From assembly GCF_017874375.1 (NCBI RefSeq), contig NZ_JAGGLK010000001.1:186001-250000 (forward strand): a DNA stretch of 64,000 bases, read 5' to 3'. Of this stretch, positions 1 through 64,000 are shown in pieces; positions within the stretch are counted from its first letter, which is position 1, and each line of letters begins with the position of its first letter. The position numbers and the translations under genes are program-made. The notes under the pieces are model-generated. The model saw only the letters and a list, made by a program, of their open reading frames with translations. It did not search any database and was not told the origin of the DNA. Source of the DNA: Methanohalophilus levihalophilus (GTDB taxonomy: Archaea > Halobacteriota > Methanosarcinia > Methanosarcinales > Methanosarcinaceae).

Positions 1-349
1 CTAATTCGATGGCCTCGTCTTCGAAAACCCTGATAAATGTTTCACCGACGGCCTTACGCTTTTCTTCAGGGTCTTTTAAGCCTACAAGGGCTTCGAGGAA
101 TCGATCTTTTGCGTCTATGACCTGAAGGTTCATATCACCAAAAATCTCGCTAATCCTTTCGGTTTCTCCTTTTCGCATAAGCCCTGTATCTATGTAAATA
201 GGTGTCAGGTGCTCACCGATTGCACGGTGTGCAAGAATAGCACATACGGAACTGTCCACTCCTCCTGAGAGTGCGATAATAGTTTTGCCTTTTGCGGCTT
301 CTTTGATATGTTCAATAGCCCGGGGTATGAATTTATCCACTTTTACCAT
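1..349 (-). CDS. guaA: GMP synthase, ATP-pyrophosphatase subunit B (partial)
   Basis: The visible N-terminal 116 residues start at ATG 349-347 and run off the left edge. The P-loop SGGVDSS (about residues 28-34) of the N-type ATP-pyrophosphatase is present, followed by the GMP-synthase-like stretch [12 protein letters not shown]. The enzyme adenylates XMP and aminates it to GMP; in archaea the glutaminase is a separate polypeptide, and no glutaminase domain precedes the P-loop here, so this is the split archaeal form. GGAG lies about 9 nt upstream of the ATG. A TATA-like element (about 409-419) suggests its own promoter. The C-terminal dimerisation part is outside the window. Confidence 0.93.
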
Positions 350-584
350 TGGGGAGAACTCCAGTTTTGGTTATTGGAAGTATGAATATGTTGTGCCTGT
401 ATGTGTTCGGGATATATTAATATGACCGTATTCCGGCTCCTTATGAACCTTCGAATATGGATTATGCTTTCTGGTAATAAAGGGATAGTTAAACTCAAAG
501 AAAGAAAATCCTCTTGAAATTCTGTGGAGGAATTTTAATGTTTGAACAATAACGTCGGCTTTATCGACGATAAAGAATAATTCT

Positions 585-923
585 TCAGGCGGTAAACACC
601 TGAATAATTCTCTCTTCGATTTCCCGTATTTTCTTTTCTTTCAAAACCCCTGCTTTTGCTTGGATTTTGTTTACGTCCAGCGTCATTATCATATTTGTTT
701 TGACCAGACTGGCGACAGGTAACGATCCTTCCTCGAAATCTACCGGATTCAGGGCCACTGCATATTCGTCATCGCGTGCCATCTGACTTGTTACCTGACA
801 TACTATCACGTTTGTGCCTCTTGGGTATGCAGTTACTAACACTGGACGGGTTTTTGTGGCCGAAAGGTCTGTGTAGGGAAATGGTATTACTACCACATCA
901 CCTTTTGAAATTGTTCTTGCCAT
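585..923 (-). CDS. MazF/PemK-family toxin (putative mRNA interferase)
   Basis: 112 residues beginning MARTISKGDVVVIPFPYTD, the N-terminal signature of the MazF/PemK/CcdB fold, followed by TRPVLV (about residues 25-30) and a VCQVTSQ strand (about 41-47), where characterised members carry their active-site region. Known relatives are sequence-specific endoribonucleases inhibited by a partner antitoxin. The gene begins 13 nt after the stop of the AbrB-like gene, an antitoxin-then-toxin operon. The length is normal and nothing appears truncated, so the toxin is probably active. Target sequence is unknown. Confidence 0.85.
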   Translation of the reverse strand: MARTISKGDVVVIPFPYTDLSATKTRPVLVTAYPRGTNVIVCQVTSQMARDDEYAVALNPVDFEEGSLPVASLVKTNMIMTLDVNKIQAKAGVLKEKKIREIEERIIQVFTA

Positions 924-936
924 AGATGTTCAAACC

Positions 937-1236
937 TCATTTTTTGTTCTGTTCGTATTCCAGAGCATGGTCAAGCAGGTCTTCCCACGCTTTGTCTTCC
1001 TCTGGTGTGTCCCACTCTTCTGCAAATGAAGGCTCGGATATTAATGCACATTCTAATTTTTCTAATACGTAGGTGAGTGGGCGAATTTCTATATGATCTG
1101 CGTATGCAATTACTGCAGCCTGTGAGCCTTCCGGGAACGTGCCTTTTCGGAGTTCTTTTGGGATGACTATTTGGCCTTTAGAAGACACAGTTACATCCTT
1201 AAGCCCCAGTATTCCTGACACTTTCTCACTCTCCAT
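937..1236 (-). CDS. AbrB/MazE-type antitoxin
   Basis: The N-terminal VTVSSKGQIVIPKELRK is the swapped-hairpin AbrB/SpoVT DNA-binding motif of MazE-type antitoxins. The C-terminal half is acidic (SFAEEWDTPEEDKAWEDLL), as expected for the toxin-neutralising tail. I chose ATG 1236-1234 because GGA lies 6 nt upstream; an in-frame ATG at 1257 or a TTG at 1278 would add up to 14 residues. A TATA box on the minus strand (about 1324-1335) gives the pair its own promoter. By family knowledge the antitoxin represses that promoter, alone or with the toxin. Confidence 0.82.
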   Translation of the reverse strand: MESEKVSGILGLKDVTVSSKGQIVIPKELRKGTFPEGSQAAVIAYADHIEIRPLTYVLEKLECALISEPSFAEEWDTPEEDKAWEDLLDHALEYEQNKK

Positions 1237-1408
1237 TTTCATTCCTTTTTCTTTCATTCTTCTTTTAGTTCGAAGCAATCACATGTAAGACGTGGTCTTA
1301 CTTCAATAGAGTTTATGAGATTTTCTTATAAATAGTTGATGATTTGCTTTATTCATCCTGCCTTTGGGCACTATTTCCATGTTTTCCAGAATATTACTTT
1401 CACTTCGC

Positions 1409-1418
1409 TTTTATAAGC
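1409..1418 (+). promoter_or_regulatory. TATA box of recQ
   Basis: TTTTATAAGC about 45 nt upstream of the recQ ATG matches the archaeal box A and would put transcription start near 1435-1440. GAGGAG (1448-1453) then serves as the ribosome binding site. Confidence 0.55.
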
Positions 1419-1458
1419 TTTAAGTAACTGTAATCATTTTTCATAATGAGGAGAATGG

Positions 1459-3258
1459 ATGTATCAGGAGCTAAAACAGCATTTTGGTTTTGATGGTTTC
1501 CGCCTGTATCAGGAAGATGCTATTAATGACTTGATTTCAGGCAGGGATGTTCTGGTTTTGATGCCTACCGGTGGGGGTAAATCACTTTGTTACCAGCTTC
1601 CCGCTGTTCTTCTTGAGGGGGTGGCTGTGGTGGTATCCCCTTTAATTTCCCTAATGAAAGATCAGGTGGACAGCCTGAATTCCAAAGGAATCAAAGCTGC
1701 TTACCTCAACAGCACACTTGATGCTTCTGAATCCAGGCAGGTCATGAATGATTTTCGTGAAGGAAATATCCGGATTCTCTATGTCGCACCTGAACGTCTT
1801 GTTATGCCCTCCACTCTCAAGCTGCTTGATTCCGCCAATATAAGTCTCTTTGCAGTTGATGAAGCACATTGTATTTCTGAGTGGGGAAATGATTTCAGGC
1901 CGGAATACAGACGATTGGGGATGTTGCGTACTCGTTTTCCTGATGTTCCTATGATAGCGCTAACAGCAACTGCCACACCCGCAGTTCGCGAGGACATAAA
2001 AAAGCAGCTTAGGATGCGCTCTGCTTCAACGTATGTATCAAGCTTTAATCGTCCGAATCTCAATTACGAAATAATCCACTCCACGAATCCACTTTCAGGA
2101 ATCGTAAATTATCTGAAAAAGCACACATCTGATTCAGGAATAATTTACTGCCCCACAAGGAATACGGCCGAAGAAACCGCTTCAAGGCTCAAATCAAGGG
2201 GATTTAATGCAACTTCGTATCACGCTGGTCTTTCCGATGATACAAGAGCTAGGCGTCAGGACGCCTTCCTGAAGGGCAAGGTCCGCATAGTGGTGGCAAC
2301 AGTTGCTTTTGGCATGGGTGTGGACAAGCCCGACGTGAGGTTTGTTATACACTACTGCCCTCCTCAAAACCTTGAGAGCTATTACCAGCAGACCGGCCGT
2401 GGCGGTCGTGACGGGCTGCCATGTGATTGTCTCCTTTTCCTCAGCGGGAAGGACTGGCATCGTTTAAGGTATTTTATAGACCGGATGGAATCTCATCGGG
2501 AAAGGGATGTGGCATTCTCTAAACTGCAACAGATGATGCGCTATTGCGAGGCAACCAAATGCCGCAGACGTCTTCTTCTGGAGTATTTCGGGGAAAGCAT
2601 GGAAGAGGATTGTGGAACCTGTGATGTTTGCCAGAGTCCCCCAAGTCTCAATGATGCGACTGAGCAGGCCCAAATATTGATTAATTGTGTAAAAGAGGTT
2701 CGGCAACAGTTCGGGATAAATCATGTTATCGATATCATTGGTGGTTCAAGATCCCAGAAAATAATAAAATATTCTCATCACAGGCTCAGATCCTATGGAA
2801 AAGGATCAGGAATTCCCAAAACCGTATGGAAAGATATGGCTCGGGAAATGATTGGTCATGGGATGCTTGAAGTCAGGGGTTCGAGATATCCGATTCTAAA
2901 AATGAACCAGAAAAGCCGTGACATACTATCTGGTAAGTGTTCAGTACAACTCAAAAGTCTTCCTTCAGGAACAGCAATACCTACTAAACCAGCTCCTGAG
3001 ACTAAAATCCAGAGGCGTGATCCGACTGAGCTTTTTGACAGGCTGAAAGCCCTCAGGACATCTGTTGCCCGGAAGGGAAAGGTCAAACCATATGTGGTTT
3101 TTGCAGATACGAGTTTGAGGCAGATGACTACTGATCTCCCAGAAACCCCTGAACAGATGCTGAAACTTACAGGTGTAGGGGAAAAGAGAATGCAAAAATA
3201 TGGGGATCTTTTTCTCTCTGAAATCGATAATTATCGCATGGAAACTCTTAGCTCATAA
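1459..3258 (+). CDS. recQ: RecQ-family ATP-dependent DNA helicase
   Basis: A 599-residue superfamily 2 helicase that unwinds DNA 3'-to-5' during repair and recombination. Visible in order: Walker A MPTGGGKS (35-42), DEAH box in VDEAHCISEWG with the RecQ aromatic-rich loop, motif III ALTATAT, motif VI QQTGRGGRDG, a zinc site (CEATKC...CGTCDVC), an RQC winged helix, and a C-terminal HRDC domain (about 535-595, with LTGVGEKRMQKYG). Full-length bacterial-type architecture. ATG 1459 follows GAGGAG. Its 3' end overlaps the convergent prepilin peptidase gene by 11 nt. Confidence 0.96.
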   Translation: MYQELKQHFGFDGFRLYQEDAINDLISGRDVLVLMPTGGGKSLCYQLPAVLLEGVAVVVSPLISLMKDQVDSLNSKGIKAAYLNSTLDASESRQVMNDFREGNIRILYVAPERLVMPSTLKLLDSANISLFAVDEAHCISEWGNDFRPEYRRLGMLRTRFPDVPMIALTATATPAVREDIKKQLRMRSASTYVSSFNRPNLNYEIIHSTNPLSGIVNYLKKHTSDSGIIYCPTRNTAEETASRLKSRGFNATSYHAGLSDDTRARRQDAFLKGKVRIVVATVAFGMGVDKPDVRFVIHYCPPQNLESYYQQTGRGGRDGLPCDCLLFLSGKDWHRLRYFIDRMESHRERDVAFSKLQQMMRYCEATKCRRRLLLEYFGESMEEDCGTCDVCQSPPSLNDATEQAQILINCVKEVRQQFGINHVIDIIGGSRSQKIIKYSHHRLRSYGKGSGIPKTVWKDMAREMIGHGMLEVRGSRYPILKMNQKSRDILSGKCSVQLKSLPSGTAIPTKPAPETKIQRRDPTELFDRLKALRTSVARKGKVKPYVVFADTSLRQMTTDLPETPEQMLKLTGVGEKRMQKYGDLFLSEIDNYRMETLSS

Positions 3259-4009
3259 ACAAGAATGCTATCTTGAAAATAAGATCTCCGTAGAATATTG
3301 CGGTAAGGAATCCTGCGGTTATAGGGATTATGAAAGGGAGGCCTGGTGTAACCCATACTTTTTTTCCGATTTTACCGCTGTCTGCGTATGACTGGATTGT
3401 ATGAATGGTTTCCTCATCAATAGTTCCTCCACCTCTTGAATACTTTGTTTTGACTTCTCCATCTTTCTCTTCCATGACTTCAAGGAGCCGAACATGTTTT
3501 AGTTCTTCCAGCTTGTCAACATCACAACGGTATCCAATAAACATAAAATAGGGTTTCTTCAGGGTTTCGGAGAGATTTGGTCTTGTAAGGTTATGAAGGA
3601 AAAGCCCCAACGGGACGATAACTGTGAGAAGCACGGAATTCCCGAACAATGTCATGGTAAAAAGGCTGACCACCGGGATTCCTTCCAGCGGGAACACGTA
3701 GCCTGCAAACATGATTTCGGGGTATATAGGGAAAATAATAGCCAGCGTCATCAAAGCTTTTGCATCTGCTCCTCCGAAAGCCCCCAGGTAAAACAGTATG
3801 TATACAAATACAAAAATGATAGTAAATGAAATCCCTATCATTAAGAGGTGTGAAAGGCCATTGGTTATGATTTCATAGAGGATGAATGGGGAAAATACGG
3901 CCAGCATTACAATCCAGACCTGGTTTATTACCCTTCTACTCTTGATGTCGGAGTAACATGCATAAATCAAAAAGGGCATGCAAAGCAGGATTTTGATTTC
4001 CTCTATCAT
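3248..4009 (-). CDS. A24-family prepilin/prearchaellin peptidase (FlaK/PibD-like)
   Basis: A 253-residue polytopic membrane protein. It carries both aspartates of the GxGD aspartyl protease family: D21 in YSDIKSRRV and D82 in FGGADAK. The soluble loop near 165-220 and the last membrane helix match the archaeal preflagellin-peptidase architecture. Relatives remove class III signal peptides from archaellins, pilins and sugar-binding proteins at the membrane. No pilin gene lies nearby, so it probably acts globally. It ends convergently within the 3' end of recQ, and its start is 2 nt after the HPS-RraA stop, suggesting co-transcription. Confidence 0.88.
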   Translation of the reverse strand: MIEEIKILLCMPFLIYACYSDIKSRRVINQVWIVMLAVFSPFILYEIITNGLSHLLMIGISFTIIFVFVYILFYLGAFGGADAKALMTLAIIFPIYPEIMFAGYVFPLEGIPVVSLFTMTLFGNSVLLTVIVPLGLFLHNLTRPNLSETLKKPYFMFIGYRCDVDKLEELKHVRLLEVMEEKDGEVKTKYSRGGGTIDEETIHTIQSYADSGKIGKKVWVTPGLPFIIPITAGFLTAIFYGDLIFKIAFLFMS

Positions 4010-4010
4010 T

Positions 4011-5291
4011 TTAATATTTCTCCCATTTTTTCAGTTTCAGGATTTCCGACAGGGTACTTCCTCTTTTGATTTCATCATAGAGGCGCATTTCAGTTTTCCT
4101 GACTTCATTTGCACGTCTGGCAATTTCATAGGCCTTTTCTTTAGGAACGACAACAACACCGTTATCATCACCGATTATATAGTCTCCGGGTTTTACATCC
4201 TGACCGCCACAACGGATTTCGGCATTGATTTCCCCGAATCCTTTTGGATCTCCTGCATTTGGTACGATATTTGTAGCAAAAAGAGGGAATTTAAGGTTCC
4301 TGATTTCATCTACATCCCTGACTGCGCCGTCAATCACCACACCGGCAATTCCCCGATTGATACAACTAAGACTTGCCAGTCCTCCCCATGGGGCAATATC
4401 AGGACTGCCGTTGTAGATAACGATTACATCGCCTTTTTCCGCTGTCTCAATAGCCTCAACGGTCTTGGCCCAGTCTCCCTCAAATGTCTGGACAGTAATT
4501 GCTTTGCCAACCATCTTAACATCCGATACAATTGGGTGAATGTTGCGCATGGCACCTTTACGATGCATTGCATCGGTGATGTTCGGTGTCGATGCTTCCT
4601 TAAAAAGAGTAATTATTTGCTCATGTGCAGAAGAAGTGGCCTTTGTTGTGACTTCAAGATTATCCACACTTTCCCGGATTCGGGACGCTGCTTCAGTCAC
4701 ATTATCGGATCTGATTATGTTTCCTCCGATAATTATGATGCCTGCTCCGGCTTTTACGACCTGTGCGGCATTTTCGGCATCCAACCCCCCGGCAGCTGCA
4801 ACAGGGATGCTAACGACCTCTGCAATTTTGCTGACGATATCAACAGGGGTTTTTCCTGTCATTTGCTGGTCAATGCCGTAATGGATATTGATGATATCAA
4901 TTCCGAGATTTTCCAGTTCCTTAGCCCTTGCAACCGGATTTCCAACATTCATGAGATCTGCCATCAGGCGAATTCCATATTTGTGAGCTGATTGTACTGC
5001 GTCAGCAATGGTGGAGTCGTCGGCTTCACCCAGTATCATAACAATATCGGCTCCGGCTTTTGCAGCCATTTCAACTTCCAGTGCGCCTGTGTCCGCAATT
5101 TTCATGTCCGCAAGCAAAGTGCTCTCAGGAAACTCATTCCTTAAAAGGCGAACAGCATTCATACCTTCACTTTTAATGAGGGGAGTGCCGGCTTCTATCC
5201 AGTCAATCCCGCCCTCCAAAGCCTCCTTTGCTATCTGGATTCCCCTGTCGATTTCAAGAATGTCAAGGGCTAGTTGTATTATGGGGCGCAT
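4011..5291 (-). CDS. hps: 3-hexulose-6-phosphate synthase / RraA-like fusion
   Basis: 426 residues with two domains. Residues 1-210 form a TIM barrel of the OMP-decarboxylase suprafamily with the [11 protein letters not shown] motif (D-x-K-x-x-D) and the phosphate-binding AAAGG and IIIIGG loops, i.e. hexulose-6-phosphate synthase. Residues about 230-426 are an RraA/aldolase-like domain ([19 protein letters not shown]). In archaea lacking the oxidative pentose phosphate pathway, the HPS domain runs in reverse, making ribulose-5-phosphate and formaldehyde from hexulose phosphate. The role of the RraA-like part is uncertain; relatives include RNase E inhibitors and class II aldolases. Starts at ATG 5291 and is followed immediately by the prepilin peptidase gene. 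Confidence 0.9.
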
Positions 5292-5398
5292 AGAATCACT
5301 TTTGTGGGTGTTTGTAACTAGTAGTATGAAACAGATAATAAATTTACCTGCAATATCTTTAGCAAAAATTATATCCTTTTGGCGTGCATTTCCATGAG

Positions 5399-6325
5399 AT
5401 GATGTTTAAAGGCACTCATATCATATCCATGAAAGATTTCTCCCGGGATATGATAGATCATGTTCTTGACGTGGCTGAACAACTGGAGCATATTGCCAGC
5501 AACAAAGAACAGTCCGACATATTGGCCGGAAAGGTTCTTGCAGTGTTGTTTTTCGAACCAAGTACGCGTACCCGAATGTCTTTTGAAACTGCTATCATGA
5601 GACTTGGGGGCAACGTGCTAAATCTTGGTTCAGTAGATGCAAGTTCAATTGCAAAAGGGGAAACCCTTGCGGATACCATCAGGGTCGTTGCGGGATATGC
5701 CAATGCCATAGTGCTACGCCACCCCATGGAAGGTGCTGCAAAACTTGCTTCTGAATTCTCTCCTGTTCCGATTCTCAATGCAGGTGACGGAGCAGGACAT
5801 CATCCAACGCAGACATTCCTTGATCTTTACACAATCAAAAGGGAAAGCCATCTTGAGGGCCTGCAAATTGCTCTTGCGGGAGATCTCAAGTATGGACGCA
5901 CAGTTCATTCACTCTGCTACGCTCTTTCACACTACGGAGCAGAAATAACTCTTGTTTCTCCGGATGAATTACGTATGCCGGAGGAAATCATCAATGATCT
6001 AAAAAGCCGTGGGCTTAAGGTAACAGAAACGGATTCCATGGAATCTGCGATAGAAGACATTGATGTCCTGTACATGACAAGAGTCCAGAAAGAGCGTTTT
6101 CCTGATGCTGCAGAGTATCACAAAGTTGCAAACCGGTTGAAAATAACTCCCGAACTGCTTGAAAATGCCCGTCCGGAAATAAAGATCATGCATCCCCTGC
6201 CACGCACAACAGAAATCGATCCGGGTGTTGATTCAACTCCACATGCCTGCTATTTCCAGCAGTCTTTCTATGGTGTCCCGGTTAGAATGGCACTGCTTGC
6301 GCTTGTAATGGGGGCGATGGAATGA
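5399..6325 (+). CDS. pyrB: Aspartate carbamoyltransferase catalytic subunit
   Basis: Catalyses carbamoyl phosphate + aspartate to N-carbamoylaspartate, the committed step of pyrimidine synthesis. The carbamoyl-phosphate loop [22 protein letters not shown] and HPLPR signatures are all present and the length (about 308 residues) is normal. I prefer ATG 5399 (or 5402) over the upstream in-frame GTG 5384: a TATA-like AAATTATATCC (about 5365-5376) would place the transcript start close to the ATG, so the mRNA may be leaderless. The stop overlaps the pyrI start (ATGA), indicating translational coupling with the regulatory chain. Confidence 0.95.
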
Positions 6326-6792
6326 GTAATCCTACAAAAGAAATCAGGGTTCAGCCGATTGAAAACGGCACTGTTATCGATCATATAAAGGCAGGACAGG
6401 CCTTGAATGTGCTGAAAATCCTTGGAATTTCCGGGATTTCGAACGGAGTTGTGAGTGTTCTTATAAATGCACCCGGTGAATTCGGAAATAAGGATGTCGT
6501 CAAGATTGAAGGCCGTGAACTTAGAATAGATGAGGCAGACAGGATCTCACTAATAGCTCCCAGTGCAACTATCAATATTATACGCGATTTCGATGTACTG
6601 GAGAAAAAGAAAGTCGAGATTCCTGCACACGTTGCAGGCGTCGTGAAATGCATAAACTCCAACTGCATTTCCAATAGTAACGAGCCAGTCACGTCTAAAT
6701 TCGAAGTTATGAACCTGGAATCAGGTATTGAGCTCAGGTGCGACTACTGCGAACGTGTAATCTCAGAAAATATCGCAGAACACCTGCTCTAA
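6322..6792 (+). CDS. pyrI: Aspartate carbamoyltransferase regulatory subunit
   Basis: 156 residues. The N-terminal nucleotide-binding domain (EIRVQPIENGTVIDHI) is followed by a C-terminal zinc domain whose four cysteines are visible as CINSNC and CDYC. By family knowledge it assembles with PyrB into the 2(c3):3(r2) holoenzyme and confers CTP/ATP allostery. It overlaps pyrB by four bases and ends two bases before the convergent dapB gene, so any transcription terminator must lie inside coding sequence. Confidence 0.95.
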   Translation: MSNPTKEIRVQPIENGTVIDHIKAGQALNVLKILGISGISNGVVSVLINAPGEFGNKDVVKIEGRELRIDEADRISLIAPSATINIIRDFDVLEKKKVEIPAHVAGVVKCINSNCISNSNEPVTSKFEVMNLESGIELRCDYCERVISENIAEHLL

Positions 6793-6794
6793 AC

Positions 6795-7589
6795 TCAGTT
6801 AAATCCAAGGATATCTTCCATGGAATAAATGCCAGGCCCCTTAGAAGCTACCCATTCCGCAGCTTTAACAACACCTGAAGCAAAAGCCTGCCTTGTATGT
6901 GCCTGGTGTTTGATTTCTATTCTTTCACCGCTTCCGGCAAAAAGAACGGTGTGATCGCCTGCAATATCGCCACCACGGACTGCATGAATTCCTATTTCAT
7001 CGCCTCTTGGGGCTTTGCCATGCCTTCCATAAACAAACTCGGTTTTGTTAACCTCTTCTGCAATTACTTCTGCAGCTTTCAGGGCAGTTCCGCTGGGTGC
7101 ATCTTGTTTTTGGTTGTGGTGGGCTTCAATGATTTCAATATCGTTGTCAGCAAGGTATTTTGCCGCTTCCTTGATAATCCTGAAGAAAACATTCACCCCA
7201 ACTGCATAATTTGGCGCTATAACCGCGGCAATATTGTTTTCGGCAATTGAACTCTCAACAATCTCTTTCTGCTCAGGATTAAGTCCGGTAGTTCCGATTA
7301 CCAATTTGACTCCGCAGGATGCTGCTATTGGAGCATTAACGGTTGTAGCATCGGCGATTGTAAAATCAATTAGTACATCGGTATTTGAGTCCTTAAGGAC
7401 TGCTCCAAGATCATTGATATCAGAGATTGGAACTCCAAGGTTGCCTGCCTGTGCAACTTCTCCTGCATCCATTCCGATTTTCATGAGATCAAAAGCGGAT
7501 GAAAGCTCCAGGTTTTCGTTTTTGACAATGCTCTGGATTATCAGACTACCCATCCTTCCGGAGGCTCCGAGTACGCCGACTTTAATCAT
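6795..7589 (-). CDS. dapB: 4-hydroxy-tetrahydrodipicolinate reductase
   Basis: 264 residues. The N-terminal Rossmann motif VGVLGASGRMG binds NAD(P)H, and EAHHNQKQDAPSGTA contains the catalytic histidine pair and the substrate-binding segment. Second dedicated step of the diaminopimelate lysine pathway; dapA lies directly upstream and a lysA-type decarboxylase is at 60.2 kb. ATG 7589 overlaps the dapA stop (ATGA), so the two are translationally coupled. Confidence 0.96.
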   Translation of the reverse strand: MIKVGVLGASGRMGSLIIQSIVKNENLELSSAFDLMKIGMDAGEVAQAGNLGVPISDINDLGAVLKDSNTDVLIDFTIADATTVNAPIAASCGVKLVIGTTGLNPEQKEIVESSIAENNIAAVIAPNYAVGVNVFFRIIKEAAKYLADNDIEIIEAHHNQKQDAPSGTALKAAEVIAEEVNKTEFVYGRHGKAPRGDEIGIHAVRGGDIAGDHTVLFAGSGERIEIKHQAHTRQAFASGVVKAAEWVASKGPGIYSMEDILGFN

Positions 7590-8461
7590 TCAAGACACCC
7601 CGCATTTCTCAGTGCTTCAACAAGATTCTTCTCATTCTCAGGGCTGAGAGGGGCAAGCGGGAGCCTAAGAGGTCCTGCCGCAAGTCCCATAATTTCCATT
7701 GCACGTTTTACAGGAATTGGATTTGTCTCGGCGAATAATTGTCTTATCAGGGGTGCAAGTTCAAAGTGCAGTTTTTTAGCAGTTTCAAAATCCCCTAATT
7801 GTGTAGCTTTTACGAGTTCCACTGTTTTTGCAGGAGCCACATCTGCAACTACGGAAATAACTCCTACGCCGCCCAGTGCAACAATCGGGAAGATCAGGTC
7901 ATCTTCACCGGAAAAGACGATGAATTCCTCGTCAGCAGTTTCCTCAAGGATCCTTGTAACTTTCGGGATACTTCCGCTGGCTTCCTTTATTCCCACAATA
8001 TTACTGACTTTAGCCAGTTCGGTTATTACTTCAAGGGACATGTCCTGCCCTGTTCTGGAAGGGACATTGTAGAGAAGTATGGGGATATCCACAGAAGCTG
8101 CAATTGCCTTGAAGTGTCTGATAAGTCCTTCTGGATTTGGCTTGTTGTAATAGGGAGAAATGACGAGTGCACCATCAGCGCCTGCATTGGCAGCGTATTT
8201 TGTCAGCTCAATTGCTTCTGCAGTGTTATTGGAACCGGTTCCTGCGATTACCGGTACGCTGGCGTACTCAATGGTAAGATCGATTAGTTCTTCGTGCTCT
8301 TTTATAGAAAGGGTCGCAGATTCTCCGGTAGTGCCACACGTTACTACTCCGGATACTCCTCCGTTTTCAACAAATTCAATGTTCCGCTTGAGGCCTTCCC
8401 TGTCAATTTTGCCATCGGCAGTAAAAGGAGTTGTTAGAGCAGGTAGGACGCCCTGGAACAT
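7586..8461 (-). CDS. dapA: 4-hydroxy-tetrahydrodipicolinate synthase
   Basis: A TIM-barrel class I aldolase joining pyruvate and aspartate semialdehyde. TTGES (substrate site), YNVPSRTG (catalytic Tyr) and GIKEASG (Schiff-base Lys) are present. I start at ATG 8461 (MFQGVLPALTTPF), which matches the usual N-terminus and is preceded by a GTGTGAT Shine-Dalgarno-like stretch; the longer frame from GTG 8473 adds four atypical residues. It follows the S17e gene by 13 nt, so a ribosomal protein and lysine synthesis share a transcript. Confidence 0.95.
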   Translation of the reverse strand: MFQGVLPALTTPFTADGKIDREGLKRNIEFVENGGVSGVVTCGTTGESATLSIKEHEELIDLTIEYASVPVIAGTGSNNTAEAIELTKYAANAGADGALVISPYYNKPNPEGLIRHFKAIAASVDIPILLYNVPSRTGQDMSLEVITELAKVSNIVGIKEASGSIPKVTRILEETADEEFIVFSGEDDLIFPIVALGGVGVISVVADVAPAKTVELVKATQLGDFETAKKLHFELAPLIRQLFAETNPIPVKRAMEIMGLAAGPLRLPLAPLSPENEKNLVEALRNAGCLE

Positions 8462-8474
8462 AGGATCACACACT

Positions 8475-8669
8475 TTAAATTGTCTGTTTGTGGTTCATTT
8501 TTCTGGTAACGTAACCAGCTACACGGTTCCTGATTACCTTACTTTCAATGGAAGTGAATTTCTCTACAAGCTTCTTGTTCTCATCGAAGTCGCCTGTAAA
8601 TGAATCTTCGTATTCGTTAATCAGTTTGAATGCAAGTCTTTTGATGTTGGTTGGTCTAATATTTCCCAT
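8475..8669 (-). CDS. rps17e: 30S ribosomal protein S17e
   Basis: 64 residues. [27 protein letters not shown] and [11 protein letters not shown] are the conserved blocks of S17e, a small-subunit protein shared by archaea and eukaryotes. TTGGAGC gives a Shine-Dalgarno 8 nt before ATG 8669, and a minus-strand TATA box (about 8734-8743) drives the S17e-dapA-dapB transcript. Confidence 0.96.
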
Positions 8670-8751
8670 GTTGTTGCTCCAATTAATATTAGTGTAAAAT
8701 TACTCTAATCTGCGTTATGTGAACCGGTTTTATGTATTTATAGCTTTTGGA

Positions 8752-9063
8752 TTATTCAGGATTTGCATCTTCTTTCATGATATCTGTTTTTCCCAAAAGC
8801 CGGTCAAATGCGGTTGCATCGGTAAAGATCTTTTCCCGAACTCCTTTCTTATTCACAAAAAGCCCTATCAGAACAAACAATAAGCCTATATTAGGAGATG
8901 CTGAAACAATAAGAACTCCTATCAGGATGATTGTTGATGCTATGATTCCTCTTGTAGCGCCTTTGCGATAGGAAGCAAATGCAGTGCGCCTGTAGATCCT
9001 TATGTCCCTGACAGTAAGGAAAATTGTCACAAAATAAGCGGCTGCTGCAATGTAGATGTACAT
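8752..9063 (-). CDS. Small conserved-looking membrane protein, unknown function
   Basis: 103 residues with a hydrophobic N-terminal segment (about 3-20), then a basic loop (IRIYRRTAFASYRKGATR), then a long hydrophobic hairpin (about 40-70) and a charged C-tail: two to three membrane helices. I do not recognise a named family with certainty. It is transcribed divergently from the polymerase IV gene, overlapping the longest reading frame of that gene, which supports a later start for the polymerase. No catalytic motif is visible. Confidence 0.7.
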   Translation of the reverse strand: MYIYIAAAAYFVTIFLTVRDIRIYRRTAFASYRKGATRGIIASTIILIGVLIVSASPNIGLLFVLIGLFVNKKGVREKIFTDATAFDRLLGKTDIMKEDANPE

Positions 9064-9160
9064 AGCCGATAAATGGGAGCTTTATATTAAAAAGGCTTTG
9101 TACTTTACTTTCAGCCGGCTAATGAAATCGTTTTATCGGATAATAACAAAACATCATCCA

Positions 9161-10249
9161 ATGGGTTCTGATTCTATAATTTTCCATATTGACATGGATG
9201 GCTTTTTTTCATCTGTTGAAGTCCGTGAAGACCCTTCGCTGAAAGGGCTGCCTGTAGTTGTGGGATCAGATCCAAAAGGGGGCGAAGGCAGGGGTGTGGT
9301 AAGCACGTGTTCCTACGAAGCCCGTGAATATGGCATTCATTCTGCAATGCCCATATCAAAAGCCTATAGGCTATGTCCGGATGCAGTTTTCCTGCCTGTC
9401 AATATGCAACTCTATCATCAGGTTTCAGAAAACATTATGGAACTCCTGAAAAGTTATGCGTCTGGATTCCAGCAGGTTAGTGTGGATGAAGCGTATCTGG
9501 ACGTTACAGGAATAGTATCCAATTATGAAGAAGCCGCCAAACTGGCAAGAAAGATAAAAGATCATATCCGGACTTCAGAGGGAATTACCTGTTCTATAGG
9601 AATTGCGCCTAACAAAACGGTTGCAAAAATAGCTTCAGATTACGAAAAGCCGGATGGTTTGACTGTGGTAACACCGGATTCGGTACGTGAATTCCTCTAC
9701 CCTCTTGATGTTTCCAAAATTCCAGGAGTCGGTGCAAAGTCACAGATAATTCTTGAAAAGATGGGGATAAGAACTATTGGTGACATTGGGAGGACTGATG
9801 TCCAGCTTCTTATCGCAAAATTCGGGAAAAGCGGCATTCGATTCAAGAAAATCGCTAATGGAACATATTCCTCAGAAATTGTGGAGCATCGTTTGATAAA
9901 GTCCATAAGCAAGGAAGATACGTTTGAAGAGGATGTAGCCGATACCAATGTTGTGAAAAAGACGCTTGCGATTCTTTCAGAACAGGTTCATACGAGGCTT
10001 CTGAGAAAGGGTTTTGTTTTCAGGACCGTAAACCTGAAAGTTCGTTTTTCTGATTTTAGCACTTACACGAGATCTGTCACCCTGAGTGCTTACAGCAATG
10101 ACAAAATGTCCATATATCGTACAGCACTCCGTATGTTTTCAGAATTTGAAGGTATGGGGAGCTTCAGGCTTGTGGGGGTAGGGGTTTCGAAACTTGTAAA
10201 AATGGATGAAAAGCAACGACGTCTTGACGATTTTTTTGATGTGGATTAA
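9161..10249 (+). CDS. dinB: Y-family DNA polymerase IV
   Basis: Error-prone translesion polymerase. FHIDMDGFFSSVE (first metal-binding carboxylate), the YEAREYGIHSAMP fingers block, VSVDEAYLDVT (catalytic D-E) and SIGIAPNKTVAKIASD are all visible, then a helix-hairpin-helix (IPGVGAKS) and the little-finger domain. The open frame extends back to 9056, but a TATA-like TTTATATTA (about 9080-9090) lies inside that extension. ATG 9122 (close to the expected transcript start) or ATG 9161 (standard N-terminus) is therefore more likely. I give the conservative 9161. Ends directly against the convergent 10250 gene with no spacer. Confidence 0.92.
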   Translation: MGSDSIIFHIDMDGFFSSVEVREDPSLKGLPVVVGSDPKGGEGRGVVSTCSYEAREYGIHSAMPISKAYRLCPDAVFLPVNMQLYHQVSENIMELLKSYASGFQQVSVDEAYLDVTGIVSNYEEAAKLARKIKDHIRTSEGITCSIGIAPNKTVAKIASDYEKPDGLTVVTPDSVREFLYPLDVSKIPGVGAKSQIILEKMGIRTIGDIGRTDVQLLIAKFGKSGIRFKKIANGTYSSEIVEHRLIKSISKEDTFEEDVADTNVVKKTLAILSEQVHTRLLRKGFVFRTVNLKVRFSDFSTYTRSVTLSAYSNDKMSIYRTALRMFSEFEGMGSFRLVGVGVSKLVKMDEKQRRLDDFFDVD

Positions 10250-11005
10250 TTAGAAGAATGGAAGTTCTATCAATCCCAGAAGGTAAAGGATGACGATTAT
10301 CATAGGTTGGTGTATGAGGTAGATTAAAAGAGATCTTCTCCCAAGTTTCGCCATTGTTGTGAGGAGTATTCCATCGGTATTGTAAGGAAGTGAAAACTTT
10401 CTTCTGTGTCCTGGATACCGCGCATTTCCCACTGTAATTCCCATCAGGAAAACAGCAAACCAGGGGAATATGGGGAAGTAGTCCAATGTAGTGAATCCGG
10501 GGGAATGCAACCCTAACCATAAAAACCAGTCAGTTGAAGTCCTGATGCCTCTGAATGCAAATCCTAGGATAATGACAATCAGGGCAATGGGTATGTTAAT
10601 GCTTTTCGAATTAAGGAAAAAGTATCCAAGGACTGCTGCCACACCAAGAAAGTGAAGAATTCCAAAAAGAATGGTTGCTTCGGGTACCAGTATCCACGTT
10701 ACAAAAGTTATCAGGATTCCCAAATTGAATATGCGGAATCCTCTCTTAAGATATTTCCCGAATGCTTTTTTGTTTCCGGTTTCGATTCTATATTTTGAAT
10801 AGCTTAATGAGAGGGAAATTCCGGAAGTGAATATAAAGAGAATCGCTGCGCTTCTTCCAATTACCCGGAGTATTCCGGAATTCACTGCAAAATCAAAGTT
10901 ACCCAAATAATCCAGATCAAAAAAAATGTGATAAATTACCATCAAAAGAATGGCAAGGCTGCGCAGGATGTCAATTTCCGGGAAACGGTTTTCATTAATG
11001 GGCAT
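10250..11005 (-). CDS. DUF1624 membrane acyltransferase-like protein
   Basis: 251 residues and about seven predicted membrane helices. The N-terminus RFPEIDILRSLAILLMVIYHIFFDL is the signature of the heparan-alpha-glucosaminide N-acetyltransferase catalytic family (DUF1624/YeiB-like), with the histidine of the YH motif in the first helix, and the LIYLIHQPMI segment near the end is also typical. Relatives move acetyl groups across a membrane onto sugars; substrate here is unknown. GGGAG 6 nt before ATG 11005 supports the start. Confidence 0.82.
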   Translation of the reverse strand: MPINENRFPEIDILRSLAILLMVIYHIFFDLDYLGNFDFAVNSGILRVIGRSAAILFIFTSGISLSLSYSKYRIETGNKKAFGKYLKRGFRIFNLGILITFVTWILVPEATILFGILHFLGVAAVLGYFFLNSKSINIPIALIVIILGFAFRGIRTSTDWFLWLGLHSPGFTTLDYFPIFPWFAVFLMGITVGNARYPGHRRKFSLPYNTDGILLTTMAKLGRRSLLIYLIHQPMIIVILYLLGLIELPFF

Positions 11006-11032
11006 GATTTCTCCCGGGAAAAGAGGCGAAGT

Positions 11033-11458
11033 TTATTCTTTCTTATTCTTTTTACCCTTGAATACGGATGGAAGATCTACCGCATAAGTCCCATCTTCCT
11101 TTATTGCCATCACAATTTCCTTGCGGTTAAGGAGGGAGTCCAGGTTAAGCTCATAGGAACCAGGACCAAGTATCCTTACAGATTCCACTTTTTCCCCGTT
11201 TTCTTCCGTGACACTTCTTTCCTGTTCCTCAATGCCGATTAAGTCATCGATTTCCTTGATGAACTCTTCCGATGGGATATTTTCTTTCTTTTCTTCGGAA
11301 ACCTCTGCTTCAACCTGCTTTTCCTCAACTTCTTCTTTTTCCTCTTTTTCAGGCATGACGTAGAGGAATTTATTCCAGCCGCAGTTGGGGCAGCCGTTAA
11401 GGATAATTGAGGCGCCGTCTTCAAAGATTGATTCGCATCGGGTACATTTGTGTGGCAT
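11033..11458 (-). CDS. OapC/COG3364-like zinc-ribbon protein
   Basis: 141 residues. The N-terminal zinc ribbon CTRC...CPNC (residues 4-27) with GWNKFLYV fits the archaeal Zn-ribbon family COG3364 (OapC). A long acidic, glutamate/lysine-rich linker (about 36-75) follows, and then a compact C-terminal beta domain (GPGSYELNLDSLLNRKEIVMAI) that closes with a lysine-rich tail. I recall OapC members co-occurring with OapA/OapB RNA-binding proteins, so an RNA-related role is possible, but nothing in the neighbourhood proves it. Confidence 0.75.
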   Translation of the reverse strand: MPHKCTRCESIFEDGASIILNGCPNCGWNKFLYVMPEKEEKEEVEEKQVEAEVSEEKKENIPSEEFIKEIDDLIGIEEQERSVTEENGEKVESVRILGPGSYELNLDSLLNRKEIVMAIKEDGTYAVDLPSVFKGKKNKKE

Positions 11459-11510
11459 CTGTTCACCGTTTCAGTATGAAATTCACTTTTACCTATATCT
11501 CAGGTAGTTT

Positions 11511-12368
11511 TCACCCTTTAAGATACTTTCCGATAAGAGGCATTAACTCTTGTTTTGATTCATCGGGTATAAAATCTTCCGCAGTAGTTATTGCTCCTGC
11601 GAGGGCACTTTGGCATGGGCATGTATCGTCTGGTTGAAGTTTCTCAAGGGCTTCAGCAATGATTTCGCGTACAGCCTTTTCATTTTTCATCACATTTTCA
11701 ATGATTGTCTCAATGTTGACATCTTTCTCATGCCATACGTCATAATCAGTCACAGTGGCAACAGTTACATAGCAGATTTCAGCCTCTCTTGCAAGCTTTG
11801 CTTCGGGGATAGCTGTCATTCCAATTATGTCAAATCCGAGATTCTGATAAACCCTTGATTCCGCTCTTGTAGAAAACTGTGGTCCCTCAATGCAAACGTA
11901 GGTGCCACCGTTGTGTGTTCGATAACCTTTGGATGATGATATGTCGTAGAGCATTTTTGACATGCTTGGGCAGAATGGATCTGCAAAGCCTGTGTGGACT
12001 ACAAAATCATCGAAAAATGTTGTTGGCCGAAGTTTGGTGCGATCGTATATCTGATCAGGAATTACGATGTCCAGGGGTTTCAGATCCTCTTTCAAGCTTC
12101 CAACAGCTGACGCTGCAATAATCTGTTTCACTCCAAGTTTCTTAAGTGCGAATATGTTGGCCTGGGAATTGAGATTGGATGGGGATATGCGATGGCCGCT
12201 TCCATGTCTTGGCAGGAACGAAACTTTCCTGTCTCCAAAAGCTCCTACTGTAATCAGATCAGAGGGTTTCCCGAAAGGTGTATCGATGTCCACCTGTTTC
12301 ACATTATCAAACAGGCTTACGTCATATACTCCGCTGCCACCAATTATTGCAATATCCACATTTTCCAT
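11511..12368 (-). CDS. mtnP: S-methyl-5'-thioadenosine (or thioinosine) phosphorylase
   Basis: 285 residues of the trimeric purine nucleoside phosphorylase superfamily: GGSGVYD (phosphate site), PRHGSGHRISP, ASAVGSL, VCIEGPQFSTRAES, IGMTAIPEAKLA and TDYDVW are present. It phosphorolyses MTA to adenine and methylthioribose-1-phosphate. Some methanogen members prefer methylthioinosine after a deaminase step, and sequence alone does not separate the two. It follows a phosphoribosyltransferase gene by 9 nt, suggesting a purine-salvage operon. Confidence 0.9.
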   Translation of the reverse strand: MENVDIAIIGGSGVYDVSLFDNVKQVDIDTPFGKPSDLITVGAFGDRKVSFLPRHGSGHRISPSNLNSQANIFALKKLGVKQIIAASAVGSLKEDLKPLDIVIPDQIYDRTKLRPTTFFDDFVVHTGFADPFCPSMSKMLYDISSSKGYRTHNGGTYVCIEGPQFSTRAESRVYQNLGFDIIGMTAIPEAKLAREAEICYVTVATVTDYDVWHEKDVNIETIIENVMKNEKAVREIIAEALEKLQPDDTCPCQSALAGAITTAEDFIPDESKQELMPLIGKYLKG

Positions 12369-12377
12369 TATTTTCCC

Positions 12378-13076
12378 TCAGAGTTTCTTCCAGAGTCCTT
12401 CACCCTTCTCTACTTTTTCAACAATGTCTCTTCGTTCCATCTCTTTAAGAATTTCTGTCATCCTTCCGGGTTGGGTCATCTCGAAATACATAGGCTCAAT
12501 CGAATGGTTTTTCCAGAGGACATGTTTTATTGTGGGAATATCCCAGACATCATGTTCGGTATCTTTCTGCATAAGACCGCTTATGATGTCCGTCAGGTCT
12601 TCGATGAAGTTCCAGGGATACACAATCCAGGCCCATTCATCGACCTTTTCTCCACAATAGTCAGGTTCAAATATGGAATTATAGAGAAATTGGAGAGTTG
12701 CGGTGCGAACTTCCTTTGGTTCCTGCTGCAGGACATATTCTTTGGCATGTTTCATGCTCTGGCCGGTATCCGTGATATCGTCAACAAGCAGCACATTTTT
12801 TCCGGCTGCAACCTTGTCGGCAAGAGGATACTTAATATGTGGCTCATCGCCATGTTCTGCAGCACCGATGTAGTGCTCTATTTTGAGACTTGTGAGGTCG
12901 TCAAGGTTCAGGAAATCGCAAAGAACCCTGCCTGCAAACCATCCTCCCCTTGCAAGCGCAATGATGATGTCGGGTTCGTATCCGTCTTCTTTTACGTCAT
13001 CAGCAACGTTCCTGCACAGGTTGTAAATGTAATCCCAGTTTGTCACAACGCATTTGAAATTATCCGGCAATGCCAT
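12378..13076 (-). CDS. Predicted purine phosphoribosyltransferase (COG2236-like)
   Basis: 232 residues. The type I PRTase PRPP-binding loop is VLLVDDITDTGQS (about 113-125) and the N-terminal PDIIIALARGGWFAGRVLCD hydrophobic core is typical. A C-terminal helical extension of about 80 residues (WDIPTIKHVLW, MTEILKEMERRDIVEKV) resembles a small winged-helix-like tail. Together with mtnP it probably salvages hypoxanthine, guanine or xanthine. GGAGGGTGA precedes the ATG. A TATA box (about 13114-13125) and a TTTCG...CGAAA palindrome lie upstream. Confidence 0.87.
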   Translation of the reverse strand: MALPDNFKCVVTNWDYIYNLCRNVADDVKEDGYEPDIIIALARGGWFAGRVLCDFLNLDDLTSLKIEHYIGAAEHGDEPHIKYPLADKVAAGKNVLLVDDITDTGQSMKHAKEYVLQQEPKEVRTATLQFLYNSIFEPDYCGEKVDEWAWIVYPWNFIEDLTDIISGLMQKDTEHDVWDIPTIKHVLWKNHSIEPMYFEMTQPGRMTEILKEMERRDIVEKVEKGEGLWKKL

Positions 13077-13125
13077 TACTTCACCCTCCGATTATGGATA
13101 AATTAGGATTCTGGTGTTTATATTG

Positions 13126-13146
13126 TTTCGCATACTGCATACGAAA
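13126..13146. promoter_or_regulatory. Inverted repeat upstream of the phosphoribosyltransferase promoter
   Basis: TTTCG (13126-13130) and CGAAA (13142-13146) are perfect complements around an 11-nt spacer that also contains a GCATAC direct repeat. The palindrome sits immediately upstream of the minus-strand TATA box (CAATATAAACACC), where an activator or a BRE-blocking repressor would bind. Candidate operator only. Confidence 0.35.
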
Positions 13147-13205
13147 TCATACGCAAGCTTTATCAGTAATGACCATGTTATTGAGGTTCCACGGCACAAC
13201 ATCCT

Positions 13206-13280
13206 AGCGGGGTGGGGTAGCCAGGAGATCCCGACGGGCTCATAACCCGTAGACCGATGGTTCGAATCCATCCCCCGCTA
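13206..13280 (+). tRNA. Initiator tRNA-Met (anticodon CAT)
   Basis: The 75-nt cloverleaf has acceptor stem AGCGGGG (13206-13212) pairing with CCCCGCT (13273-13279), discriminator A at 13280, T-loop GGTTCGAATCC, and anticodon stem-loop ACGGG-CTCATAA-CCCGT. The A1:U72 pair and three consecutive G:C pairs in the anticodon stem are the archaeal/eukaryotic initiator hallmarks, distinguishing it from elongator Met and tRNA-Ile2. CCA is not encoded. A TATA-like AAGCTTTATCAG lies about 45 nt upstream. Confidence 0.96.
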
Positions 13281-13382
13281 TTCTTCTTTTGATTTTATTC
13301 TCTTGCAGATTGTTCTGAAATTTCATTCGTCCATAATTTTAAATAGGCACTGCGATTACCATTTTAAGTGGTTGTGGGTTAT

Positions 13383-13949
13383 ATGGATGAAATCAGGAAA
13401 AAAGCCATAATTGTAGGGTCACTAATTTTATTTGCTTATGCTGTTTTGGCCAGCAGTGTAATTGAATCAAAAATAATAGTAATGCTCGCTGAGGCACTTA
13501 GCGGTGTTGCGGTTATTGCAATTGCAGTCATCATGTTTCCTCTCTTTAGACCATACAACGAAAACATATCTCTTGGGTACATTGGTTTTAGAGGCATTGA
13601 AGGCGGACTTATGATCATTGCCGGAGTTTTATCTTTATCCTCAGATGCATTTTTGATTAGCATATATGATGGTATTTATGTAATCCATGCATACATTTTT
13701 GGAATCGCTGCCCTGTTTTTTTATTATCTGTTGTATCAATCAAAACTGATTCCAGGATGGTTGTCAGTATGGGGCTTTGTCGCATCAATATTGCTAATTC
13801 TGGTGAATATTTTAGAAATAGCTGGTCTTATTTCCAGTTCGATGCTATTCTATTCTCCAATAATATCAAATGAAGTGGTTTTGGCCCTATGGTTGATATT
13901 TAAAGGATTTAACAGTTCAGCTATTGAGCCCTGTAAAACTATTGATTAA
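13383..13949 (+). CDS. DUF4386-like membrane protein
   Basis: 188 residues from ATG 13383 (MDEIRKKAIIVGSLIL); the longer GTG 13368 frame adds MVVGY. Six hydrophobic segments are visible, including YGIYVIHAYIFGIAALFFYYLLY-type helices and the LIPGWLSVWGF motif typical of DUF4386. Function of the family is unknown. It stands alone between a tRNA gene and a methyltransferase and has the more A/T-rich, isoleucine-rich composition shared with the TAG-containing gene downstream, hinting at an accessory patch. Confidence 0.75.
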   Translation: MDEIRKKAIIVGSLILFAYAVLASSVIESKIIVMLAEALSGVAVIAIAVIMFPLFRPYNENISLGYIGFRGIEGGLMIIAGVLSLSSDAFLISIYDGIYVIHAYIFGIAALFFYYLLYQSKLIPGWLSVWGFVASILLILVNILEIAGLISSSMLFYSPIISNEVVLALWLIFKGFNSSAIEPCKTID

Positions 13950-14001
13950 TTGAATAAACTCATCATCGCCTTCATTAAAAGTAAATACCGGAACCTAAAT
14001 C

Positions 14002-14694
14002 ATGGAAAAGAATGACAATTCCACTCCTTACAATGCAGCAGAGTACGATATGAATGTTCGTAAGACTCTTCCGTTTTACGAGACGTTCCACTCGGAAGTA
14101 ATTGATTTTGTCAAAAATGTGAACCCGGATGTTAAAGTCTGGCTTGATACTGGTTGTGGTAGCGGCTCACTTGTCAGTAAAGCACACTCTGAGTTTCCGG
14201 AAACTCTTTTTGTTCTGGCAGACCCTTCTGAATCAATGCTGGAGCAGGCGCGGAGCAAATTAAAAGACATTCCGAATGGTAATCTTCACTTCCTTTCTCC
14301 GGCTCCTACACAGGACATTCGTTTTGATCTTCCCGACAACCCGGATGTCATTACAGCAATCCTTTCTCATCATTATTTCAGTCCTGAAGAAAGGAAAAAA
14401 GCTACAAAACGTTGTTTTGATCTCCTGCCACCGGGTGGTATATACATCACGTTTGAACACATTCATCCTTCCTCAAAAGCTGCTATCGATCTTACCATAA
14501 ATCGATGGAAGAGTTACCAGCTCTCACAGGGCAGGGACGAGGAAACGGTTGACGAGCATCTAGGCCGCTTTGATAATGCATTTTTCCCGATTTCCATAGA
14601 AGAACATCTGGAACTCCTGGGATCTTCCGGTTTTAGTACAACAGGGCTACTGTGGTTTTCCCATATGCAGGCTGGGTTTTATGGGATCAAGTGA
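14002..14694 (+). CDS. Class I SAM-dependent methyltransferase
   Basis: 230 residues. The Rossmann motif I is WLDTGCGSGSLV (about residues 47-58), motif II acidic residue lies in VLADPSESML, and AILSHHYFSPEERKKATKRCFDLLPPGGIYITFEH covers motifs III-IV. Such enzymes transfer methyl from SAM to small molecules; the substrate cannot be deduced. The C-terminal SIEEHLELLGSSGF...LLWFSHMQAGFYG resembles the UbiE/Tam-like group. No partner gene is visible. Confidence 0.85.
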   Translation: MEKNDNSTPYNAAEYDMNVRKTLPFYETFHSEVIDFVKNVNPDVKVWLDTGCGSGSLVSKAHSEFPETLFVLADPSESMLEQARSKLKDIPNGNLHFLSPAPTQDIRFDLPDNPDVITAILSHHYFSPEERKKATKRCFDLLPPGGIYITFEHIHPSSKAAIDLTINRWKSYQLSQGRDEETVDEHLGRFDNAFFPISIEEHLELLGSSGFSTTGLLWFSHMQAGFYGIK

Positions 14695-14776
14695 AACTCC
14701 ATCTCTTTAGATCTGTCTGATTTTAGCTACAACTTTTAAACAAAAATTAAATAAGATAAAATAATTCATTAGGTTA

Positions 14777-15973
14777 ATGGATACGGTTGTAAAAATTCTT
14801 ATTCTGAGCATTGTTTTGGTTATCGCTAACACAGCATATATTGAATTTACACAACCAGATTCTCCTCCACTAATAGATTCAGATGGTGATCGTGTATCTG
14901 ATGATGTAGAATTACTTCACGGCACTGATCCTCATGTTTCTGATACTGATGGTGATAGATTAACTGACTATGAAGAAATCTTTCGCTACAAAACCGATCC
15001 TTTGGAAATTGATACTGATGGAGATAGGCTGAACGATGAATTTGAAATATTCGTTGTAGGGACTGATCCGTTAAATCCTGATTCTGATGGGGATGGTTTA
15101 TATGATCTTGAGGATCCTCTTCCTCTTGAACCCATAACGCTTGATTCTGATCACGATGGAATTAGCGATGATGATGAAAAACATATTGGAACTGATCCCT
15201 TTACTTATACCAATCGACAACTCTTCACTGATTCTGATTTAGATAATGACGGATTAAGCGATTATGAAGAAATTATTTACTAGGGAACTGATCCAATCAA
15301 TCCTGATACAGATGCTGATGGGATAACTGATGGGGATGAACAGGATCTTTATAGAACAAGCCCAACAAATCCCGATACTGATGACGATGGATTAACAGAC
15401 TATGAAGAAATTTTCATCCACAAAACCAATCCAAATCGATATCGTGATGGACAGCTTATTTCTGGAAAAGTATTGGAAGAAGCTGTTTATTTTTTACCTC
15501 ATATCTTGATTTTCTTTATATTTTCATTAATTGCCATATTCTGGATGAACCGGGGAAGGCCCAAAAAGACTAAATTTCAAGCTAGAACAACTTATGCTAT
15601 TCTTAATTCAGAAATAGAAAAACAGAACGATAAACCATTAGACGGTTCAACTTTAAAGAAGTATTCGAAATTACTTCCCTCATTGATTGTCATTCTATTT
15701 GTAGCTGGCTATTTTGTACATCCAATTTTTATAGTGCCATGTTTGCTCACTATCTTAGTTGAGTTTGTATTAAAAGGCTCAGGAGATCTTTTAGGACACT
15801 TCGATAGCCTGGGACGTAGAAAAAAAGCTCTTAATATCGCTGTAGAAAGGACTAACGATGAAGATTTAAAATATGAACAGAAGCACTTTTATAGGACCAA
15901 CTATCTCCTTGTATTAATTTTAATAGTGTACATTATTTTAGTTTATATTTTTGAGGTCTATATAAGATCTTAA
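14777..15973 (+). CDS. Thrombospondin type 3 repeat membrane protein with in-frame TAG
   Basis: A 398-codon reading frame interrupted only by TAG at codon 169; the frame continues without shift to TAA at 15971. The N-terminus is a signal anchor (KILILSIVLVIANTAYI). Residues about 32-230 hold roughly seven calcium-binding TSP3 repeats (DTDGDRLTDYEEI...KTDP), and the TAG falls inside one of them exactly in register with EIFRYKTDP and EIFVVGTDP. After the repeats come three to four membrane helices (from AVYFLPHILIFFIF, to YLLVLILIVYIILVYIF). If TAG is pyrrolysine or is suppressed, the product is full length; otherwise only the soluble 168-residue repeat part would be made. Function is unknown; such proteins are usually cell-surface. 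Weak AGGT before ATG 14777. Confidence 0.8.
15281..15283 (+). other. In-frame amber codon (candidate pyrrolysine site)
   Basis: TAG at codon 169 of the TSP3 gene, followed directly by GGA ACT GAT CCA (GTDP) that continues the repeat. All other stops I checked in the window are TAA or TGA. A point mutation from TAC/TAT/AAG or a sequencing error would look the same. Confidence 0.55.
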
Positions 15974-16029
15974 GAGTTGAACTCAGACATCGTTAACTAT
16001 ATCTGGCAAACTTCCGTTTTCCTGCAAGT

Positions 16030-16890
16030 ATGGAAGCTCTGGCATTTATACCTGCTGAAATCCTTGTGGTAATACTGGGACTTGCAGCTGCTGCTTCCTG
16101 GGGAGCTGCAGATTTCGGTGGCGGGGTGGCTACAAAACGTGCCAGTGAATACATGGTCGTCATAATTACCCAAGCTGTTGGAGCTGTCCTGCTTTCGGCC
16201 CTTGCCCTCTCTTTTTCAGAAACGATGCCGGCATTTGATAACGCATTCTGGGGTGCCTTTGCCGGAATTTCCGGGAGTCTTGGACTGATTGCTCTCTATC
16301 GCGGTCTTTCCCGGGGGCGAATGGGAGTTGTGGCTCCACTTTCTGCAGTTGTGGCGGTTATCCTTCCGGTTCTCCACAGTGCGTTTTATGAAGGGTTGCC
16401 TGCCATTCACCAGATGTTCGGGTTTCTCATTGCGATTGTTGGTATCTGGTTTATTGCGGGTACAACCGAGAAGGCGGAAACACATTTTGATGACTTAATT
16501 CTTGCACTTCTTGCAGGCTTTGGTTTTGGATTATTCTTTATTTCCATCGGGCAATTCAGCGGAGATTCGCTTTTCTGGCCTCTGGTCATTGCCAAGCTCT
16601 CAGCAGTTATCCTGCTGCTTTCATTTGTTCTTGTAAAAAGATCAATAAAGCTGCCTTCAAGGGATGTACTTCCTGTGATAATCGTCGCCGGGATTTTTGA
16701 TACGGGCGGAAATCTGTTTTTCGCGGTAGCAACCCAAATGGGAAGACTCGACATTGCAACTGTAACTTCTTCCCTTTATCCGGGAGGTACTGTGTTGCTT
16801 GCGTGGCTTATCCTGAAAGAACACCTGTCTTCAAAACAATGGCTGGGAGTTGGGCTGGCACTGATTGCACTCATGTTCATATCAGTCTGA
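16030..16890 (+). CDS. EamA/DMT-family transporter
   Basis: 286 residues and about ten hydrophobic helices in two tandem halves. ASWGAADFGGGVATKRAS at the start of the first half and the YPGGTVLLAWLILKEHLSSKQWLGVGLALIALM motif closing the second are characteristic of the drug/metabolite transporter superfamily EamA domain. Direction and substrate cannot be predicted; relatives export amino acids, nucleosides or related metabolites. Single gene between the repeat protein and SRP54; the start is ATG 16030 and no strong ribosome binding site is visible. Confidence 0.88.
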   Translation: MEALAFIPAEILVVILGLAAAASWGAADFGGGVATKRASEYMVVIITQAVGAVLLSALALSFSETMPAFDNAFWGAFAGISGSLGLIALYRGLSRGRMGVVAPLSAVVAVILPVLHSAFYEGLPAIHQMFGFLIAIVGIWFIAGTTEKAETHFDDLILALLAGFGFGLFFISIGQFSGDSLFWPLVIAKLSAVILLLSFVLVKRSIKLPSRDVLPVIIVAGIFDTGGNLFFAVATQMGRLDIATVTSSLYPGGTVLLAWLILKEHLSSKQWLGVGLALIALMFISV

Positions 16891-16976
16891 AGCTCTTTAG
16901 TGATTTTTTTTCACAAAATTATTAAATACGGCGACACAATACTATTGGAGAGACAATAAAAAGGACGAACCCGAAA

Positions 16977-18296
16977 ATGGTAATGGACAAACTTGGAACT
17001 TCGCTTCAGGATGCCCTCAAAAAATTAGTTGGAGCAGGGCGTATTGACGAGCGTACAGTCAATGAGGTCGTAAAAGATATCCAGAGAGCTATGCTTCAGG
17101 CTGATGTCAATGTCAAGCTGGTAATGGCTCTTTCTAAGAACATCAAAGACCGTGCCTTGAATGAAGAGGTCCCACCGGGCACAGGCGCCCGTGAGCATGT
17201 TATCAGGATTGTCTATCAGGAAATGGTCAATATCCTCGGCGAAGGTACTGACATTCCCCTTACTCCACAGAAAATTATGATGATAGGGCTGCAGGGTAGC
17301 GGTAAAACCACCACTACATCCAAACTGGCCCGTTATTTCCAGCGTAAAGGTCTCAGGCCGGCTGTGGTTTGTGCCGATACGTTCAGGCCCGGTGCTTACC
17401 AGCAACTCAAAACCCTTTGTGAAGGCCTCAATGTTCCTTTCTACGGTGAGGAAGGGAATCCTGATGCAGTAGGTATTGTCGAAAGAGGATTGAAGGAAAT
17501 CGACAAATACGACATCAAGATCGTTGACACTGCCGGAAGACACTCCCTTGAAGCTGATCTTATTGACGAGATGGAACAAATCCATGCAGTCGCAAATCCG
17601 GATTACAAGCTGCTTGTCCTTGATGCAGGTATTGGCCAGCAGGCAAGCGAACAGGCCCGTGCGTTCAATGAATCTGTTGGAATCTCCGGGGTTGTAATTT
17701 CCAAACTAGATGGTACCGCAAAAGGTGGTGGCGCTCTTTCAGCAGTTGCCGAAACCAAATCATCTATCGCTTTTATCGGTGTAGGAGAAACACCGGACGA
17801 TCTTGAGAAATTTGAGCCGGACAGGTTCATTTCCCGTCTGCTTGGAATGGGTGATATCAAATCCTTAGTTGAAAAGGCTGAGGAAGCCCTGTCCGAGGAA
17901 GAGATGGACATTGAGTCCATGATGAAGGGCAAGTTCACTCTCAAGGACATGTACAACCAGCTCGAAGCCATGAACAAGATGGGTCCAATGAAGCAAATCA
18001 TGCAGATGTTGCCTCTGGGTGGCATGGGTATCAAGGTATCTGATGAAGCTTATCAGGTTACCGGGGATAAAATGGGCCGCTTCCGTGTTCTCATGGATTC
18101 CATGACCGAAGAAGAAATGCTAAATCCGCGTCTCATCGGAAGTTCAAGAATCAAACGTATTTCCCGGGGTTCAGGTTGTGCACCAGAAGAAGTCCGTGAA
18201 CTCCTCAAGTATCACAAAACCATGCAGAATGCCATGAAAGGACTTCGTGGCGGTAAATTCAATATGCAAAAAATGATGAAGAAAATGGGGATGTAA
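16977..18296 (+). CDS. srp54: Signal recognition particle protein SRP54
   Basis: 439 residues. N domain (1-90), G domain with [15 protein letters not shown] (P-loop), [29 protein letters not shown] and the closing GVGE, then the methionine-rich M domain (from about 300; [18 protein letters not shown] and [12 protein letters not shown] for 7S RNA binding). It binds signal sequences and 7S RNA and targets ribosomes to the Sec translocon. AAGGA lies upstream; ATG 16977 or 16983 are both possible starts. A TATA-like ATTAAATAC (about 16920) precedes it. Confidence 0.97.
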
Positions 18297-18305
18297 TCCC
18301 CGAAA

Positions 18306-19001
18306 TTACTTTTTAAGGACTTTTACGTTTCCGTCCTTGTCCCCGATATAAACTTCATCTACGTTTGTAAAAATACCGTGCTCAACGAGCCCTGCACATT
18401 TTGAAAGGCTTGTTGACAGCTCTTCCGGATTTTTGATTTTTCCGAAGTCAGCGTCAAGTGTGAAATTACCGTTGTCTGAAATAACCGGTCCGTCCTTCCT
18501 TGAAGCAGCCCTGATTTCGGCTTTACCACCAAGATCAGCAATCTGTTTTTGTACCAGCTTGTAGGCATAAGGCAGGACTTCAATGGGTATTGGCATTTCC
18601 AGCTCTTCCACATACTTGGACTCATCAGCTACGATTATGAAACGCTTTGCAGAAAGCGAAACAATCTTTTCCCTTGTGTGGGCGGCCCCGCCGCCCTTTA
18701 TGGTATCAAGGTTGGGGTTTACCTGATCTGCACCGTCGATTGCAATATCCAGCACAGGATGTTCTGCAAGGGAGGTCAGGGGAATTCCGGCTTCGATTGC
18801 CAGCATCTCGGATTGGTATGACGTGACAACGGCAAGGATGTCCAGTCCTTCCTTTACCCTTTTTCCGATTTCCTTAATCGTGTAGGCGGTCGTGGAACCC
18901 GTTCCGAGTCCTACAATCATGCCGTCTTCAACAAGATCCGCTGCCTTTTTTCCGGCAGCTTCCTTGCCGGGATGGTAACTGGGTGAACTCCTGTCTGCCA
19001 T
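18306..19001 (-). CDS. rpiA: Ribose-5-phosphate isomerase A
   Basis: 231 residues. [10 protein letters not shown] (phosphate loop), the [24 protein letters not shown] catalytic block and VADESKYVE are diagnostic of RpiA. It interconverts ribose- and ribulose-5-phosphate and so links the HPS reaction (4.0-5.3 kb) to nucleotide synthesis. It starts 20 nt after the aspS stop and is probably cotranscribed. The 3' end faces srp54 with a 9-nt gap. Confidence 0.96.
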
Positions 19002-19021
19002 ATTGAAGCCTCAAATCTGCT

Positions 19022-20353
19022 TTAGGGTGACAACCTCTTCCTGTCTCTTGGGAAGAGTACCACATCACGAATGTTTTCAGCACCAAGCATTGTCATAACA
19101 AGCCTTTCACATCCGATACCCCATCCTGCATGTGGTGGCATTCCGTACCTGAAAGTCTTGAGGTAGAACTCAAATCCGTCCGGGTCAAGTCCCTGGTTTT
19201 CGATGCGGGTCTTAAGCAGGTCATGTTGGTGGACACGTTGTGCACCGGATGAAAGTTCCATTGTCCTGTGCATCATATCGAATGATTTGGAAATTTCCGG
19301 ATCGTTTTCATAAGGCAGCGCATAGAATGGCTTTATCTCGGATGGCCAGTCTATGATGAAATAATGTTCTTCTCCGGTTTTATCAAACACATGCTGTCCG
19401 ATGGTGTGCTCCGCAAGGGTTGACAGGTCATCTCCCCATGTGAGCTTTTCATCGGTATTTGCGTTGACAATTTCAATTGCTTCACTGTATGGTAATTTCA
19501 GGAAAGGTGTCTTTGGAACCTGAAGATCAATCTCGAGGTCTTCGAGGAACTGGGCGGCATTTTTCTTAACTTCGGTGTAAACAAAAGCAACCATTTCCTC
19601 AAGAATCTCCATTACATCGAAGTGATCCATGAAGCTTGCTTCAATATCAATTGATGTAGCTTCATTGAGGTGGCGCCTTGTATCGTGTTCTTCCGCACGG
19701 AAAATGGGTCCGATTTCAAATACTCTGTCCATTCCGCCGGACATAAGGATCTGTTTAAAAAGCTGTGGGCTCTGGTTGAGGAATGCTTCTCTGTCAAAGT
19801 AGGTGATTGGGAAAAGGGCAGTGCCGCCTTCTGTTGCGGTTGCGACGACTTTCGGGGTTGATGTTTCAAGGAAACCGTTGTTGGAGAGGAAAGTCCTTAC
19901 TGCGTTGAGCACTTCATGACGTATCCTGAAAACAGCATGTGATTTCTCACGCCTTAAATCCATGTATCTTGAATCAAGTCTTGTGTCAAGTTCTGCATCT
20001 ACTTTCCCGGTGGTATCCATTGGGAGTGGTGATTCCGCTTCATTGAGCAATTCAATGGTTTCAGGAATCAATTCATAGCCATTAGGAGCTTTTGCTTCCG
20101 GCTTCACTGTTCCTGTGACTGAAATAATAGATTCACGGATGAGTTTACGTGCAAAGTTGAACAGTTCCCTGTCAATTTTTTTCTTAACAAGGGTAACCTG
20201 TGCCCTTCCGTCACGATCCCTTAGTACTACAAAACAAATACCGCCAAGATCACGGACTTCGTGTACCCATCCTGCAAGAGAGACTTTTTCATCTCCAATC
20301 TCTTCGGGATTAACCTGTGTTGAATAGTGTGTCCTTAATTCTGCCAATGACAT
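19022..20353 (-). CDS. aspS: Aspartyl-tRNA synthetase (archaeal type)
   Basis: 443 residues, the short archaeal/eukaryotic class IIb form. The N-terminal OB fold ([26 protein letters not shown]) binds the anticodon; motif 2 ([27 protein letters not shown]) and motif 3 ([11 protein letters not shown]) form the active site. Many methanogen AspRS enzymes are non-discriminating and also charge tRNA-Asn, followed by GatCAB amidation; sequence alone cannot settle this. AGGGTGA precedes ATG 20353. Confidence 0.96.
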
Positions 20354-20529
20354 ATGTTCACCCTAATCCGGGATTTATTATTAATAATAAGTATCTGTCG
20401 TTTTGTATCCTAAAATACATTCTTATTGATATAGCTAACCATTTAAGGGATGCTGAAAAGCAATCTTTATTATCTATGAATACGTAGTGATACCCGAATC
20501 TAGAGGAATAATGGGGATGAAAGATTTGA

Positions 20530-22524
<1,995 letters not shown>

Positions 22525-22535
22525 GGTGAGGAACG

Positions 22536-25016
22536 ATGGAAGAGGATAACAATATTAACGATTTTGAATCCGCTGGTGACATCGAAGAAGATGTTTCTTC
22601 TGGTGAGAGAGTAGTTCCGATCCTTATTCAGGATGAGATGAAACGCTCCTATATTGACTATGCAATGAGCGTTATAGTCGGACGTGCCCTTCCGGATGCA
22701 AGAGACGGTCTGAAGCCTGTGCATCGTCGTATTCTCTATGCCATGAAAGAGGCAGGTATCACTTACGATAAGGCACACAAAAAATCCGCCCGTGTGGTTG
22801 GTGACGTGCTCGGTAAGTACCATCCGCATGGTGATTCTGCTGTTTATGACAGTCTTGTGAGGATGGTACAGGATTTCTCCCTTCGCTGTCCACTAATTGA
22901 TGGTCAGGGTAACTTTGGTTCCATTGATGGCGATTCTGCTGCGGCAATGCGTTACACCGAAGTGCGTATGGCCCGCATCACGGATGAAATGCTTGTCGAC
23001 ATAGACAAGGATACTGTGGATTTCAGACCGAACTATGACGGCTCTCTCAGCGAACCGGAAGTTCTGCCTGCAAGATTGCCAAACCTGCTTATTAATGGTT
23101 CTACTGGAATTGCAGTGGGAATGGCAACGAACATGGCTCCCCATAATCTGGGTGAAGTCATAGATGCGATTGTAATGTTGATAGATAATCCTGAAGCAAC
23201 CATACAGGAGTTAAGATCTGCTATATCCGGTCCGGATTTCCCTACCGGTGGAATCATTATGGGCTCCAGTGGTATCCGGGATGCTTACGAAACCGGAAGG
23301 GGTCGAATTCACCTTCGTGCGGTAGCCAATATTGAGGAGATGAAAAACGAAAAGTTCCGCATAATTGTCTCTGAGATTCCATATCAGGTAAATAAATCAC
23401 GTTTAATTGAGTCTATTGCCAATCTTGTACGGGACAAGAAAATAATTGGAATTTCCGATTTGAGGGACGAATCGGACAGGGATGGAATACGTGTTGTAAT
23501 TGAATTAAAGCGTGCTTCCAACCCTCATGTTGTACTCAACCAGCTCTATAAACACACACAGCTTGAGACAACCTTTGGAATTATCAATCTGGCTCTTGTG
23601 GACAATGTTCCAAGGGTTTTAGGTCTTCGGGAATTGCTTGAAATATACCTCAAGCATCGCATTGAAGTAATCACCCGTCGCAGCGAGTATGAGCTGAGAA
23701 AAGCAGAAGAACGCGCCCATATTCTCAACGGATTGAAGATAGCCCTTGATCATATTGATGAAGTTATTTCCCTTATCCGGGCTTCAAAAACCGTGGATGA
23801 GGCCAAGGCCGGACTCATCGAAAAATTCGGACTGGATGAGATCCAGGCAAAGGCCATTCTGGATATGCGTCTCCAGCGTCTTACTGGTCTGGAAAGGCAG
23901 AAAGTTGAAGAGGAATACGATAGTCTCCTCAAGGTCATTGCAGATTTGAAGGATATACTTGCAAACGATTCCCGCAAATATGCGATTATCCGCGAAGATA
24001 TTATTGTCCTAAAGGAGCGTTTCGCTGATGAAAGGCGGACGAGAATTGAAGGAAGCAGGGAAGAGATCGAAGATGAGGATCTGATTCCGGAAGAAGATGT
24101 TGTGGTTACATGGACAGATGGTGGCTACGTCAAACGTATGCCAATTGATACATACAGCCAACAGCATCGCGGTGGCAAAGGCATTCGCGGAATGGAAACC
24201 AAGGAAAACGATTCAGTGGGAAGCATATTTGTTGCTTCAACTCACGATTATTTGCTTTTCTTTACAAACCGTGGTAAACTTTACTGGCAGAAAGTCTATG
24301 GACTTCCACAGGGAAGCAGGCAATCCCGGGGTAAAGCGATTGTCAACATCCTCGAACTCTCTGAAGGTGAGTATGTCAGTGCCATGATTCCTGTAACCAG
24401 CTTTGATGAGGAAACATATCTTTTCATGGCAACAAGAGGCGGAACGGTCAAAAAATGTAGCCTCTCCGATTTCAGTAATCCAAGGAAGGCAGGTATTATT
24501 GCAATTTCTCTTCTTGATGCAGATGAGCTTGTTAATGTTGTTCAGACCGATGGTTCCAAAGATATTGTCATGGTATCAAGGTTTGGAAAGGCTATTCGTT
24601 TCCATGAAGATGACGTAAGGGCTATGGGAAGAACAGCCAAAGGTGTCAGGGGTATGAAACTTGCCGAAGGGGATGAAGTTGTAAGCCTTGATATCGTTGA
24701 CGCAACTGCAAGCTTGCTCACTGTCACTGAAAACGGTTACGGAAAACGTACACTGTTTGATGAATATCGCTCCATGAGGAGAGGTGGACAGGGTGTGATG
24801 ACCATTGTAACCAGCATAAGGAATGGTCCGGTAGTTAATGTCACAGCAGTCCATGATACTGATGAAGTGATTCTCACCAGTTCAGAAGGCATAATTATCA
24901 GGCTTCCTGTGAAAGATATCCGTGTGCAGGGGCGTAACACTCAGGGAGTCAGGATAATGAAAGTCAGCAATGGTGACAGGGTTGTCAGTGTGGCAAGAAT
25001 TGAAGGAAATGAATAA
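22536..25016 (+). CDS. gyrA: DNA gyrase subunit A
   Basis: 826 residues. The breakage-reunion domain has [31 protein letters not shown] and the catalytic tyrosine in [10 protein letters not shown]; a coiled-coil tower and six beta-pinwheel repeats follow. The gyrase signature GyrA-box appears as QHRGGKG (canonical QRRGGKG), distinguishing it from topoisomerase IV ParC and predicting DNA wrapping and negative supercoiling. GAGGTGAGG gives a strong ribosome binding site. Forms an operon with gyrB. Confidence 0.97.
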
Positions 25017-25073
25017 CTTTAAGTATTACACTTTTAACTATTGAGCAATAACCGATCCGGGAAGATGATTTTA

Positions 25074-25970
25074 ATGGAACTTGAAAATTTAAGACATGGT
25101 ACTGAGCTTATCAAACGCGGCTTTGCAAAGATGCAGAAGGGCGGCGTCATTATGGATGTCACCAATGCCGATCAGGCACGTATTGCTGAAGAAGCAGGTG
25201 CTGTTGCTGTCATGGCTCTTCAGGCTGTACCTGCAGATATCAGGAAAGCCGGTGGCGTTGCAAGGATGGCAGATCCTGTAATTGTTTCTGAAATTGTTGA
25301 AACCGTCACAATACCTGTAATGGGTAAAGCAAGGATTGGTCACTTTGTGGAAGCGGAAATTCTTGAAGCTCTTGGTGTAGACATGGTTGATGAGTCCGAA
25401 GTATTGACTCCGGCAGACAACAAATATCACATTGATAAAACCCAGTTTACTGTCCCATTCGTATGTGGTGCCAGAAACCTTGGTGAAGCCCTTCGCCGTA
25501 TCAATGAAGGGGCAGCTATGATCCGTACTAAAGGTGAGGCCGGTACCGGGGATGTAAGTGAAGCTGTAAAGCACATGAAGAAAATCATGGGTGAAGTACG
25601 CGAACTTGCAGGCAAGAACAAGGAAGAGCTCATGATGGTTGCAAGGGAAATCGAAGCACCAATTGAGCTTTTAATGGAAACTGCAGAAATGCAGCGTCTT
25701 CCTGTTGTAAACTTCGCTGCAGGTGGAATTGCAACTCCTGCTGATGCAGCACTTATGATGCGTCTTGGTTCTGATGGTGTCTTTGTGGGTTCAGGTATTT
25801 TCAAGGCGGAAAATCCTGAGCAAATGGCATCAGCAATTGTTGAGGCAGTTAACAACTATGATAACCCTGAAGTACTTGCAGAAGTTTCCAAGGGAATCGG
25901 TGCTGGTATGAAAGGCCAGAGTGTGGATTCCATTCCTGAAGAGCAAATCCTGCAAACACGTGGCTGGTAA
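25074..25970 (+). CDS. pdxS: Pyridoxal 5'-phosphate synthase subunit PdxS
   Basis: About 298 residues. Strongly conserved TIM barrel: [45 protein letters not shown], the Schiff-base lysine region [13 protein letters not shown] and [16 protein letters not shown]. It condenses ribose/ribulose-5-phosphate, glyceraldehyde-3-phosphate and ammonia to PLP. The reading frame is open to TTG 25041, but MELENLRHG at ATG 25074 (or MILMEL at 25065) matches the family N-terminus. pdxT follows after 20 nt. Confidence 0.96.
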
Positions 25971-25990
25971 TTATTCCGGGTGAAATCAGA

Positions 25991-26590
25991 ATGCTTATTG
26001 GTGTGATTGCCATTCAGGGCGACGTGTCTGAGCATGTCCATGCGATAGACAATGCGCTCGCGCAGCGTGGTGAAAACGCCGATATTGTTGAAATTAAACA
26101 TAGTGGAATTGTACCTGAGTGTGATGCCATTGTCCTTCCCGGAGGAGAAAGCACTACGCTCGGGCGCCTACTTTTAAAAGAAGGTATTTCAGAAGAAATA
26201 AAGCAGGCAGCTGCAGCTGGTATTCCTGTGATGGGTACCTGTGCAGGTTTAATTTTGCTTGCACAACGTGGAGACAGTCAGGTTGCAAAAACCCATCAGC
26301 ATTTACTCGGGCTTATGAATACACAGGTCAACAGGAATGCTTTTGGGAGACAGCGTGATTCCTTCGAAACTGATCTGGAATTACCATTCCTTGATTCTTC
26401 CTACAGGGCCGTTTTTATCAGGGCTCCTGCAATAATTGATTATGGTCAGGATGTAGAAATCCTTTCAAAAATAGATGACAGGGTTGTTGCAGCAAGACAG
26501 GGAAATGTTCTTGCCCTTGCTTTTCATCCTGAACTAACGGATGACTTGCGCGTTCACCAGTATTTCCTTGATATGGTTAAAGGCAATTAA
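25991..26590 (+). CDS. pdxT: Pyridoxal 5'-phosphate synthase glutaminase PdxT
   Basis: 199 residues of the class I glutamine amidotransferase fold: LPGGESTTLGRLL, nucleophile cysteine in GTCAGLILLA, the RNAFGRQRDSFE specificity loop and the His-Glu pair in AFHPELTDD. It supplies ammonia to PdxS in the 12+12 complex. GGGTGA precedes the ATG. Operon with pdxS. Confidence 0.96.
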   Translation: MLIGVIAIQGDVSEHVHAIDNALAQRGENADIVEIKHSGIVPECDAIVLPGGESTTLGRLLLKEGISEEIKQAAAAGIPVMGTCAGLILLAQRGDSQVAKTHQHLLGLMNTQVNRNAFGRQRDSFETDLELPFLDSSYRAVFIRAPAIIDYGQDVEILSKIDDRVVAARQGNVLALAFHPELTDDLRVHQYFLDMVKGN

Positions 26591-26655
26591 TTCCCGGGAT
26601 CATAAAGGTAATATATTGCGCTTGTAAATCCCTTTAACAAACTGAGGTTTTAATA

Positions 26656-27060
26656 ATGGTAAAATTAACTGAAGAAATGAAAGACGGTTTCTCTAAAGTA
26701 AAGATTTTTCCTTTTGCCACAGCATCTAAAGATGGCGTTCCAAATGTAATTCCAATTGGAATGTGTCAGCTTGTAGACGATGAAACAATCTGGGTTACGG
26801 ATAATTACTTCCTCAAGACCCGGGAGAATCTTGAAGAAAATCCGAAGGCTTCTATTTTTGTCTGGGGTCCTGAGGTTGGTGGATGTTTCCAGATCAAAGG
26901 AGATGCTGAAATTAAAACCGAGGGTGAAGACTATGAAAAAGCCCATGCAATGGCCAAATCAAGGAACGACAAACTCCCTGCCAAAGCTCTCATTGTGCTG
27001 AAAATAAACTCTGTTTATGAGTGCAAATCCGGTGCAGATGCAGGAAAACAGATTCTCTGA
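26656..27060 (+). CDS. Pyridoxamine 5'-phosphate oxidase-fold flavoprotein
   Basis: 134 residues with the split-barrel FMN-binding fold: FPFATASKDGVPNVIPIGM (strands 1-2), IWVTDNYFLKTRENLEENPKASIFVW and the FQIKGDAEI strand. Members bind FMN, F420 or haem and many are not true PNPO. Proximity to pdxST is suggestive, but the PdxST pathway makes PLP directly and does not need an oxidase. GAGG lies upstream of ATG 26656. Converges on the regulator gene at 27064 with a 3-nt gap. Confidence 0.83.
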   Translation: MVKLTEEMKDGFSKVKIFPFATASKDGVPNVIPIGMCQLVDDETIWVTDNYFLKTRENLEENPKASIFVWGPEVGGCFQIKGDAEIKTEGEDYEKAHAMAKSRNDKLPAKALIVLKINSVYECKSGADAGKQIL

Positions 27061-27063
27061 TAA

Positions 27064-27843
27064 TCATTTTACAAGAGTTGATTTTTCCAGGTAATACTGA
27101 AAAAGGTCATCTCCCCATTTTAAGGCCCTTTTATCTTTGGAATGAAGGACAGAAAGGTCATACGTTTTTTTATCTGTAAAGAGGGAAACCAATACAAATC
27201 TGTCCGTACAGATTATGGTGGAAAGGCCACTTTCGTTATCATAAATATATAAATTTGAATTTTCCAAACCCATAAAAAGGAAAGGAAGTTGCGGATAATC
27301 AGTCTTAACTTTTTCAAAAATATCTGTTCCCATAACTAATTCTATTCGAACTCCTTTTTCCAGCAAATCTGCGTATATGAGTGGATAAGCAGGATGGTAA
27401 ATTGTTACAAATGTTTTTATTGTCTTTGACTTTTTCAACTCTTCAACCACAACTGAGTAAGGATCAAAGGCTTCAGCAGGTTTCGGAGTCCTGAGTTCCA
27501 TTTCTTTAAGTTCACCAATTCTCTCTAAAAGATGCATTGGGATGCTGGAACTTTCATGGGTTATCAGGTATTCCTGATGCTTTTGCATTGCTTCACAGGT
27601 GCTATTCAATTTATCAAGTTCTAAAGCCACAAGTCTTCCAATATCGGTAAGATGGTACCCTTCTTTTGTCTGGCAGACAAGTCTGTATTCCTTTAGTATC
27701 TTTATTTGAGGAAGAATGGAGGGTGATGATTCGTTCAATTTTTCCCTTATTTCCTCAAGCATCTTATTTCCTTCAAGAAGCAAAAGCAATACTTCTTTTC
27801 TCTTTTCGGAAAAAGTCGTGATATTGAGGAGTGGTTTTCTCAT
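27064..27843 (-). CDS. Winged-helix regulator with FilR1-type (DUF1724) domain
   Basis: 259 residues. An N-terminal winged helix (about 10-75; KRKEVLLLLLEGNKMLEEIREKL then LKEYRLVCQTKEGYHLTDIG) is joined to a C-terminal sensor domain (about 120-255; TFVTIYHPAYPLIYADLLEKGVRIELVMGTD, STIICTDRFVLVSLF). The pattern matches the FilR1/DUF1724 regulators that are expanded in methanogens. Ligand unknown. Its ATG overlaps the stop of the DUF4389 gene by four bases, so it is coupled to the membrane-protein cluster and may regulate it. Confidence 0.85.
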   Translation of the reverse strand: MRKPLLNITTFSEKRKEVLLLLLEGNKMLEEIREKLNESSPSILPQIKILKEYRLVCQTKEGYHLTDIGRLVALELDKLNSTCEAMQKHQEYLITHESSSIPMHLLERIGELKEMELRTPKPAEAFDPYSVVVEELKKSKTIKTFVTIYHPAYPLIYADLLEKGVRIELVMGTDIFEKVKTDYPQLPFLFMGLENSNLYIYDNESGLSTIICTDRFVLVSLFTDKKTYDLSVLHSKDKRALKWGDDLFQYYLEKSTLVK

Positions 27844-28208
27844 ACATCTTCACCGTTGTGAATTACCTCTGTTGTATCTTTTTCATAATACAGTTTCTTC
27901 TCGTATATCGCAATTGAGGGTGGCATTATTCCAGGTCTTTTATCTGAAGTAAGGTACACATATCCTGCTATATGGGTGTAATAGCGAAGATACCCACTGA
28001 TCACATTGCTGATAACTGCAATCCTTCTTCCGGCAATAAGGATGATGATCCATTGAAGAAGCAGGCAGATTCCTGCCAGAATGCTGTAAATGTACAGGAC
28101 TATAACGATTGGTATGGTATAGACCAGTCTTATAAATAGTTCAATACGGCTTGCTTTTTTCTCATAAGCAAATAATTCTTCTAACTGAACTCCATTTGAA
28201 ATATTCAT
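27840..28208 (-). CDS. DUF4389-like membrane protein
   Basis: 122 residues from ATG 28208, chosen because GAGGGG lies 7 nt upstream; the upstream TTG 28229 is less likely. Two adjacent membrane helices (about 25-70: FIRLVYTIPIVIVLYIYSILAGICLLLQWIIILIAG) are followed by the family-typical GYLRYYTHIAGYVYLTSDKRPG and a charged tail. Function of DUF4389 is unknown. It lies between the TPR protein and the regulator in the membrane-associated cluster. Confidence 0.83.
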   Translation of the reverse strand: MNISNGVQLEELFAYEKKASRIELFIRLVYTIPIVIVLYIYSILAGICLLLQWIIILIAGRRIAVISNVISGYLRYYTHIAGYVYLTSDKRPGIMPPSIAIYEKKLYYEKDTTEVIHNGEDV

Positions 28209-28235
28209 GTTCAGACCCCTCTCTGACAAACATTT

Positions 28236-29702
28236 TCATTTTGTTTGTCTTCTGTAATAAATGATTACCAATAAAACCAGTATTGCAGCTATCAGTATAA
28301 ATGGCCCATATTCTGAAACCCAACTGTCCCCGGCTCTTAGCTGTGCTCTTTGAAGCCCTTCAATGGCAGTTTCATTTTCATCCTCAATAGAAAGTGCAAT
28401 GTTAAAAGCATCTACTGAATCCTGATATAGCTCCAACTCATAAAGGGTGTTTCCAAGCCCGTTCCATATATCTATATTGCTTTCTTCAATGGATGCCGCC
28501 TCTTCGAAGGCAAGACGCGCTTCTTCATATCTTCCAAGATCATAAAGAACCGCACCAAGGTTATACCAGGCTTTTGCAATTGTTGGATCTCCCTCTACTG
28601 CTTTACTGTAGGCAAAAGCAGCATTTTCCAGATCACCAAATTCTACGAAAATATCTCCTTTTCCTATCCATGCATTGGCATATCTGGGATTTGCCTCAGT
28701 AGCGTTATTGAATGCTTCAAGAGCGTCTTCCAGATTTCCAAGCTCGTACAGTGTATAACCAAGCCCACTCCATGCATTGGCATAGTTTGGATTGAATGTC
28801 GTGGCGTTTACGAATGAAAGATAGGCTTGCTGGTAGTTTTCCAGTTCAAAATAGGCGTATCCTTTTCCATTCCAGGCAGTTGCAATTGAAGGCTCGAGGA
28901 TGATTGCATAGTCATAATATTCAATAGCTTCAGGGTAATTTCCACGCTCATGTTCAAGGTTTCCCAGACCTACCCATGCAGCAGGGAAATCAGGATCAAG
29001 TTCCAGCGCTTTTTCAAGAGATGCCTCTGCATCGTCCAATACCCCGATTCCAATTTGTGCATACCCAAGCCCTGTTATGGATGGTACGTGTGCCGGAGCT
29101 AAATCAATTGCCAGGGAATAGGCATCGATTGCTTCATTATAAATTGCATTTATTCTAAGGATTTCTCCTGTGCGGTACCAGACCCTGAAATCATCCGATT
29201 TCAGATCGAGAAGCCCTATAAGCAGACTGCTGGCTTCATCATATCTTCCAAGCGTCTGCAATGTCAATGCTTTTGCAGCAATCGCTTCGGGGTATTCCGG
29301 CTGGAGCATCAGGGTATGCTCATACGCTTCAAGTGCAGCTTCATAATTCCCGGATAAATAGGCTGAATCACCTTTAAGTTTAAACTTCAAGGGATCATTT
29401 TGGCCATACTCGGTAGCTTTTTCAAAAGCATCAAAGGCATTTTCATATTGCCCCATTGCAAAATACGTATTTCCTTTGCCTTCCCATGCCTGTGGATTTG
29501 AAGGATTTATGGATAATGCCATATCAAATGCATAAAGGGCATCAGCATAGTTTTCTCGTTCTAATTCCGCATTTCCTGCTGCCACCCATTCGAGACTGGA
29601 TGGGGCTGCAGAAGCCTGAATTGCAAATAGGCAATATGCCAAAAAAATGAATAATATGACTTTTGAAAAGGATGGTTTTTTCCCTTTGGAGCAGTGATGC
29701 AA
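28236..29702 (-). CDS. Exported TPR protein with C-terminal membrane anchor
   Basis: 488 residues from TTG 29702, selected because GAGGGGATTAT places a good ribosome binding site just upstream; the frame remains open to a GTG at 29759. A signal segment (VILFIFLAYCLFAIQASA) precedes about eleven tandem 34-residue tetratricopeptide repeats (A-WxGxGNxxYExxxYxxAxxAFxxAxxxxP) and a C-terminal helix (FILIAAILVLLVIIYYRR) ends in positive residues. Topology: repeats outside, anchored in the membrane. TPRs are protein-binding scaffolds. The gene is in line with the PEGA lipoprotein and SPFH genes and is probably part of the same envelope complex. Confidence 0.85.
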   Translation of the reverse strand: MHHCSKGKKPSFSKVILFIFLAYCLFAIQASAAPSSLEWVAAGNAELERENYADALYAFDMALSINPSNPQAWEGKGNTYFAMGQYENAFDAFEKATEYGQNDPLKFKLKGDSAYLSGNYEAALEAYEHTLMLQPEYPEAIAAKALTLQTLGRYDEASSLLIGLLDLKSDDFRVWYRTGEILRINAIYNEAIDAYSLAIDLAPAHVPSITGLGYAQIGIGVLDDAEASLEKALELDPDFPAAWVGLGNLEHERGNYPEAIEYYDYAIILEPSIATAWNGKGYAYFELENYQQAYLSFVNATTFNPNYANAWSGLGYTLYELGNLEDALEAFNNATEANPRYANAWIGKGDIFVEFGDLENAAFAYSKAVEGDPTIAKAWYNLGAVLYDLGRYEEARLAFEEAASIEESNIDIWNGLGNTLYELELYQDSVDAFNIALSIEDENETAIEGLQRAQLRAGDSWVSEYGPFILIAAILVLLVIIYYRRQTK

Positions 29703-29776
29703 ATAATCCCCTCTCTTATTGATTATTAAGTGATACTCGTTGATCTCTGTATAAATCACTTTCTAAATTTTCCCGC

Positions 29777-31456
29777 TCAATCCAGTTGTTCTCCACATTC
29801 AGTGCAGAATTTTTGCCCATTTTTCACTTCAACCCCGCATGATGGGCAATGCTTTTTCTCATTACCTATGTTTGAGCGTTGTATGAGGCTATCCTGAATA
29901 GTTGTATTATTAATGTTATACTGGGTAAGTCCCTCGTCAACAAATAACTTGATATCAATTCTCTTTTCAATTTCTTCAAGCATCTTATGATAAAATCCAG
30001 TTAAGGAACTTTCTTTTTCAGCCCAGACTTTCAGTATGAGTCGTGATCTTCTTTTTCCTACAACTTCGATATATGCTGCATAATGCATGCCTGCAACGCC
30101 TTCTGCGAAAAACCGTCCTACGGCAGTGTAGAGCTGTGGAGTCGATGTTATCTCTGGCTCGATCATAAAGAGATTCATATCCTTCAGGACTCTTGAAACA
30201 ATGCTGAAAAGATTCTCCGCAGGGATTTCAAGATCCTTGGAGTCTTCGCCTGTAGAGATCATGTCACGCACATATTCTCTCCAGTCGTTTTCGCTAATTT
30301 CTTTGCTTTTAAGAACTGGACAGATGATATTGACAAAACGGCTGCCAACTTCTGCGTCTTTGCGTTTTTTGGTTCCGTAATCATAATACTCAATATTCCC
30401 GGAAACCTTGCATTCTCCGCATTCACCGGTAGGTCTTATCGAGAAAGTTACGGTGGAACCTTCTCCGGGTTCGAGCATGGCTATTACCTTTTCTTTTTCC
30501 TTTAAATGGAATACGTCCGGAACAAAAAGCCTTATGCGGATATCTCCTATTGGTTCAGTGGTCTGGTTTTCGACTTTGACTTTATATTCAACCATAGATC
30601 CTTTGTAGGAGAACGCTGTTTTTGCAAGAACTTTTTCATTACCTTTTTCTTCTGTAGCTGCAGGTGGTGAGGCTACCGGTGAAGATGTTACCGGCGGTGC
30701 TCTGTCTTCTTCAGGCATCTTGTTTTTCTTATTTTTCCTTCTACGCAGAACTTTTAACAAAATTGCTGCAACAATTATTACGATTATTACGCCAAGCAGC
30801 TGGGCTGCCGCTTCGTCATCGGACGCTGACCCGCCATAAGCACCATTTGAATTGGACGATGAATCGCTTGCCCGCAGATAATTTGTATAGTATGTAGGTT
30901 CTCCGGAGTAAACGTAAATTGCTTCGGAAATCGTGTCATAACCACGCTTTGAAATCTCAAGTGAATGATAACCTGGCTCGAGATAATTTAGCCATACCAT
31001 ATCATATTCTGTTCCAGTTGTGGTCTGGTAGTAACCATTCAGGTATATGTCTGCATCATCAGGTAATCCGTAGATCACAATCGAACCAGTTGAAGCACCG
31101 GTGTATACGTAGGTATTTTTAATTGTTACATAGTCTGTGGTGGCACCTGAATATACATCAACGATGTCAAAACTGACTGCAATAAAATTGTCACTATATG
31201 AAAAGACCCCGCCTTCCTCATATATGTAGTCAGAAACAACGGTATCGCCGCTAATAAGTGCAATTTCCACTTCATTGTAGTATGGATCTGCAGACACAAT
31301 ATACAGGATATAGCCTTCCGGGAGCGGCGTATAATATTCTTCTGCAAGGGTTATTTCATCGGAGGATACAGTGACAGCACCTCCGGTCATTGAACATGCT
31401 GTCAGGACAATTGCCATGCTCAGGCAAAGTAAAACAATTTTTTTTGTATCCAACAC
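29777..31456 (-). CDS. PEGA-domain lipoprotein with C-terminal zinc ribbon
   Basis: About 559 residues from GTG 31456 (or TTG 31453), preceded by AGGTG. A lipobox-like VLTAC follows the first hydrophobic segment. An external PEGA domain (IYGLPDDADIYLNGYYQTTTGTEY, LEPGYHSLEISKRGYDTI) follows, then a membrane helix (LLGVIIVIIVAAILLKVL) with a basic stop signal. The cytoplasmic part has a CARDB/DUF11-like beta domain (VKVENQTTEPIGDIRIRLFVPD, VTFSIRPTG), a globular middle and a zinc ribbon CPSC...CTEC at the very end. The same type of ribbon ends the neighbouring SPFH protein. It looks like a sensor spanning the membrane. Function unknown. Confidence 0.82.
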   Translation of the reverse strand: MLDTKKIVLLCLSMAIVLTACSMTGGAVTVSSDEITLAEEYYTPLPEGYILYIVSADPYYNEVEIALISGDTVVSDYIYEEGGVFSYSDNFIAVSFDIVDVYSGATTDYVTIKNTYVYTGASTGSIVIYGLPDDADIYLNGYYQTTTGTEYDMVWLNYLEPGYHSLEISKRGYDTISEAIYVYSGEPTYYTNYLRASDSSSNSNGAYGGSASDDEAAAQLLGVIIVIIVAAILLKVLRRRKNKKNKMPEEDRAPPVTSSPVASPPAATEEKGNEKVLAKTAFSYKGSMVEYKVKVENQTTEPIGDIRIRLFVPDVFHLKEKEKVIAMLEPGEGSTVTFSIRPTGECGECKVSGNIEYYDYGTKKRKDAEVGSRFVNIICPVLKSKEISENDWREYVRDMISTGEDSKDLEIPAENLFSIVSRVLKDMNLFMIEPEITSTPQLYTAVGRFFAEGVAGMHYAAYIEVVGKRRSRLILKVWAEKESSLTGFYHKMLEEIEKRIDIKLFVDEGLTQYNINNTTIQDSLIQRSNIGNEKKHCPSCGVEVKNGQKFCTECGEQLD

Positions 31457-31475
31457 AGACACCTGGTTTGTGATT

Positions 31476-32765
31476 TTATCTGTCGAGCTTCGTACCACAT
31501 TGTCCGCAGAAACTGGCTTCTGCAGGTACTGTAGTGCCGCAACCGGGACATTTCTTAACAGTTGAAGAGCGCCTTTCACGGGCAGCTGCCATCATGTCAG
31601 CATCCAGCTCTTTGCGCCTGTACGAATCTTCACGTTCCCTATCTTCGACATCCATCATAAACCCTACGCGATCTTCTTCTGCCCTGCGTTTTGCTTCGTC
31701 CATTTTTGCCAGTGCTTCAAGCTGCTCAGGTGTCATGGAAGATAGCTCCCTTCCCTGTGCGACAATCTTGGCAACGTCTTCTCCACCACTGGATGTAATA
31801 TTATTCAGGTATTCCATATCACGGCCGTGCTGCCTGTCTTTTATGTCTTCTTCCAGCTCGAGTTCATCCCTTCTTGCTCCGGTCTTTGCTTCCTTCCAGT
31901 CTTTGTAAATCCCAATGCCAGAACGTGCTTCAGCAGCGTCACTTTCAATTTCAATTTGATCAAGACGCTTTTTATGAAGAGCTTCCTTTTCCTCCTCCGC
32001 TCTTTCATGTCCTCTCAATGCAGCTCCTGCAGCAACATCTTTTCGAACTTCAGCTACCTGCTCACGGCCTTCTCTTTCAAACCTGCCTTCCTTGCGGAGG
32101 GCTTCAATTTCTTCAAGTTCCTCTGAGGTCTGGAATTGGCTTCGGGTTCTTCTTACTTTCTCATATTCAGCAAAATCCCACTCTGCGGTATGCCTTTCAA
32201 TCTCAAGTCCCCAGTTTCGCAAAGTGTCTTTCAGCTGCATTTCGAGCTCGTTTTCGATTGCAACCTGAAGATCCCGATTCCCATAAATTTCCTCAATTTC
32301 TATCTTGTGAACCTCAGGCTCAAGAACCCGGGTTAAAACCTCGCTCTGGAGGTGGCTATAAACATCATCGATGGAAAGGTATCTTTCTCCATGTTTGTCC
32401 ATTGTGCTGTAGGAAAACAACATCTGGAAGAACCTTTCAACATCCGAAATCCTGAACTTCAGGATTCCTTTACATCCGATTTGCTGACTGTCTCTGGTCC
32501 ATAGTTCTGCTTGTTCCCAGTCCAGTTCTTTCTCGGAGGTATCAATAAGCGCAACATCTACGTCTTTGCGAATGTTGCCGGGTTTCAACAAGCCTCCTAC
32601 CCGAATCTTTCCACTGTCTATAACATCTTCAACATTCCCGTTCCTGATCATGACAGCATTTTCATTCGGGGACAGAACTACGGATTTACTGAAAAATCCA
32701 TTTACTCTGCCCTTTGGAACAACCCTGGCGATATCATCTAATTCCCTTTTCCATTTGAAGGCCAT
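31476..32765 (-). CDS. SPFH/band-7-like protein with coiled coil and zinc ribbon
   Basis: 429 residues from ATG 32765, chosen for its ACAGGTGTTGAT ribosome site; the open frame runs 54 codons further back into the divergent promoter. Residues about 30-200 resemble the SPFH (stomatin/flotillin) domain of the B. subtilis YdjI / 'virion core protein' type (VVLSPNENAVMIRNG, GILKFRISDVERFFQM, LNxWGLEIE-like strand). Residues 200-380 are a long charged coiled coil, and the C-terminus is a zinc ribbon CPGC...CGQC. YdjI is known to recruit the ESCRT-III relative PspA to membranes. Here the gene diverges from a Snf7-like/Vps4-like operon, so a similar recruiting role is inferred. Confidence 0.82.
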   Translation of the reverse strand: MAFKWKRELDDIARVVPKGRVNGFFSKSVVLSPNENAVMIRNGNVEDVIDSGKIRVGGLLKPGNIRKDVDVALIDTSEKELDWEQAELWTRDSQQIGCKGILKFRISDVERFFQMLFSYSTMDKHGERYLSIDDVYSHLQSEVLTRVLEPEVHKIEIEEIYGNRDLQVAIENELEMQLKDTLRNWGLEIERHTAEWDFAEYEKVRRTRSQFQTSEELEEIEALRKEGRFEREGREQVAEVRKDVAAGAALRGHERAEEEKEALHKKRLDQIEIESDAAEARSGIGIYKDWKEAKTGARRDELELEEDIKDRQHGRDMEYLNNITSSGGEDVAKIVAQGRELSSMTPEQLEALAKMDEAKRRAEEDRVGFMMDVEDREREDSYRRKELDADMMAAARERRSSTVKKCPGCGTTVPAEASFCGQCGTKLDR

Positions 32766-32827
32766 GTTATCAACACCTGTAAGTCTGCGAGTTGATCTTT
32801 GGTAACTCTTATATATATTGTTTTCCA

Positions 32828-32847
32828 TTGTATACATAGAGATACAA
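32828..32847. promoter_or_regulatory. Palindrome in the divergent SPFH / ESCRT-like promoter
   Basis: TTGTAT (32828-32833) and ATACAA (32842-32847) form a perfect inverted repeat in the 111-nt region between the divergent genes, next to a TATA-rich block (about 32808-32820, CTTATATATATTG). Position fits an operator controlling both directions. The adjacent ribbon-helix-helix peptide is an obvious candidate ligand. Confidence 0.4.
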
Positions 32848-32876
32848 CTCATGGCATCTCGCCGGAGGAAAAATAT

Positions 32877-33032
32877 ATGAAACGTTCGTATCCTGTTAGT
32901 GCAAGAGTTTCTGAAGATATGAAACAATATCTGGATAGTCTTGTCAATAAGGGGATAGCAATCAATACTTCTGAAGCATTGAAACTTTGTGTACGCTATG
33001 CCAAACAGAAGAAAATGGAGGAGGAACTGTAA
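32877..33032 (+). CDS. Small ribbon-helix-helix DNA-binding-like protein
   Basis: 51 residues from ATG 32877, which follows a perfect GGAGGAAAA ribosome site; upstream in-frame codons belong to the promoter. YPVSARVSEDMKQYLDSLV...GIAINTSEALKLCVRYAKQ follows the MetJ/Arc ribbon-helix-helix plan: a basic beta strand, helix A, then a turn and helix B with a conserved serine cap. Such proteins bind palindromes as dimers and commonly autoregulate. The stop overlaps the next gene by one base (TAATG). Confidence 0.78.
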   Translation: MKRSYPVSARVSEDMKQYLDSLVNKGIAINTSEALKLCVRYAKQKKMEEEL

Positions 33033-33607
33033 TGGGGCTCACAAATCCTTTCAAGAAAGTCTCACCTGAGGAACTTAAAACCAAGCTCGCTATATCTGAA
33101 CAGAGATTAACTTCCAGGGAAAAAGAACTGATGAAGAAACGCCAGGGTGCACGTGATTCTGCCAAGGATGCTCTTGCAAATGGCAATGATCGTGAGTTCC
33201 GTGTGGCTTCCCGCCGTTATTCCATGGTAGACGGTCAGGTTAACACAATCGGTAGCATGGTAGAGATGGCACAGTCCATGAGTGACGTTATTGAGATGCA
33301 GACCGGTCTTAAGGAAGTTGTTGAGATTGGTGAGAATCTTGGACAATGGCAAAAGCAGCTTGGTTTTGATACTGCCAAGATGGAATCCGCAATTACAACT
33401 ATCCGGACATCTATGGAAAAAGTGAACACAGCTACCAGCATGATGACTTCTTCAATGGATGCAGCGATGGGAGGAGACACCGAGCTTTCCGAGATGCAGG
33501 ATTCCCTTCGTTCAGAATTACTGGCAGAACTGTCCACGGATACCGGTTCTAAGGATTCCCTGACAAAACGTATTGAATCCGAGATGACAGACGAGGACAC
33601 TGTCTGA
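33032..33607 (+). CDS. Snf7/ESCRT-III-like helical protein
   Basis: 191 residues from ATG 33032 with GGAGGAGG upstream. It is nearly all helical: a basic amphipathic start (NPFKKVSPEELKTKL), a long hairpin (about 15-75) with LANGNDREFRVASRRY at the turn, then methionine-rich helices (SMVEMAQSMSDVIEM, VVEIGENLGQW, MEKVNTATSMMTSSMDAAMG) and an acidic tail. This order is how ESCRT-III subunits (Snf7/Vps2/CdvB) are built, including a flexible tail. Around 177-185 LTKRIESEM resembles the LxxRLxxL core of a MIT-interacting motif. A MIT-AAA gene lies 28 nt downstream. I infer a membrane-remodelling polymer; a PspA-like role is the main alternative. Confidence 0.68.
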   Translation: MGLTNPFKKVSPEELKTKLAISEQRLTSREKELMKKRQGARDSAKDALANGNDREFRVASRRYSMVDGQVNTIGSMVEMAQSMSDVIEMQTGLKEVVEIGENLGQWQKQLGFDTAKMESAITTIRTSMEKVNTATSMMTSSMDAAMGGDTELSEMQDSLRSELLAELSTDTGSKDSLTKRIESEMTDEDTV

Positions 33608-33635
33608 TTCCTGACCTCTTTGTTTTGAGGAAGGT

Positions 33636-34796
33636 GTGCAGGTGGGAGAGTCTGCCGTCCAGATGGCTGCAAAAGCCAGAGGTTATGCAAAAGCTGCCCG
33701 TGAGGTAGAAAAGTCGGGTAATTCGGATCGTGCCCGTGAGCTCTATCTTGAGGCAGCCAAGCTTTACAATTCCGCATCGCAAAAATCTTCAGACGTTGCG
33801 GAAAGAAATACCCAGCGAGATCTTGCAGAGCACTTGCTTGCAAAAGCACAATCTTTTAAACGCTCTGCTCAACCGGCAACTGGTGGCACTTCTGAGGACA
33901 GCGATGAAGGAACAGTTGCAAAAAGTGACTTGTTTCTCAAACAGAAGCCTTCAATTGGTTTTACTGATATAGGCGGCCTTGAGAACGTGAAGGAATCCAT
34001 TCGCAAGGCAATCATTTATCCCTTTACTCATCCTGAGCTCTACAAGATGTATGGTCAGAGGGCAGGTGAAGGTATCCTTTTGTATGGTCCACCGGGTTGT
34101 GGTAAGACCATGATGGCCAAAGCGGCGGCAAAAGAATGTGGTGCCGACTTCCTGAGTGTGAAAACCAGTAGTATTGTCAGCAAATGGGTGGGTTCTTCTG
34201 AGAAAAACATCAGACAGGTTTTTGATGCTGCAAGGGATTGCGATAAAGCAATCGTATTTCTGGATGAAATCGATGCAATTGCTCCCCGCAGGAGCGAAAG
34301 CGAAGATTATGCAAAACGTATGGTGAACGAGATGTTAGTCCAGCTTGATGGTGTGGACACCTCTGAAGATAGTTTCCTTGTATTGGCGGCAACAAATGAA
34401 CCATGGGGAATCGATCCGGCACTTCGACGTCCGGGACGTTTCAGCAAACTTGTGTTCATCCCTGAGCCGGATCTTGATGCAAGATATGCCATTTTCAAAT
34501 TGAACCTGAAGAATCGGCCGGTTGAAGATGATGTAGATGTTATGGAATTGGCAAAGCTAACCGAATCGTTCTCCGGAGCTGATATTGCTGCTATCTGTGG
34601 AGAAGCTGCTGACATTCCGCTCGGAGAAGCTCTTCAGGGTGGAGATACGCGTAAAATTCACATGTCTGATTTCAGGAAAGTGCTTGAAGGGCGGACTCCT
34701 TCTATCCTGAGCTGGTATGCAGAAGCCCGGGCGCAGATCAAGAAGCACGGTGAAGAAACAACATTTCCTGAATTATTCAGGCAAGCTCAGGGGTGA
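33636..34796 (+). CDS. MIT-domain AAA+ ATPase, Vps4/CdvC-like
   Basis: 386 residues from GTG 33636 (GTG 33642 also possible), after TTGAGGAAGG. Residues about 7-77 form a three-helix MIT-like domain (AAKARGYAKAAREVEKSGNSDRARELYLEAAKLY pattern). A single AAA module follows: FTDIGGLENVKESIRKAI entry, Walker A GPPGCGKT (151-158), pore-loop SSIVSKWVGSSEKN, Walker B AIVFLDEIDA (about 205-214), sensor AATN, and arginine fingers in RRPGRF (264-269). The C-terminal helix SWYAEARAQIKKHG matches the Vps4-type closing region. Vps4 disassembles ESCRT-III polymers recognised through MIT; the adjacent Snf7-like gene is the natural substrate. Confidence 0.85.
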   Translation: MQVGESAVQMAAKARGYAKAAREVEKSGNSDRARELYLEAAKLYNSASQKSSDVAERNTQRDLAEHLLAKAQSFKRSAQPATGGTSEDSDEGTVAKSDLFLKQKPSIGFTDIGGLENVKESIRKAIIYPFTHPELYKMYGQRAGEGILLYGPPGCGKTMMAKAAAKECGADFLSVKTSSIVSKWVGSSEKNIRQVFDAARDCDKAIVFLDEIDAIAPRRSESEDYAKRMVNEMLVQLDGVDTSEDSFLVLAATNEPWGIDPALRRPGRFSKLVFIPEPDLDARYAIFKLNLKNRPVEDDVDVMELAKLTESFSGADIAAICGEAADIPLGEALQGGDTRKIHMSDFRKVLEGRTPSILSWYAEARAQIKKHGEETTFPELFRQAQG

Positions 34797-34801
34797 TTAT
34801 T

Positions 34802-36031
34802 ATGGATGATTTAGAATTACCTGAAAAATCTCCAGATAGGACTCAGACTGAAAACAACCAGAGGATAAAAGAAGTTCTGGGAGAAAACCGTCAGGCCTTT
34901 GAAATGCTGATTGAAAAATCTCATCGTGATGGAAATGTACAGGCTACTGCTGATATCCGGGCTTTAAGAAACAGGATTGTGGATTTGCTAAAACGCATAG
35001 ATGGGAAAACTACTGCTTTTTCAGGTAAAACTGCTTCCAGTCTGGATGAGTTTTATGATGCTGAACAACAACTGATTGCTAAATCCGATTCTTTTTCAGA
35101 AATGATCTCCCAAATGCTTGATGGTGAGATGAACATTGAGGCCTTTAAACTAACCATGTCTCTGGAGAGTATTGAAAGGGCAATCAAAGCCCGCATACCT
35201 GTTGATCCGGTTCTTATGGGCAAATACTCAGCTAACAGGCAAAGGATTGCAGCGGAGAAAGCTGCATCATCAGAGCCTGAAGTTATTGAAGAGTCACTGG
35301 CAATCAAAGACGAACCTGAACAACCAGAAGAATATTCAGTTCAGCAACCTGTACGAGAAACAGTTGAAGAGAAACTTGACACTGAAACTTTATCTGTCCT
35401 TTACAATTATCTCAACATCCTTGAGCGGAAATATGGTGATTTTGTGCCGGAAGTGTCTCCTTCAGGTGACTATCTTTCTTCTCCAAAGTGGAAATATAGC
35501 ACCGATCAAAGAAGTGCTCATGCAGAACTCAAAGGAGGTATTTTTGGTAGTCTTTTGGTACTGGATGCCCGGTGGAATCCAGAAACTGATCTTCGGAAGC
35601 TGGTTGAAAAGGTACAGGGGATTGCAAGGGCTGCAGGAAACAATGAATATCGAGGCATATGTTTTATCGCGAATTCATGGGATGACGATATTTCAGAATG
35701 GGCAGAAAGCTATACTCATCCAAGATTATCGCTGTTCCTCTATTCCTTAGGTTCTGATGGAGTAATTTACAATTCTGAAAACACTTATTCAAGGTATCTC
35801 CAGTTCTGGTATTCTCCACTGGCTTCTGGGAAGGTACGGCTCAAAGATTTGGTTCTGGATCTGTTGCAGGAAAGAGTTAATATTGATGCTTCTGATCTTG
35901 CATCTGAAACAGGGCTTAACAAAAAAGGAGCTCAAAAGCTGCTGGATAAACTTGAAAAGAAAGAAATGCTGGTGGACATAGGATTCGGTTCGTCCAAATA
36001 TGCCCTGTCCAACACTTTTAAAGACAATTAA
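34802..36031 (+). CDS. Unknown protein of the ESCRT-like operon (helical, alpha/beta, winged helix)
   Basis: 409 residues from ATG 34802, chosen because GGGGTGAT lies just upstream; it starts 5 nt after the ATPase stop. Three parts are visible. Residues 1-150 are helical and may be coiled (LRNRIVDLLKRIDGKT, SFSEMISQML). An acidic linker follows (about 155-195). Residues 196-340 form an alpha/beta domain (AELKGGIFGSLLVLDARWNP, YRGICFIANSWDDDISEWAE, PRLSLFLYSLG) with a layout reminiscent of restriction-endonuclease-like folds but no convincing catalytic triad. Residues 345-405 are a winged helix (VRLKDLVLDLL, ASDLASETGLNKKGAQKLLDKLEKKEML). I recognise no family. ESCRT-II subunits and CdvA-type adaptors also use winged helices, hence a possible adaptor. 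Confidence 0.75.
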   Translation: MDDLELPEKSPDRTQTENNQRIKEVLGENRQAFEMLIEKSHRDGNVQATADIRALRNRIVDLLKRIDGKTTAFSGKTASSLDEFYDAEQQLIAKSDSFSEMISQMLDGEMNIEAFKLTMSLESIERAIKARIPVDPVLMGKYSANRQRIAAEKAASSEPEVIEESLAIKDEPEQPEEYSVQQPVRETVEEKLDTETLSVLYNYLNILERKYGDFVPEVSPSGDYLSSPKWKYSTDQRSAHAELKGGIFGSLLVLDARWNPETDLRKLVEKVQGIARAAGNNEYRGICFIANSWDDDISEWAESYTHPRLSLFLYSLGSDGVIYNSENTYSRYLQFWYSPLASGKVRLKDLVLDLLQERVNIDASDLASETGLNKKGAQKLLDKLEKKEMLVDIGFGSSKYALSNTFKDN

Positions 36032-36050
36032 ATAAGATGTGCTGAGGAGT

Positions 36051-36464
36051 TTACTCTTCAGCAGCTTCTTCTACTTCTTCCTCGGAGCCTCCTCCAAGAA
36101 TATCCTCAATGGACTTGCCACCATATTCGACAACTTTTGAGTTTATCTGGACGATGTCCGGTGCAATTTCCCTTCCTCTAAGGAATTTGCGGCGACGTGC
36201 TCCATTTGCTTTAGGTGAGTAGCCAACTCCACCGGCAACGAGGACTTTCTGTCTTTTAGGGCCCGGAAGGTCTTTTCTCATGACGAAGCCACTGTTGTCG
36301 CTTCCGCCGGTGATTTCCAGAGTGTATCCGGGAAGGCCTACAACTTCACCATCTACAGTTTCTCCAATAGCTTTTCCAATAAATTTGTTGGCTTCAGCAC
36401 CAGTTACATCAAACTGGTATGCTTTTGATTTTGGGTCAGAGACCACAACTTTGAAATCTGCCAT
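36051..36464 (-). CDS. rps6e: 30S ribosomal protein S6e
   Basis: 137 residues. [32 protein letters not shown] and [21 protein letters not shown], then [18 protein letters not shown], are the conserved blocks of archaeal S6e. An acidic C-tail ([14 protein letters not shown]) is present. Last gene of the L7Ae-S28e-L24e-ndk-aIF5B-S6e operon, 37 nt after the aIF5B stop, with GGAGG before its start. Confidence 0.96.
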
Positions 36465-36501
36465 AAATTTTCCTCCAATTTGTTAATCTGATCAATTTGA
36501 T

Positions 36502-38277
36502 TTATTTAGCCCAGAAAGGATTCTCTCTGCGCTTTATCTCCAAAAATACATCAAGAGTATCGATTTCATCCGGTTTCAGGGTGTCTATTAACTCATGCTC
36601 AAGGATTTTTGCATGTTTTTCAGGTATGTTTGAAAATAACACGTCATTTTCCTTGATTTGCCGGCCGACTGTAGGGCCTTCAAGAGCCATTGCAACTTCC
36701 ATTCCGGTATGTGCTTCCTTGATGTTTTCTCCTTCGGATTGTAATCCTTTTACGACACCTACAACGATTCCCTGATCGTTGGTTACCTGGACGTTTGTTT
36801 TAATTGAACCGCCTGTTATCCTGACGCCCACAACAGCAGGTTTGCTCTGCCGGAATGTGCAGCCGGGAAGTAGAGTGAATTTACCGGGTTTCACAATCAT
36901 CTGAGAGATGTTTTCTTCGGATTTGGCTTTTTGCTCTTTCACCCAATCCTTATATTCATCAATCAGCCGGTAGATAACATTATTCATAAAAAGCTTTATG
37001 TTTGCGTCCTGTGCCTTTTCCTTTGCATCAGGAAGCAATTTGACATTGAATCCTATCATCACTGAATAGAAAGGATCTTCAATTGCTGACACTTCAACGA
37101 TGTCACGTTGTGCAATATCACCAACTTCTGCCTTGCGTATTGGAATTTCTTCCTTTTGCAGCTCATTGACAAGAGCCTCCAGAGATCCAATTGTATCAGC
37201 TTTAATAGTAACGCCCATGGAATCAGTATTGATTTGGACGTCTTCTAGTTCCCCTTTAATATCTTCAACAACACTGTCGAGGGTTTCGGGGGTTGCTACT
37301 TTCACAGTCGCACCTGAAAGGGCATCGTCCAGTCCTGGCGCTGACAATTTGACTCCAATAGCAGCAGTTACACTGTCGACCTTTTCAAAACGGTCTTCAG
37401 TAATAATTTCCTCCAGTGCCCTTGGCTTCAATATTGCCCTGACCTTAGTCTGGATGGGCTCACCGAGGCTTCCGACTACAATAGTGTCTCCTTTGTGGAT
37501 TGTTCCATCATAGAGGATTATATCGATAGTTGTACCCAGTCCCTTTTCATCCTTTACTTCAAGTATAGTTCCTTCTCCGGGTCCGTCCGCAGTATAATGC
37601 AGATTGGATTCAAGGAATTTCTGGGCAAGTCCGAGGAGTACCATAAGTAAATCAGGAATTCCTTCTCCCGTAAGAGCACTTATTGGAATTACGCCTATTG
37701 TCTTCTGGAAATCAGCTACACGGTCGTACCTTTCCGAGTTAAAACCGTGATTATAGAGTTCCCCGACAATTTCATAAAACTTAGTATCAAGTGCGGACCT
37801 GACGTGTTCGGCCTGGGAATTATATGTCTGAATAAAACTGGACCCGGGTTTTGGATTCCATCCATGGATCCTGTCAATCTTGTTTGCGACAACAACAAAA
37901 GGCGTCTTAAAACGTTTAAGGATTTCAAGGCTTTCAATAGTCTGTGGCATAAATCCTTCGTTTATGTCTACAATAACTACTGCTAAATCAGCTAATGCAC
38001 CTCCTCTGCTGCGCAGGGAAGTAAATGCATGATGGCCGGGTGTATCAATAAAAAGCAGCCCGGGTACAATGAATTTATCTTTCATTGCATCATTGCCACA
38101 TTTCTCTGCAATAGCATCTATGGGAACCTCAGTTGCGCCTATATGCTGGGTAATAGCTCCGGCTTCCCCCGCTACGACTGCTGAACCGCGAATAAGGTCC
38201 AACAGGCTGGTTTTGCCGTGATCTACATGTCCCATCACGCAAACGATGGGAGTCCTGAGGTTCTCATTGACAGACAT
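36502..38277 (-). CDS. infB: Translation initiation factor aIF5B (IF-2)
   Basis: 591 residues, the short archaeal form without the eukaryotic N-terminal extension. G1 GHVDHGKTSLLD, switch II FIDTPGHHAF and G4 NKIDRIHGW mark the GTPase domain; domains II-IV follow with TILEVKDEKGLGTTIDIILYDG and the C-terminal initiator-tRNA-binding domain. It promotes subunit joining with initiator tRNA, which is encoded at 13.2 kb. Operon with ndk upstream and S6e downstream. Confidence 0.97.
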   Translation of the reverse strand: MSVNENLRTPIVCVMGHVDHGKTSLLDLIRGSAVVAGEAGAITQHIGATEVPIDAIAEKCGNDAMKDKFIVPGLLFIDTPGHHAFTSLRSRGGALADLAVVIVDINEGFMPQTIESLEILKRFKTPFVVVANKIDRIHGWNPKPGSSFIQTYNSQAEHVRSALDTKFYEIVGELYNHGFNSERYDRVADFQKTIGVIPISALTGEGIPDLLMVLLGLAQKFLESNLHYTADGPGEGTILEVKDEKGLGTTIDIILYDGTIHKGDTIVVGSLGEPIQTKVRAILKPRALEEIITEDRFEKVDSVTAAIGVKLSAPGLDDALSGATVKVATPETLDSVVEDIKGELEDVQINTDSMGVTIKADTIGSLEALVNELQKEEIPIRKAEVGDIAQRDIVEVSAIEDPFYSVMIGFNVKLLPDAKEKAQDANIKLFMNNVIYRLIDEYKDWVKEQKAKSEENISQMIVKPGKFTLLPGCTFRQSKPAVVGVRITGGSIKTNVQVTNDQGIVVGVVKGLQSEGENIKEAHTGMEVAMALEGPTVGRQIKENDVLFSNIPEKHAKILEHELIDTLKPDEIDTLDVFLEIKRRENPFWAK

Positions 38278-38308
38278 TGAAAGCTCCCGATTGGATTTTC
38301 AGGCTGTC

Positions 38309-38758
38309 TTATTCGTAGAGACAGGTTTCATCAATTTTTGTGTATCCTGCAATCTCATCTTCAGAGAAGTGGATAGCAATCTCACGCTCCGCGGATTCCA
38401 CAGAATCAGATGCATGAACTATGTTGCGACCTGTTTCGATTGCAAAATCTCCACGAATAGTTCCGGGAGCTGCTTCCACAGGGTTTGTAGCACCATTGAT
38501 TGCACGCATAATCTTGACTGCATCCCCGCCTTCAATTACCATTGAAACTGAAGGTCCGGAGGTGATGTAGGATATCAGGGAAGGGAAGAAAGGTCTTTCT
38601 TTGTGTTCACTGTAGTGCTCTGTAGCGGTTTCCTCGCTAATGACATTCATCCTCAGAGCACTGATTTTCAGTCCCTTGTTTTCTATCCTGTTGATGACAT
38701 TCCCGATGAGTCCTCTCTGGACTGCATCAGGTTTGATCATTACATAAGTTCTTTCCAT
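38309..38758 (-). CDS. ndk: Nucleoside diphosphate kinase
   Basis: 149 residues. [16 protein letters not shown], the [14 protein letters not shown] nucleotide loop and [20 protein letters not shown] with the phosphohistidine (NIVHASDS) are all intact. It balances NTP and dNTP pools using ATP. Located inside the translation operon between L24e and aIF5B, where it could supply GTP for translation. Confidence 0.97.
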
Positions 38759-38772
38759 GAAGACTCACCTGC

Positions 38773-38961
38773 TTATTCTTTTTTCAGGTAAATCCTACCC
38801 TGTTCGGTCCAGACAGTACGTCTTGGTAGCCTTCCGAGTTTGTGGTTACTTCTGCATTTGGATGAGCAGAAATAGTATGTTGAACCGTCCCTTTTTGCAT
38901 AAAGGATACCTGTTCCAGGTTCAAGAAGGCTGCCGCAGAAAGAGCATTTTCTTGCTTCCAT
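38773..38961 (-). CDS. rpl24e: 50S ribosomal protein L24e
   Basis: 62 residues. The zinc finger CSFCG...CSSKC (residues 6-36) with the spacing of L24e, then the basic [17 protein letters not shown] segment. It follows S28e after 6 nt. Confidence 0.96.
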
Positions 38962-38967
38962 TGCTCA

Positions 38968-39183
38968 TCACCGTGTTGTAAGTTTCTTTGCTTCCCTTGA
39001 GGTTTCCATCAACATGAGCACGTCGCCCACGCGAACAGGTCCTACACAGTTACGTGTAATAATCCTGCCCTTGTCACGGCCTTCTAAAACCCTGCACTGT
39101 ATCTGGCTGGCTTCGCCATGCATACCAGTGTTGCCGATGACGTCGATGACCTCGGCAGCAAATCCTGTGTCGTCTTCTGCCAT
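38968..39183 (-). CDS. rps28e: 30S ribosomal protein S28e
   Basis: 71 residues. [37 protein letters not shown] and the C-terminal [17 protein letters not shown] are diagnostic of the OB-fold protein S28e. It is followed closely by L24e and preceded by L7Ae at 27 nt. Confidence 0.96.
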
Positions 39184-39210
39184 GGTATCTTACCTCTGAA
39201 TCGTGAATGA

Positions 39211-39564
39211 TTATTTAAGGGCGTTAACCTTTTCGACAAGATCATCAATGATCTCGGAACCTTTACCGGCATCTGTGATAGATACAGCTGCACATGCTAC
39301 GCCAATACCGCATGCTGCACCGAGTTCTTTCTGTTCCTTCACAAAGATGTAAGGTGCGTTCTTTTCTTCACAGAGTGCAGGGATGTGTGCTACAATTTCT
39401 GCAGGCTCTACATCATCTGCAATAACGGTAAGTTTTGCAATACCTCTTTCAATAGCTTTTGTAGCTTCGTTTGTACCCTTCTTTACTTTTCCGGTATCGC
39501 GGGCTGCTTCAACTGCTTCGAGAGCTTTGTCAGCCAATTCTTCTGGAACATCGAATTTTGCCAT
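39211..39564 (-). CDS. rpl7ae: 50S ribosomal protein L7Ae
   Basis: 117 residues from ATG 39564, which follows a strong GAAGGAGATAG site. The reading frame remains open 28 codons further back, but that stretch is the structured leader. [30 protein letters not shown] is the kink-turn RNA-binding core of L7Ae. The protein acts in the large subunit, in box C/D and H/ACA RNPs and RNase P. It is first in the six-gene operon; L7Ae has been reported to control its own mRNA through a leader kink-turn in other archaea. Confidence 0.96.
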
Positions 39565-39580
39565 ATTTCTATCTCCTTCG

Positions 39581-39606
39581 AAACCACCGGCACTGGCTGG
39601 TGGTTT
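39581..39606 (-). promoter_or_regulatory. Hairpin in the L7Ae mRNA leader (candidate kink-turn-like element)
   Basis: AAACCACC and GGTGGTTT are perfect complements around a 10-nt loop, ending about 5 nt before the Shine-Dalgarno of L7Ae. On the RNA the stem is flanked by UGAC on the 5' side and CGA on the 3' side. That places tandem G-A next to the stem, with a C-C mismatch, as in a kink-turn. A clean canonical stem on the far side is not obvious, so the kink-turn reading is tentative; the hairpin itself is clear. Confidence 0.5.
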
Positions 39607-39727
39607 GTCATTATTCATTGTATAGATGCAAAGCATGAATAATATCAATGCCTCGGATCTGGTTAGTTACGGAATAATGGTTTGAATTGCCACTTGCATA
39701 TTGTGCTTTGTGACAATACCCATAGAG

Positions 39728-39757
39728 CGTGGTCAATGCCACGATCTAATATAAATC
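39728..39757 (-). promoter_or_regulatory. L7Ae operon promoter with operator-like palindrome
   Basis: The minus-strand TATA box GATTTATATTAG (about 39746-39757) predicts a transcript start near 39720-39725, leaving a leader of roughly 155 nt. Between TATA and the start lies the perfect palindrome CGTGG-N6-CCACG (39728-39743), where a repressor would block RNA polymerase. Confidence 0.5.
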
Positions 39758-39781
39758 TTCCTATGGGAAATCAGGCCTGTT

Positions 39782-40624
39782 TTACATAACAGGCTCTGAT
39801 GTCAGAGTAAAAAATCTGGATGCATTTGTGGTTATGGTTACTTCTGTAATATTTCCATAGTTGTTAATAGCATACATCAATCCATTTTCTTCCCCGCTGG
39901 CAGCGTATTCAGTAATATTCCCGATGGTTGCTTCAGTGGGGTTGAGTAAGACTGTTGTTCGACTATAGTTATTGTTTTGGGTCCCAATTGCTTTCCATGC
40001 AATATAATACTGGTCAGCACCACTGTCAGGAATGCCAGCGCTTTCGAGCTGGGCCCCATCCACTGCATATTCAAGGACTTCATCAAATGTGGTAGTTGCC
40101 GGAATGTCTCCTGAAATCACATCGATAACCTGCTCAGTTGAATTCACAGGTCCGATGGCAATAGGGCTTCCGATAACAGTATAAAATCCATTTTGTCTCA
40201 GCAATACCTGATATCCTTTGTATTGTTCAGGGGAGATGTAATAGGAGAATGCAACAACTTCAGGAGATATTTGGTGGAGCTCAAACCACATGTCTTCGTC
40301 GTAAGATGCAGCATATCTGGTTACGACGTTTGATCCGTACAACGTGTCAAAAACAGTAGTATTCCCAATGACAAACTGGAGATGTGATTTTTTTGCTTCT
40401 TCAAGGTCAAAGTATTGTACTGCAACAGCTCCAGAAGGTGTAACGGCTATTCCGTCTGATAGAGAGCTTAGTGGGACATTTATTTGTTCTCCACCGACAC
40501 TGCTAAAGCTCTGGGCTTCAATTGTTTCCGGAGCACTCTGTCTCTGTCCTCCACTAAACAAAAATGGTAATATTGACATTACCATAATACCCGCAAGGAA
40601 TAATGCTACAACTTTCTGATTCAT
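39782..40624 (-). CDS. Exported or membrane-anchored protein, unknown function
   Basis: 280 residues from ATG 40624 (GTGGAGTG ribosome site 8 nt upstream; GTG 40633 is less likely). One N-terminal hydrophobic helix (VVALFLAGIMVMSILPFLF) anchors or exports it. The remainder is a soluble beta-rich domain (INVPLSSLSDGIAVTPSGAVAVQYFDLEEAK, VVTRYAASYDEDMWFELHQISPEVVAFSYYI) without recognisable motifs. I recall similar hypothetical proteins in Methanosarcinales. It stands alone between the translation operon and the PAS sensor. Confidence 0.75.
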   Translation of the reverse strand: MNQKVVALFLAGIMVMSILPFLFSGGQRQSAPETIEAQSFSSVGGEQINVPLSSLSDGIAVTPSGAVAVQYFDLEEAKKSHLQFVIGNTTVFDTLYGSNVVTRYAASYDEDMWFELHQISPEVVAFSYYISPEQYKGYQVLLRQNGFYTVIGSPIAIGPVNSTEQVIDVISGDIPATTTFDEVLEYAVDGAQLESAGIPDSGADQYYIAWKAIGTQNNNYSRTTVLLNPTEATIGNITEYAASGEENGLMYAINNYGNITEVTITTNASRFFTLTSEPVM

Positions 40625-40711
40625 CCGTTTCACTCCACTTTCTATTTATAATAACGCGATAGGTATCATTTCTTTATCATATATATCCTGTTCGGACAGC
40701 CACAAAGGAAT

Positions 40712-43297
40712 TCATGGTTCAAATTTCATTAATGCAATAAAACAGGGTTTTCCATTCCATGTACTTCTGGAAAATATCGTATCCAAGAAGCCTGTATTGC
40801 CCGGGAATACAACTTTGACTTTAATTTTAAAGACTCCTTTCTCTGCAATATTCCTGGCAATTTCTTCCATGTTTATACTTTTATCGGCAACCAGATCCGT
40901 GAAGTTTTTTCCAATAACTTCTTCACCATCTGTTAATTCAGCAATTGTTGCAATATTTGAATAGAATATATTGCCCGTCTCGTCCAGCACAATTAATGCT
41001 TCGGGTATGTCATCAATCAGGTATTGTAAGTTTTCCAGCTGCCTCTGCATATATGTTTCAGAACGCATTTGTGAGATGACTTCCCCGATCTGTGCTGCAA
41101 CAACTTCAAGATCATAACGGCTGCTGTCAGGAATTTCATATTCATCGTGTGAAGACAGCATGAGGGCGGCTATGATCATGTCCTGGTACTGAACCGGTAT
41201 TACCGCAGTAGCGTGCAGGCCCTCATACTGTAGATTTTCTCCGGTTGTGATTGCACTTAATTCGGAGTGATGTTTGTAAACCGGTTGACCGGTCATTACA
41301 AGGCGTGTCTGGACTGAATTTTTTGCATAATATGTTGTGCTGCGAACAAACTTCTCTGAAAGTCCTCTATGTGACACAAGATTAAGATCCCCGGTTGCTT
41401 CATCAACAAGATACAGTGCTCCGGAGTCTACAGGTTCAACCCTGAGCGCGAGTTCGAGCAACATATCAAAACTTTCCTGTGCATTTGTTGCCGAACTCAG
41501 GACACTGTCCAGATCAAACTGGATGTGCATGAAATCACTTGCATGCTTTCTATCAGTTATATCCACAATAATTCCCTGCAGGTAAGCCACTTCTCCTTTT
41601 TCATTGTGTTTTATGAACGTCCTTTCATCCACCCATCTCATATCGCCGAATTTTGTCATAATACGGTATTCCTGATTGAAATCAGTGTGCCCTTCATCAA
41701 TCCTTTTTGCAAGTTCCTTCTGGACTCTTTCAAGGTCATATGGGTGGACAATATCAGCATAAACAAGCTTTCCTGAGAGGAAATCTTCCACAGTATATCC
41801 GAATTGTGTTACGTTTTCCGAGACAAATTCTACAGGCCATTCCTCTTCTGCTCTCCAAAGGAATACAGTAGCCGGACTATTTTTGATAACCTCTCCCAGG
41901 ACCTTCTGGATCTCATTTGAGCGTCTTGCCTCGTCTGCATATTGTCTAAGCTCTTCTGCAGATTTTTTCTGCTGGATCAGGTTCCACATGCCCTGCATAA
42001 GCAAGGTTAACTGGCGCAGATCTGCTTCATTGTACTTCTCTGGTTTTCCTGCAACCCATGCGACTCCAATAACACGACTGTTTTCAAAAACAGGTACTCC
42101 CAAATAGCGTTTCAGATCGAGTTCCATTCCGTCTTTTTCAATTGGTTGAAGCGTGGAACTATCATTTACAATGTAAGTGTGTTTGTTGGAAATTACTTTT
42201 TCACAAAATCTCGTGATTTCCAATGGAATCCTTCCGTTTTGCTCTATCAGGTTTTCGGTTGCGGAAACATAGGATTTCACGTCCTCTTCTCTTTCAAACC
42301 AGAGGATGACTCCGAAGTTGCTGTCAGTAAGTTTCAGGGTTTCTTCCCTTGAAGATGCCAGAATATCTTCTATGGACGAATCTTTCATTTCATAGAGTGC
42401 CAATATTGCTTCATGGCGTGAATCTTCTTTTAAAAGTGCAGTTTCGATTTTCTTTCTTTCAGTTATGTCAAGAATAATTCCCTGCAGGTAAGTCACTTTT
42501 CCGGCATCGTTATGCTGAATCTGGGTTCTTTCATCTACCCAGCGTATTTCCTCGTTTTTAGTTATTATCCGATATTCCTGGGTAAAAAATGAGCTCCCTT
42601 CTTCAGTGCTTTTTTCCATCCCACTTCGAACCTTTTCAATATCATCTGGATGTACGATGTCCCCGTAAACCATTTTTCCTGATATGAAATCTTCCACGTC
42701 GTATCCAAACAGGCTTATGTTTTCCGAGACAAATTCCACTGGCCAGTCTTTTTGTGCCTTCCACAAAAAAACAATGACTGGGCTGGAGTTAATAACTGTT
42801 TCAAGAGCCTTTTTCATTTCAAGGGCACCATCAAGAAGTGCTCTTTCTTCGTTTTTCTGATCGGTAATGTCAACAATTATTCCCTGGTAATACGTTCCAC
42901 TATCGCTTTCGTGTACAGTCGTTCTTTCATCAACCCACCTGACTTCTCTGCCCTTTGTCAGTATCCGATATCGCAAATTGAATTGACTTTCACCTGCTTT
43001 TAAGTGTGCTTCAACTTCTGCATTGATATTTTCAATGTCATCAGGGTGCATAATGTCGCGATATCGCATTGGATCTGAAAGGACTTCGTCTACGCTGTAT
43101 CCAAACTGTTCTATGTTCCTGGAGACAAAAGCAACAGGCCATCCCTTGCCTTCTTTCCAGATAAAAACAACCGCAGGACTTGAATTTATGACATTCTCAA
43201 GTATTTCCTGTATTGTGGCGCTATCCACTTCTTGGGAAGAACTGCTCCCTCTTTTTATTTGCAGGAAATCCAGCATTTCAGGGAACTTTTTTTTCAT
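40712..43297 (-). CDS. Multi-PAS/GAF sensor protein without a kinase domain
   Basis: 861 residues. Order: PAS-PAC 1 (about 35-150), PAS-PAC 2 (about 160-285), GAF 1 (about 300-450), PAS-PAC 3 (about 470-600), GAF 2 (about 610-755), PAS 4 (about 765-861). The first three PAS domains share WPVxFVSxNI..FGY and IVHPDDIE...YRIxTK...RWVDERT, so they arose by internal duplication. No H-box, HATPase, GGDEF or output domain is seen, and there is no membrane helix: a soluble input-only protein that must signal through a partner. A two-PAS paralogue is at 55393-56121. Confidence 0.88.
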   Translation of the reverse strand: MKKKFPEMLDFLQIKRGSSSSQEVDSATIQEILENVINSSPAVVFIWKEGKGWPVAFVSRNIEQFGYSVDEVLSDPMRYRDIMHPDDIENINAEVEAHLKAGESQFNLRYRILTKGREVRWVDERTTVHESDSGTYYQGIIVDITDQKNEERALLDGALEMKKALETVINSSPVIVFLWKAQKDWPVEFVSENISLFGYDVEDFISGKMVYGDIVHPDDIEKVRSGMEKSTEEGSSFFTQEYRIITKNEEIRWVDERTQIQHNDAGKVTYLQGIILDITERKKIETALLKEDSRHEAILALYEMKDSSIEDILASSREETLKLTDSNFGVILWFEREEDVKSYVSATENLIEQNGRIPLEITRFCEKVISNKHTYIVNDSSTLQPIEKDGMELDLKRYLGVPVFENSRVIGVAWVAGKPEKYNEADLRQLTLLMQGMWNLIQQKKSAEELRQYADEARRSNEIQKVLGEVIKNSPATVFLWRAEEEWPVEFVSENVTQFGYTVEDFLSGKLVYADIVHPYDLERVQKELAKRIDEGHTDFNQEYRIMTKFGDMRWVDERTFIKHNEKGEVAYLQGIIVDITDRKHASDFMHIQFDLDSVLSSATNAQESFDMLLELALRVEPVDSGALYLVDEATGDLNLVSHRGLSEKFVRSTTYYAKNSVQTRLVMTGQPVYKHHSELSAITTGENLQYEGLHATAVIPVQYQDMIIAALMLSSHDEYEIPDSSRYDLEVVAAQIGEVISQMRSETYMQRQLENLQYLIDDIPEALIVLDETGNIFYSNIATIAELTDGEEVIGKNFTDLVADKSINMEEIARNIAEKGVFKIKVKVVFPGNTGFLDTIFSRSTWNGKPCFIALMKFEP

Positions 43298-43428
43298 CGG
43301 GTTAAATCTGCATTATGAGCTTATAAAGTACACTGTTGTTAACCAATTACACGAACCTGTTTTTATTTATTCTGCATTTTATTTGCTATTTGCAAAAAGT
43401 ATATTTCACTTACAGTTGTATCAACCAT

Positions 43429-44331
43429 ATGAATTTCCTGAAAAAAATATATGCTGGAGCTTCAAAGCGCAAAGCTCTAAAGCAACAGTATCTTGAGGCT
43501 GAAGGCATTTTCGGCCAGGGGTACGTGCTTTTTGAAATGGGGAACTTTGATGAAGCGCTTTCCAATTATGAAAAAGCCGCTGTTATCTGGGATGATCTGG
43601 GTTCAAAACTGATTGAAAATGAGATGCCTGATGAGGCGAAAAAAGCACACACGAAAGCCTCAGATGCAAGGTATAGTCGATGTTTCCTTCTCCATAAAAT
43701 AGGCCGCGAGGATGAGGCACTTGAGGTGATCACTTCTTCTATTGAAGAGGCGCCAGATGATGCTGGTCGATGGTTTAGCAAAGGTTTTGTCCTGAATTCA
43801 GCTAAACGCTATGATGAGGCACTTGAGGCCTTTAATCATGCCCTAGAGATCAGTCCTGACTTTTCCGAGGCATTGTATTGTAAAGGCAATATTCTCTACA
43901 TGAGGGAAAACTATGATGATGCTCTTGATTGCTATGAAAAGGCGGAAGAACATGCTGGTGTCATGTATTTTTCCTTCCCTCGGTACTCTTTCCTCAATCT
44001 GAGACCGGATCCACAGCTCAAAAACGACTCATCTGAAATATTGTATGCAAAAGGAAACTCTCTCTACCAGCTTGGCAGGTATGAAGATGCAGTTGAAGCT
44101 TTCAGGCAGGTTTTGGGTCGTAAACCCCGTTTTGTTCCTGCATGGCAGGGATTGGTAAACTCATACCTTAAATTGGGTCAGGAAGACGATGCTCTCATGA
44201 CCTGTGATCATGCGCTTGAAGTTGAAGCCGGAAAGCCTGAACTGATCAAACTAAAAGCTTCTGTTTGCGCAAAAACAGGGCGGAACGCAGAATCTGAGGA
44301 GCTTCTTGCTTCACTGGTTGAAGAAACCTGA
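43429..44331 (+). CDS. Cytoplasmic TPR protein
   Basis: 300 residues from ATG 43429 (MNFLKKIYAGASKRKALKQQ). A TATA-like AAAGTATATTT (about 43396-43406) lies about 25-30 nt before this ATG, suggesting a leaderless transcript and excluding the longer frame from 43336. Four to six tetratricopeptide repeats are visible (GQGYVLFEMGNFDEALSNYEKA, WFSKGFVLNSAKRYDEALEAFNHAL, LYAKGNSLYQLGRYEDAVEAF). No signal peptide. Presumably a scaffold; partner unknown. Divergent from the PAS sensor. Confidence 0.82.
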   Translation: MNFLKKIYAGASKRKALKQQYLEAEGIFGQGYVLFEMGNFDEALSNYEKAAVIWDDLGSKLIENEMPDEAKKAHTKASDARYSRCFLLHKIGREDEALEVITSSIEEAPDDAGRWFSKGFVLNSAKRYDEALEAFNHALEISPDFSEALYCKGNILYMRENYDDALDCYEKAEEHAGVMYFSFPRYSFLNLRPDPQLKNDSSEILYAKGNSLYQLGRYEDAVEAFRQVLGRKPRFVPAWQGLVNSYLKLGQEDDALMTCDHALEVEAGKPELIKLKASVCAKTGRNAESEELLASLVEET

Positions 44332-44332
44332 A

Positions 44333-44794
44333 TCAATAAGTCTTCTTATCTTCTTTTTTATCCCACTCAAGAAGGAGTTCCCGACAATCTTCACTATCAA
44401 TTGGTTTAATGGCTGAAGCAAGCTGATGCTTATTGCAAAGTTTCTGGTAGATTAGTGAATCATCAAAGCCAACTTTTTCAACTTCCTCTGAGGATGTGCC
44501 ATAATATATTTTGTCAATATGTGCCCATAGTATTGAAGCAAGGCACATTGGACACGGATAGGATGTGGAATAGATCTCGCAACCTGTCAGGTCAAAGTTT
44601 TCCAGAACAGAAGATGCCCGCCTAATTGCCAGTACTTCTGCATGATTGGTCGGATCGTTATGCAACAGGACCTCATTGTGGGCTCTGGAAATGATTTCGC
44701 CATTTTTTACAACTACAGCTCCAAAAGGCCCGCCTTCATTTCCATGCATACCTTTTCTTGCTTCCTCAAAAGCCACTTCCATGAATTTATTCAT
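44333..44794 (-). CDS. Nucleoside/guanine deaminase (CMP/dCMP deaminase fold)
   Basis: 153 residues. Zinc signature HAE (about residues 52-54) and PCPMC (about 80-84) of the cytidine-deaminase superfamily. The overall sequence MEVAFEEARKGMHGNEGGPFGAVVVKNGEII resembles the GuaD/guanine deaminase group rather than TadA, whose tRNA-contact tail is lacking. It deaminates a purine base or nucleoside. GGTGG precedes the ATG. Last gene of the marker-9/CitG-like/DUF447 cluster. Confidence 0.85.
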   Translation of the reverse strand: MNKFMEVAFEEARKGMHGNEGGPFGAVVVKNGEIISRAHNEVLLHNDPTNHAEVLAIRRASSVLENFDLTGCEIYSTSYPCPMCLASILWAHIDKIYYGTSSEEVEKVGFDDSLIYQKLCNKHQLASAIKPIDSEDCRELLLEWDKKEDKKTY

Positions 44795-44806
44795 ATTGGT
44801 GCCACC

Positions 44807-45409
44807 TTATTCATTGGCTTCTGAGTTTACAATTTCTCGTATCAAGCTGCCTGCTTCTTTTTCAGCCTTTCCACCACACTTTTCCGCCAGTTCCAGGTTT
44901 TCAAGAACAAGATCGCGGTATTTTTCTTCACCAGCCAGCTGATACCTTGTAGCATGCACTGCAGCTTCAATTATTGCGGCAAATCCCCGGTTTGGTGCTT
45001 TTAAGGGAGAATTATTAATTTTTCCTGCAACAGGTTTAATCCATGCTACAAGAGCTTCAGATCCATATTGTATTTCATCACATCTGAAGAAAACCCATCC
45101 AAGTGCCTTTTTCAGTACAGGATATTCTGTGCCTTTAACTGATTCCATTGTAAATTCATCATTATTGAGTTTCCCAAATGTGCTCCGGACAAAAAGAAGA
45201 GGATCGTATGTGATGTTTGCAATTAGTGCCTTGTCGGTATCAATATTAGAATATGTGTCAGATCCCTTGTAAACCCTGACGAAAAGCCTGTTATCTTTCC
45301 AGATTATTCCGATAGGGGCAGCATTTGGCTTATCTTTTCCGGTGGTTACAATTGTCTCTGATATTCCTTCACAAATCCCGAAATTTTCAAGATTAAATTC
45401 TTTGGTCAA
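44807..45409 (-). CDS. DUF447 family protein (flavin-binding fold)
   Basis: 200 residues. TTG 45409 is the likely start: it overlaps the stop of the preceding gene (TTGA) and lies 9 nt after GGAGG. The N-terminal split-barrel segment NFGICEGISETIVTTGKDKPNAAPIGIIWKD resembles FMN-binding PNPOx-fold proteins; the second half is helical (GFAAIIEAAVHATRYQL). DUF447 occurs mainly in methanogens and relatives and its role is not established to my knowledge. Translationally coupled to the CitG-like gene. Confidence 0.82.
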   Translation of the reverse strand: MTKEFNLENFGICEGISETIVTTGKDKPNAAPIGIIWKDNRLFVRVYKGSDTYSNIDTDKALIANITYDPLLFVRSTFGKLNNDEFTMESVKGTEYPVLKKALGWVFFRCDEIQYGSEALVAWIKPVAGKINNSPLKAPNRGFAAIIEAAVHATRYQLAGEEKYRDLVLENLELAEKCGGKAEKEAGSLIREIVNSEANE

Positions 45410-46329
45410 AAACGTAATCCTCCCAAAAGGACGATGAATAATGATGCAATTATTATGTCTGCAGTAGAGCCGGGATTGTTGCGGTTTTCAAGTAAACTCT
45501 CATCGAAATCTTCAATCAGTGGGAGATTTTTGACTATGCCGGATTTGTGAATTTCTGAAACGATTTCACTGGCACTTTTACTAACAGATTCTGCAACTTC
45601 TTTCCCTGATTTGGTTTGTATGAAAGTATCAGGCCTTGCAGCCAGCAGTTCAAGAAAAGTCTGGACTATGGCATAATTTATTCCAAGTCCGCTTTCAAGT
45701 AGTTCTGAAATTCTGATCGCTGCAGCATCCGTTTCCGGGAAACCATTTGTCCATTCCCTGGCTATGAGATCATAGCTACTGGAAATTTCCATGAGTTGGT
45801 AGAGGTTAACTCCCTTTTTCTGTATATCTTCAATAGCTCCGGAATCCTGAAGGTCCAGATCTCCTACATCCTGCACTTTTACGCCTGCGGACTGGAAACA
45901 TCGGTAGAAATCAACTGCATCATCGGTATCTGCAGCTTGCACGATTTCGTAGGCCTTCGAGAATACTTCTTCTGCTTCGACACTCCCTTTTTCAGACAAC
46001 AGTTTTCCAGCACTCATAGCAAGAGGTATTAGAAGCAGGAAAGCTCCGAAATGTGTATTTCCTCCCCTTTGCCAGCGGTTGCTTTCAGCGACTGCCATAT
46101 CAAGCAGTTTCCCCACACTATATCGGCTAAATGCAGCATCATGCATTACAGGATAAGCGGATATTGCGGAAGCGATGAAGTGTTCATATCTGGTATCGTC
46201 AAAATCATGTGTTCTGTCAATATTGCCGGGTTTTGGTGTTGCTGAAACTTCCAGTGCCATTGCAAGCTGGCAGCATCGAGCTATGTATGATGCAACATTT
46301 TCCTGCCCCTGGGGAAGTGCAATCTCCAT
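45406..46329 (-). CDS. CitG-like triphosphoribosyl-dephospho-CoA synthase family protein
   Basis: 307 residues. EVSATPKPGNIDRTHDFDDTRYEHFIASA, RGGNTHFGAFLLLIPL and the C-terminal NPGSTADIIIASLFIVLLGG correspond to the three conserved blocks of CitG. The classical enzyme makes the prosthetic group of citrate lyase from ATP and dephospho-CoA. Methanogens without citrate lyase nevertheless keep this family, so another ribosylated cofactor is likely the product. It follows the marker-9 gene by 14 nt and overlaps DUF447 by four bases. Confidence 0.85.
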   Translation of the reverse strand: MEIALPQGQENVASYIARCCQLAMALEVSATPKPGNIDRTHDFDDTRYEHFIASAISAYPVMHDAAFSRYSVGKLLDMAVAESNRWQRGGNTHFGAFLLLIPLAMSAGKLLSEKGSVEAEEVFSKAYEIVQAADTDDAVDFYRCFQSAGVKVQDVGDLDLQDSGAIEDIQKKGVNLYQLMEISSSYDLIAREWTNGFPETDAAAIRISELLESGLGINYAIVQTFLELLAARPDTFIQTKSGKEVAESVSKSASEIVSEIHKSGIVKNLPLIEDFDESLLENRNNPGSTADIIIASLFIVLLGGLRF

Positions 46330-46343
46330 GAAAACCCTTCAAC

Positions 46344-47471
46344 TCACTTGTTCTTGCTATTTTCCAGTATGTAATCTGCCATCTCTTTTTTCAGCCTCAT
46401 GTATTCCGCAGGGGACATATCGAGCACGTCCAGTACTCCATCCCTCAGGAAACATGGCTTTGAGATTTTACAACACCATGCAAGACTGCCGAAACATGTG
46501 CTGTCTCCGAATTCCAGAGGTGTACCTTTCACGAATTCCATCTTCAGATCGGCAAATTCTTTCGGGCTGAATCCCAGTTTCTTAATTTTTGAATGAATGG
46601 CACATGGCTTGACCGGCAGGCAACAGAATGTAAGGCCCCGCAGGTCACCTTCTCCGCGACAAACATGCTTCGGGGCATTGTACCATCCGATTCCTCTTTG
46701 GTATTGGCTTACCAGTTCTACCATTGTAGGTACAACATCCGGGTTAGCAACAACTGCCCTTGCCATGGAAACCATGTCTGCTCCCCTTGAGAACATTTCC
46801 TTTGCGTCGGAAAAATCCTGAATTGAGTTGTTTCCTATGAGCAAAAGGCGGGTAACGTCCCTGATTTTCCTTATAGCGTTGAGATCTGCTCCTGCACCGG
46901 TTTTCATCGCATCGACGTGGAGTATGTCAGCACCAGCATCCTCGATTGCTTTTGCCAGTTCCTCATCATCCACAACGTTTGTGCGGATTTTCACCGAAAG
47001 GACAACGCCGGTTTCCTTGATCAGGCGAATCCATTCCTCAAGACGTGGAAGGTCTTCCATCAGTGCTTCCCCTGCACCGATTTCGATCATTTCCTCCTGT
47101 CTGCAATGAGCATCAAGTTCCAGAATTCCGCCTGCTTCCCTTATGATGTTTGCTGCTTCAATCAAAGGTTCTATCGATGTAGTTCTCAGGTTGAATGCAG
47201 CAACACCGGATATCTCGGTATTTTCAATTTCACTTCTCAGGAATTCAAGCGGTTCATCGGATACAAATTCCTCTCTTCCTCTTGATTTAATTTTTTTCGC
47301 TGCTTCATTGGTTGCAGCATCTAAATTGTATCCGCCAAGTACAACAAGACCGGCATTTTTTCCATAGCTGTTTGCAAATGAGCTATCAGTTTTACCTGCC
47401 ATGGACGCAATAGCAATAGGGTTATTAAAAGAAATGTAACCGCTCTTTATGTCAAATAATTCGTCAGTCAC
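46344..47471 (-). CDS. Methanogenesis marker 9 domain protein (FMN TIM barrel, Cys-rich tail)
   Basis: About 375 residues. I prefer GTG 47471 (MTDELFDIKSGYISF) because CAGAGGATTTTATC puts a ribosome site directly upstream; the frame stays open to TTG 47519. Residues about 10-265 are a dihydroorotate-dehydrogenase-like TIM barrel (NPIAIASMAG, VLSVKIRTNV, LLIGNNSIQDF, GADMVSMARA). The C-terminal region has two CC-x4-PC clusters (FCCLPVKPC and WCCKISKPC) plus further cysteines, the marker-9 signature and probably an iron-sulfur site. Reaction unknown. First of a probable four-gene operon. Confidence 0.85.
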   Translation of the reverse strand: MTDELFDIKSGYISFNNPIAIASMAGKTDSSFANSYGKNAGLVVLGGYNLDAATNEAAKKIKSRGREEFVSDEPLEFLRSEIENTEISGVAAFNLRTTSIEPLIEAANIIREAGGILELDAHCRQEEMIEIGAGEALMEDLPRLEEWIRLIKETGVVLSVKIRTNVVDDEELAKAIEDAGADILHVDAMKTGAGADLNAIRKIRDVTRLLLIGNNSIQDFSDAKEMFSRGADMVSMARAVVANPDVVPTMVELVSQYQRGIGWYNAPKHVCRGEGDLRGLTFCCLPVKPCAIHSKIKKLGFSPKEFADLKMEFVKGTPLEFGDSTCFGSLAWCCKISKPCFLRDGVLDVLDMSPAEYMRLKKEMADYILENSKNK

Positions 47472-47572
47472 GATAAAATCCTCTGGAATATTTAGTAATG
47501 AGACATGTAGAGGATGCAACGCCCTTTATTTAACTTTTGTCAGGTGCGTAAGAAAAAGAACAAATGAAAGGA

Positions 47573-48223
47573 TCAGTTAAGGTCGACCCTTTCTCCGGTA
47601 TGCATGTAAATTATACTTTCACAGATATTGCAGCTGTGGTCAGCAATCCTCTCAAGATACCTGATAACAAACATTAGATCTGTAGCATTTTGTATAATTG
47701 CAGAATTTGAAATCATCATTCTTACAAGGGTTTCCCAGCCTTTGTAGAACTTCTGGTCAACAAGATCGTCACTTTCTGCAGTCTTTCTGGCAAGCTCAAC
47801 ATTCCCTTCCTCATAGGCTTTGATGGTGTTTGCCACCATTTCCCTGCAGAGGGTGAATATATTATCGAGATCAGAGTAGGTGAATACAATTTCATCGTCC
47901 ATCCTTCTAACAATTTGGGCAATATCCACCGCCATGTCGCTCATGCGTTCAAGATCAATTGAGATTTTATATGAGGTTATTATCAGCCGTAGATCCTTTG
48001 CCATTGGCTGTTGGAGGGCCAGCAAATCAGCACTTCTCTTCTCAATCTTGTACTCATAATTGTCGACAACCTCGTCTGCCATGACGATCTCACCGGCAAG
48101 CTCCTTGTCGACATTCTTGAGAGCGGTCTGTGCATCGTCAATCATCTGCATTGACAGATGCCCCATCTCAATAACATTCTGTTTCAAATGCTTAAGATCG
48201 GTAAGATATTTCTCACGTACCAT
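47573..48223 (-). CDS. phoU: Phosphate uptake regulator PhoU
   Basis: 216 residues from ATG 48223 (MVREKYLTDLKHLKQNV), preceded by GGGTGAT; upstream in-frame codons lie in pstB. Two three-helix bundles with repeated metal-binding signatures (ERMSDMAVDIAQIVRRM and ERIADHSCNICESIIY) define PhoU. It links Pst activity to phosphate status. Last gene of the pst operon, overlapping nothing but only 4 nt from the pstB stop. Confidence 0.94.
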   Translation of the reverse strand: MVREKYLTDLKHLKQNVIEMGHLSMQMIDDAQTALKNVDKELAGEIVMADEVVDNYEYKIEKRSADLLALQQPMAKDLRLIITSYKISIDLERMSDMAVDIAQIVRRMDDEIVFTYSDLDNIFTLCREMVANTIKAYEEGNVELARKTAESDDLVDQKFYKGWETLVRMMISNSAIIQNATDLMFVIRYLERIADHSCNICESIIYMHTGERVDLN

Positions 48224-48227
48224 TAAA

Positions 48228-48995
48228 TCACCCGAATCTCCCTGTGATATAATCCTCTGTACTCTTCTCCTGTGGGTTTTCAAATATGTGCTTTGTCTTC
48301 CCGAATTCGATGAGTTCTCCCAGGAGGAAATAAGCTGTGTGGTCGGAAATCCTCGCAGCTTGCTGCATGTTATGTGTTACAATAACAATGGTGTAATCCT
48401 TTTTAAGTTCAAGGATTAGATCTTCTATTTTGTTTGTTGAAATGGGGTCAAGAGCACTACACGGCTCGTCAAAAAGAATAATCTCGGGTTTGACTGCCAT
48501 TGTCCTGGCAATGCACAATCTCTGTTGCTGTCCGCCGCTCAAGTCAAGCGCAGAGGTATCCAGCCTGTCAGAAACTTCTTCCCAGAGAGCTGCCCCTTTG
48601 AGGGTTTCTTCAACAATAGGGCCGATATTATTTTTCTTAACACCATGTATTTTTGGCCCGTAGGCGATATTGTCGTAGATGGACATGGGGAAAGGATTTG
48701 GTTTCTGGAACACCATTCCCACATTCTTCCTGAGTTCAACTACATCTACGTCCTTGTCGTAAACATTCTTGTTATCAATGTTGATTTTTCCTTCAATGCG
48801 GCATCCTTTAACAAGGTCGTTCATTCGGTTAATGCAGCGTAGGAAAGTGGATTTGCCACAGCCGGACGGGCCTATCAGGGCAGTAACGCTGTTTTTAGGT
48901 ATTTTCATGGACACATTATGAAGTGCCTGCTTCTGGCCATACCAGAGGTTAAGGTCTTCAATTTCAATGTCTTCGAAATCGTTAATTTCACTCAT
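48228..48995 (-). CDS. pstB: Phosphate ABC transporter ATP-binding protein
   Basis: 255 residues. Walker [11 protein letters not shown]-loop [15 protein letters not shown] (the PstB-specific [10 protein letters not shown]), signature LSGGQQQR, Walker [13 protein letters not shown] and switch VTHNMQQA (His). Energises phosphate import by PstA/PstC. Confidence 0.97.
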
Positions 48996-49021
48996 CAGTG
49001 ATCCTCAGGTTTATTGAATAA

Positions 49022-49879
49022 TTATCGATTCAGTTTTCGTCTGTAATGTCTTCGGATTGCGATTGCAAAGCTATTAACTCCCAGTACGATTATCAACAAT
49101 ACAAGGGCTGTACCATACTGTATCGGTCTTGTCTGGGCGATGTTTGTTCCAGATGTTGCCAGTACAAACAGGTGATATGGAAGTGCCATAAACTGTGAGA
49201 ATACTGAATCCGGCAATCTCGGCAGGAAATAGGCTGCTCCCGTCAGAAGAATTGGTGCGGTTTCCCCGGCAACACGACCAATACTCAACACCGTTCCGGT
49301 TACGATTCCCGGAATTGCTGCCGGCAATACTACGTGGCGTATTGTCTTCCATTTTGTGATTCCAAGGGCAAGGGATGCTTCCCTGTATCCCATGGGCACT
49401 GTCAGGAGTGCTTCTTTGCTTGCTCTGATTATTACGGGCAGAATTAGTAATGCAAGTGTAAGGGATGCTGATAACAGGGATGGGCCAAAATCAAAATATT
49501 TGACAAACAGGGCAAGTCCGAAAAGACCGAAAACAACTGAAGGAGTTCCGGCAAGGTTGTTAATTGCCATTTCTATTGCCCAGGTTGATCGGCTTTCGGT
49601 TGCATATTCATTCAGGTATATTGCACACAGTACCCCCAATGGCACAGCAATTGCGATTGATAGTCCTACTAGGTACAGGGACCCGACAATTGCTGAATAA
49701 ATACCGCCTTCTGTCATCCTGTTTTTAGGCATTTCCGTAAGGAAATCAATACTCAATACGCTGTATCCCTGCAGGATTATGTAAAGGAGAATTAATGTAA
49801 CAAATATTGCTACAAGAATAGCTGCTGATCTTATTATTCCGAAAGCAATTTTTTCGGTGGTTTTTGAACTAATAGCCAT
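49022..49879 (-). CDS. pstA: Phosphate ABC transporter permease PstA
   Basis: 285 residues from ATG 49879 (GGAGGTC just upstream; TTG 49882 rejected). Six membrane helices; the EAA-like loop RASKEALLTVPMGYREASLALGITKWKTIRHVVLPAAIPGI contacts PstB. GRVAGETAPILLTG is the PstA-typical motif. The ATG overlaps the pstC stop (TGATG). Confidence 0.96.
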   Translation of the reverse strand: MAISSKTTEKIAFGIIRSAAILVAIFVTLILLYIILQGYSVLSIDFLTEMPKNRMTEGGIYSAIVGSLYLVGLSIAIAVPLGVLCAIYLNEYATESRSTWAIEMAINNLAGTPSVVFGLFGLALFVKYFDFGPSLLSASLTLALLILPVIIRASKEALLTVPMGYREASLALGITKWKTIRHVVLPAAIPGIVTGTVLSIGRVAGETAPILLTGAAYFLPRLPDSVFSQFMALPYHLFVLATSGTNIAQTRPIQYGTALVLLIIVLGVNSFAIAIRRHYRRKLNR

Positions 49880-50772
49880 CAAAGACCTCCTTTAAGCCTG
49901 TATTTTGTCTTAATCCTGTCAGCTATTAGATTGATGATGAATGTGATTATGAAAAGCACTGATCCCACTGCAAACAACGCGTGGAAGTGATCGCTACCCT
50001 GTGCAACTTCTCCCATTTCAAGGGCTATTGTTGCTGTCATTGTACGAACCGGATCAAACAGGCCCTCGGGGAATCCGGGGATAACTGCCATGTTTCCTGT
50101 GACCATGAGTACGGTCATTGTTTCGCCAATTGCTCTCCCTATTCCAAGAATTACTGCTGCTGATATTCCGGAAATAGCGGCAGGAAGTGTGACTCTGTAA
50201 ATGGTCTGCCAGTGCGTACTTCCCAGTGCGAGGGAACCTTCCTTAAGTGAAAGAGGAACTGAATTAATTGCGTCTTCTGATATTGAAATAATGGTTGGCA
50301 GTGCCATCATTGCGAGCATTATTGATCCTGCAAGTGCAGTCTGTCCGGTAGGCAGATTCAATGCATCCTGAAGGATGGGTACAAGAACAACCAATCCGAA
50401 GAAACCGTACACAACTGATGGAATTCCTGCCAGGATTTCAATAAAAGGTTTCAGGAATTCTGATACTTTTGGGCTGGCAAGCTCCGCAATGTAAATTGCA
50501 GCTGCAACTCCTAAAGGTACAGCAATTATTATGGCTCCAAATGTTACCAGAAGTGAACCTAATAGTAACGGTAAAAGTCCGAATTTAGGTGGACTGGATG
50601 TTGGGAACCATCCTGTTCCGAAAAGGAATTCAGTAAATGGAAATGTTTCAAAAAGAAGGTATCCATCCCTGAAAAGGAAAAAACATATAAGGAATAGGGC
50701 AAAAACGGTTACAGCTGACGCTATAAATAATCCGCTTTCAATTCCTTTTTCCTTATATCTTCGGTGTATCAT
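49879..50772 (-). CDS. pstC: Phosphate ABC transporter permease PstC
   Basis: 297 residues and six helices. EDAINSVPLSLKEGSLALGSTHWQTIYRVTLPAAISGI is the EAA loop and GRAIGETMTVLMVTGN the PstC-typical motif. Pairs with PstA to form the channel. Starts 36 nt after pstS with a GAGGCGTG site. Confidence 0.96.
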   Translation of the reverse strand: MIHRRYKEKGIESGLFIASAVTVFALFLICFFLFRDGYLLFETFPFTEFLFGTGWFPTSSPPKFGLLPLLLGSLLVTFGAIIIAVPLGVAAAIYIAELASPKVSEFLKPFIEILAGIPSVVYGFFGLVVLVPILQDALNLPTGQTALAGSIMLAMMALPTIISISEDAINSVPLSLKEGSLALGSTHWQTIYRVTLPAAISGISAAVILGIGRAIGETMTVLMVTGNMAVIPGFPEGLFDPVRTMTATIALEMGEVAQGSDHFHALFAVGSVLFIITFIINLIADRIKTKYRLKGGL

Positions 50773-50807
50773 TTCACGCCTCGAAGGAGGTTTCGCTATT
50801 TAATGTA

Positions 50808-51671
50808 TCAGGCCGGGAAGTAGCCGACATCTGTTACGATTGCTTTTCCTTCGTCACTCTGGATGAAGTTAATGAAATCCGCTGCGAGACCTTCTGGTTC
50901 TCCGTTAGTGTAAAGATACAATGGTCTTGCCAGAGGATATTCTCCACCAAGGATGTTGGCTTCAGTTGCTTCAATCATTCCTTCGCCTGCGTCAAGTGAA
51001 ATCGGTTTGATGGAATCATCAAGGTATGCAAATCCAATGTAACCTATTGCGTATTCATTCTGAGAAACAGTCTGGACAATTGCTCCGTTGGAAGGCTGTG
51101 TAAGCTTGTCTGCACGGTATTCGTCTTCGCTCATAGCTTCTTCTTTGAAGTATTCGTAGGTGCCGGAACTGCTGTCACGTGAAGTTACAACAATTTCCAT
51201 GTCATTTCCGCCGACATCTGCCCAGTTGGAGTAAGTACCGTTGTAAATGCCTCTGATCTGTTCGTAAGTAAGTCCTTCAATTGTGTTCTCAGGGTTTACA
51301 ACAACTGCAATTCCATCCCATGCAACAACATGTTCCATTGGGTTGATTCCATTTGTTTCTGCAGTTTCCCTTTCTGACTCCTTAATTGATCTGGATGCCA
51401 TTGCAATTTCAATTTCGCCGTCGATAAGTGCAGCAATTCCAACTCCTGATCCCCCCCCGATTACAGTTATGCTGGTTTCAGGATTGTTTTCCATATAAAT
51501 TTCAGCTTCTGCCTGTGAAAGTGGAAGGACTGTGTCTGATCCTTTGACGATAATACTTTCCATTTCCACTTCATCTTCACCGTTTTCATTACCGGTACAT
51601 CCGGCACCAAAGAGTGCCACCACCATGATTAGTACAAGTGTGATAGTCCAAAGTTTTGCTCTGTTTATCAT
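50808..51671 (-). CDS. pstS: Phosphate-binding lipoprotein PstS
   Basis: 287 residues from ATG 51671 (MINRAKLWTITLVLIMVVALFGAGC), which has GAGGA upstream; the open frame starts earlier but lacks a ribosome site. The lipobox LFGAGC predicts membrane lipid attachment. The mature protein shows phosphate-binding motifs SIIVKGSDTVLPLSQAEAE, GGGSGVGIAALIDGEIEIAMASR and TSRDSSSGTYEYF. Captures phosphate outside the cell for PstCAB. Confidence 0.95.
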   Translation of the reverse strand: MINRAKLWTITLVLIMVVALFGAGCTGNENGEDEVEMESIIVKGSDTVLPLSQAEAEIYMENNPETSITVIGGGSGVGIAALIDGEIEIAMASRSIKESERETAETNGINPMEHVVAWDGIAVVVNPENTIEGLTYEQIRGIYNGTYSNWADVGGNDMEIVVTSRDSSSGTYEYFKEEAMSEDEYRADKLTQPSNGAIVQTVSQNEYAIGYIGFAYLDDSIKPISLDAGEGMIEATEANILGGEYPLARPLYLYTNGEPEGLAADFINFIQSDEGKAIVTDVGYFPA

Positions 51672-51761
51672 GTGTTTTCCTCTATTCTTCGGGACATTCG
51701 CCCTTGTCATGAAGAATGGGGAATCCGTATATAGTTTTACTCTCAATAATCTAAATTAATG

Positions 51762-51808
51762 CCTATAGGTATATGTATAGGCTATATTACTATATATTTC
51801 AATATAGT
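51762..51808. promoter_or_regulatory. Two palindromes upstream of the pst operon
   Basis: CCTATA-N8-TATAGG (51762-51781) and ACTATAT-N6-ATATAGT (51789-51808) are perfect inverted repeats, 7 nt apart, in the A/T-rich region between pstS and the small zinc-ribbon gene. Spacing and A/T content fit paired operators for a phosphate-responsive regulator; TATA-like sequences overlap them. Confidence 0.45.
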
Positions 51809-51827
51809 ACTATCTTTGATGGACAAG

Positions 51828-51983
51828 TCAGTGCGCTGAAATCTTTATTTTGGTCACCCAATCGTATAGAGGTTCAATTGCTCCGCATTCCGGGCAGTAC
51901 TTAACCTTGATATTTCCAAGATTCTTTTTTTGCAGTTCCCCCTTGCAAATATAACATTTATCTTCATTATCAGAAAGTATCAT
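51828..51983 (-). CDS. Tiny zinc-ribbon protein
   Basis: 51 residues found by direct translation. It encodes MILSDNEDKCYICKGELQ..., ending at TGA 51828. Four cysteines in CYIC...CPEC spacing (residues about 10-34) form a rubredoxin/zinc-ribbon knuckle pair. AGGA lies just upstream of ATG 51983. That ATG overlaps the stop of the preceding small gene (ATGA), which strongly suggests both are real and coupled. Function unknown; it sits directly upstream of the pst promoter region. Confidence 0.68.
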   Translation of the reverse strand: MILSDNEDKCYICKGELQKKNLGNIKVKYCPECGAIEPLYDWVTKIKISAH

Positions 51984-52156
51984 TTTCCTGCCAATCCCCC
52001 AATTAAGAACCTGTAAACTTCAAGTTCTTCCGCATCGTAATTTTGAATAGCTTCCAAACGGATGTTATATCCGGTTTTATGCTTCCGGATGTATTTCACA
52101 TTATTATTGGATTTGCTTCCAAATACCAATTCCTCAGTTTCTATTTCTCTCATCAT
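51980..52156 (-). CDS. Small hypothetical protein coupled to the zinc-ribbon gene
   Basis: 58 residues by direct translation, starting MMREIETEELVFGSKS and ending with GGLAGK. Predicted strand-strand-helix layout (VKYIRKHKTGYNIRLEAIQ, then DAEELEVYRFLIGG). No cysteines and no recognised family. Its TGA overlaps the ATG of the downstream 51-residue gene. No clear ribosome site is visible, so the transcript may be leaderless; A/T-rich TATA candidates lie at about 52185-52225. Confidence 0.55.
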   Translation of the reverse strand: MMREIETEELVFGSKSNNNVKYIRKHKTGYNIRLEAIQNYDAEELEVYRFLIGGLAGK

Positions 52157-52316
52157 CCATAGATAGTCGCGAGGTGTATATCTAGTTAATCTACTAAATA
52201 TATAGTTAAATCAATTTTCTATATATTCCAATCGCCCGCTTTTTCCCTGATGCCTGAGATATAGAAACGCATATCTTTATTGGAGGCTATTTTTCTCTTC
52301 TGGAGATGAAAGGTCT

Positions 52317-53684
52317 ATGAGCGATTTCCTGATCACAAATACCAGAGTTTTTTATAATAACATTTTACAACCCGGTGAGATCCTGATTGAAGATGGTAAA
52401 ATCAAAAGGATAGCGAAGGATCTAAAAGGCGAAAACGTAGATCAGGTTATTGACGCTGAAGGGGCACTTACTCTTCCATCCGGAATTGATGTTCATGTAC
52501 ATTTCAGGGAACCTGGTTCTGAGCATAAGGAAGACTGGTATACAGGGAGCTGTGCTGCTGCAGCCGGTGGTATTACAACAGTTTTTGATCATCCGAATAC
52601 CATGCCTCCCACAATTGACAAGAAATCCTTTAAGCAAAAACTCAAGATGGCAAATCGGAAATCGATTGTTGATTTCGGGATAAACGGTGGGGTTACGAAA
52701 TCCGTTGACAAACTTCCTGAACTATGGAAGTTGGGTGTGAGTGCATTTGGTGAAATATTCATGGCACAGTCAACGGGTGGTTTGGGTATTGATGATGAAA
52801 TATTCCACGAAGCAATGAAATCAATTAGCAATCTGGGCGCAACTGCCTGCATACATGCAGAAGATGAGGAAATTCGTCTCAAGAATGAATCCATTCTGAA
52901 AAAGGATTTTTCATTTGAATCCCATTCACGAGCCAGATCAAATCTGTGTGAAGGTATTGCTGTCAAAAAAGCCCTCGATGAACTCAATAAAACCGGTGCT
53001 AAAGGACATTTCTGTCATATCAGCACGATGGAGGCGGTGGGTCAGATCAAAAACCAGAAGCTTTTAAATTCGGAAAAAGGAGCAGGGCACCTGACGGCTG
53101 AGGTTGCTCCGCATCACCTGTTCCTCTCGACAAAAGATTGGAACAATCTTGGAGTTTTCGGGAAAATGAATCCTCCTCTTAGGGACAGGCGTAGTGTGAA
53201 AGCATTGGTGAATGCTATTAATGATGGTACTATCGACATGATAGCCTCGGATCATGCTCCCCATCGTGAATTTGAGAAAGAGGGGGATATTAAATCCGCA
53301 CCATCGGGAGTTCCGGGAGTTGAGACTCTTCTACCTTTAATGCTTGTAGCCGTGAAGCGTAACCTCATTCCTCTTGGTCGTATGATAGATCTGACCAGCG
53401 CTGCTCCCGCAAGGACATTTGGGCTGGACAGGCATGGCAAAGGCTCTTTTGCTGAAGGTTTTGATGCCGATCTGGTAATTGTTGATCCACGCCATGTTCG
53501 CAAAATAAAAGGCGATGATTTACATAGCAAGGCCGGTTGGACTCCATATGAGGGTATGGATGGCATTTTTCCTGAAGTTACCTTTTCAAGAGGAGAAATT
53601 ATCTGGGAAGAAGAGATTATTGCGCAAAAAGGGCGTGGTGAGTTCCTAAAAGGTGCGGGTTTTCCTGAAGAAGACGATGAGTAA
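52317..53684 (+). CDS. pyrC: Dihydroorotase
   Basis: 455 residues, class I type. Metal motif DVHVHFREPG, then AAAGGITTVFDHPNT, ACIHAEDE, HFCHIST and the SDHAPH motif with the catalytic aspartate. It closes N-carbamoylaspartate to dihydroorotate, the step after PyrBI (5.4-6.8 kb). TGGAGATGAAAGGT precedes the ATG. Single gene, not linked to the other pyr genes. Confidence 0.95.
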   Translation: MSDFLITNTRVFYNNILQPGEILIEDGKIKRIAKDLKGENVDQVIDAEGALTLPSGIDVHVHFREPGSEHKEDWYTGSCAAAAGGITTVFDHPNTMPPTIDKKSFKQKLKMANRKSIVDFGINGGVTKSVDKLPELWKLGVSAFGEIFMAQSTGGLGIDDEIFHEAMKSISNLGATACIHAEDEEIRLKNESILKKDFSFESHSRARSNLCEGIAVKKALDELNKTGAKGHFCHISTMEAVGQIKNQKLLNSEKGAGHLTAEVAPHHLFLSTKDWNNLGVFGKMNPPLRDRRSVKALVNAINDGTIDMIASDHAPHREFEKEGDIKSAPSGVPGVETLLPLMLVAVKRNLIPLGRMIDLTSAAPARTFGLDRHGKGSFAEGFDADLVIVDPRHVRKIKGDDLHSKAGWTPYEGMDGIFPEVTFSRGEIIWEEEIIAQKGRGEFLKGAGFPEEDDE

Positions 53685-53742
53685 AGGTACTTTTAGTTAA
53701 ACGGAAACAAACCTTTATATCTTCTACACTTAATTATTTATC

Positions 53743-54633
53743 ATGGCCAGAAACAAGTATCCAGTCCACACTACCCTAAGTAGTGACGCCATAAAGGTGC
53801 TTGAAAGATATGAGAAGGAACTTGGGGCAAAAAATCTGGTTCTTGAAAAGGCCCTTTTGTCCCTTGACACAAGCAGGTTTAAATCCAAGCTAGATACGCA
53901 GAACCTTGACAGGGCAATTAAGCGTATCGGCACTGGTGTGGCAGGGCTGGACGATATGCTTGAAGGTGGCATTCCTGAAGGATTTTCTGTCATTGTTACA
54001 GGTCCCCCGGGCACCGGGAAAACAACATTATCCATGCAGTTTCTGGTTGAAGGTGTCAAGAAAGGTGAGAAATGTGTCCTCTTCTCTTTTGAGGAACGAC
54101 TGCAGCAGCTTGTCCAACACTTTATGCGTTTTGGCTGGGATCTCGGGAAATACATTGATGACGGGTATCTGGAAGTTTTTGGAATGTCAATGCTCACATT
54201 CGAGGAAATCACCGAAATACTTGAGACCTACAAGCCAAAGCGTGTGGTTTTTGATTCCCTTAGTGTTTTCAGCAACCCCGAAGAGTTCCGAAAGTCTCCT
54301 GCGTGGCGCTCTTCTCACAGGTTGATGAAGCAGCGTAAGATGACCTCTTTCCTGATTACCGAGAAGAACCATGGAATTGAAACAAAATCCTTTGATGATT
54401 ACGATTTCCTTGGTGACGGTATTATTTTCCTGGATTCCATGAAGGTAAATGAAGTGGATGCTACATTATCTCCTGTTCTTGCAGTACAGAAAATGCGAGC
54501 TACCAAGGTAGATACAACTCCGCAGCCTTTCAGGTTTGGAGAACATGGTATTGTGAAATATCGCTCCCTTCATCTTGAGTCCAGATTGCAGGAACGTCTT
54601 GGTGTCAGTTCCATGGAACCGGGGTTTGATTAA
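53743..54633 (+). CDS. KaiC/RadA-like ATPase with RHH-like N-terminus
   Basis: 296 residues. Residues about 5-50 (YPVHTTLSSDAIKVLERYEKELG...LEKALLSLD) resemble a ribbon-helix-helix element. The RecA-fold domain follows: RIGTGVAGLDDMLEGGIPEGFSVIVTGPPGTGKTTLS (Walker A GPPGTGKT about 87-94), CVLFSFEE, Walker B VVFDSLSVF. This is a single KaiC-like domain of the RAD55/GvpD-like group, widespread in archaea, and probably signalling or regulatory rather than recombination. TATA (CTTTATATC, about 53712-53720) lies 26 nt from the ATG: a leaderless transcript. Confidence 0.86.
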   Translation: MARNKYPVHTTLSSDAIKVLERYEKELGAKNLVLEKALLSLDTSRFKSKLDTQNLDRAIKRIGTGVAGLDDMLEGGIPEGFSVIVTGPPGTGKTTLSMQFLVEGVKKGEKCVLFSFEERLQQLVQHFMRFGWDLGKYIDDGYLEVFGMSMLTFEEITEILETYKPKRVVFDSLSVFSNPEEFRKSPAWRSSHRLMKQRKMTSFLITEKNHGIETKSFDDYDFLGDGIIFLDSMKVNEVDATLSPVLAVQKMRATKVDTTPQPFRFGEHGIVKYRSLHLESRLQERLGVSSMEPGFD

Positions 54634-54639
54634 TTCTTT

Positions 54640-55341
54640 TCAGATAAACTGGGATATTAATCCAGCAAGGATTACAGTTATGTAAATTGCGCGGAAGCTT
54701 CCCGCTCCGCCAATACTTATGAAAGCACTTCCTCTTTCTTCTTTATTAAGCGCAAAGAGGTGTGCCATTGTCCCGGCCAGTACTCCCATTGTCCCGGCAA
54801 CAAAAACAATGATGTCCGCATTAATAGGGTCCAGCAGCAATGCAAAAGGAATGGCAATTATGCCTATGTAATCAGGAACAACTATTCCTACCCCATCGAT
54901 CATTTCTGCCACTAAGGCAACAACTACCATCACTATAAGCGCGATTTCAAGAGCTACAAAATTCATCTGGAGAGTAAGCAAAAATGCTGCAAGGAATAGG
55001 GGGATTACAAACCCGCCTAAGTTTATAGTTACGACTGTATCAAATACGATTCTGGTTCCGCTTGATAATTCCTTAACAACCGGCACTGAAAATATCTTTT
55101 CCAATACCAGTGCATCACGCTGCAGATGCTCTTGTTTCCGTGTTCTCATTTTTATAACAGGAATTTCCACATTACCGGCAATTGGTATCAATAACAATAT
55201 TCCAAATAGCACTGCTGAGGGTATGGTTCCAAGTGATAATTGGCCAAGATAGCACAATGCCGCAGTAGGCAGCAAAATGAAAGCATATACGGCAAAATGC
55301 CTGTAGTCGGTTTTGTTAAGAAATCCTCGCATATATCTCAT
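54640..55341 (-). CDS. DUF1614 membrane protein
   Basis: 233 residues with about seven hydrophobic helices. GGFVIPLFLAAFLLTLQMNF, DGVGIVVPDYIGIIAIPFALLLDP and SIGGAGSFRAIYITVILAGLIS match the DUF1614 (COG4089) family. Its role is unknown; the family is common in archaea. It converges on the ATPase gene with a 6-nt gap. Confidence 0.85.
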   Translation of the reverse strand: MRYMRGFLNKTDYRHFAVYAFILLPTAALCYLGQLSLGTIPSAVLFGILLLIPIAGNVEIPVIKMRTRKQEHLQRDALVLEKIFSVPVVKELSSGTRIVFDTVVTINLGGFVIPLFLAAFLLTLQMNFVALEIALIVMVVVALVAEMIDGVGIVVPDYIGIIAIPFALLLDPINADIIVFVAGTMGVLAGTMAHLFALNKEERGSAFISIGGAGSFRAIYITVILAGLISQFI

Positions 55342-55392
55342 CCGGTATTGAATAGGATAATATTTAACATTAATTCAGACTGATCTCGTGAA

Positions 55393-56121
55393 TTATATTT
55401 TTTCTATTATTCCCTGATATGAAATCGCTTTTCTGTTTTTGTCACGTATAATCAAAGTTCTCTCGGCAACGTTTCGCAGCTCTCCGGATTTGGAGTAGAT
55501 CCTGTATTCCTGATAGAAATCTTCCTCCCCGGAATCGGTTTGTTTTTCAAGTTGTTCTTCAATGCGTGGGAGATCTTCAGGATGAATGATATCGGCATAA
55601 TTTATAGATCCTGACAGGAAGTCCTCAGGTGTGTATCCAAAGTACTGTATGTCTTCTGAAACGTATTCCACCGGCCATCCCTTTTCTGCTTTCCACACAA
55701 AAATTGCCACTGGTTCTGTAGTTAATATGAAGTCACTGAAGTCTTCAATTTCATCAGTTTGATCTGTGATGTCAATAACAAAGCCCTGGAAATGTGTAAT
55801 TGTCCCGTTTGAATCTCTTTCAATCAATGTTTTTTCAAGCACTCTCCTGCTTTCTCCGGAAGGTGTAACAATACGATAGCAGTGAGTATAATCTTTCAAA
55901 TTCGTTTCACAAATATCTGCCAGGGATTTTCGGAGGCGTTCAAGATCGTCAGGGTGTACAATGCTTGCATATTTTCGATGCCCCTTTGTAAAATCATCAG
56001 GAGAATAGCCGAACTGTCTTATATTCTCGGATACGAATTCCACCGGCCACCCCTTTTCTGCTTTCCATAGGAAAACGACAACCGGATTTTCATATGAACT
56101 GCCTTGCATATTTTTAGTCAT
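55393..56121 (-). CDS. Two-PAS sensor protein, no output domain
   Basis: 242 residues made of two PAS-PAC units (about 10-120 and 128-242). Both begin VFLWKAEKGWPVEFVSENI..FGY or a close variant and carry HPDDLxR/HPEDLPR and YRI motifs, nearly identical to the PAS units of the 861-residue sensor at 40.7 kb. No kinase or transcriptional output is present. Probably a stand-alone ligand- or redox-sensing input that pairs with a separate protein. Confidence 0.86.
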   Translation of the reverse strand: MTKNMQGSSYENPVVVFLWKAEKGWPVEFVSENIRQFGYSPDDFTKGHRKYASIVHPDDLERLRKSLADICETNLKDYTHCYRIVTPSGESRRVLEKTLIERDSNGTITHFQGFVIDITDQTDEIEDFSDFILTTEPVAIFVWKAEKGWPVEYVSEDIQYFGYTPEDFLSGSINYADIIHPEDLPRIEEQLEKQTDSGEEDFYQEYRIYSKSGELRNVAERTLIIRDKNRKAISYQGIIEKI

Positions 56122-56266
56122 GATTTGCTCCCTTCAGATCTAAACCATAGTCATTTTTTACCAGATTGGTTAAGTAATTGTCGATTTTCTGGGAGGGCAT
56201 TCGTACAGAAGGGTTGGTGAAATCCAACAAATAACTTAAAATTAGATAGCTACATAAGGGGACTTT

Positions 56267-56545
56267 ATGGATTCCCAAACATCTCATCTTTCAAAAGATT
56301 TAGGAAAGTACCGTGTTGAAGTAAACACTGATCCGGAAAAAGGCGGGCACTTGATGATCTGGGTAAAACCGGATGAACATAATCTCAACGTATTCATCCG
56401 AAGTGACGATATGGAATGGGATTGTGCTTCCGCAAGGATGTTTTCTTCAGCGGAAGAGGCTGAAAAAGCATATGGCAAGATAGTTTCAGAAGAACAGATT
56501 GATCATATGTTGCTGAGCTGTGGTTTCGGAAAAAAATGCTTCTAA
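56267..56545 (+). CDS. Small soluble protein, unknown function
   Basis: 92 residues. DLGKYRVEVNTDPEKGGHLMIWVKPDEHNLNVFIRSDDMEWD reads as a beta sheet and SSAEEAEKAYGKIVSEEQIDHMLLSCGFGKKC as a helix with two or three cysteines near the end. Acidic and without membrane segments. I do not recognise it. The next gene starts 3 nt later, suggesting a two-gene unit. Confidence 0.65.
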   Translation: MDSQTSHLSKDLGKYRVEVNTDPEKGGHLMIWVKPDEHNLNVFIRSDDMEWDCASARMFSSAEEAEKAYGKIVSEEQIDHMLLSCGFGKKCF

Positions 56546-56548
56546 GGT

Positions 56549-56749
56549 ATGAAAGCTATGTCTAAATTTAGCAAAAAGAAAGCTCAGTACTATGGATATT
56601 TCGTATTTGTAGTGGCTTTTGTTTTTGTGTTTTTTGACTGGATTTTTTCCTTTGGATACCAGTCTTTAATCTTTGTCCCTGCAGCTTTCTTTGTAGGAAT
56701 GATTGGTTATTGGCTTGGAGGTTTCCTCTACAGTCGCATTGCGGCTTGA
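56549..56749 (+). CDS. Small two-helix membrane protein
   Basis: 66 residues. A basic N-terminus (MKAMSKFSKKKAQYYG) precedes two hydrophobic helices (YFVFVVAFVFVFFDWIF and SLIFVPAAFFVGMIGYWLGGFLY), so the N-terminus is probably cytoplasmic. AAGGT lies before ATG 56549. No family recognised. Confidence 0.65.
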   Translation: MKAMSKFSKKKAQYYGYFVFVVAFVFVFFDWIFSFGYQSLIFVPAAFFVGMIGYWLGGFLYSRIAA

Positions 56750-56751
56750 TT

Positions 56752-56940
56752 TCAAAATCCTCCAAGAGCCTTCCATAGTAGAAATGTGTAGATGGCAAGG
56801 ATCAACATTCCGATTGCCACTTTTAGGTTTTCGTGCGGTACAGGTTTATCTTTAATAAAATAATCTTCAGGCTCCAACTCATCACCAACTATATTCTGGT
56901 AACATATTATTTCTTTTTTTGGACAGATAATTGTTTTCAA
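56752..56940 (-). CDS. Possible small membrane protein
   Basis: 62 residues with a TTG start and no strong ribosome site. The soluble N-part (KTIICPKKEIICYQNIVGDELEPEDYF) has two cysteines and a C-terminal helix (VAIGMLILAIYTFLLWKALGGF) is clear. The composition looks protein-like, but the start is uncertain. Convergent with the preceding gene by 2 nt. Confidence 0.4.
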   Translation of the reverse strand: MKTIICPKKEIICYQNIVGDELEPEDYFIKDKPVPHENLKVAIGMLILAIYTFLLWKALGGF

Positions 56941-57072
56941 ATTTCAAAACGAAATCATTTCAAAGCAAAGCTTTGACTTAAAGTAAGGAAGTTGTTAATC
57001 AAAGAGATTTAGTTTTCAAAAAAAGAAAAAAGATTCGGAATTCACTTCAGATAAATGAAGAATAAAAAGAAC

Positions 57073-57321
57073 TCAGGCATTGACCTCTGCCAATACTGAG
57101 TTAATGTCATTCATTTTCTGCAAGTAATCCCCACCAAGGTCTGTTATACCGTATCCATCTGATGATTTTTCAACAAGTCCCATATCAATCATCATGTTTA
57201 GATATTGATCTGCCCTGCTGAAATTCAGATTGGCATTGTATACAATTGCTGTCTTGGTTACTTTCGTACTACGTACTACGTTGAGTATGTCTACCATAAT
57301 TTCTAGTTTGCCACGCCTCAT
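57073..57321 (-). CDS. Small winged-helix DNA-binding protein (HTH_45-like)
   Basis: 82 residues. RGKLEIMVDILNVVRS...VTKTAIVYNANLNFSRADQYLNMMIDMGLVE and the wing DGYGITDLGGDYLQKM match the archaeal one-domain winged-helix family (PF14947-like). Commonly local regulators. ATG 57321 with an A/T-rich region containing TATA candidates upstream (57370-57450). Confidence 0.82.
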   Translation of the reverse strand: MRRGKLEIMVDILNVVRSTKVTKTAIVYNANLNFSRADQYLNMMIDMGLVEKSSDGYGITDLGGDYLQKMNDINSVLAEVNA

Positions 57322-57509
57322 TATTGTACCCCACCACAGGAATAATAGTTCTAAGCTAATTTACTACATTATCATTAGCCCTATATAATAATTTTCATAT
57401 ACATCCGCACTGATTAATAAATATTATCTATATAAAACAATATTTATTTTATGGGATCGATTTTATTCAAAAAAATTGCCTGCTTGTAGGAATAGTCGTA
57501 CGTGAAAAG

Positions 57510-57908
57510 TCAGATGACTTCCGGTTCTTCAAGTTCAATATCCAGAACAGGAAGATCAACAGGTTGGCCTTCCCTGGTGTAGCAGACCCAACTGTCTTTA
57601 TCGTAAGGTTCTGCCACAATGATATGTAAATTTCCCGTTTTGCTGAACATCCTCAGATCTTCCTCAGATGGTCTTGCGCTTGGGCCTGGATGGCTGTGCA
57701 CTGATCCAACGGATTCAACATTTGGCATCATGAATAACTTAATAACCGCATTCCGGTCACTGCTCTCTGTGCCGGGAAGAATTAGCACATCCGTTATTAC
57801 TCCATCCTCTTCATGCAGCAATCCTGCAAATTCGTTTGGTGCTGTATTTTTAGACGCTCCGAGAATGAACTCCAGTGTTTCTTTTGCAATACCCCTGACC
57901 ATTTCCAT
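57510..57908 (-). CDS. JAMM/MPN-family metalloprotease
   Basis: 132 residues with an intact JAMM+ zinc site: E26, then H71-x-H73-x7-S81-x2-D84 (HSHPGPSARPSEED). Archaeal members such as HvJAMM1 remove ubiquitin-like SAMP modifiers from proteins; others process sulfur carriers. No ubiquitin-like gene is nearby, so the substrate is open. Single domain, normal length, ATG 57908 (or the in-frame ATG at 57902). Confidence 0.9.
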   Translation of the reverse strand: MEMVRGIAKETLEFILGASKNTAPNEFAGLLHEEDGVITDVLILPGTESSDRNAVIKLFMMPNVESVGSVHSHPGPSARPSEEDLRMFSKTGNLHIIVAEPYDKDSWVCYTREGQPVDLPVLDIELEEPEVI

Positions 57909-57955
57909 ATTTTTGAAAAGGTTCCTTTATGATATATTGGTTGCGTTTGCAATCT

Positions 57956-59302
57956 TTATACAATTAGAAGATATGCTAGACCGGAAAATAATGCACCCGC
58001 AAAAGTTGCGTAGAAATTCACTCCGCTGTTGGACAGCAGTCCTCTTTTCTGCAAGGTTCCACCAAGCAAACTATCAATGTTTGTTCCCACAAACCCGCCA
58101 GCGCATGTAAAAATAACTGCATAGTCTATATTTCCTGTCATCCCGAATACGGTTGCCAGAACCGCAATCACACAGGCCCCGCCAATTGCCGCAGCTTCTC
58201 CTAATAGTGTAATAGCTCCGTCTGTCCCGGGTTTTGTGGGTTTCAGATTTGTTATCATGCGAGGTGTTTGTTTTGCAGTGGTTCCGATTTCACTTGCAAG
58301 CGTATCTGCAGTTGCGGTTGCCACTGTTCCCAGGAAAGCATAACTGATGAGTTCCGCATGTTGCGGATAAATACCATAAGCAATTGCGAGGGCAAGTGCA
58401 GCCGTACTGTTACTGAAAACATTTTCGTAACTGCGGATTCCTCCCTTCTCCTGCGCAAGCCCTTTTGATATTTTATACTTATATCGGTATTTGGTAAACA
58501 AGCCTCCGAGTATAAAAAATGTAAGCAACAGGATGAACCAGAATATATTGCTGAATACAATTATTAGGACCCCCATGAGGGTGGCACTCATGACAGCGGA
58601 TATGTCCGCAATTTTCATCCTGTATGCAAGATACCCGAGAACCAGTGAAAAAGTAAAAGCCATAATTAATTGCAATGGAGGCACTGCAAAACCAAACGAG
58701 ACAAGAACCCACATAGCCATAGCAGAGCCGAAAGTCATTGACAGTGTCTTATCGAATTCAGAAGGTATGGATTCAAAAAGAGCTGCTGTAATTGCTCCTA
58801 TTACCGCGGCAAAAAGCATTATTTCATATCCGCTTCCTGTACTCCAGTATACATACCATCCACCTGCAAGAGCTGCTGTAAATCCTCCGGCAAAAAGGAG
58901 GCATATGCTGGACGGAAGGGAATGATGGGGCCTGTCCCAATTCCCATTTTTGCGGATTGCGCCTGCAACCATTAAGCCTATGGTTGAAATCTGCAATGAT
59001 TGCACAATTATGTAGTTTGGAAACAAGTATCCCAGCTGTCGGGAAACCAGATCAATAAAAAAAAGAACTGTAATTGCAAAGAAAAGATTGTAATAATTAC
59101 CAATATCCTTTTTTAATATTGTTTTTGAAGATATTGTCAGTATAAGAAAAGCGGCTGCCAGCGGCACCATCCCCAGGAAGGGGAAAAGAACTAACAAAAT
59201 AATTGCAAAAGAAAGTATTTTCAGGTTTTTGTTTGTTGAAAATGCCTTTTGGAGGCACTGGATCGCTTCTGGCATGTTACTCAAAAATGTTTTTAGTAAC
59301 AT
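57956..59302 (-). CDS. DUF92 integral membrane protein
   Basis: 448 residues and at least ten helices. The C-terminal half carries the DUF92 signature: SNSTAALALAIAYG, GTVATATADTLASEIG, GTDGAITLLGEAAAIGG and DSLLGGTLQ, close to the VTE6/phytyl-phosphate kinase relatives of the CTP-dependent kinase superfamily. A polyprenyl-phosphate kinase role is therefore possible, for example isoprenoid recycling. The N-terminal 200 residues are an extra set of helices. Start ATG 59302 or 59272. Confidence 0.84.
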   Translation of the reverse strand: MLLKTFLSNMPEAIQCLQKAFSTNKNLKILSFAIILLVLFPFLGMVPLAAAFLILTISSKTILKKDIGNYYNLFFAITVLFFIDLVSRQLGYLFPNYIIVQSLQISTIGLMVAGAIRKNGNWDRPHHSLPSSICLLFAGGFTAALAGGWYVYWSTGSGYEIMLFAAVIGAITAALFESIPSEFDKTLSMTFGSAMAMWVLVSFGFAVPPLQLIMAFTFSLVLGYLAYRMKIADISAVMSATLMGVLIIVFSNIFWFILLLTFFILGGLFTKYRYKYKISKGLAQEKGGIRSYENVFSNSTAALALAIAYGIYPQHAELISYAFLGTVATATADTLASEIGTTAKQTPRMITNLKPTKPGTDGAITLLGEAAAIGGACVIAVLATVFGMTGNIDYAVIFTCAGGFVGTNIDSLLGGTLQKRGLLSNSGVNFYATFAGALFSGLAYLLIV

Positions 59303-59345
59303 ATTATTTGATAGATTATAAAAATATGGGGGCGGAAATCAGTTT

Positions 59346-60083
59346 TTAATCATTAAAAAGGCTTTTTTCAACGTTATTGCAGAAATCTTCGATATCATTG
59401 AATCTCAATTCAGCATATCCGTCCATCGGAGTGTCCATGTTGTTAACAATTACAAGTTTTCCACCATTATTAATGCAATAAAATGGCAATGATGCTGCAG
59501 GTTGTACTACAAGTGAAGTGCCTAGCGTCAGGAAAAGGTCAGCTTTAGATGCTTCATTTATCGCAGCTTCAATGGTCTCCTGTTCCAGCATTTCCCCGTA
59601 AAAAATAATGTCAGGTTTTATAATGCCTCCACATAGGTCGCAGCGGGGTGCTTTTGGTTCTTCATTCACCAGTGCAGCAATTTTCTCAAAGGGATACTTC
59701 ATTCCACATTTCCGGCAGGTGTGCATCTTTGGAGATCCATGGATTTCAATAACGTTCTTAGATCCGGCTTTTTGGTGTAGCATATCGATATTCTGTGTAA
59801 TAATCGATTTTACCAATCCCATAGATTCCATTTTTGCAATTACTTTGTGAGGGAGGCCGGGTTCCCTTTCATCCAGATTATAGATAAAATCCTTTGAAAC
59901 AGAGTAGAAATAGGATGGGTTTTTGACAAAGTAGTCAAATGAAAAAATCTTATCAGCATCAAAATTGCTGTACAATCCTCCACTTCCCCTGAAATCCGGG
60001 ATTCCTGAAAATGTTGAAACTCCTGCACCGGTTAGAACAACACAATATTTTGATTCCCTGAGGAGGTCAATAAGTTTTTCCAT
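59346..60083 (-). CDS. Sir2-family NAD-dependent protein deacylase
   Basis: 245 residues. GAGVSTFSGIPDFRG (NAD site), TQNIDMLHQKAG and the catalytic histidine in EIHGS, followed by the four-cysteine zinc site CRKCGMKYP...CDLC and GTSLVVQPAASLP. It deacylates lysines, for example in Alba or acetyl-CoA synthetase in other species. The gene stands alone, 43 nt after DUF92 in the opposite sense of numbering and divergent from lysA. Confidence 0.94.
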   Translation of the reverse strand: MEKLIDLLRESKYCVVLTGAGVSTFSGIPDFRGSGGLYSNFDADKIFSFDYFVKNPSYFYSVSKDFIYNLDEREPGLPHKVIAKMESMGLVKSIITQNIDMLHQKAGSKNVIEIHGSPKMHTCRKCGMKYPFEKIAALVNEEPKAPRCDLCGGIIKPDIIFYGEMLEQETIEAAINEASKADLFLTLGTSLVVQPAASLPFYCINNGGKLVIVNNMDTPMDGYAELRFNDIEDFCNNVEKSLFND

Positions 60084-60219
60084 TTCCTATACTCAGGGAA
60101 ATTCTTATTTATCAATTATGCAGATGAAATGTACAAAACATATATTTTGATGTATGGCATTATGCTGACTGCCTGTCATAAAGTAACCTAAAATAGACAT
60201 AATTCTGAGGACAATACTG

Positions 60220-61482
60220 ATGGTATCTAAAACTCTTCCTTTCACAAAGCAAAAAATCGAGGAAATCGCTGCTGAGTATCCTACGCCTTTCCATGTTTAT
60301 GATGAAAAAGGAATCCTTGAAAATGCCCGGAAATTAAAAGAGGCATTCGGGATTCTCGAGGGATTCACCGAGTATTTTGCAGTAAAGGCCCTTCCAAATC
60401 CATTTATCATGAAAATCCTCAAGAAAGAAGGGTTTGGTGCGGATTGCAGTTCCCTTCCGGAATTGCTCCTGGCGGAAAAAGTCGGGATTGTTGGTGAAGG
60501 TATTATGTTTAGTTCCAACGACACGCCGAAAGAGGAATTTGTCAAAGCAAAGGAACTGGGTGCGATTATTAATCTTGATGATATCTCTCATATCCAGTAT
60601 CTGGAAGAAGCTGCCGGATTACCTGATCTTGTTTGCTTCCGATATAATCCCGGAGCGCTTAAAGAGGGTAATACTTTTATCGGCAACCCTGAGGAAGCCA
60701 AGTACGGATTCACACGTGAACAACTTCTTGAAGGATACAGGACACTGGCGGAAAAAGGTGTGAAAAGGTTTGGTATCCATACGATGGTTGCATCCAATGA
60801 ACTTGATCCACAGTATTTCATTGAAACCGCAAGGATAATTTTTGAAGTAATAGCTGAAATCTCCGGGGAGCTTGGTATTCACTTTGAATTTGCCAACCTT
60901 GGCGGTGGAATTGGGATTCCATACAAACCGGATCAGGAGCCAGTTCCCTATGATGTCATCGCAAAAGGTGTCAAGGAAGAATATGATCGTTTAATTGAAG
61001 CAAACGGCCTTGCACCGCTCAAGATCTTCCTCGAATGTGGCAGGGTAATTACCGGTCCTTACGGCTATCTCATCACTTCTGTACGCCATCTGAAGCACAC
61101 ATACAAGGATTATGTGGGAACCGATGCTTGCATGGCTAACCTGATGAGGCCGGGTGTATACGGCGCTTATCACCACATTACCGTACTAGGCAAGGAAAAT
61201 GCTCCAACCACTCACAAATATGATGTTACAGGTTCTCTGTGTGAGAACAACGACAAGTTTGCAATAGACAGGATGCTTCCGGATATAGAAACAGGTGACA
61301 TTCTAGCCATTCACGACAGTGGCGCACATGGGCATGCAATGGGATTCAATTACAATGGTAAGCTACGCTCTGCAGAAATATTGCTAAGGAATGACGGAAG
61401 CTTTATCCAGATACGCAGGGCTGAAACAGTAGACGATTATTTCGCAACACTGGACTTTGGTAACCTGAAGTCCTTTGAATAA
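60220..61482 (+). CDS. lysA: Diaminopimelate decarboxylase
   Basis: 420 residues of the fold III PLP decarboxylases. The Schiff-base lysine is K56 in YFAVKALPNP; NLGGGIGIP binds the PLP phosphate, ECGRVITGPYG and the C-terminal DSGAHGHAMGFNYNGKLRSAE complete the active site. It converts meso-DAP to lysine and would complete the dapA/dapB pathway of 6.8-8.5 kb. The sequence is somewhat divergent from bacterial LysA, so a related amino acid decarboxylase is possible. GAGGA precedes the ATG. Confidence 0.87.
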   Translation: MVSKTLPFTKQKIEEIAAEYPTPFHVYDEKGILENARKLKEAFGILEGFTEYFAVKALPNPFIMKILKKEGFGADCSSLPELLLAEKVGIVGEGIMFSSNDTPKEEFVKAKELGAIINLDDISHIQYLEEAAGLPDLVCFRYNPGALKEGNTFIGNPEEAKYGFTREQLLEGYRTLAEKGVKRFGIHTMVASNELDPQYFIETARIIFEVIAEISGELGIHFEFANLGGGIGIPYKPDQEPVPYDVIAKGVKEEYDRLIEANGLAPLKIFLECGRVITGPYGYLITSVRHLKHTYKDYVGTDACMANLMRPGVYGAYHHITVLGKENAPTTHKYDVTGSLCENNDKFAIDRMLPDIETGDILAIHDSGAHGHAMGFNYNGKLRSAEILLRNDGSFIQIRRAETVDDYFATLDFGNLKSFE

Positions 61483-61487
61483 TTTCC

Positions 61488-61520
61488 TGACGTCCTTAAG
61501 GGCGTCAACTACCTCTTTTT
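61488..61520. terminator. Palindromic hairpin and T-run between lysA and the TPR gene
   Basis: Near-perfect 20-nt palindrome TGACG-tCCTTAAGGg-CGTCA (61488-61507, one U-G pair) followed by a T-rich run (61514-61520). It begins 5 nt after the lysA stop and sits between convergent genes, fitting a terminator. Confidence 0.6.
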
Positions 61521-61542
61521 AAATCCAATATGCCCGTATATG

Positions 61543-64000
61543 TTATGGCTGGCTTGCTTCCTGTTCATACCATCGGGTTGGAAGCTCGTAGTCAAGTTCC
61601 GGTCTGTATTCATCAGGAAGGTAGAATTTAGTTCCCCGATTGTTGAGTGAATCTTCAAATCCAGGATCGACTGATTCAAGGAGCACACGGGCTTCTTCAG
61701 CTTTTGTTGCGCTTTCCATCCTGTATAGTGCAAACCTTTTGTTGTAAAGGGCAGATGGATTATGCGGATCGATTTGAAGAATACGATCATATGTTTCAAC
61801 TGAAGCTTCCACATCCCCGAGGATGTTGTGGATGAATGCTTTGTTATACAATGCTGTTATGGAATTTGGCTTGTATTTTAGCGCCTCATCATAGTATGTA
61901 ATTGAACCTACATAGCCGCTTAAGAGGTAGGTGACAGTTGCCTTGTGATATAGGGCTGCAGGGTTAGCCGGATCTATTTCCAGTACTTTATTGTAATTAA
62001 GCTGCGCAAGATAGTATTCTTTCTTCATGTAATGCGCAAAGCCTTTCCTGCAAAGGGCATCTGTATTTTCAGGATCAAGCTGGAGTATTGAATCATAACA
62101 TTCAATTGCTCTGTCGTGGTCTCCCAGTTGGCTGTAAGCAAATCCCTTTTTCTGGAAAGCTCTCAGATCAGTAGGAGTTATATTCAGGATATTATTGTAG
62201 GTGCTGATTGCTTCCTCATACCTTCCGAGTTCTTCCAGGCTACTCGATTTAATGTAAAGAATTTCGACATCATCCGGGTCTTCGTTCAAATATTCCGAAA
62301 GGGCGTTAATGGAATCTTTATACATGCCTGCTTTGTATGCCGCAATTCCACCGCTTCTCAGTGCATCAATGTTTGTCGGATCTTTTGCCACCAGATCCTG
62401 ATATGCCAGAGCTGCAAGGCGATGAAGTCCCATCTTTGACAAGACGTCTGCCTTGTGGGAAATGGCATCGAGGTTTCCGGAATCAATGCCTATTGCGGAA
62501 TTGTAACTTTCAAGTGCTTTTTGAAGGTCTCCGCTGCTTTCGGCTGAATATCCGAGATTGTACCATAGTTCTGCATCATTAGGGTTTATTTCAACGGTTT
62601 TTCCATATGCTTCCTTTGCTTTGTCCCATTGCCCAAGCTCAACATATGATTCACCCAGTGTTTCCCATCCATCCAGATAGTGCGGATTTACCAAAATTGC
62701 TTTTTCGTAGTTTTCAAGTGAATTAGTAGTAAGGTTAAGTTTTTCATAAGCAGATGCCTTTGCAAATATTACGGTTTCAATTGGTGGAATCGCATTTTCT
62801 TCCGGAATTGTCTTCCATTCGAAGTTGTCCTCAATTTTTGCAAACGGACTAAAATCAAACCCGCTGGCTTTGAAGTTTTCAAGGATTACCGGAGGTGCGT
62901 AATTCCAGGTAATGGAAGGTTGTGTTGCTGACATGGTTTCCTGGTTTTCCATGGCACTTATACGATAACTTGCTGCAGAGTACGAAGGATTAATTTCTGT
63001 CGCATTTCTATAGCATTCAATCGCTTCATCGCTTCTGCCAAGGTTGTCAAGAAGGACTCCTTTTTCATACCATATCTGTGCGGAGTTTGGGACTAATTCC
63101 AGCACTTTTGTGTAGCATTCGACGGCTTCTTCATATTCCTGAAGGAGGGTATGATCTACTCCCTTGTTGTACCATGCAAGTGTGTAGTTCCCGTCAAGTT
63201 TTACGGCCTGGTTGTAGCTTCGTATTGCATCCCTGTATTCCCCATTATTGTCATGGAGTTTTGCCTTTTCATACCAGACCAAAGCGCAGTCCGAGTCAAG
63301 ATTCAGGGCGGTGCTATAAGCGTCTATGGCTTCTTTTTCCTTTCCAAGGTTCTGGAGCATTGTCGCTTTCTTATACCAGACAACTGGTTCCCTGGATTCG
63401 ATATCCAGTGACATTTCATAGCTTTCAAGGGCATTTGCATAATTATCCAGACTGCTGTAGGCTTCAGCCTTGCTGTACAGCAATTTTGCGGATTGTGACT
63501 GGAAAACGGGTTCCTCGTAGCAAATCTGTCTGCCATCGTCTTGTAGTTCAGGAGGATAGGTTCTTTCGGCTTCGTCTTCCTGCAATACTCCGGGATTTAA
63601 GGCCCTGTCATAGGAGGCGATTGCTTCGTCATATCTCCCCAGGGAATTCAATAGTTGTCCCTTTTGCTCCCATATGGTGCTGTTGTAAGGATCTAATTCC
63701 AGAGCTTTGTTGTAGCTTGTAAGTGCATAATCCGGTTGATCGATTTGCTCCAGAAGTTTTGCTTTTTGAAACCATGCTCTGGAGTTATAAGGTTCGACTG
63801 TGAGCAGCTCGTCATAGCATCTCAATGCTTCATTATAATCGCCCATCTGTTTGTAGGCCCGGGCGCATGAAAAATAAAGGAATGTATTGGTATTATCAAT
63901 AGCAAGGCTTTTTTCGTAGTAAGAAGCAGCTTTATATGGGACTCCCATTTGTTCGTAGCATAATCCCATGCTGCTCAGGATTGTTGTGTTTTGTGGATCC
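61543..64000 (-). CDS. Very long TPR protein (5' end outside window)
   Basis: At least 818 codons; the reading frame is open to the right edge, so the N-terminus is missing. About 20 tandem 34-residue tetratricopeptide repeats are visible, in blocks such as WYEKGVLLDNLGRSDEAIECYRNA and WYNLGYSAESSGDLQKALESYNSA, interrupted once near the middle by a non-TPR insert (TWNYAPPVILENFKASGFDFSPF). The last 40 residues (FEDSLNNRGTKFYLPDEYRPELDYE) are not TPR. No membrane helix is seen in this part. Likely a large binding scaffold. Its TPRs resemble those at 28.2 and 43.4 kb. Confidence 0.88.
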   Translation of the reverse strand, partial: DPQNTTILSSMGLCYEQMGVPYKAASYYEKSLAIDNTNTFLYFSCARAYKQMGDYNEALRCYDELLTVEPYNSRAWFQKAKLLEQIDQPDYALTSYNKALELDPYNSTIWEQKGQLLNSLGRYDEAIASYDRALNPGVLQEDEAERTYPPELQDDGRQICYEEPVFQSQSAKLLYSKAEAYSSLDNYANALESYEMSLDIESREPVVWYKKATMLQNLGKEKEAIDAYSTALNLDSDCALVWYEKAKLHDNNGEYRDAIRSYNQAVKLDGNYTLAWYNKGVDHTLLQEYEEAVECYTKVLELVPNSAQIWYEKGVLLDNLGRSDEAIECYRNATEINPSYSAASYRISAMENQETMSATQPSITWNYAPPVILENFKASGFDFSPFAKIEDNFEWKTIPEENAIPPIETVIFAKASAYEKLNLTTNSLENYEKAILVNPHYLDGWETLGESYVELGQWDKAKEAYGKTVEINPNDAELWYNLGYSAESSGDLQKALESYNSAIGIDSGNLDAISHKADVLSKMGLHRLAALAYQDLVAKDPTNIDALRSGGIAAYKAGMYKDSINALSEYLNEDPDDVEILYIKSSSLEELGRYEEAISTYNNILNITPTDLRAFQKKGFAYSQLGDHDRAIECYDSILQLDPENTDALCRKGFAHYMKKEYYLAQLNYNKVLEIDPANPAALYHKATVTYLLSGYVGSITYYDEALKYKPNSITALYNKAFIHNILGDVEASVETYDRILQIDPHNPSALYNKRFALYRMESATKAEEARVLLESVDPGFEDSLNNRGTKFYLPDEYRPELDYELPTRWYEQEASQP

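Follow-up and report, generated by a model that had tools for sequence, protein, structure and literature searches.

A candidate adaptor with a likely restriction-endonuclease-like domain and a winged helix in an ESCRT-type cassette of Methanosarcinales

Two kinds of archaeal ESCRT locus come closest to the one analysed here. In Main-type systems, as described by Makarova et al. (2024; PMC10936438), proteins of arCOG09748 begin with a helical region, followed by a coiled coil, then a globular domain and last an ESCRT-II-like winged helix, and are encoded beside a Cas2-like protein (arCOG08177); the central globular domain is published there as having no known similarity. The Meth_adaptin loci of Methanobacteriales, in the same account, encode Vps4 and ESCRT-III together with SPFH-zinc-ribbon and adaptin-appendage-like proteins. 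Methanosarcinales go unnamed in the main text of that paper, and the gene studied here may nonetheless have been listed before. A further point of reference is the N-terminal domain of RPB5, a dead restriction-endonuclease (REase) fold in which protein-protein interaction is suspected (PMC1185551).

The window, by which we mean the whole 64,000-nucleotide stretch analysed, comes from the 2.1 Mb, 98.8% complete genome of a methanogen, and contains a cassette (Table 1) in which the SPFH, PEGA and TPR genes diverge from an operon encoding a ribbon-helix-helix (RHH) protein, an ESCRT-III-like protein, a Vps4-like ATPase and, last, a protein of 409 residues. An MIT-containing Vps4 ATPase thus adjoins an ESCRT-III-family protein, the combination by which we call the locus ESCRT-type, with the Snf7 match of the window's ESCRT-III-like protein (0.042) lying under Pfam's cut-off. 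Across the families the MIT domain is matched in 11 of 13 ATPases (best 3.9e-6) and Snf7 in 10 of 12 ESCRT-III-like proteins (best 2.7e-4), the latter being 65-82% identical between loci. The RHH gene, whose stop overlaps the ESCRT-III start (TAATG), stands upstream of ESCRT-III in every locus examined (more than 30) and its product is likely the operon regulator; this 51-aa protein is conserved almost as strongly as ESCRT-III. On the divergent side, the SPFH/zinc-ribbon gene, whose start was set at an internal ATG by comparison with relatives, is found in all complete loci, and a TPR homologue lies at the same place in L025 (35% identity over 471 aa). The PEGA protein runs from an N-terminal hydrophobic, lipobox-like segment through the PEGA domain, a TM helix (read directly from the sequence) and an Ig-like region to a zinc ribbon; it looks like a receptor and is, by analogy, adaptin-appendage-like. 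No ubiquitin gene was seen in the cassette.

Table 1. Features of the cassette, with positions counted from the first letter of the window
Feature	Positions	Strand	Basis
TPR protein, outer cassette end	28236..29759	-	Pfam TPR
Membrane protein: PEGA, TM, Ig-like, C-terminal zinc ribbon	29777..31579	-	PEGA 1.8e-6, Zn_Ribbon_1 8e-6, NPCBM_assoc 0.004
SPFH/Band-7 protein, C-terminal zinc ribbon	31479..32765	-	Band_7 1.9e-11, zinc ribbon 4.5e-6
Ribbon-helix-helix protein, 51 aa	32877..33032	+	RHH_1 in 10/12 members, best 4.4e-5
ESCRT-III (Snf7)-like helical protein, 191 aa	33032..33607	+	Snf7 family matches
Vps4/CdvC-like ATPase: MIT domain, AAA, lid	33636..34796	+	AAA 3e-43, AAA_lid_3 3e-11, CdvC model 8e-70
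Adaptor candidate, 409 aa	34802..36031	+	helical N-terminus, acidic linker, REase-like α/β, winged helix
Cassette extent	28230..36050	.	compared with empty site in G006, G003

The 409-residue frame called in the earlier note was found as described, opening at an ATG (34802) 5 nt past the ATPase stop; translation could alternatively begin at a GTG at 34793, which overlaps that stop. Comparison of the sequences confirms the gene as real and conserved, with coding potential exceeding chance, because orthologues in many genomes align over the full length at 25-35% identity and the dN/dS of close pairs is 0.17-0.22, a range that gives no sign of positive selection. Median identity to orthologues in 16 loci is 29%, against 69% for Vps4, 79% for ESCRT-III and 57% for SPFH, and close-pair dN/dS is 0.00-0.05 for ESCRT-III and 0.03-0.11 for Vps4, so the protein evolves several times faster than either of these two, yet under purifying selection. 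In one member of the Methanosarcinaceae, SMBSF72 (L028/L080), the orthologue is broken into two overlapping frames of 282 and 165 aa (L080:11831-13047), by either a frameshift or an assembly error. Sequence searches of Pfam, NCBIfam, PADLOC and the PDB assign the protein to no family: Pfam gives weak winged-helix matches at residues 351-400 only, the best of them MarR/TrmB-type and every one below cut-off, and PADLOC likewise gives weak winged-helix matches only.

Loci were collected by a profile search of genome contigs with the ESCRT-III alignment, which gave 22; a single-protein search of the same contigs with the 409-aa protein found nothing, and viral contigs and phage records held no matches. 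The gene is present in 13 of 60 relatives, an ESCRT-III-like gene in the same 13, and all 13 assessable genomes with the ESCRT-III-like gene (Methanosarcinaceae and Methanoperedens/ANME-type) therefore carry both; a fourteenth ESCRT-III match, in G048, sits on a 3.1-kb contig too short to show the 409-aa gene. Profile matches, short and paralogous ones counted in, occur in 48 of 238 genomes of the class. Named related records belong to Methanolobus, Methanococcoides, other Methanosarcinaceae and Methanoperedens. Gene order in the cassette is conserved, and the libraries and the loci together bear out the description of an unrecognised subunit of an ESCRT-like operon. True orthologues were found in ESCRT-like operons throughout; Methanoperedens and a further archaeon have a more distant paralogue whose gene neighbours SPFH, with no Vps4 next to it and no recognised ESCRT-III.

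In Methanococcoides and Methanolobus the cassette occupies the same position as in the window, beside rpS6e-IF2-ndk, and because of this its absence elsewhere is a loss: the cassette is ancestral at the rpS6e site, vertically inherited and since lost in relatives. The window's genus includes two further species (G006 and G003; L193 and L194) in which DUF4389 directly abuts rpS6e, G006 having no copy of the cassette and G003 a divergent copy elsewhere (C1:375 kb). A mobile insertion was considered and rejected for the rpS6e-IF2-ndk site on the same grounds of shared position. Since the genome also encodes three FtsZ-type, tubulin-family proteins and one SepF, and the cassette is missing from relatives, a division-essential role is unlikely, in agreement with the argument made in PMC10936438.

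AlphaFold, run on the full 409-aa protein with 18 homologues, gives a model of mean pLDDT 81.6 and pTM 0.53, a value at which the relative placement of domains would not be fixed by the model. Every part that the earlier note had read from the sequence reappears in it: N-terminal helices (residues 11-155), a disordered acidic linker (157-189; net charge -10 over 156-190), an α/β domain (194-337) and a C-terminal winged helix (347-402). As parts of the protein the last three are here delimited at 156-190, 191-344 and 345-404. The N-terminal helical domain gave no match to anything; its identification with a stand-alone 184-aa helical protein of Methanoperedens or with the ESCRT-III protein was rejected, the sequences not matching. 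Modelled alone, residues 191-344 reach pLDDT 91.1 and pTM 0.87, with a secondary-structure order of H E E E H E H E E H, i.e. the α-β-β-β-α-β core of restriction-endonuclease-like folds plus an extension; the two strands singled out previously, LLVLDARW and GICFIANSW, fall at residues 251-258 and 285-293. Foldseek of this domain against the PDB returned no match at E <= 1e-3, REase-like proteins included. Its top 50 repeatedly contain RPB5 chains, with MspJI, PaqCI, EndoMS, Can2 and Cap4, and also unrelated entries such as acetyl-CoA carboxylase, while against viral models RPB5 homologues take ranks 2, 3 and 28 beside several PD-(D/E)xK proteins, making the RPB5 N-terminal domain the most recurrent fold match. 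Because of the predicted topology and these weak matches the α/β domain likely has a restriction-endonuclease-like fold, as had been proposed, the topology agreeing with that proposal and Foldseek lending it weak similarity. In the full-length search the winged-helix matches include human ESCRT-II (3cuq_A: E 0.059, probability 1.00, 63 columns), ranked below generic DNA-binding winged helices, and rank 1 is Csa3 (E 5e-3, TMq 0.15, rmsd 12.7).

The catalytic D and (D/E)xK of PD-(D/E)xK nucleases are missing from the family in the 18 sequences aligned. Position 255 is E in 14, D in 3 and K in 1; at 257 R, C, Y and F occur but no K; and the strand before that of residue 255 (strand 2) has no conserved acid. 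Because D255 is not invariant and R257 is so variable, DxR cannot be regarded as a conserved site in this alignment. Of the three residues whose conservation had been proposed as a check, W258 is nearly invariant and the other two vary, the aspartate having been numbered D256 (its position is 255; R257 and W258 were numbered correctly). The catalytic residues, called unconvincing before, are absent across the set. The conserved positions are W230, W258, Q272, A275, C287, W293, H306 and W336. The winged helix, taken as a whole domain, has a net charge <= 0 in 16 of 17 members, and the α/β domain has a pI of 5.2. To judge from sequence, the missing catalytic residues and the neutral or acidic charge speak for binding of proteins by both domains and against a nuclease or DNA-binding function; of the two functions once suggested for the winged helix, protein or DNA binding, the former appears the likelier.

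Distant homologues place the C-terminal half of the protein in a wider context. The paralogue, which has both α/β domain and winged helix, aligns with the family at an hhalign probability of 97% (E 6.5e-11). Its gene lies beside SPFH-zinc-ribbon genes in L140:5375-8997 and L141:6170-9566 (Methanoperedens) and in L139:2109-5695; these loci form a second, paralogous SPFH system, in which no Vps4 is adjacent and no ESCRT-III was recognised. In Methanoperedens it also has the 184-aa helical protein; L139 also encodes two small MIT-domain proteins. Three loci of Main architecture (L166, L167 and L182), assigned to arCOG09748 by architecture and neighbours, occur in one family of the phylum, each with a neighbour that looks Cas2-like. 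That in G397 (L132/L182) encodes PEGA-repeat membrane S/T kinases, a phosphatase, two ESCRT-III-like proteins, a Vps4-like ATPase and the Cas2-like-looking protein. Searching the phylum for Main-type systems with PF03357 brought up mainly unrelated coiled coils, and haloarchaeal plasmid ATPases show, by annotation, no ESCRT-like neighbourhood. Against the arCOG09748-type proteins hhalign gives 82% (E 1.1e-5) for the family and 91% (E 1e-6) for the paralogue, from shallow profiles whose E-values have no local calibration, and covers only the second half of the α/β domain. Among 2069 ORFs, L166 (E 4e-5) and L167 (1e-4) hold the only ones outside family and paralogue to match mainly in the α/β domain, with E-values biased by both having first been found with the same profile; the L182 protein was missed by the family HMM in this set. 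Both weak genome matches belong to ESCRT operons and concern a domain at the same place in proteins of like architecture, which supports distant homology between the C-terminal half and the arCOG09748-type proteins, and qualifies the word 'unrecognised'.

Like arCOG09748 proteins, the 409-aa protein has a helical N-terminus, a central globular domain and a C-terminal winged helix, and its gene neighbours ESCRT-III and Vps4. In place of their long coiled coil it has an acidic disordered linker, sequence identity is very low, and the ORF inventory of the window cassette holds neither a Cas2-like arCOG08177 neighbour nor an S/T kinase, the partners here being SPFH and PEGA/Ig-zinc-ribbon proteins. 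With Meth_adaptin loci the cassette shares Vps4 and ESCRT-III, SPFH/coiled-coil/zinc-ribbon and membrane Ig-type/zinc-ribbon proteins, but the α/β-winged-helix protein, of which the description of those loci in PMC10936438 makes no mention, is always present here. Because of the profile link to arCOG09748-type proteins, the window cassette would thus join a Main-type module to adaptin/SPFH-type partners. As in ESCRT-II (Vps22/Vps25/Vps36), the winged helix may by analogy be a protein-binding module between a receptor side and ESCRT-III. The ESCRT-II subunits, however, have two tandem winged helices where the model has one, the 409-aa protein adds α/β and N-helical domains, and the cassette shows no ubiquitin gene. 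The α/β domain resembles the RPB5 N-terminal domain and the PD-(D/E)xK fold in its core and its repeated weak matches, and RPB5 also in lacking catalytic residues, but no sequence similarity was found, TM-scores are low (TMq about 0.33-0.46 for RPB5) and the protein is not in RNA polymerase. Since the defining features tested are missing, the protein is not filed under arCOG09748, ESCRT-II or the PD-(D/E)xK nucleases; it plausibly works like arCOG09748 proteins and ESCRT-II.

We consider it rather probable that the 409-aa protein is the adaptor of an ESCRT-type module for membrane remodelling, dispensable to Methanosarcinales and not serving division. The winged helix and the catalytically dead REase/RPB5-like domain would be protein-binding surfaces that link the ESCRT-III polymer and the Vps4 ATPase to the receptor/scaffold half of the cassette, formed by the SPFH-zinc-ribbon and PEGA-TM-Ig-zinc-ribbon proteins. 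The protein would recruit or nucleate ESCRT-III where the receptor marks the membrane, in the manner of eukaryotic ESCRT-II; Vps4 would afterwards take the polymer apart, with vesicle budding or membrane repair as the outcome, and the RHH protein would probably control the operon. This reading is favoured by the co-occurrence in 13 of 13 genomes, the paralogue beside SPFH-zinc-ribbon genes, the distant homologue beside ESCRT-III in Main-type loci, 3cuq_A among the winged-helix matches, the recurrent RPB5 match, the missing catalytic positions and the non-basic winged helix. Against it stand the pTM of 0.53, the lack of a REase match at E <= 1e-3, the generic DNA-binding winged helices that rank above ESCRT-II, the single winged helix, the N-terminal helical domain for which nothing matched, and the shallow arCOG09748 profiles, with L166 and L167 first found through the family's own profile and L182 missed by it.

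Gene order bears on this. The ATPase and 409-aa genes adjoin (a 5-nt gap) in the window and many relatives, as the tight coupling to the MIT-AAA ATPase noted earlier would have it; in other loci one to three or more genes intervene, some loci encoding there large zinc-ribbon proteins along with a HEAT/adaptin-N-like zinc-ribbon protein, and in ANME-type loci the orthologue lies on the SPFH/PEGA side, apart from Vps4. A HEAT-repeat/Adaptin_N-like protein with a C-terminal zinc ribbon is encoded near the orthologue at L026:8054-8923, and also in L092, L027 and L030. The adjacency and the all-helical N-terminal half could also be explained if the protein were mainly a Vps4 cofactor (Vta1- or LIP5-like), its N-terminal helices binding the ATPase or MIT domain to tune disassembly and its α/β-winged-helix part positioning it. 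We judge this unlikely, given the ANME-type placement, the paralogue with no Vps4 beside it and an N-terminus that matches neither the ESCRT-III-like nor the 184-aa helical protein in sequence. The observed placement of the gene, beside Vps4 in most loci and on the SPFH/PEGA side in the ANME-type, is what the adaptor reading, a bridge between the two halves of the cassette, would lead one to expect.

The winged helix, with its sub-threshold MarR/TrmB-type matches in Pfam and the many DNA-binding winged helices in its Foldseek list, might instead bind DNA at the cassette's divergent promoter and make the protein a transcription regulator, which is very unlikely: the domain is neutral or acidic in all but one of 17 members and the α/β domain acidic, that promoter already has beside it the gene of a conserved RHH protein, and the 409-aa gene, which evolves fast, stands at the end of the operon. 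Slightly less probable still is that the protein serves an immune system which uses membrane remodelling, either as its nuclease effector or as a nucleotide sensor (a REase, dead or variant, or a CARF with winged helix like Csa3), a reading to which the weak similarities to Csa3 and to MspJI, PaqCI, EndoMS, Can2 and Cap4, the patchy distribution and the fast evolution would point, but which is opposed by the missing ExK/D, the poor coverage of the Csa3 match, a strand order that is not Rossmann-like, PADLOC matches confined to weak winged helices, and the syntenic, vertically inherited cassette under purifying dN/dS.

Tentatively, euryarchaeal ESCRT systems may have an ancestral adaptor in common, a dead RPB5-like nuclease fold joined to a winged helix, kept in Main-type, Methanoperedens-like SPFH-linked and Methanosarcinales loci, a receptor-coupling counterpart of ESCRT-II outside Asgard archaea. 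The comparison suggests a possible fold for the central domain of the archaeal ESCRT component published as lacking known similarity, and one shared module would tie together Main-type and adaptin/SPFH-type ESCRT, described separately. A compact ESCRT-SPFH cassette is now defined in methanogens and, because sister species naturally lack it and no more than about seven proteins are encoded, the role of ESCRT in archaea that divide by FtsZ would become directly testable.
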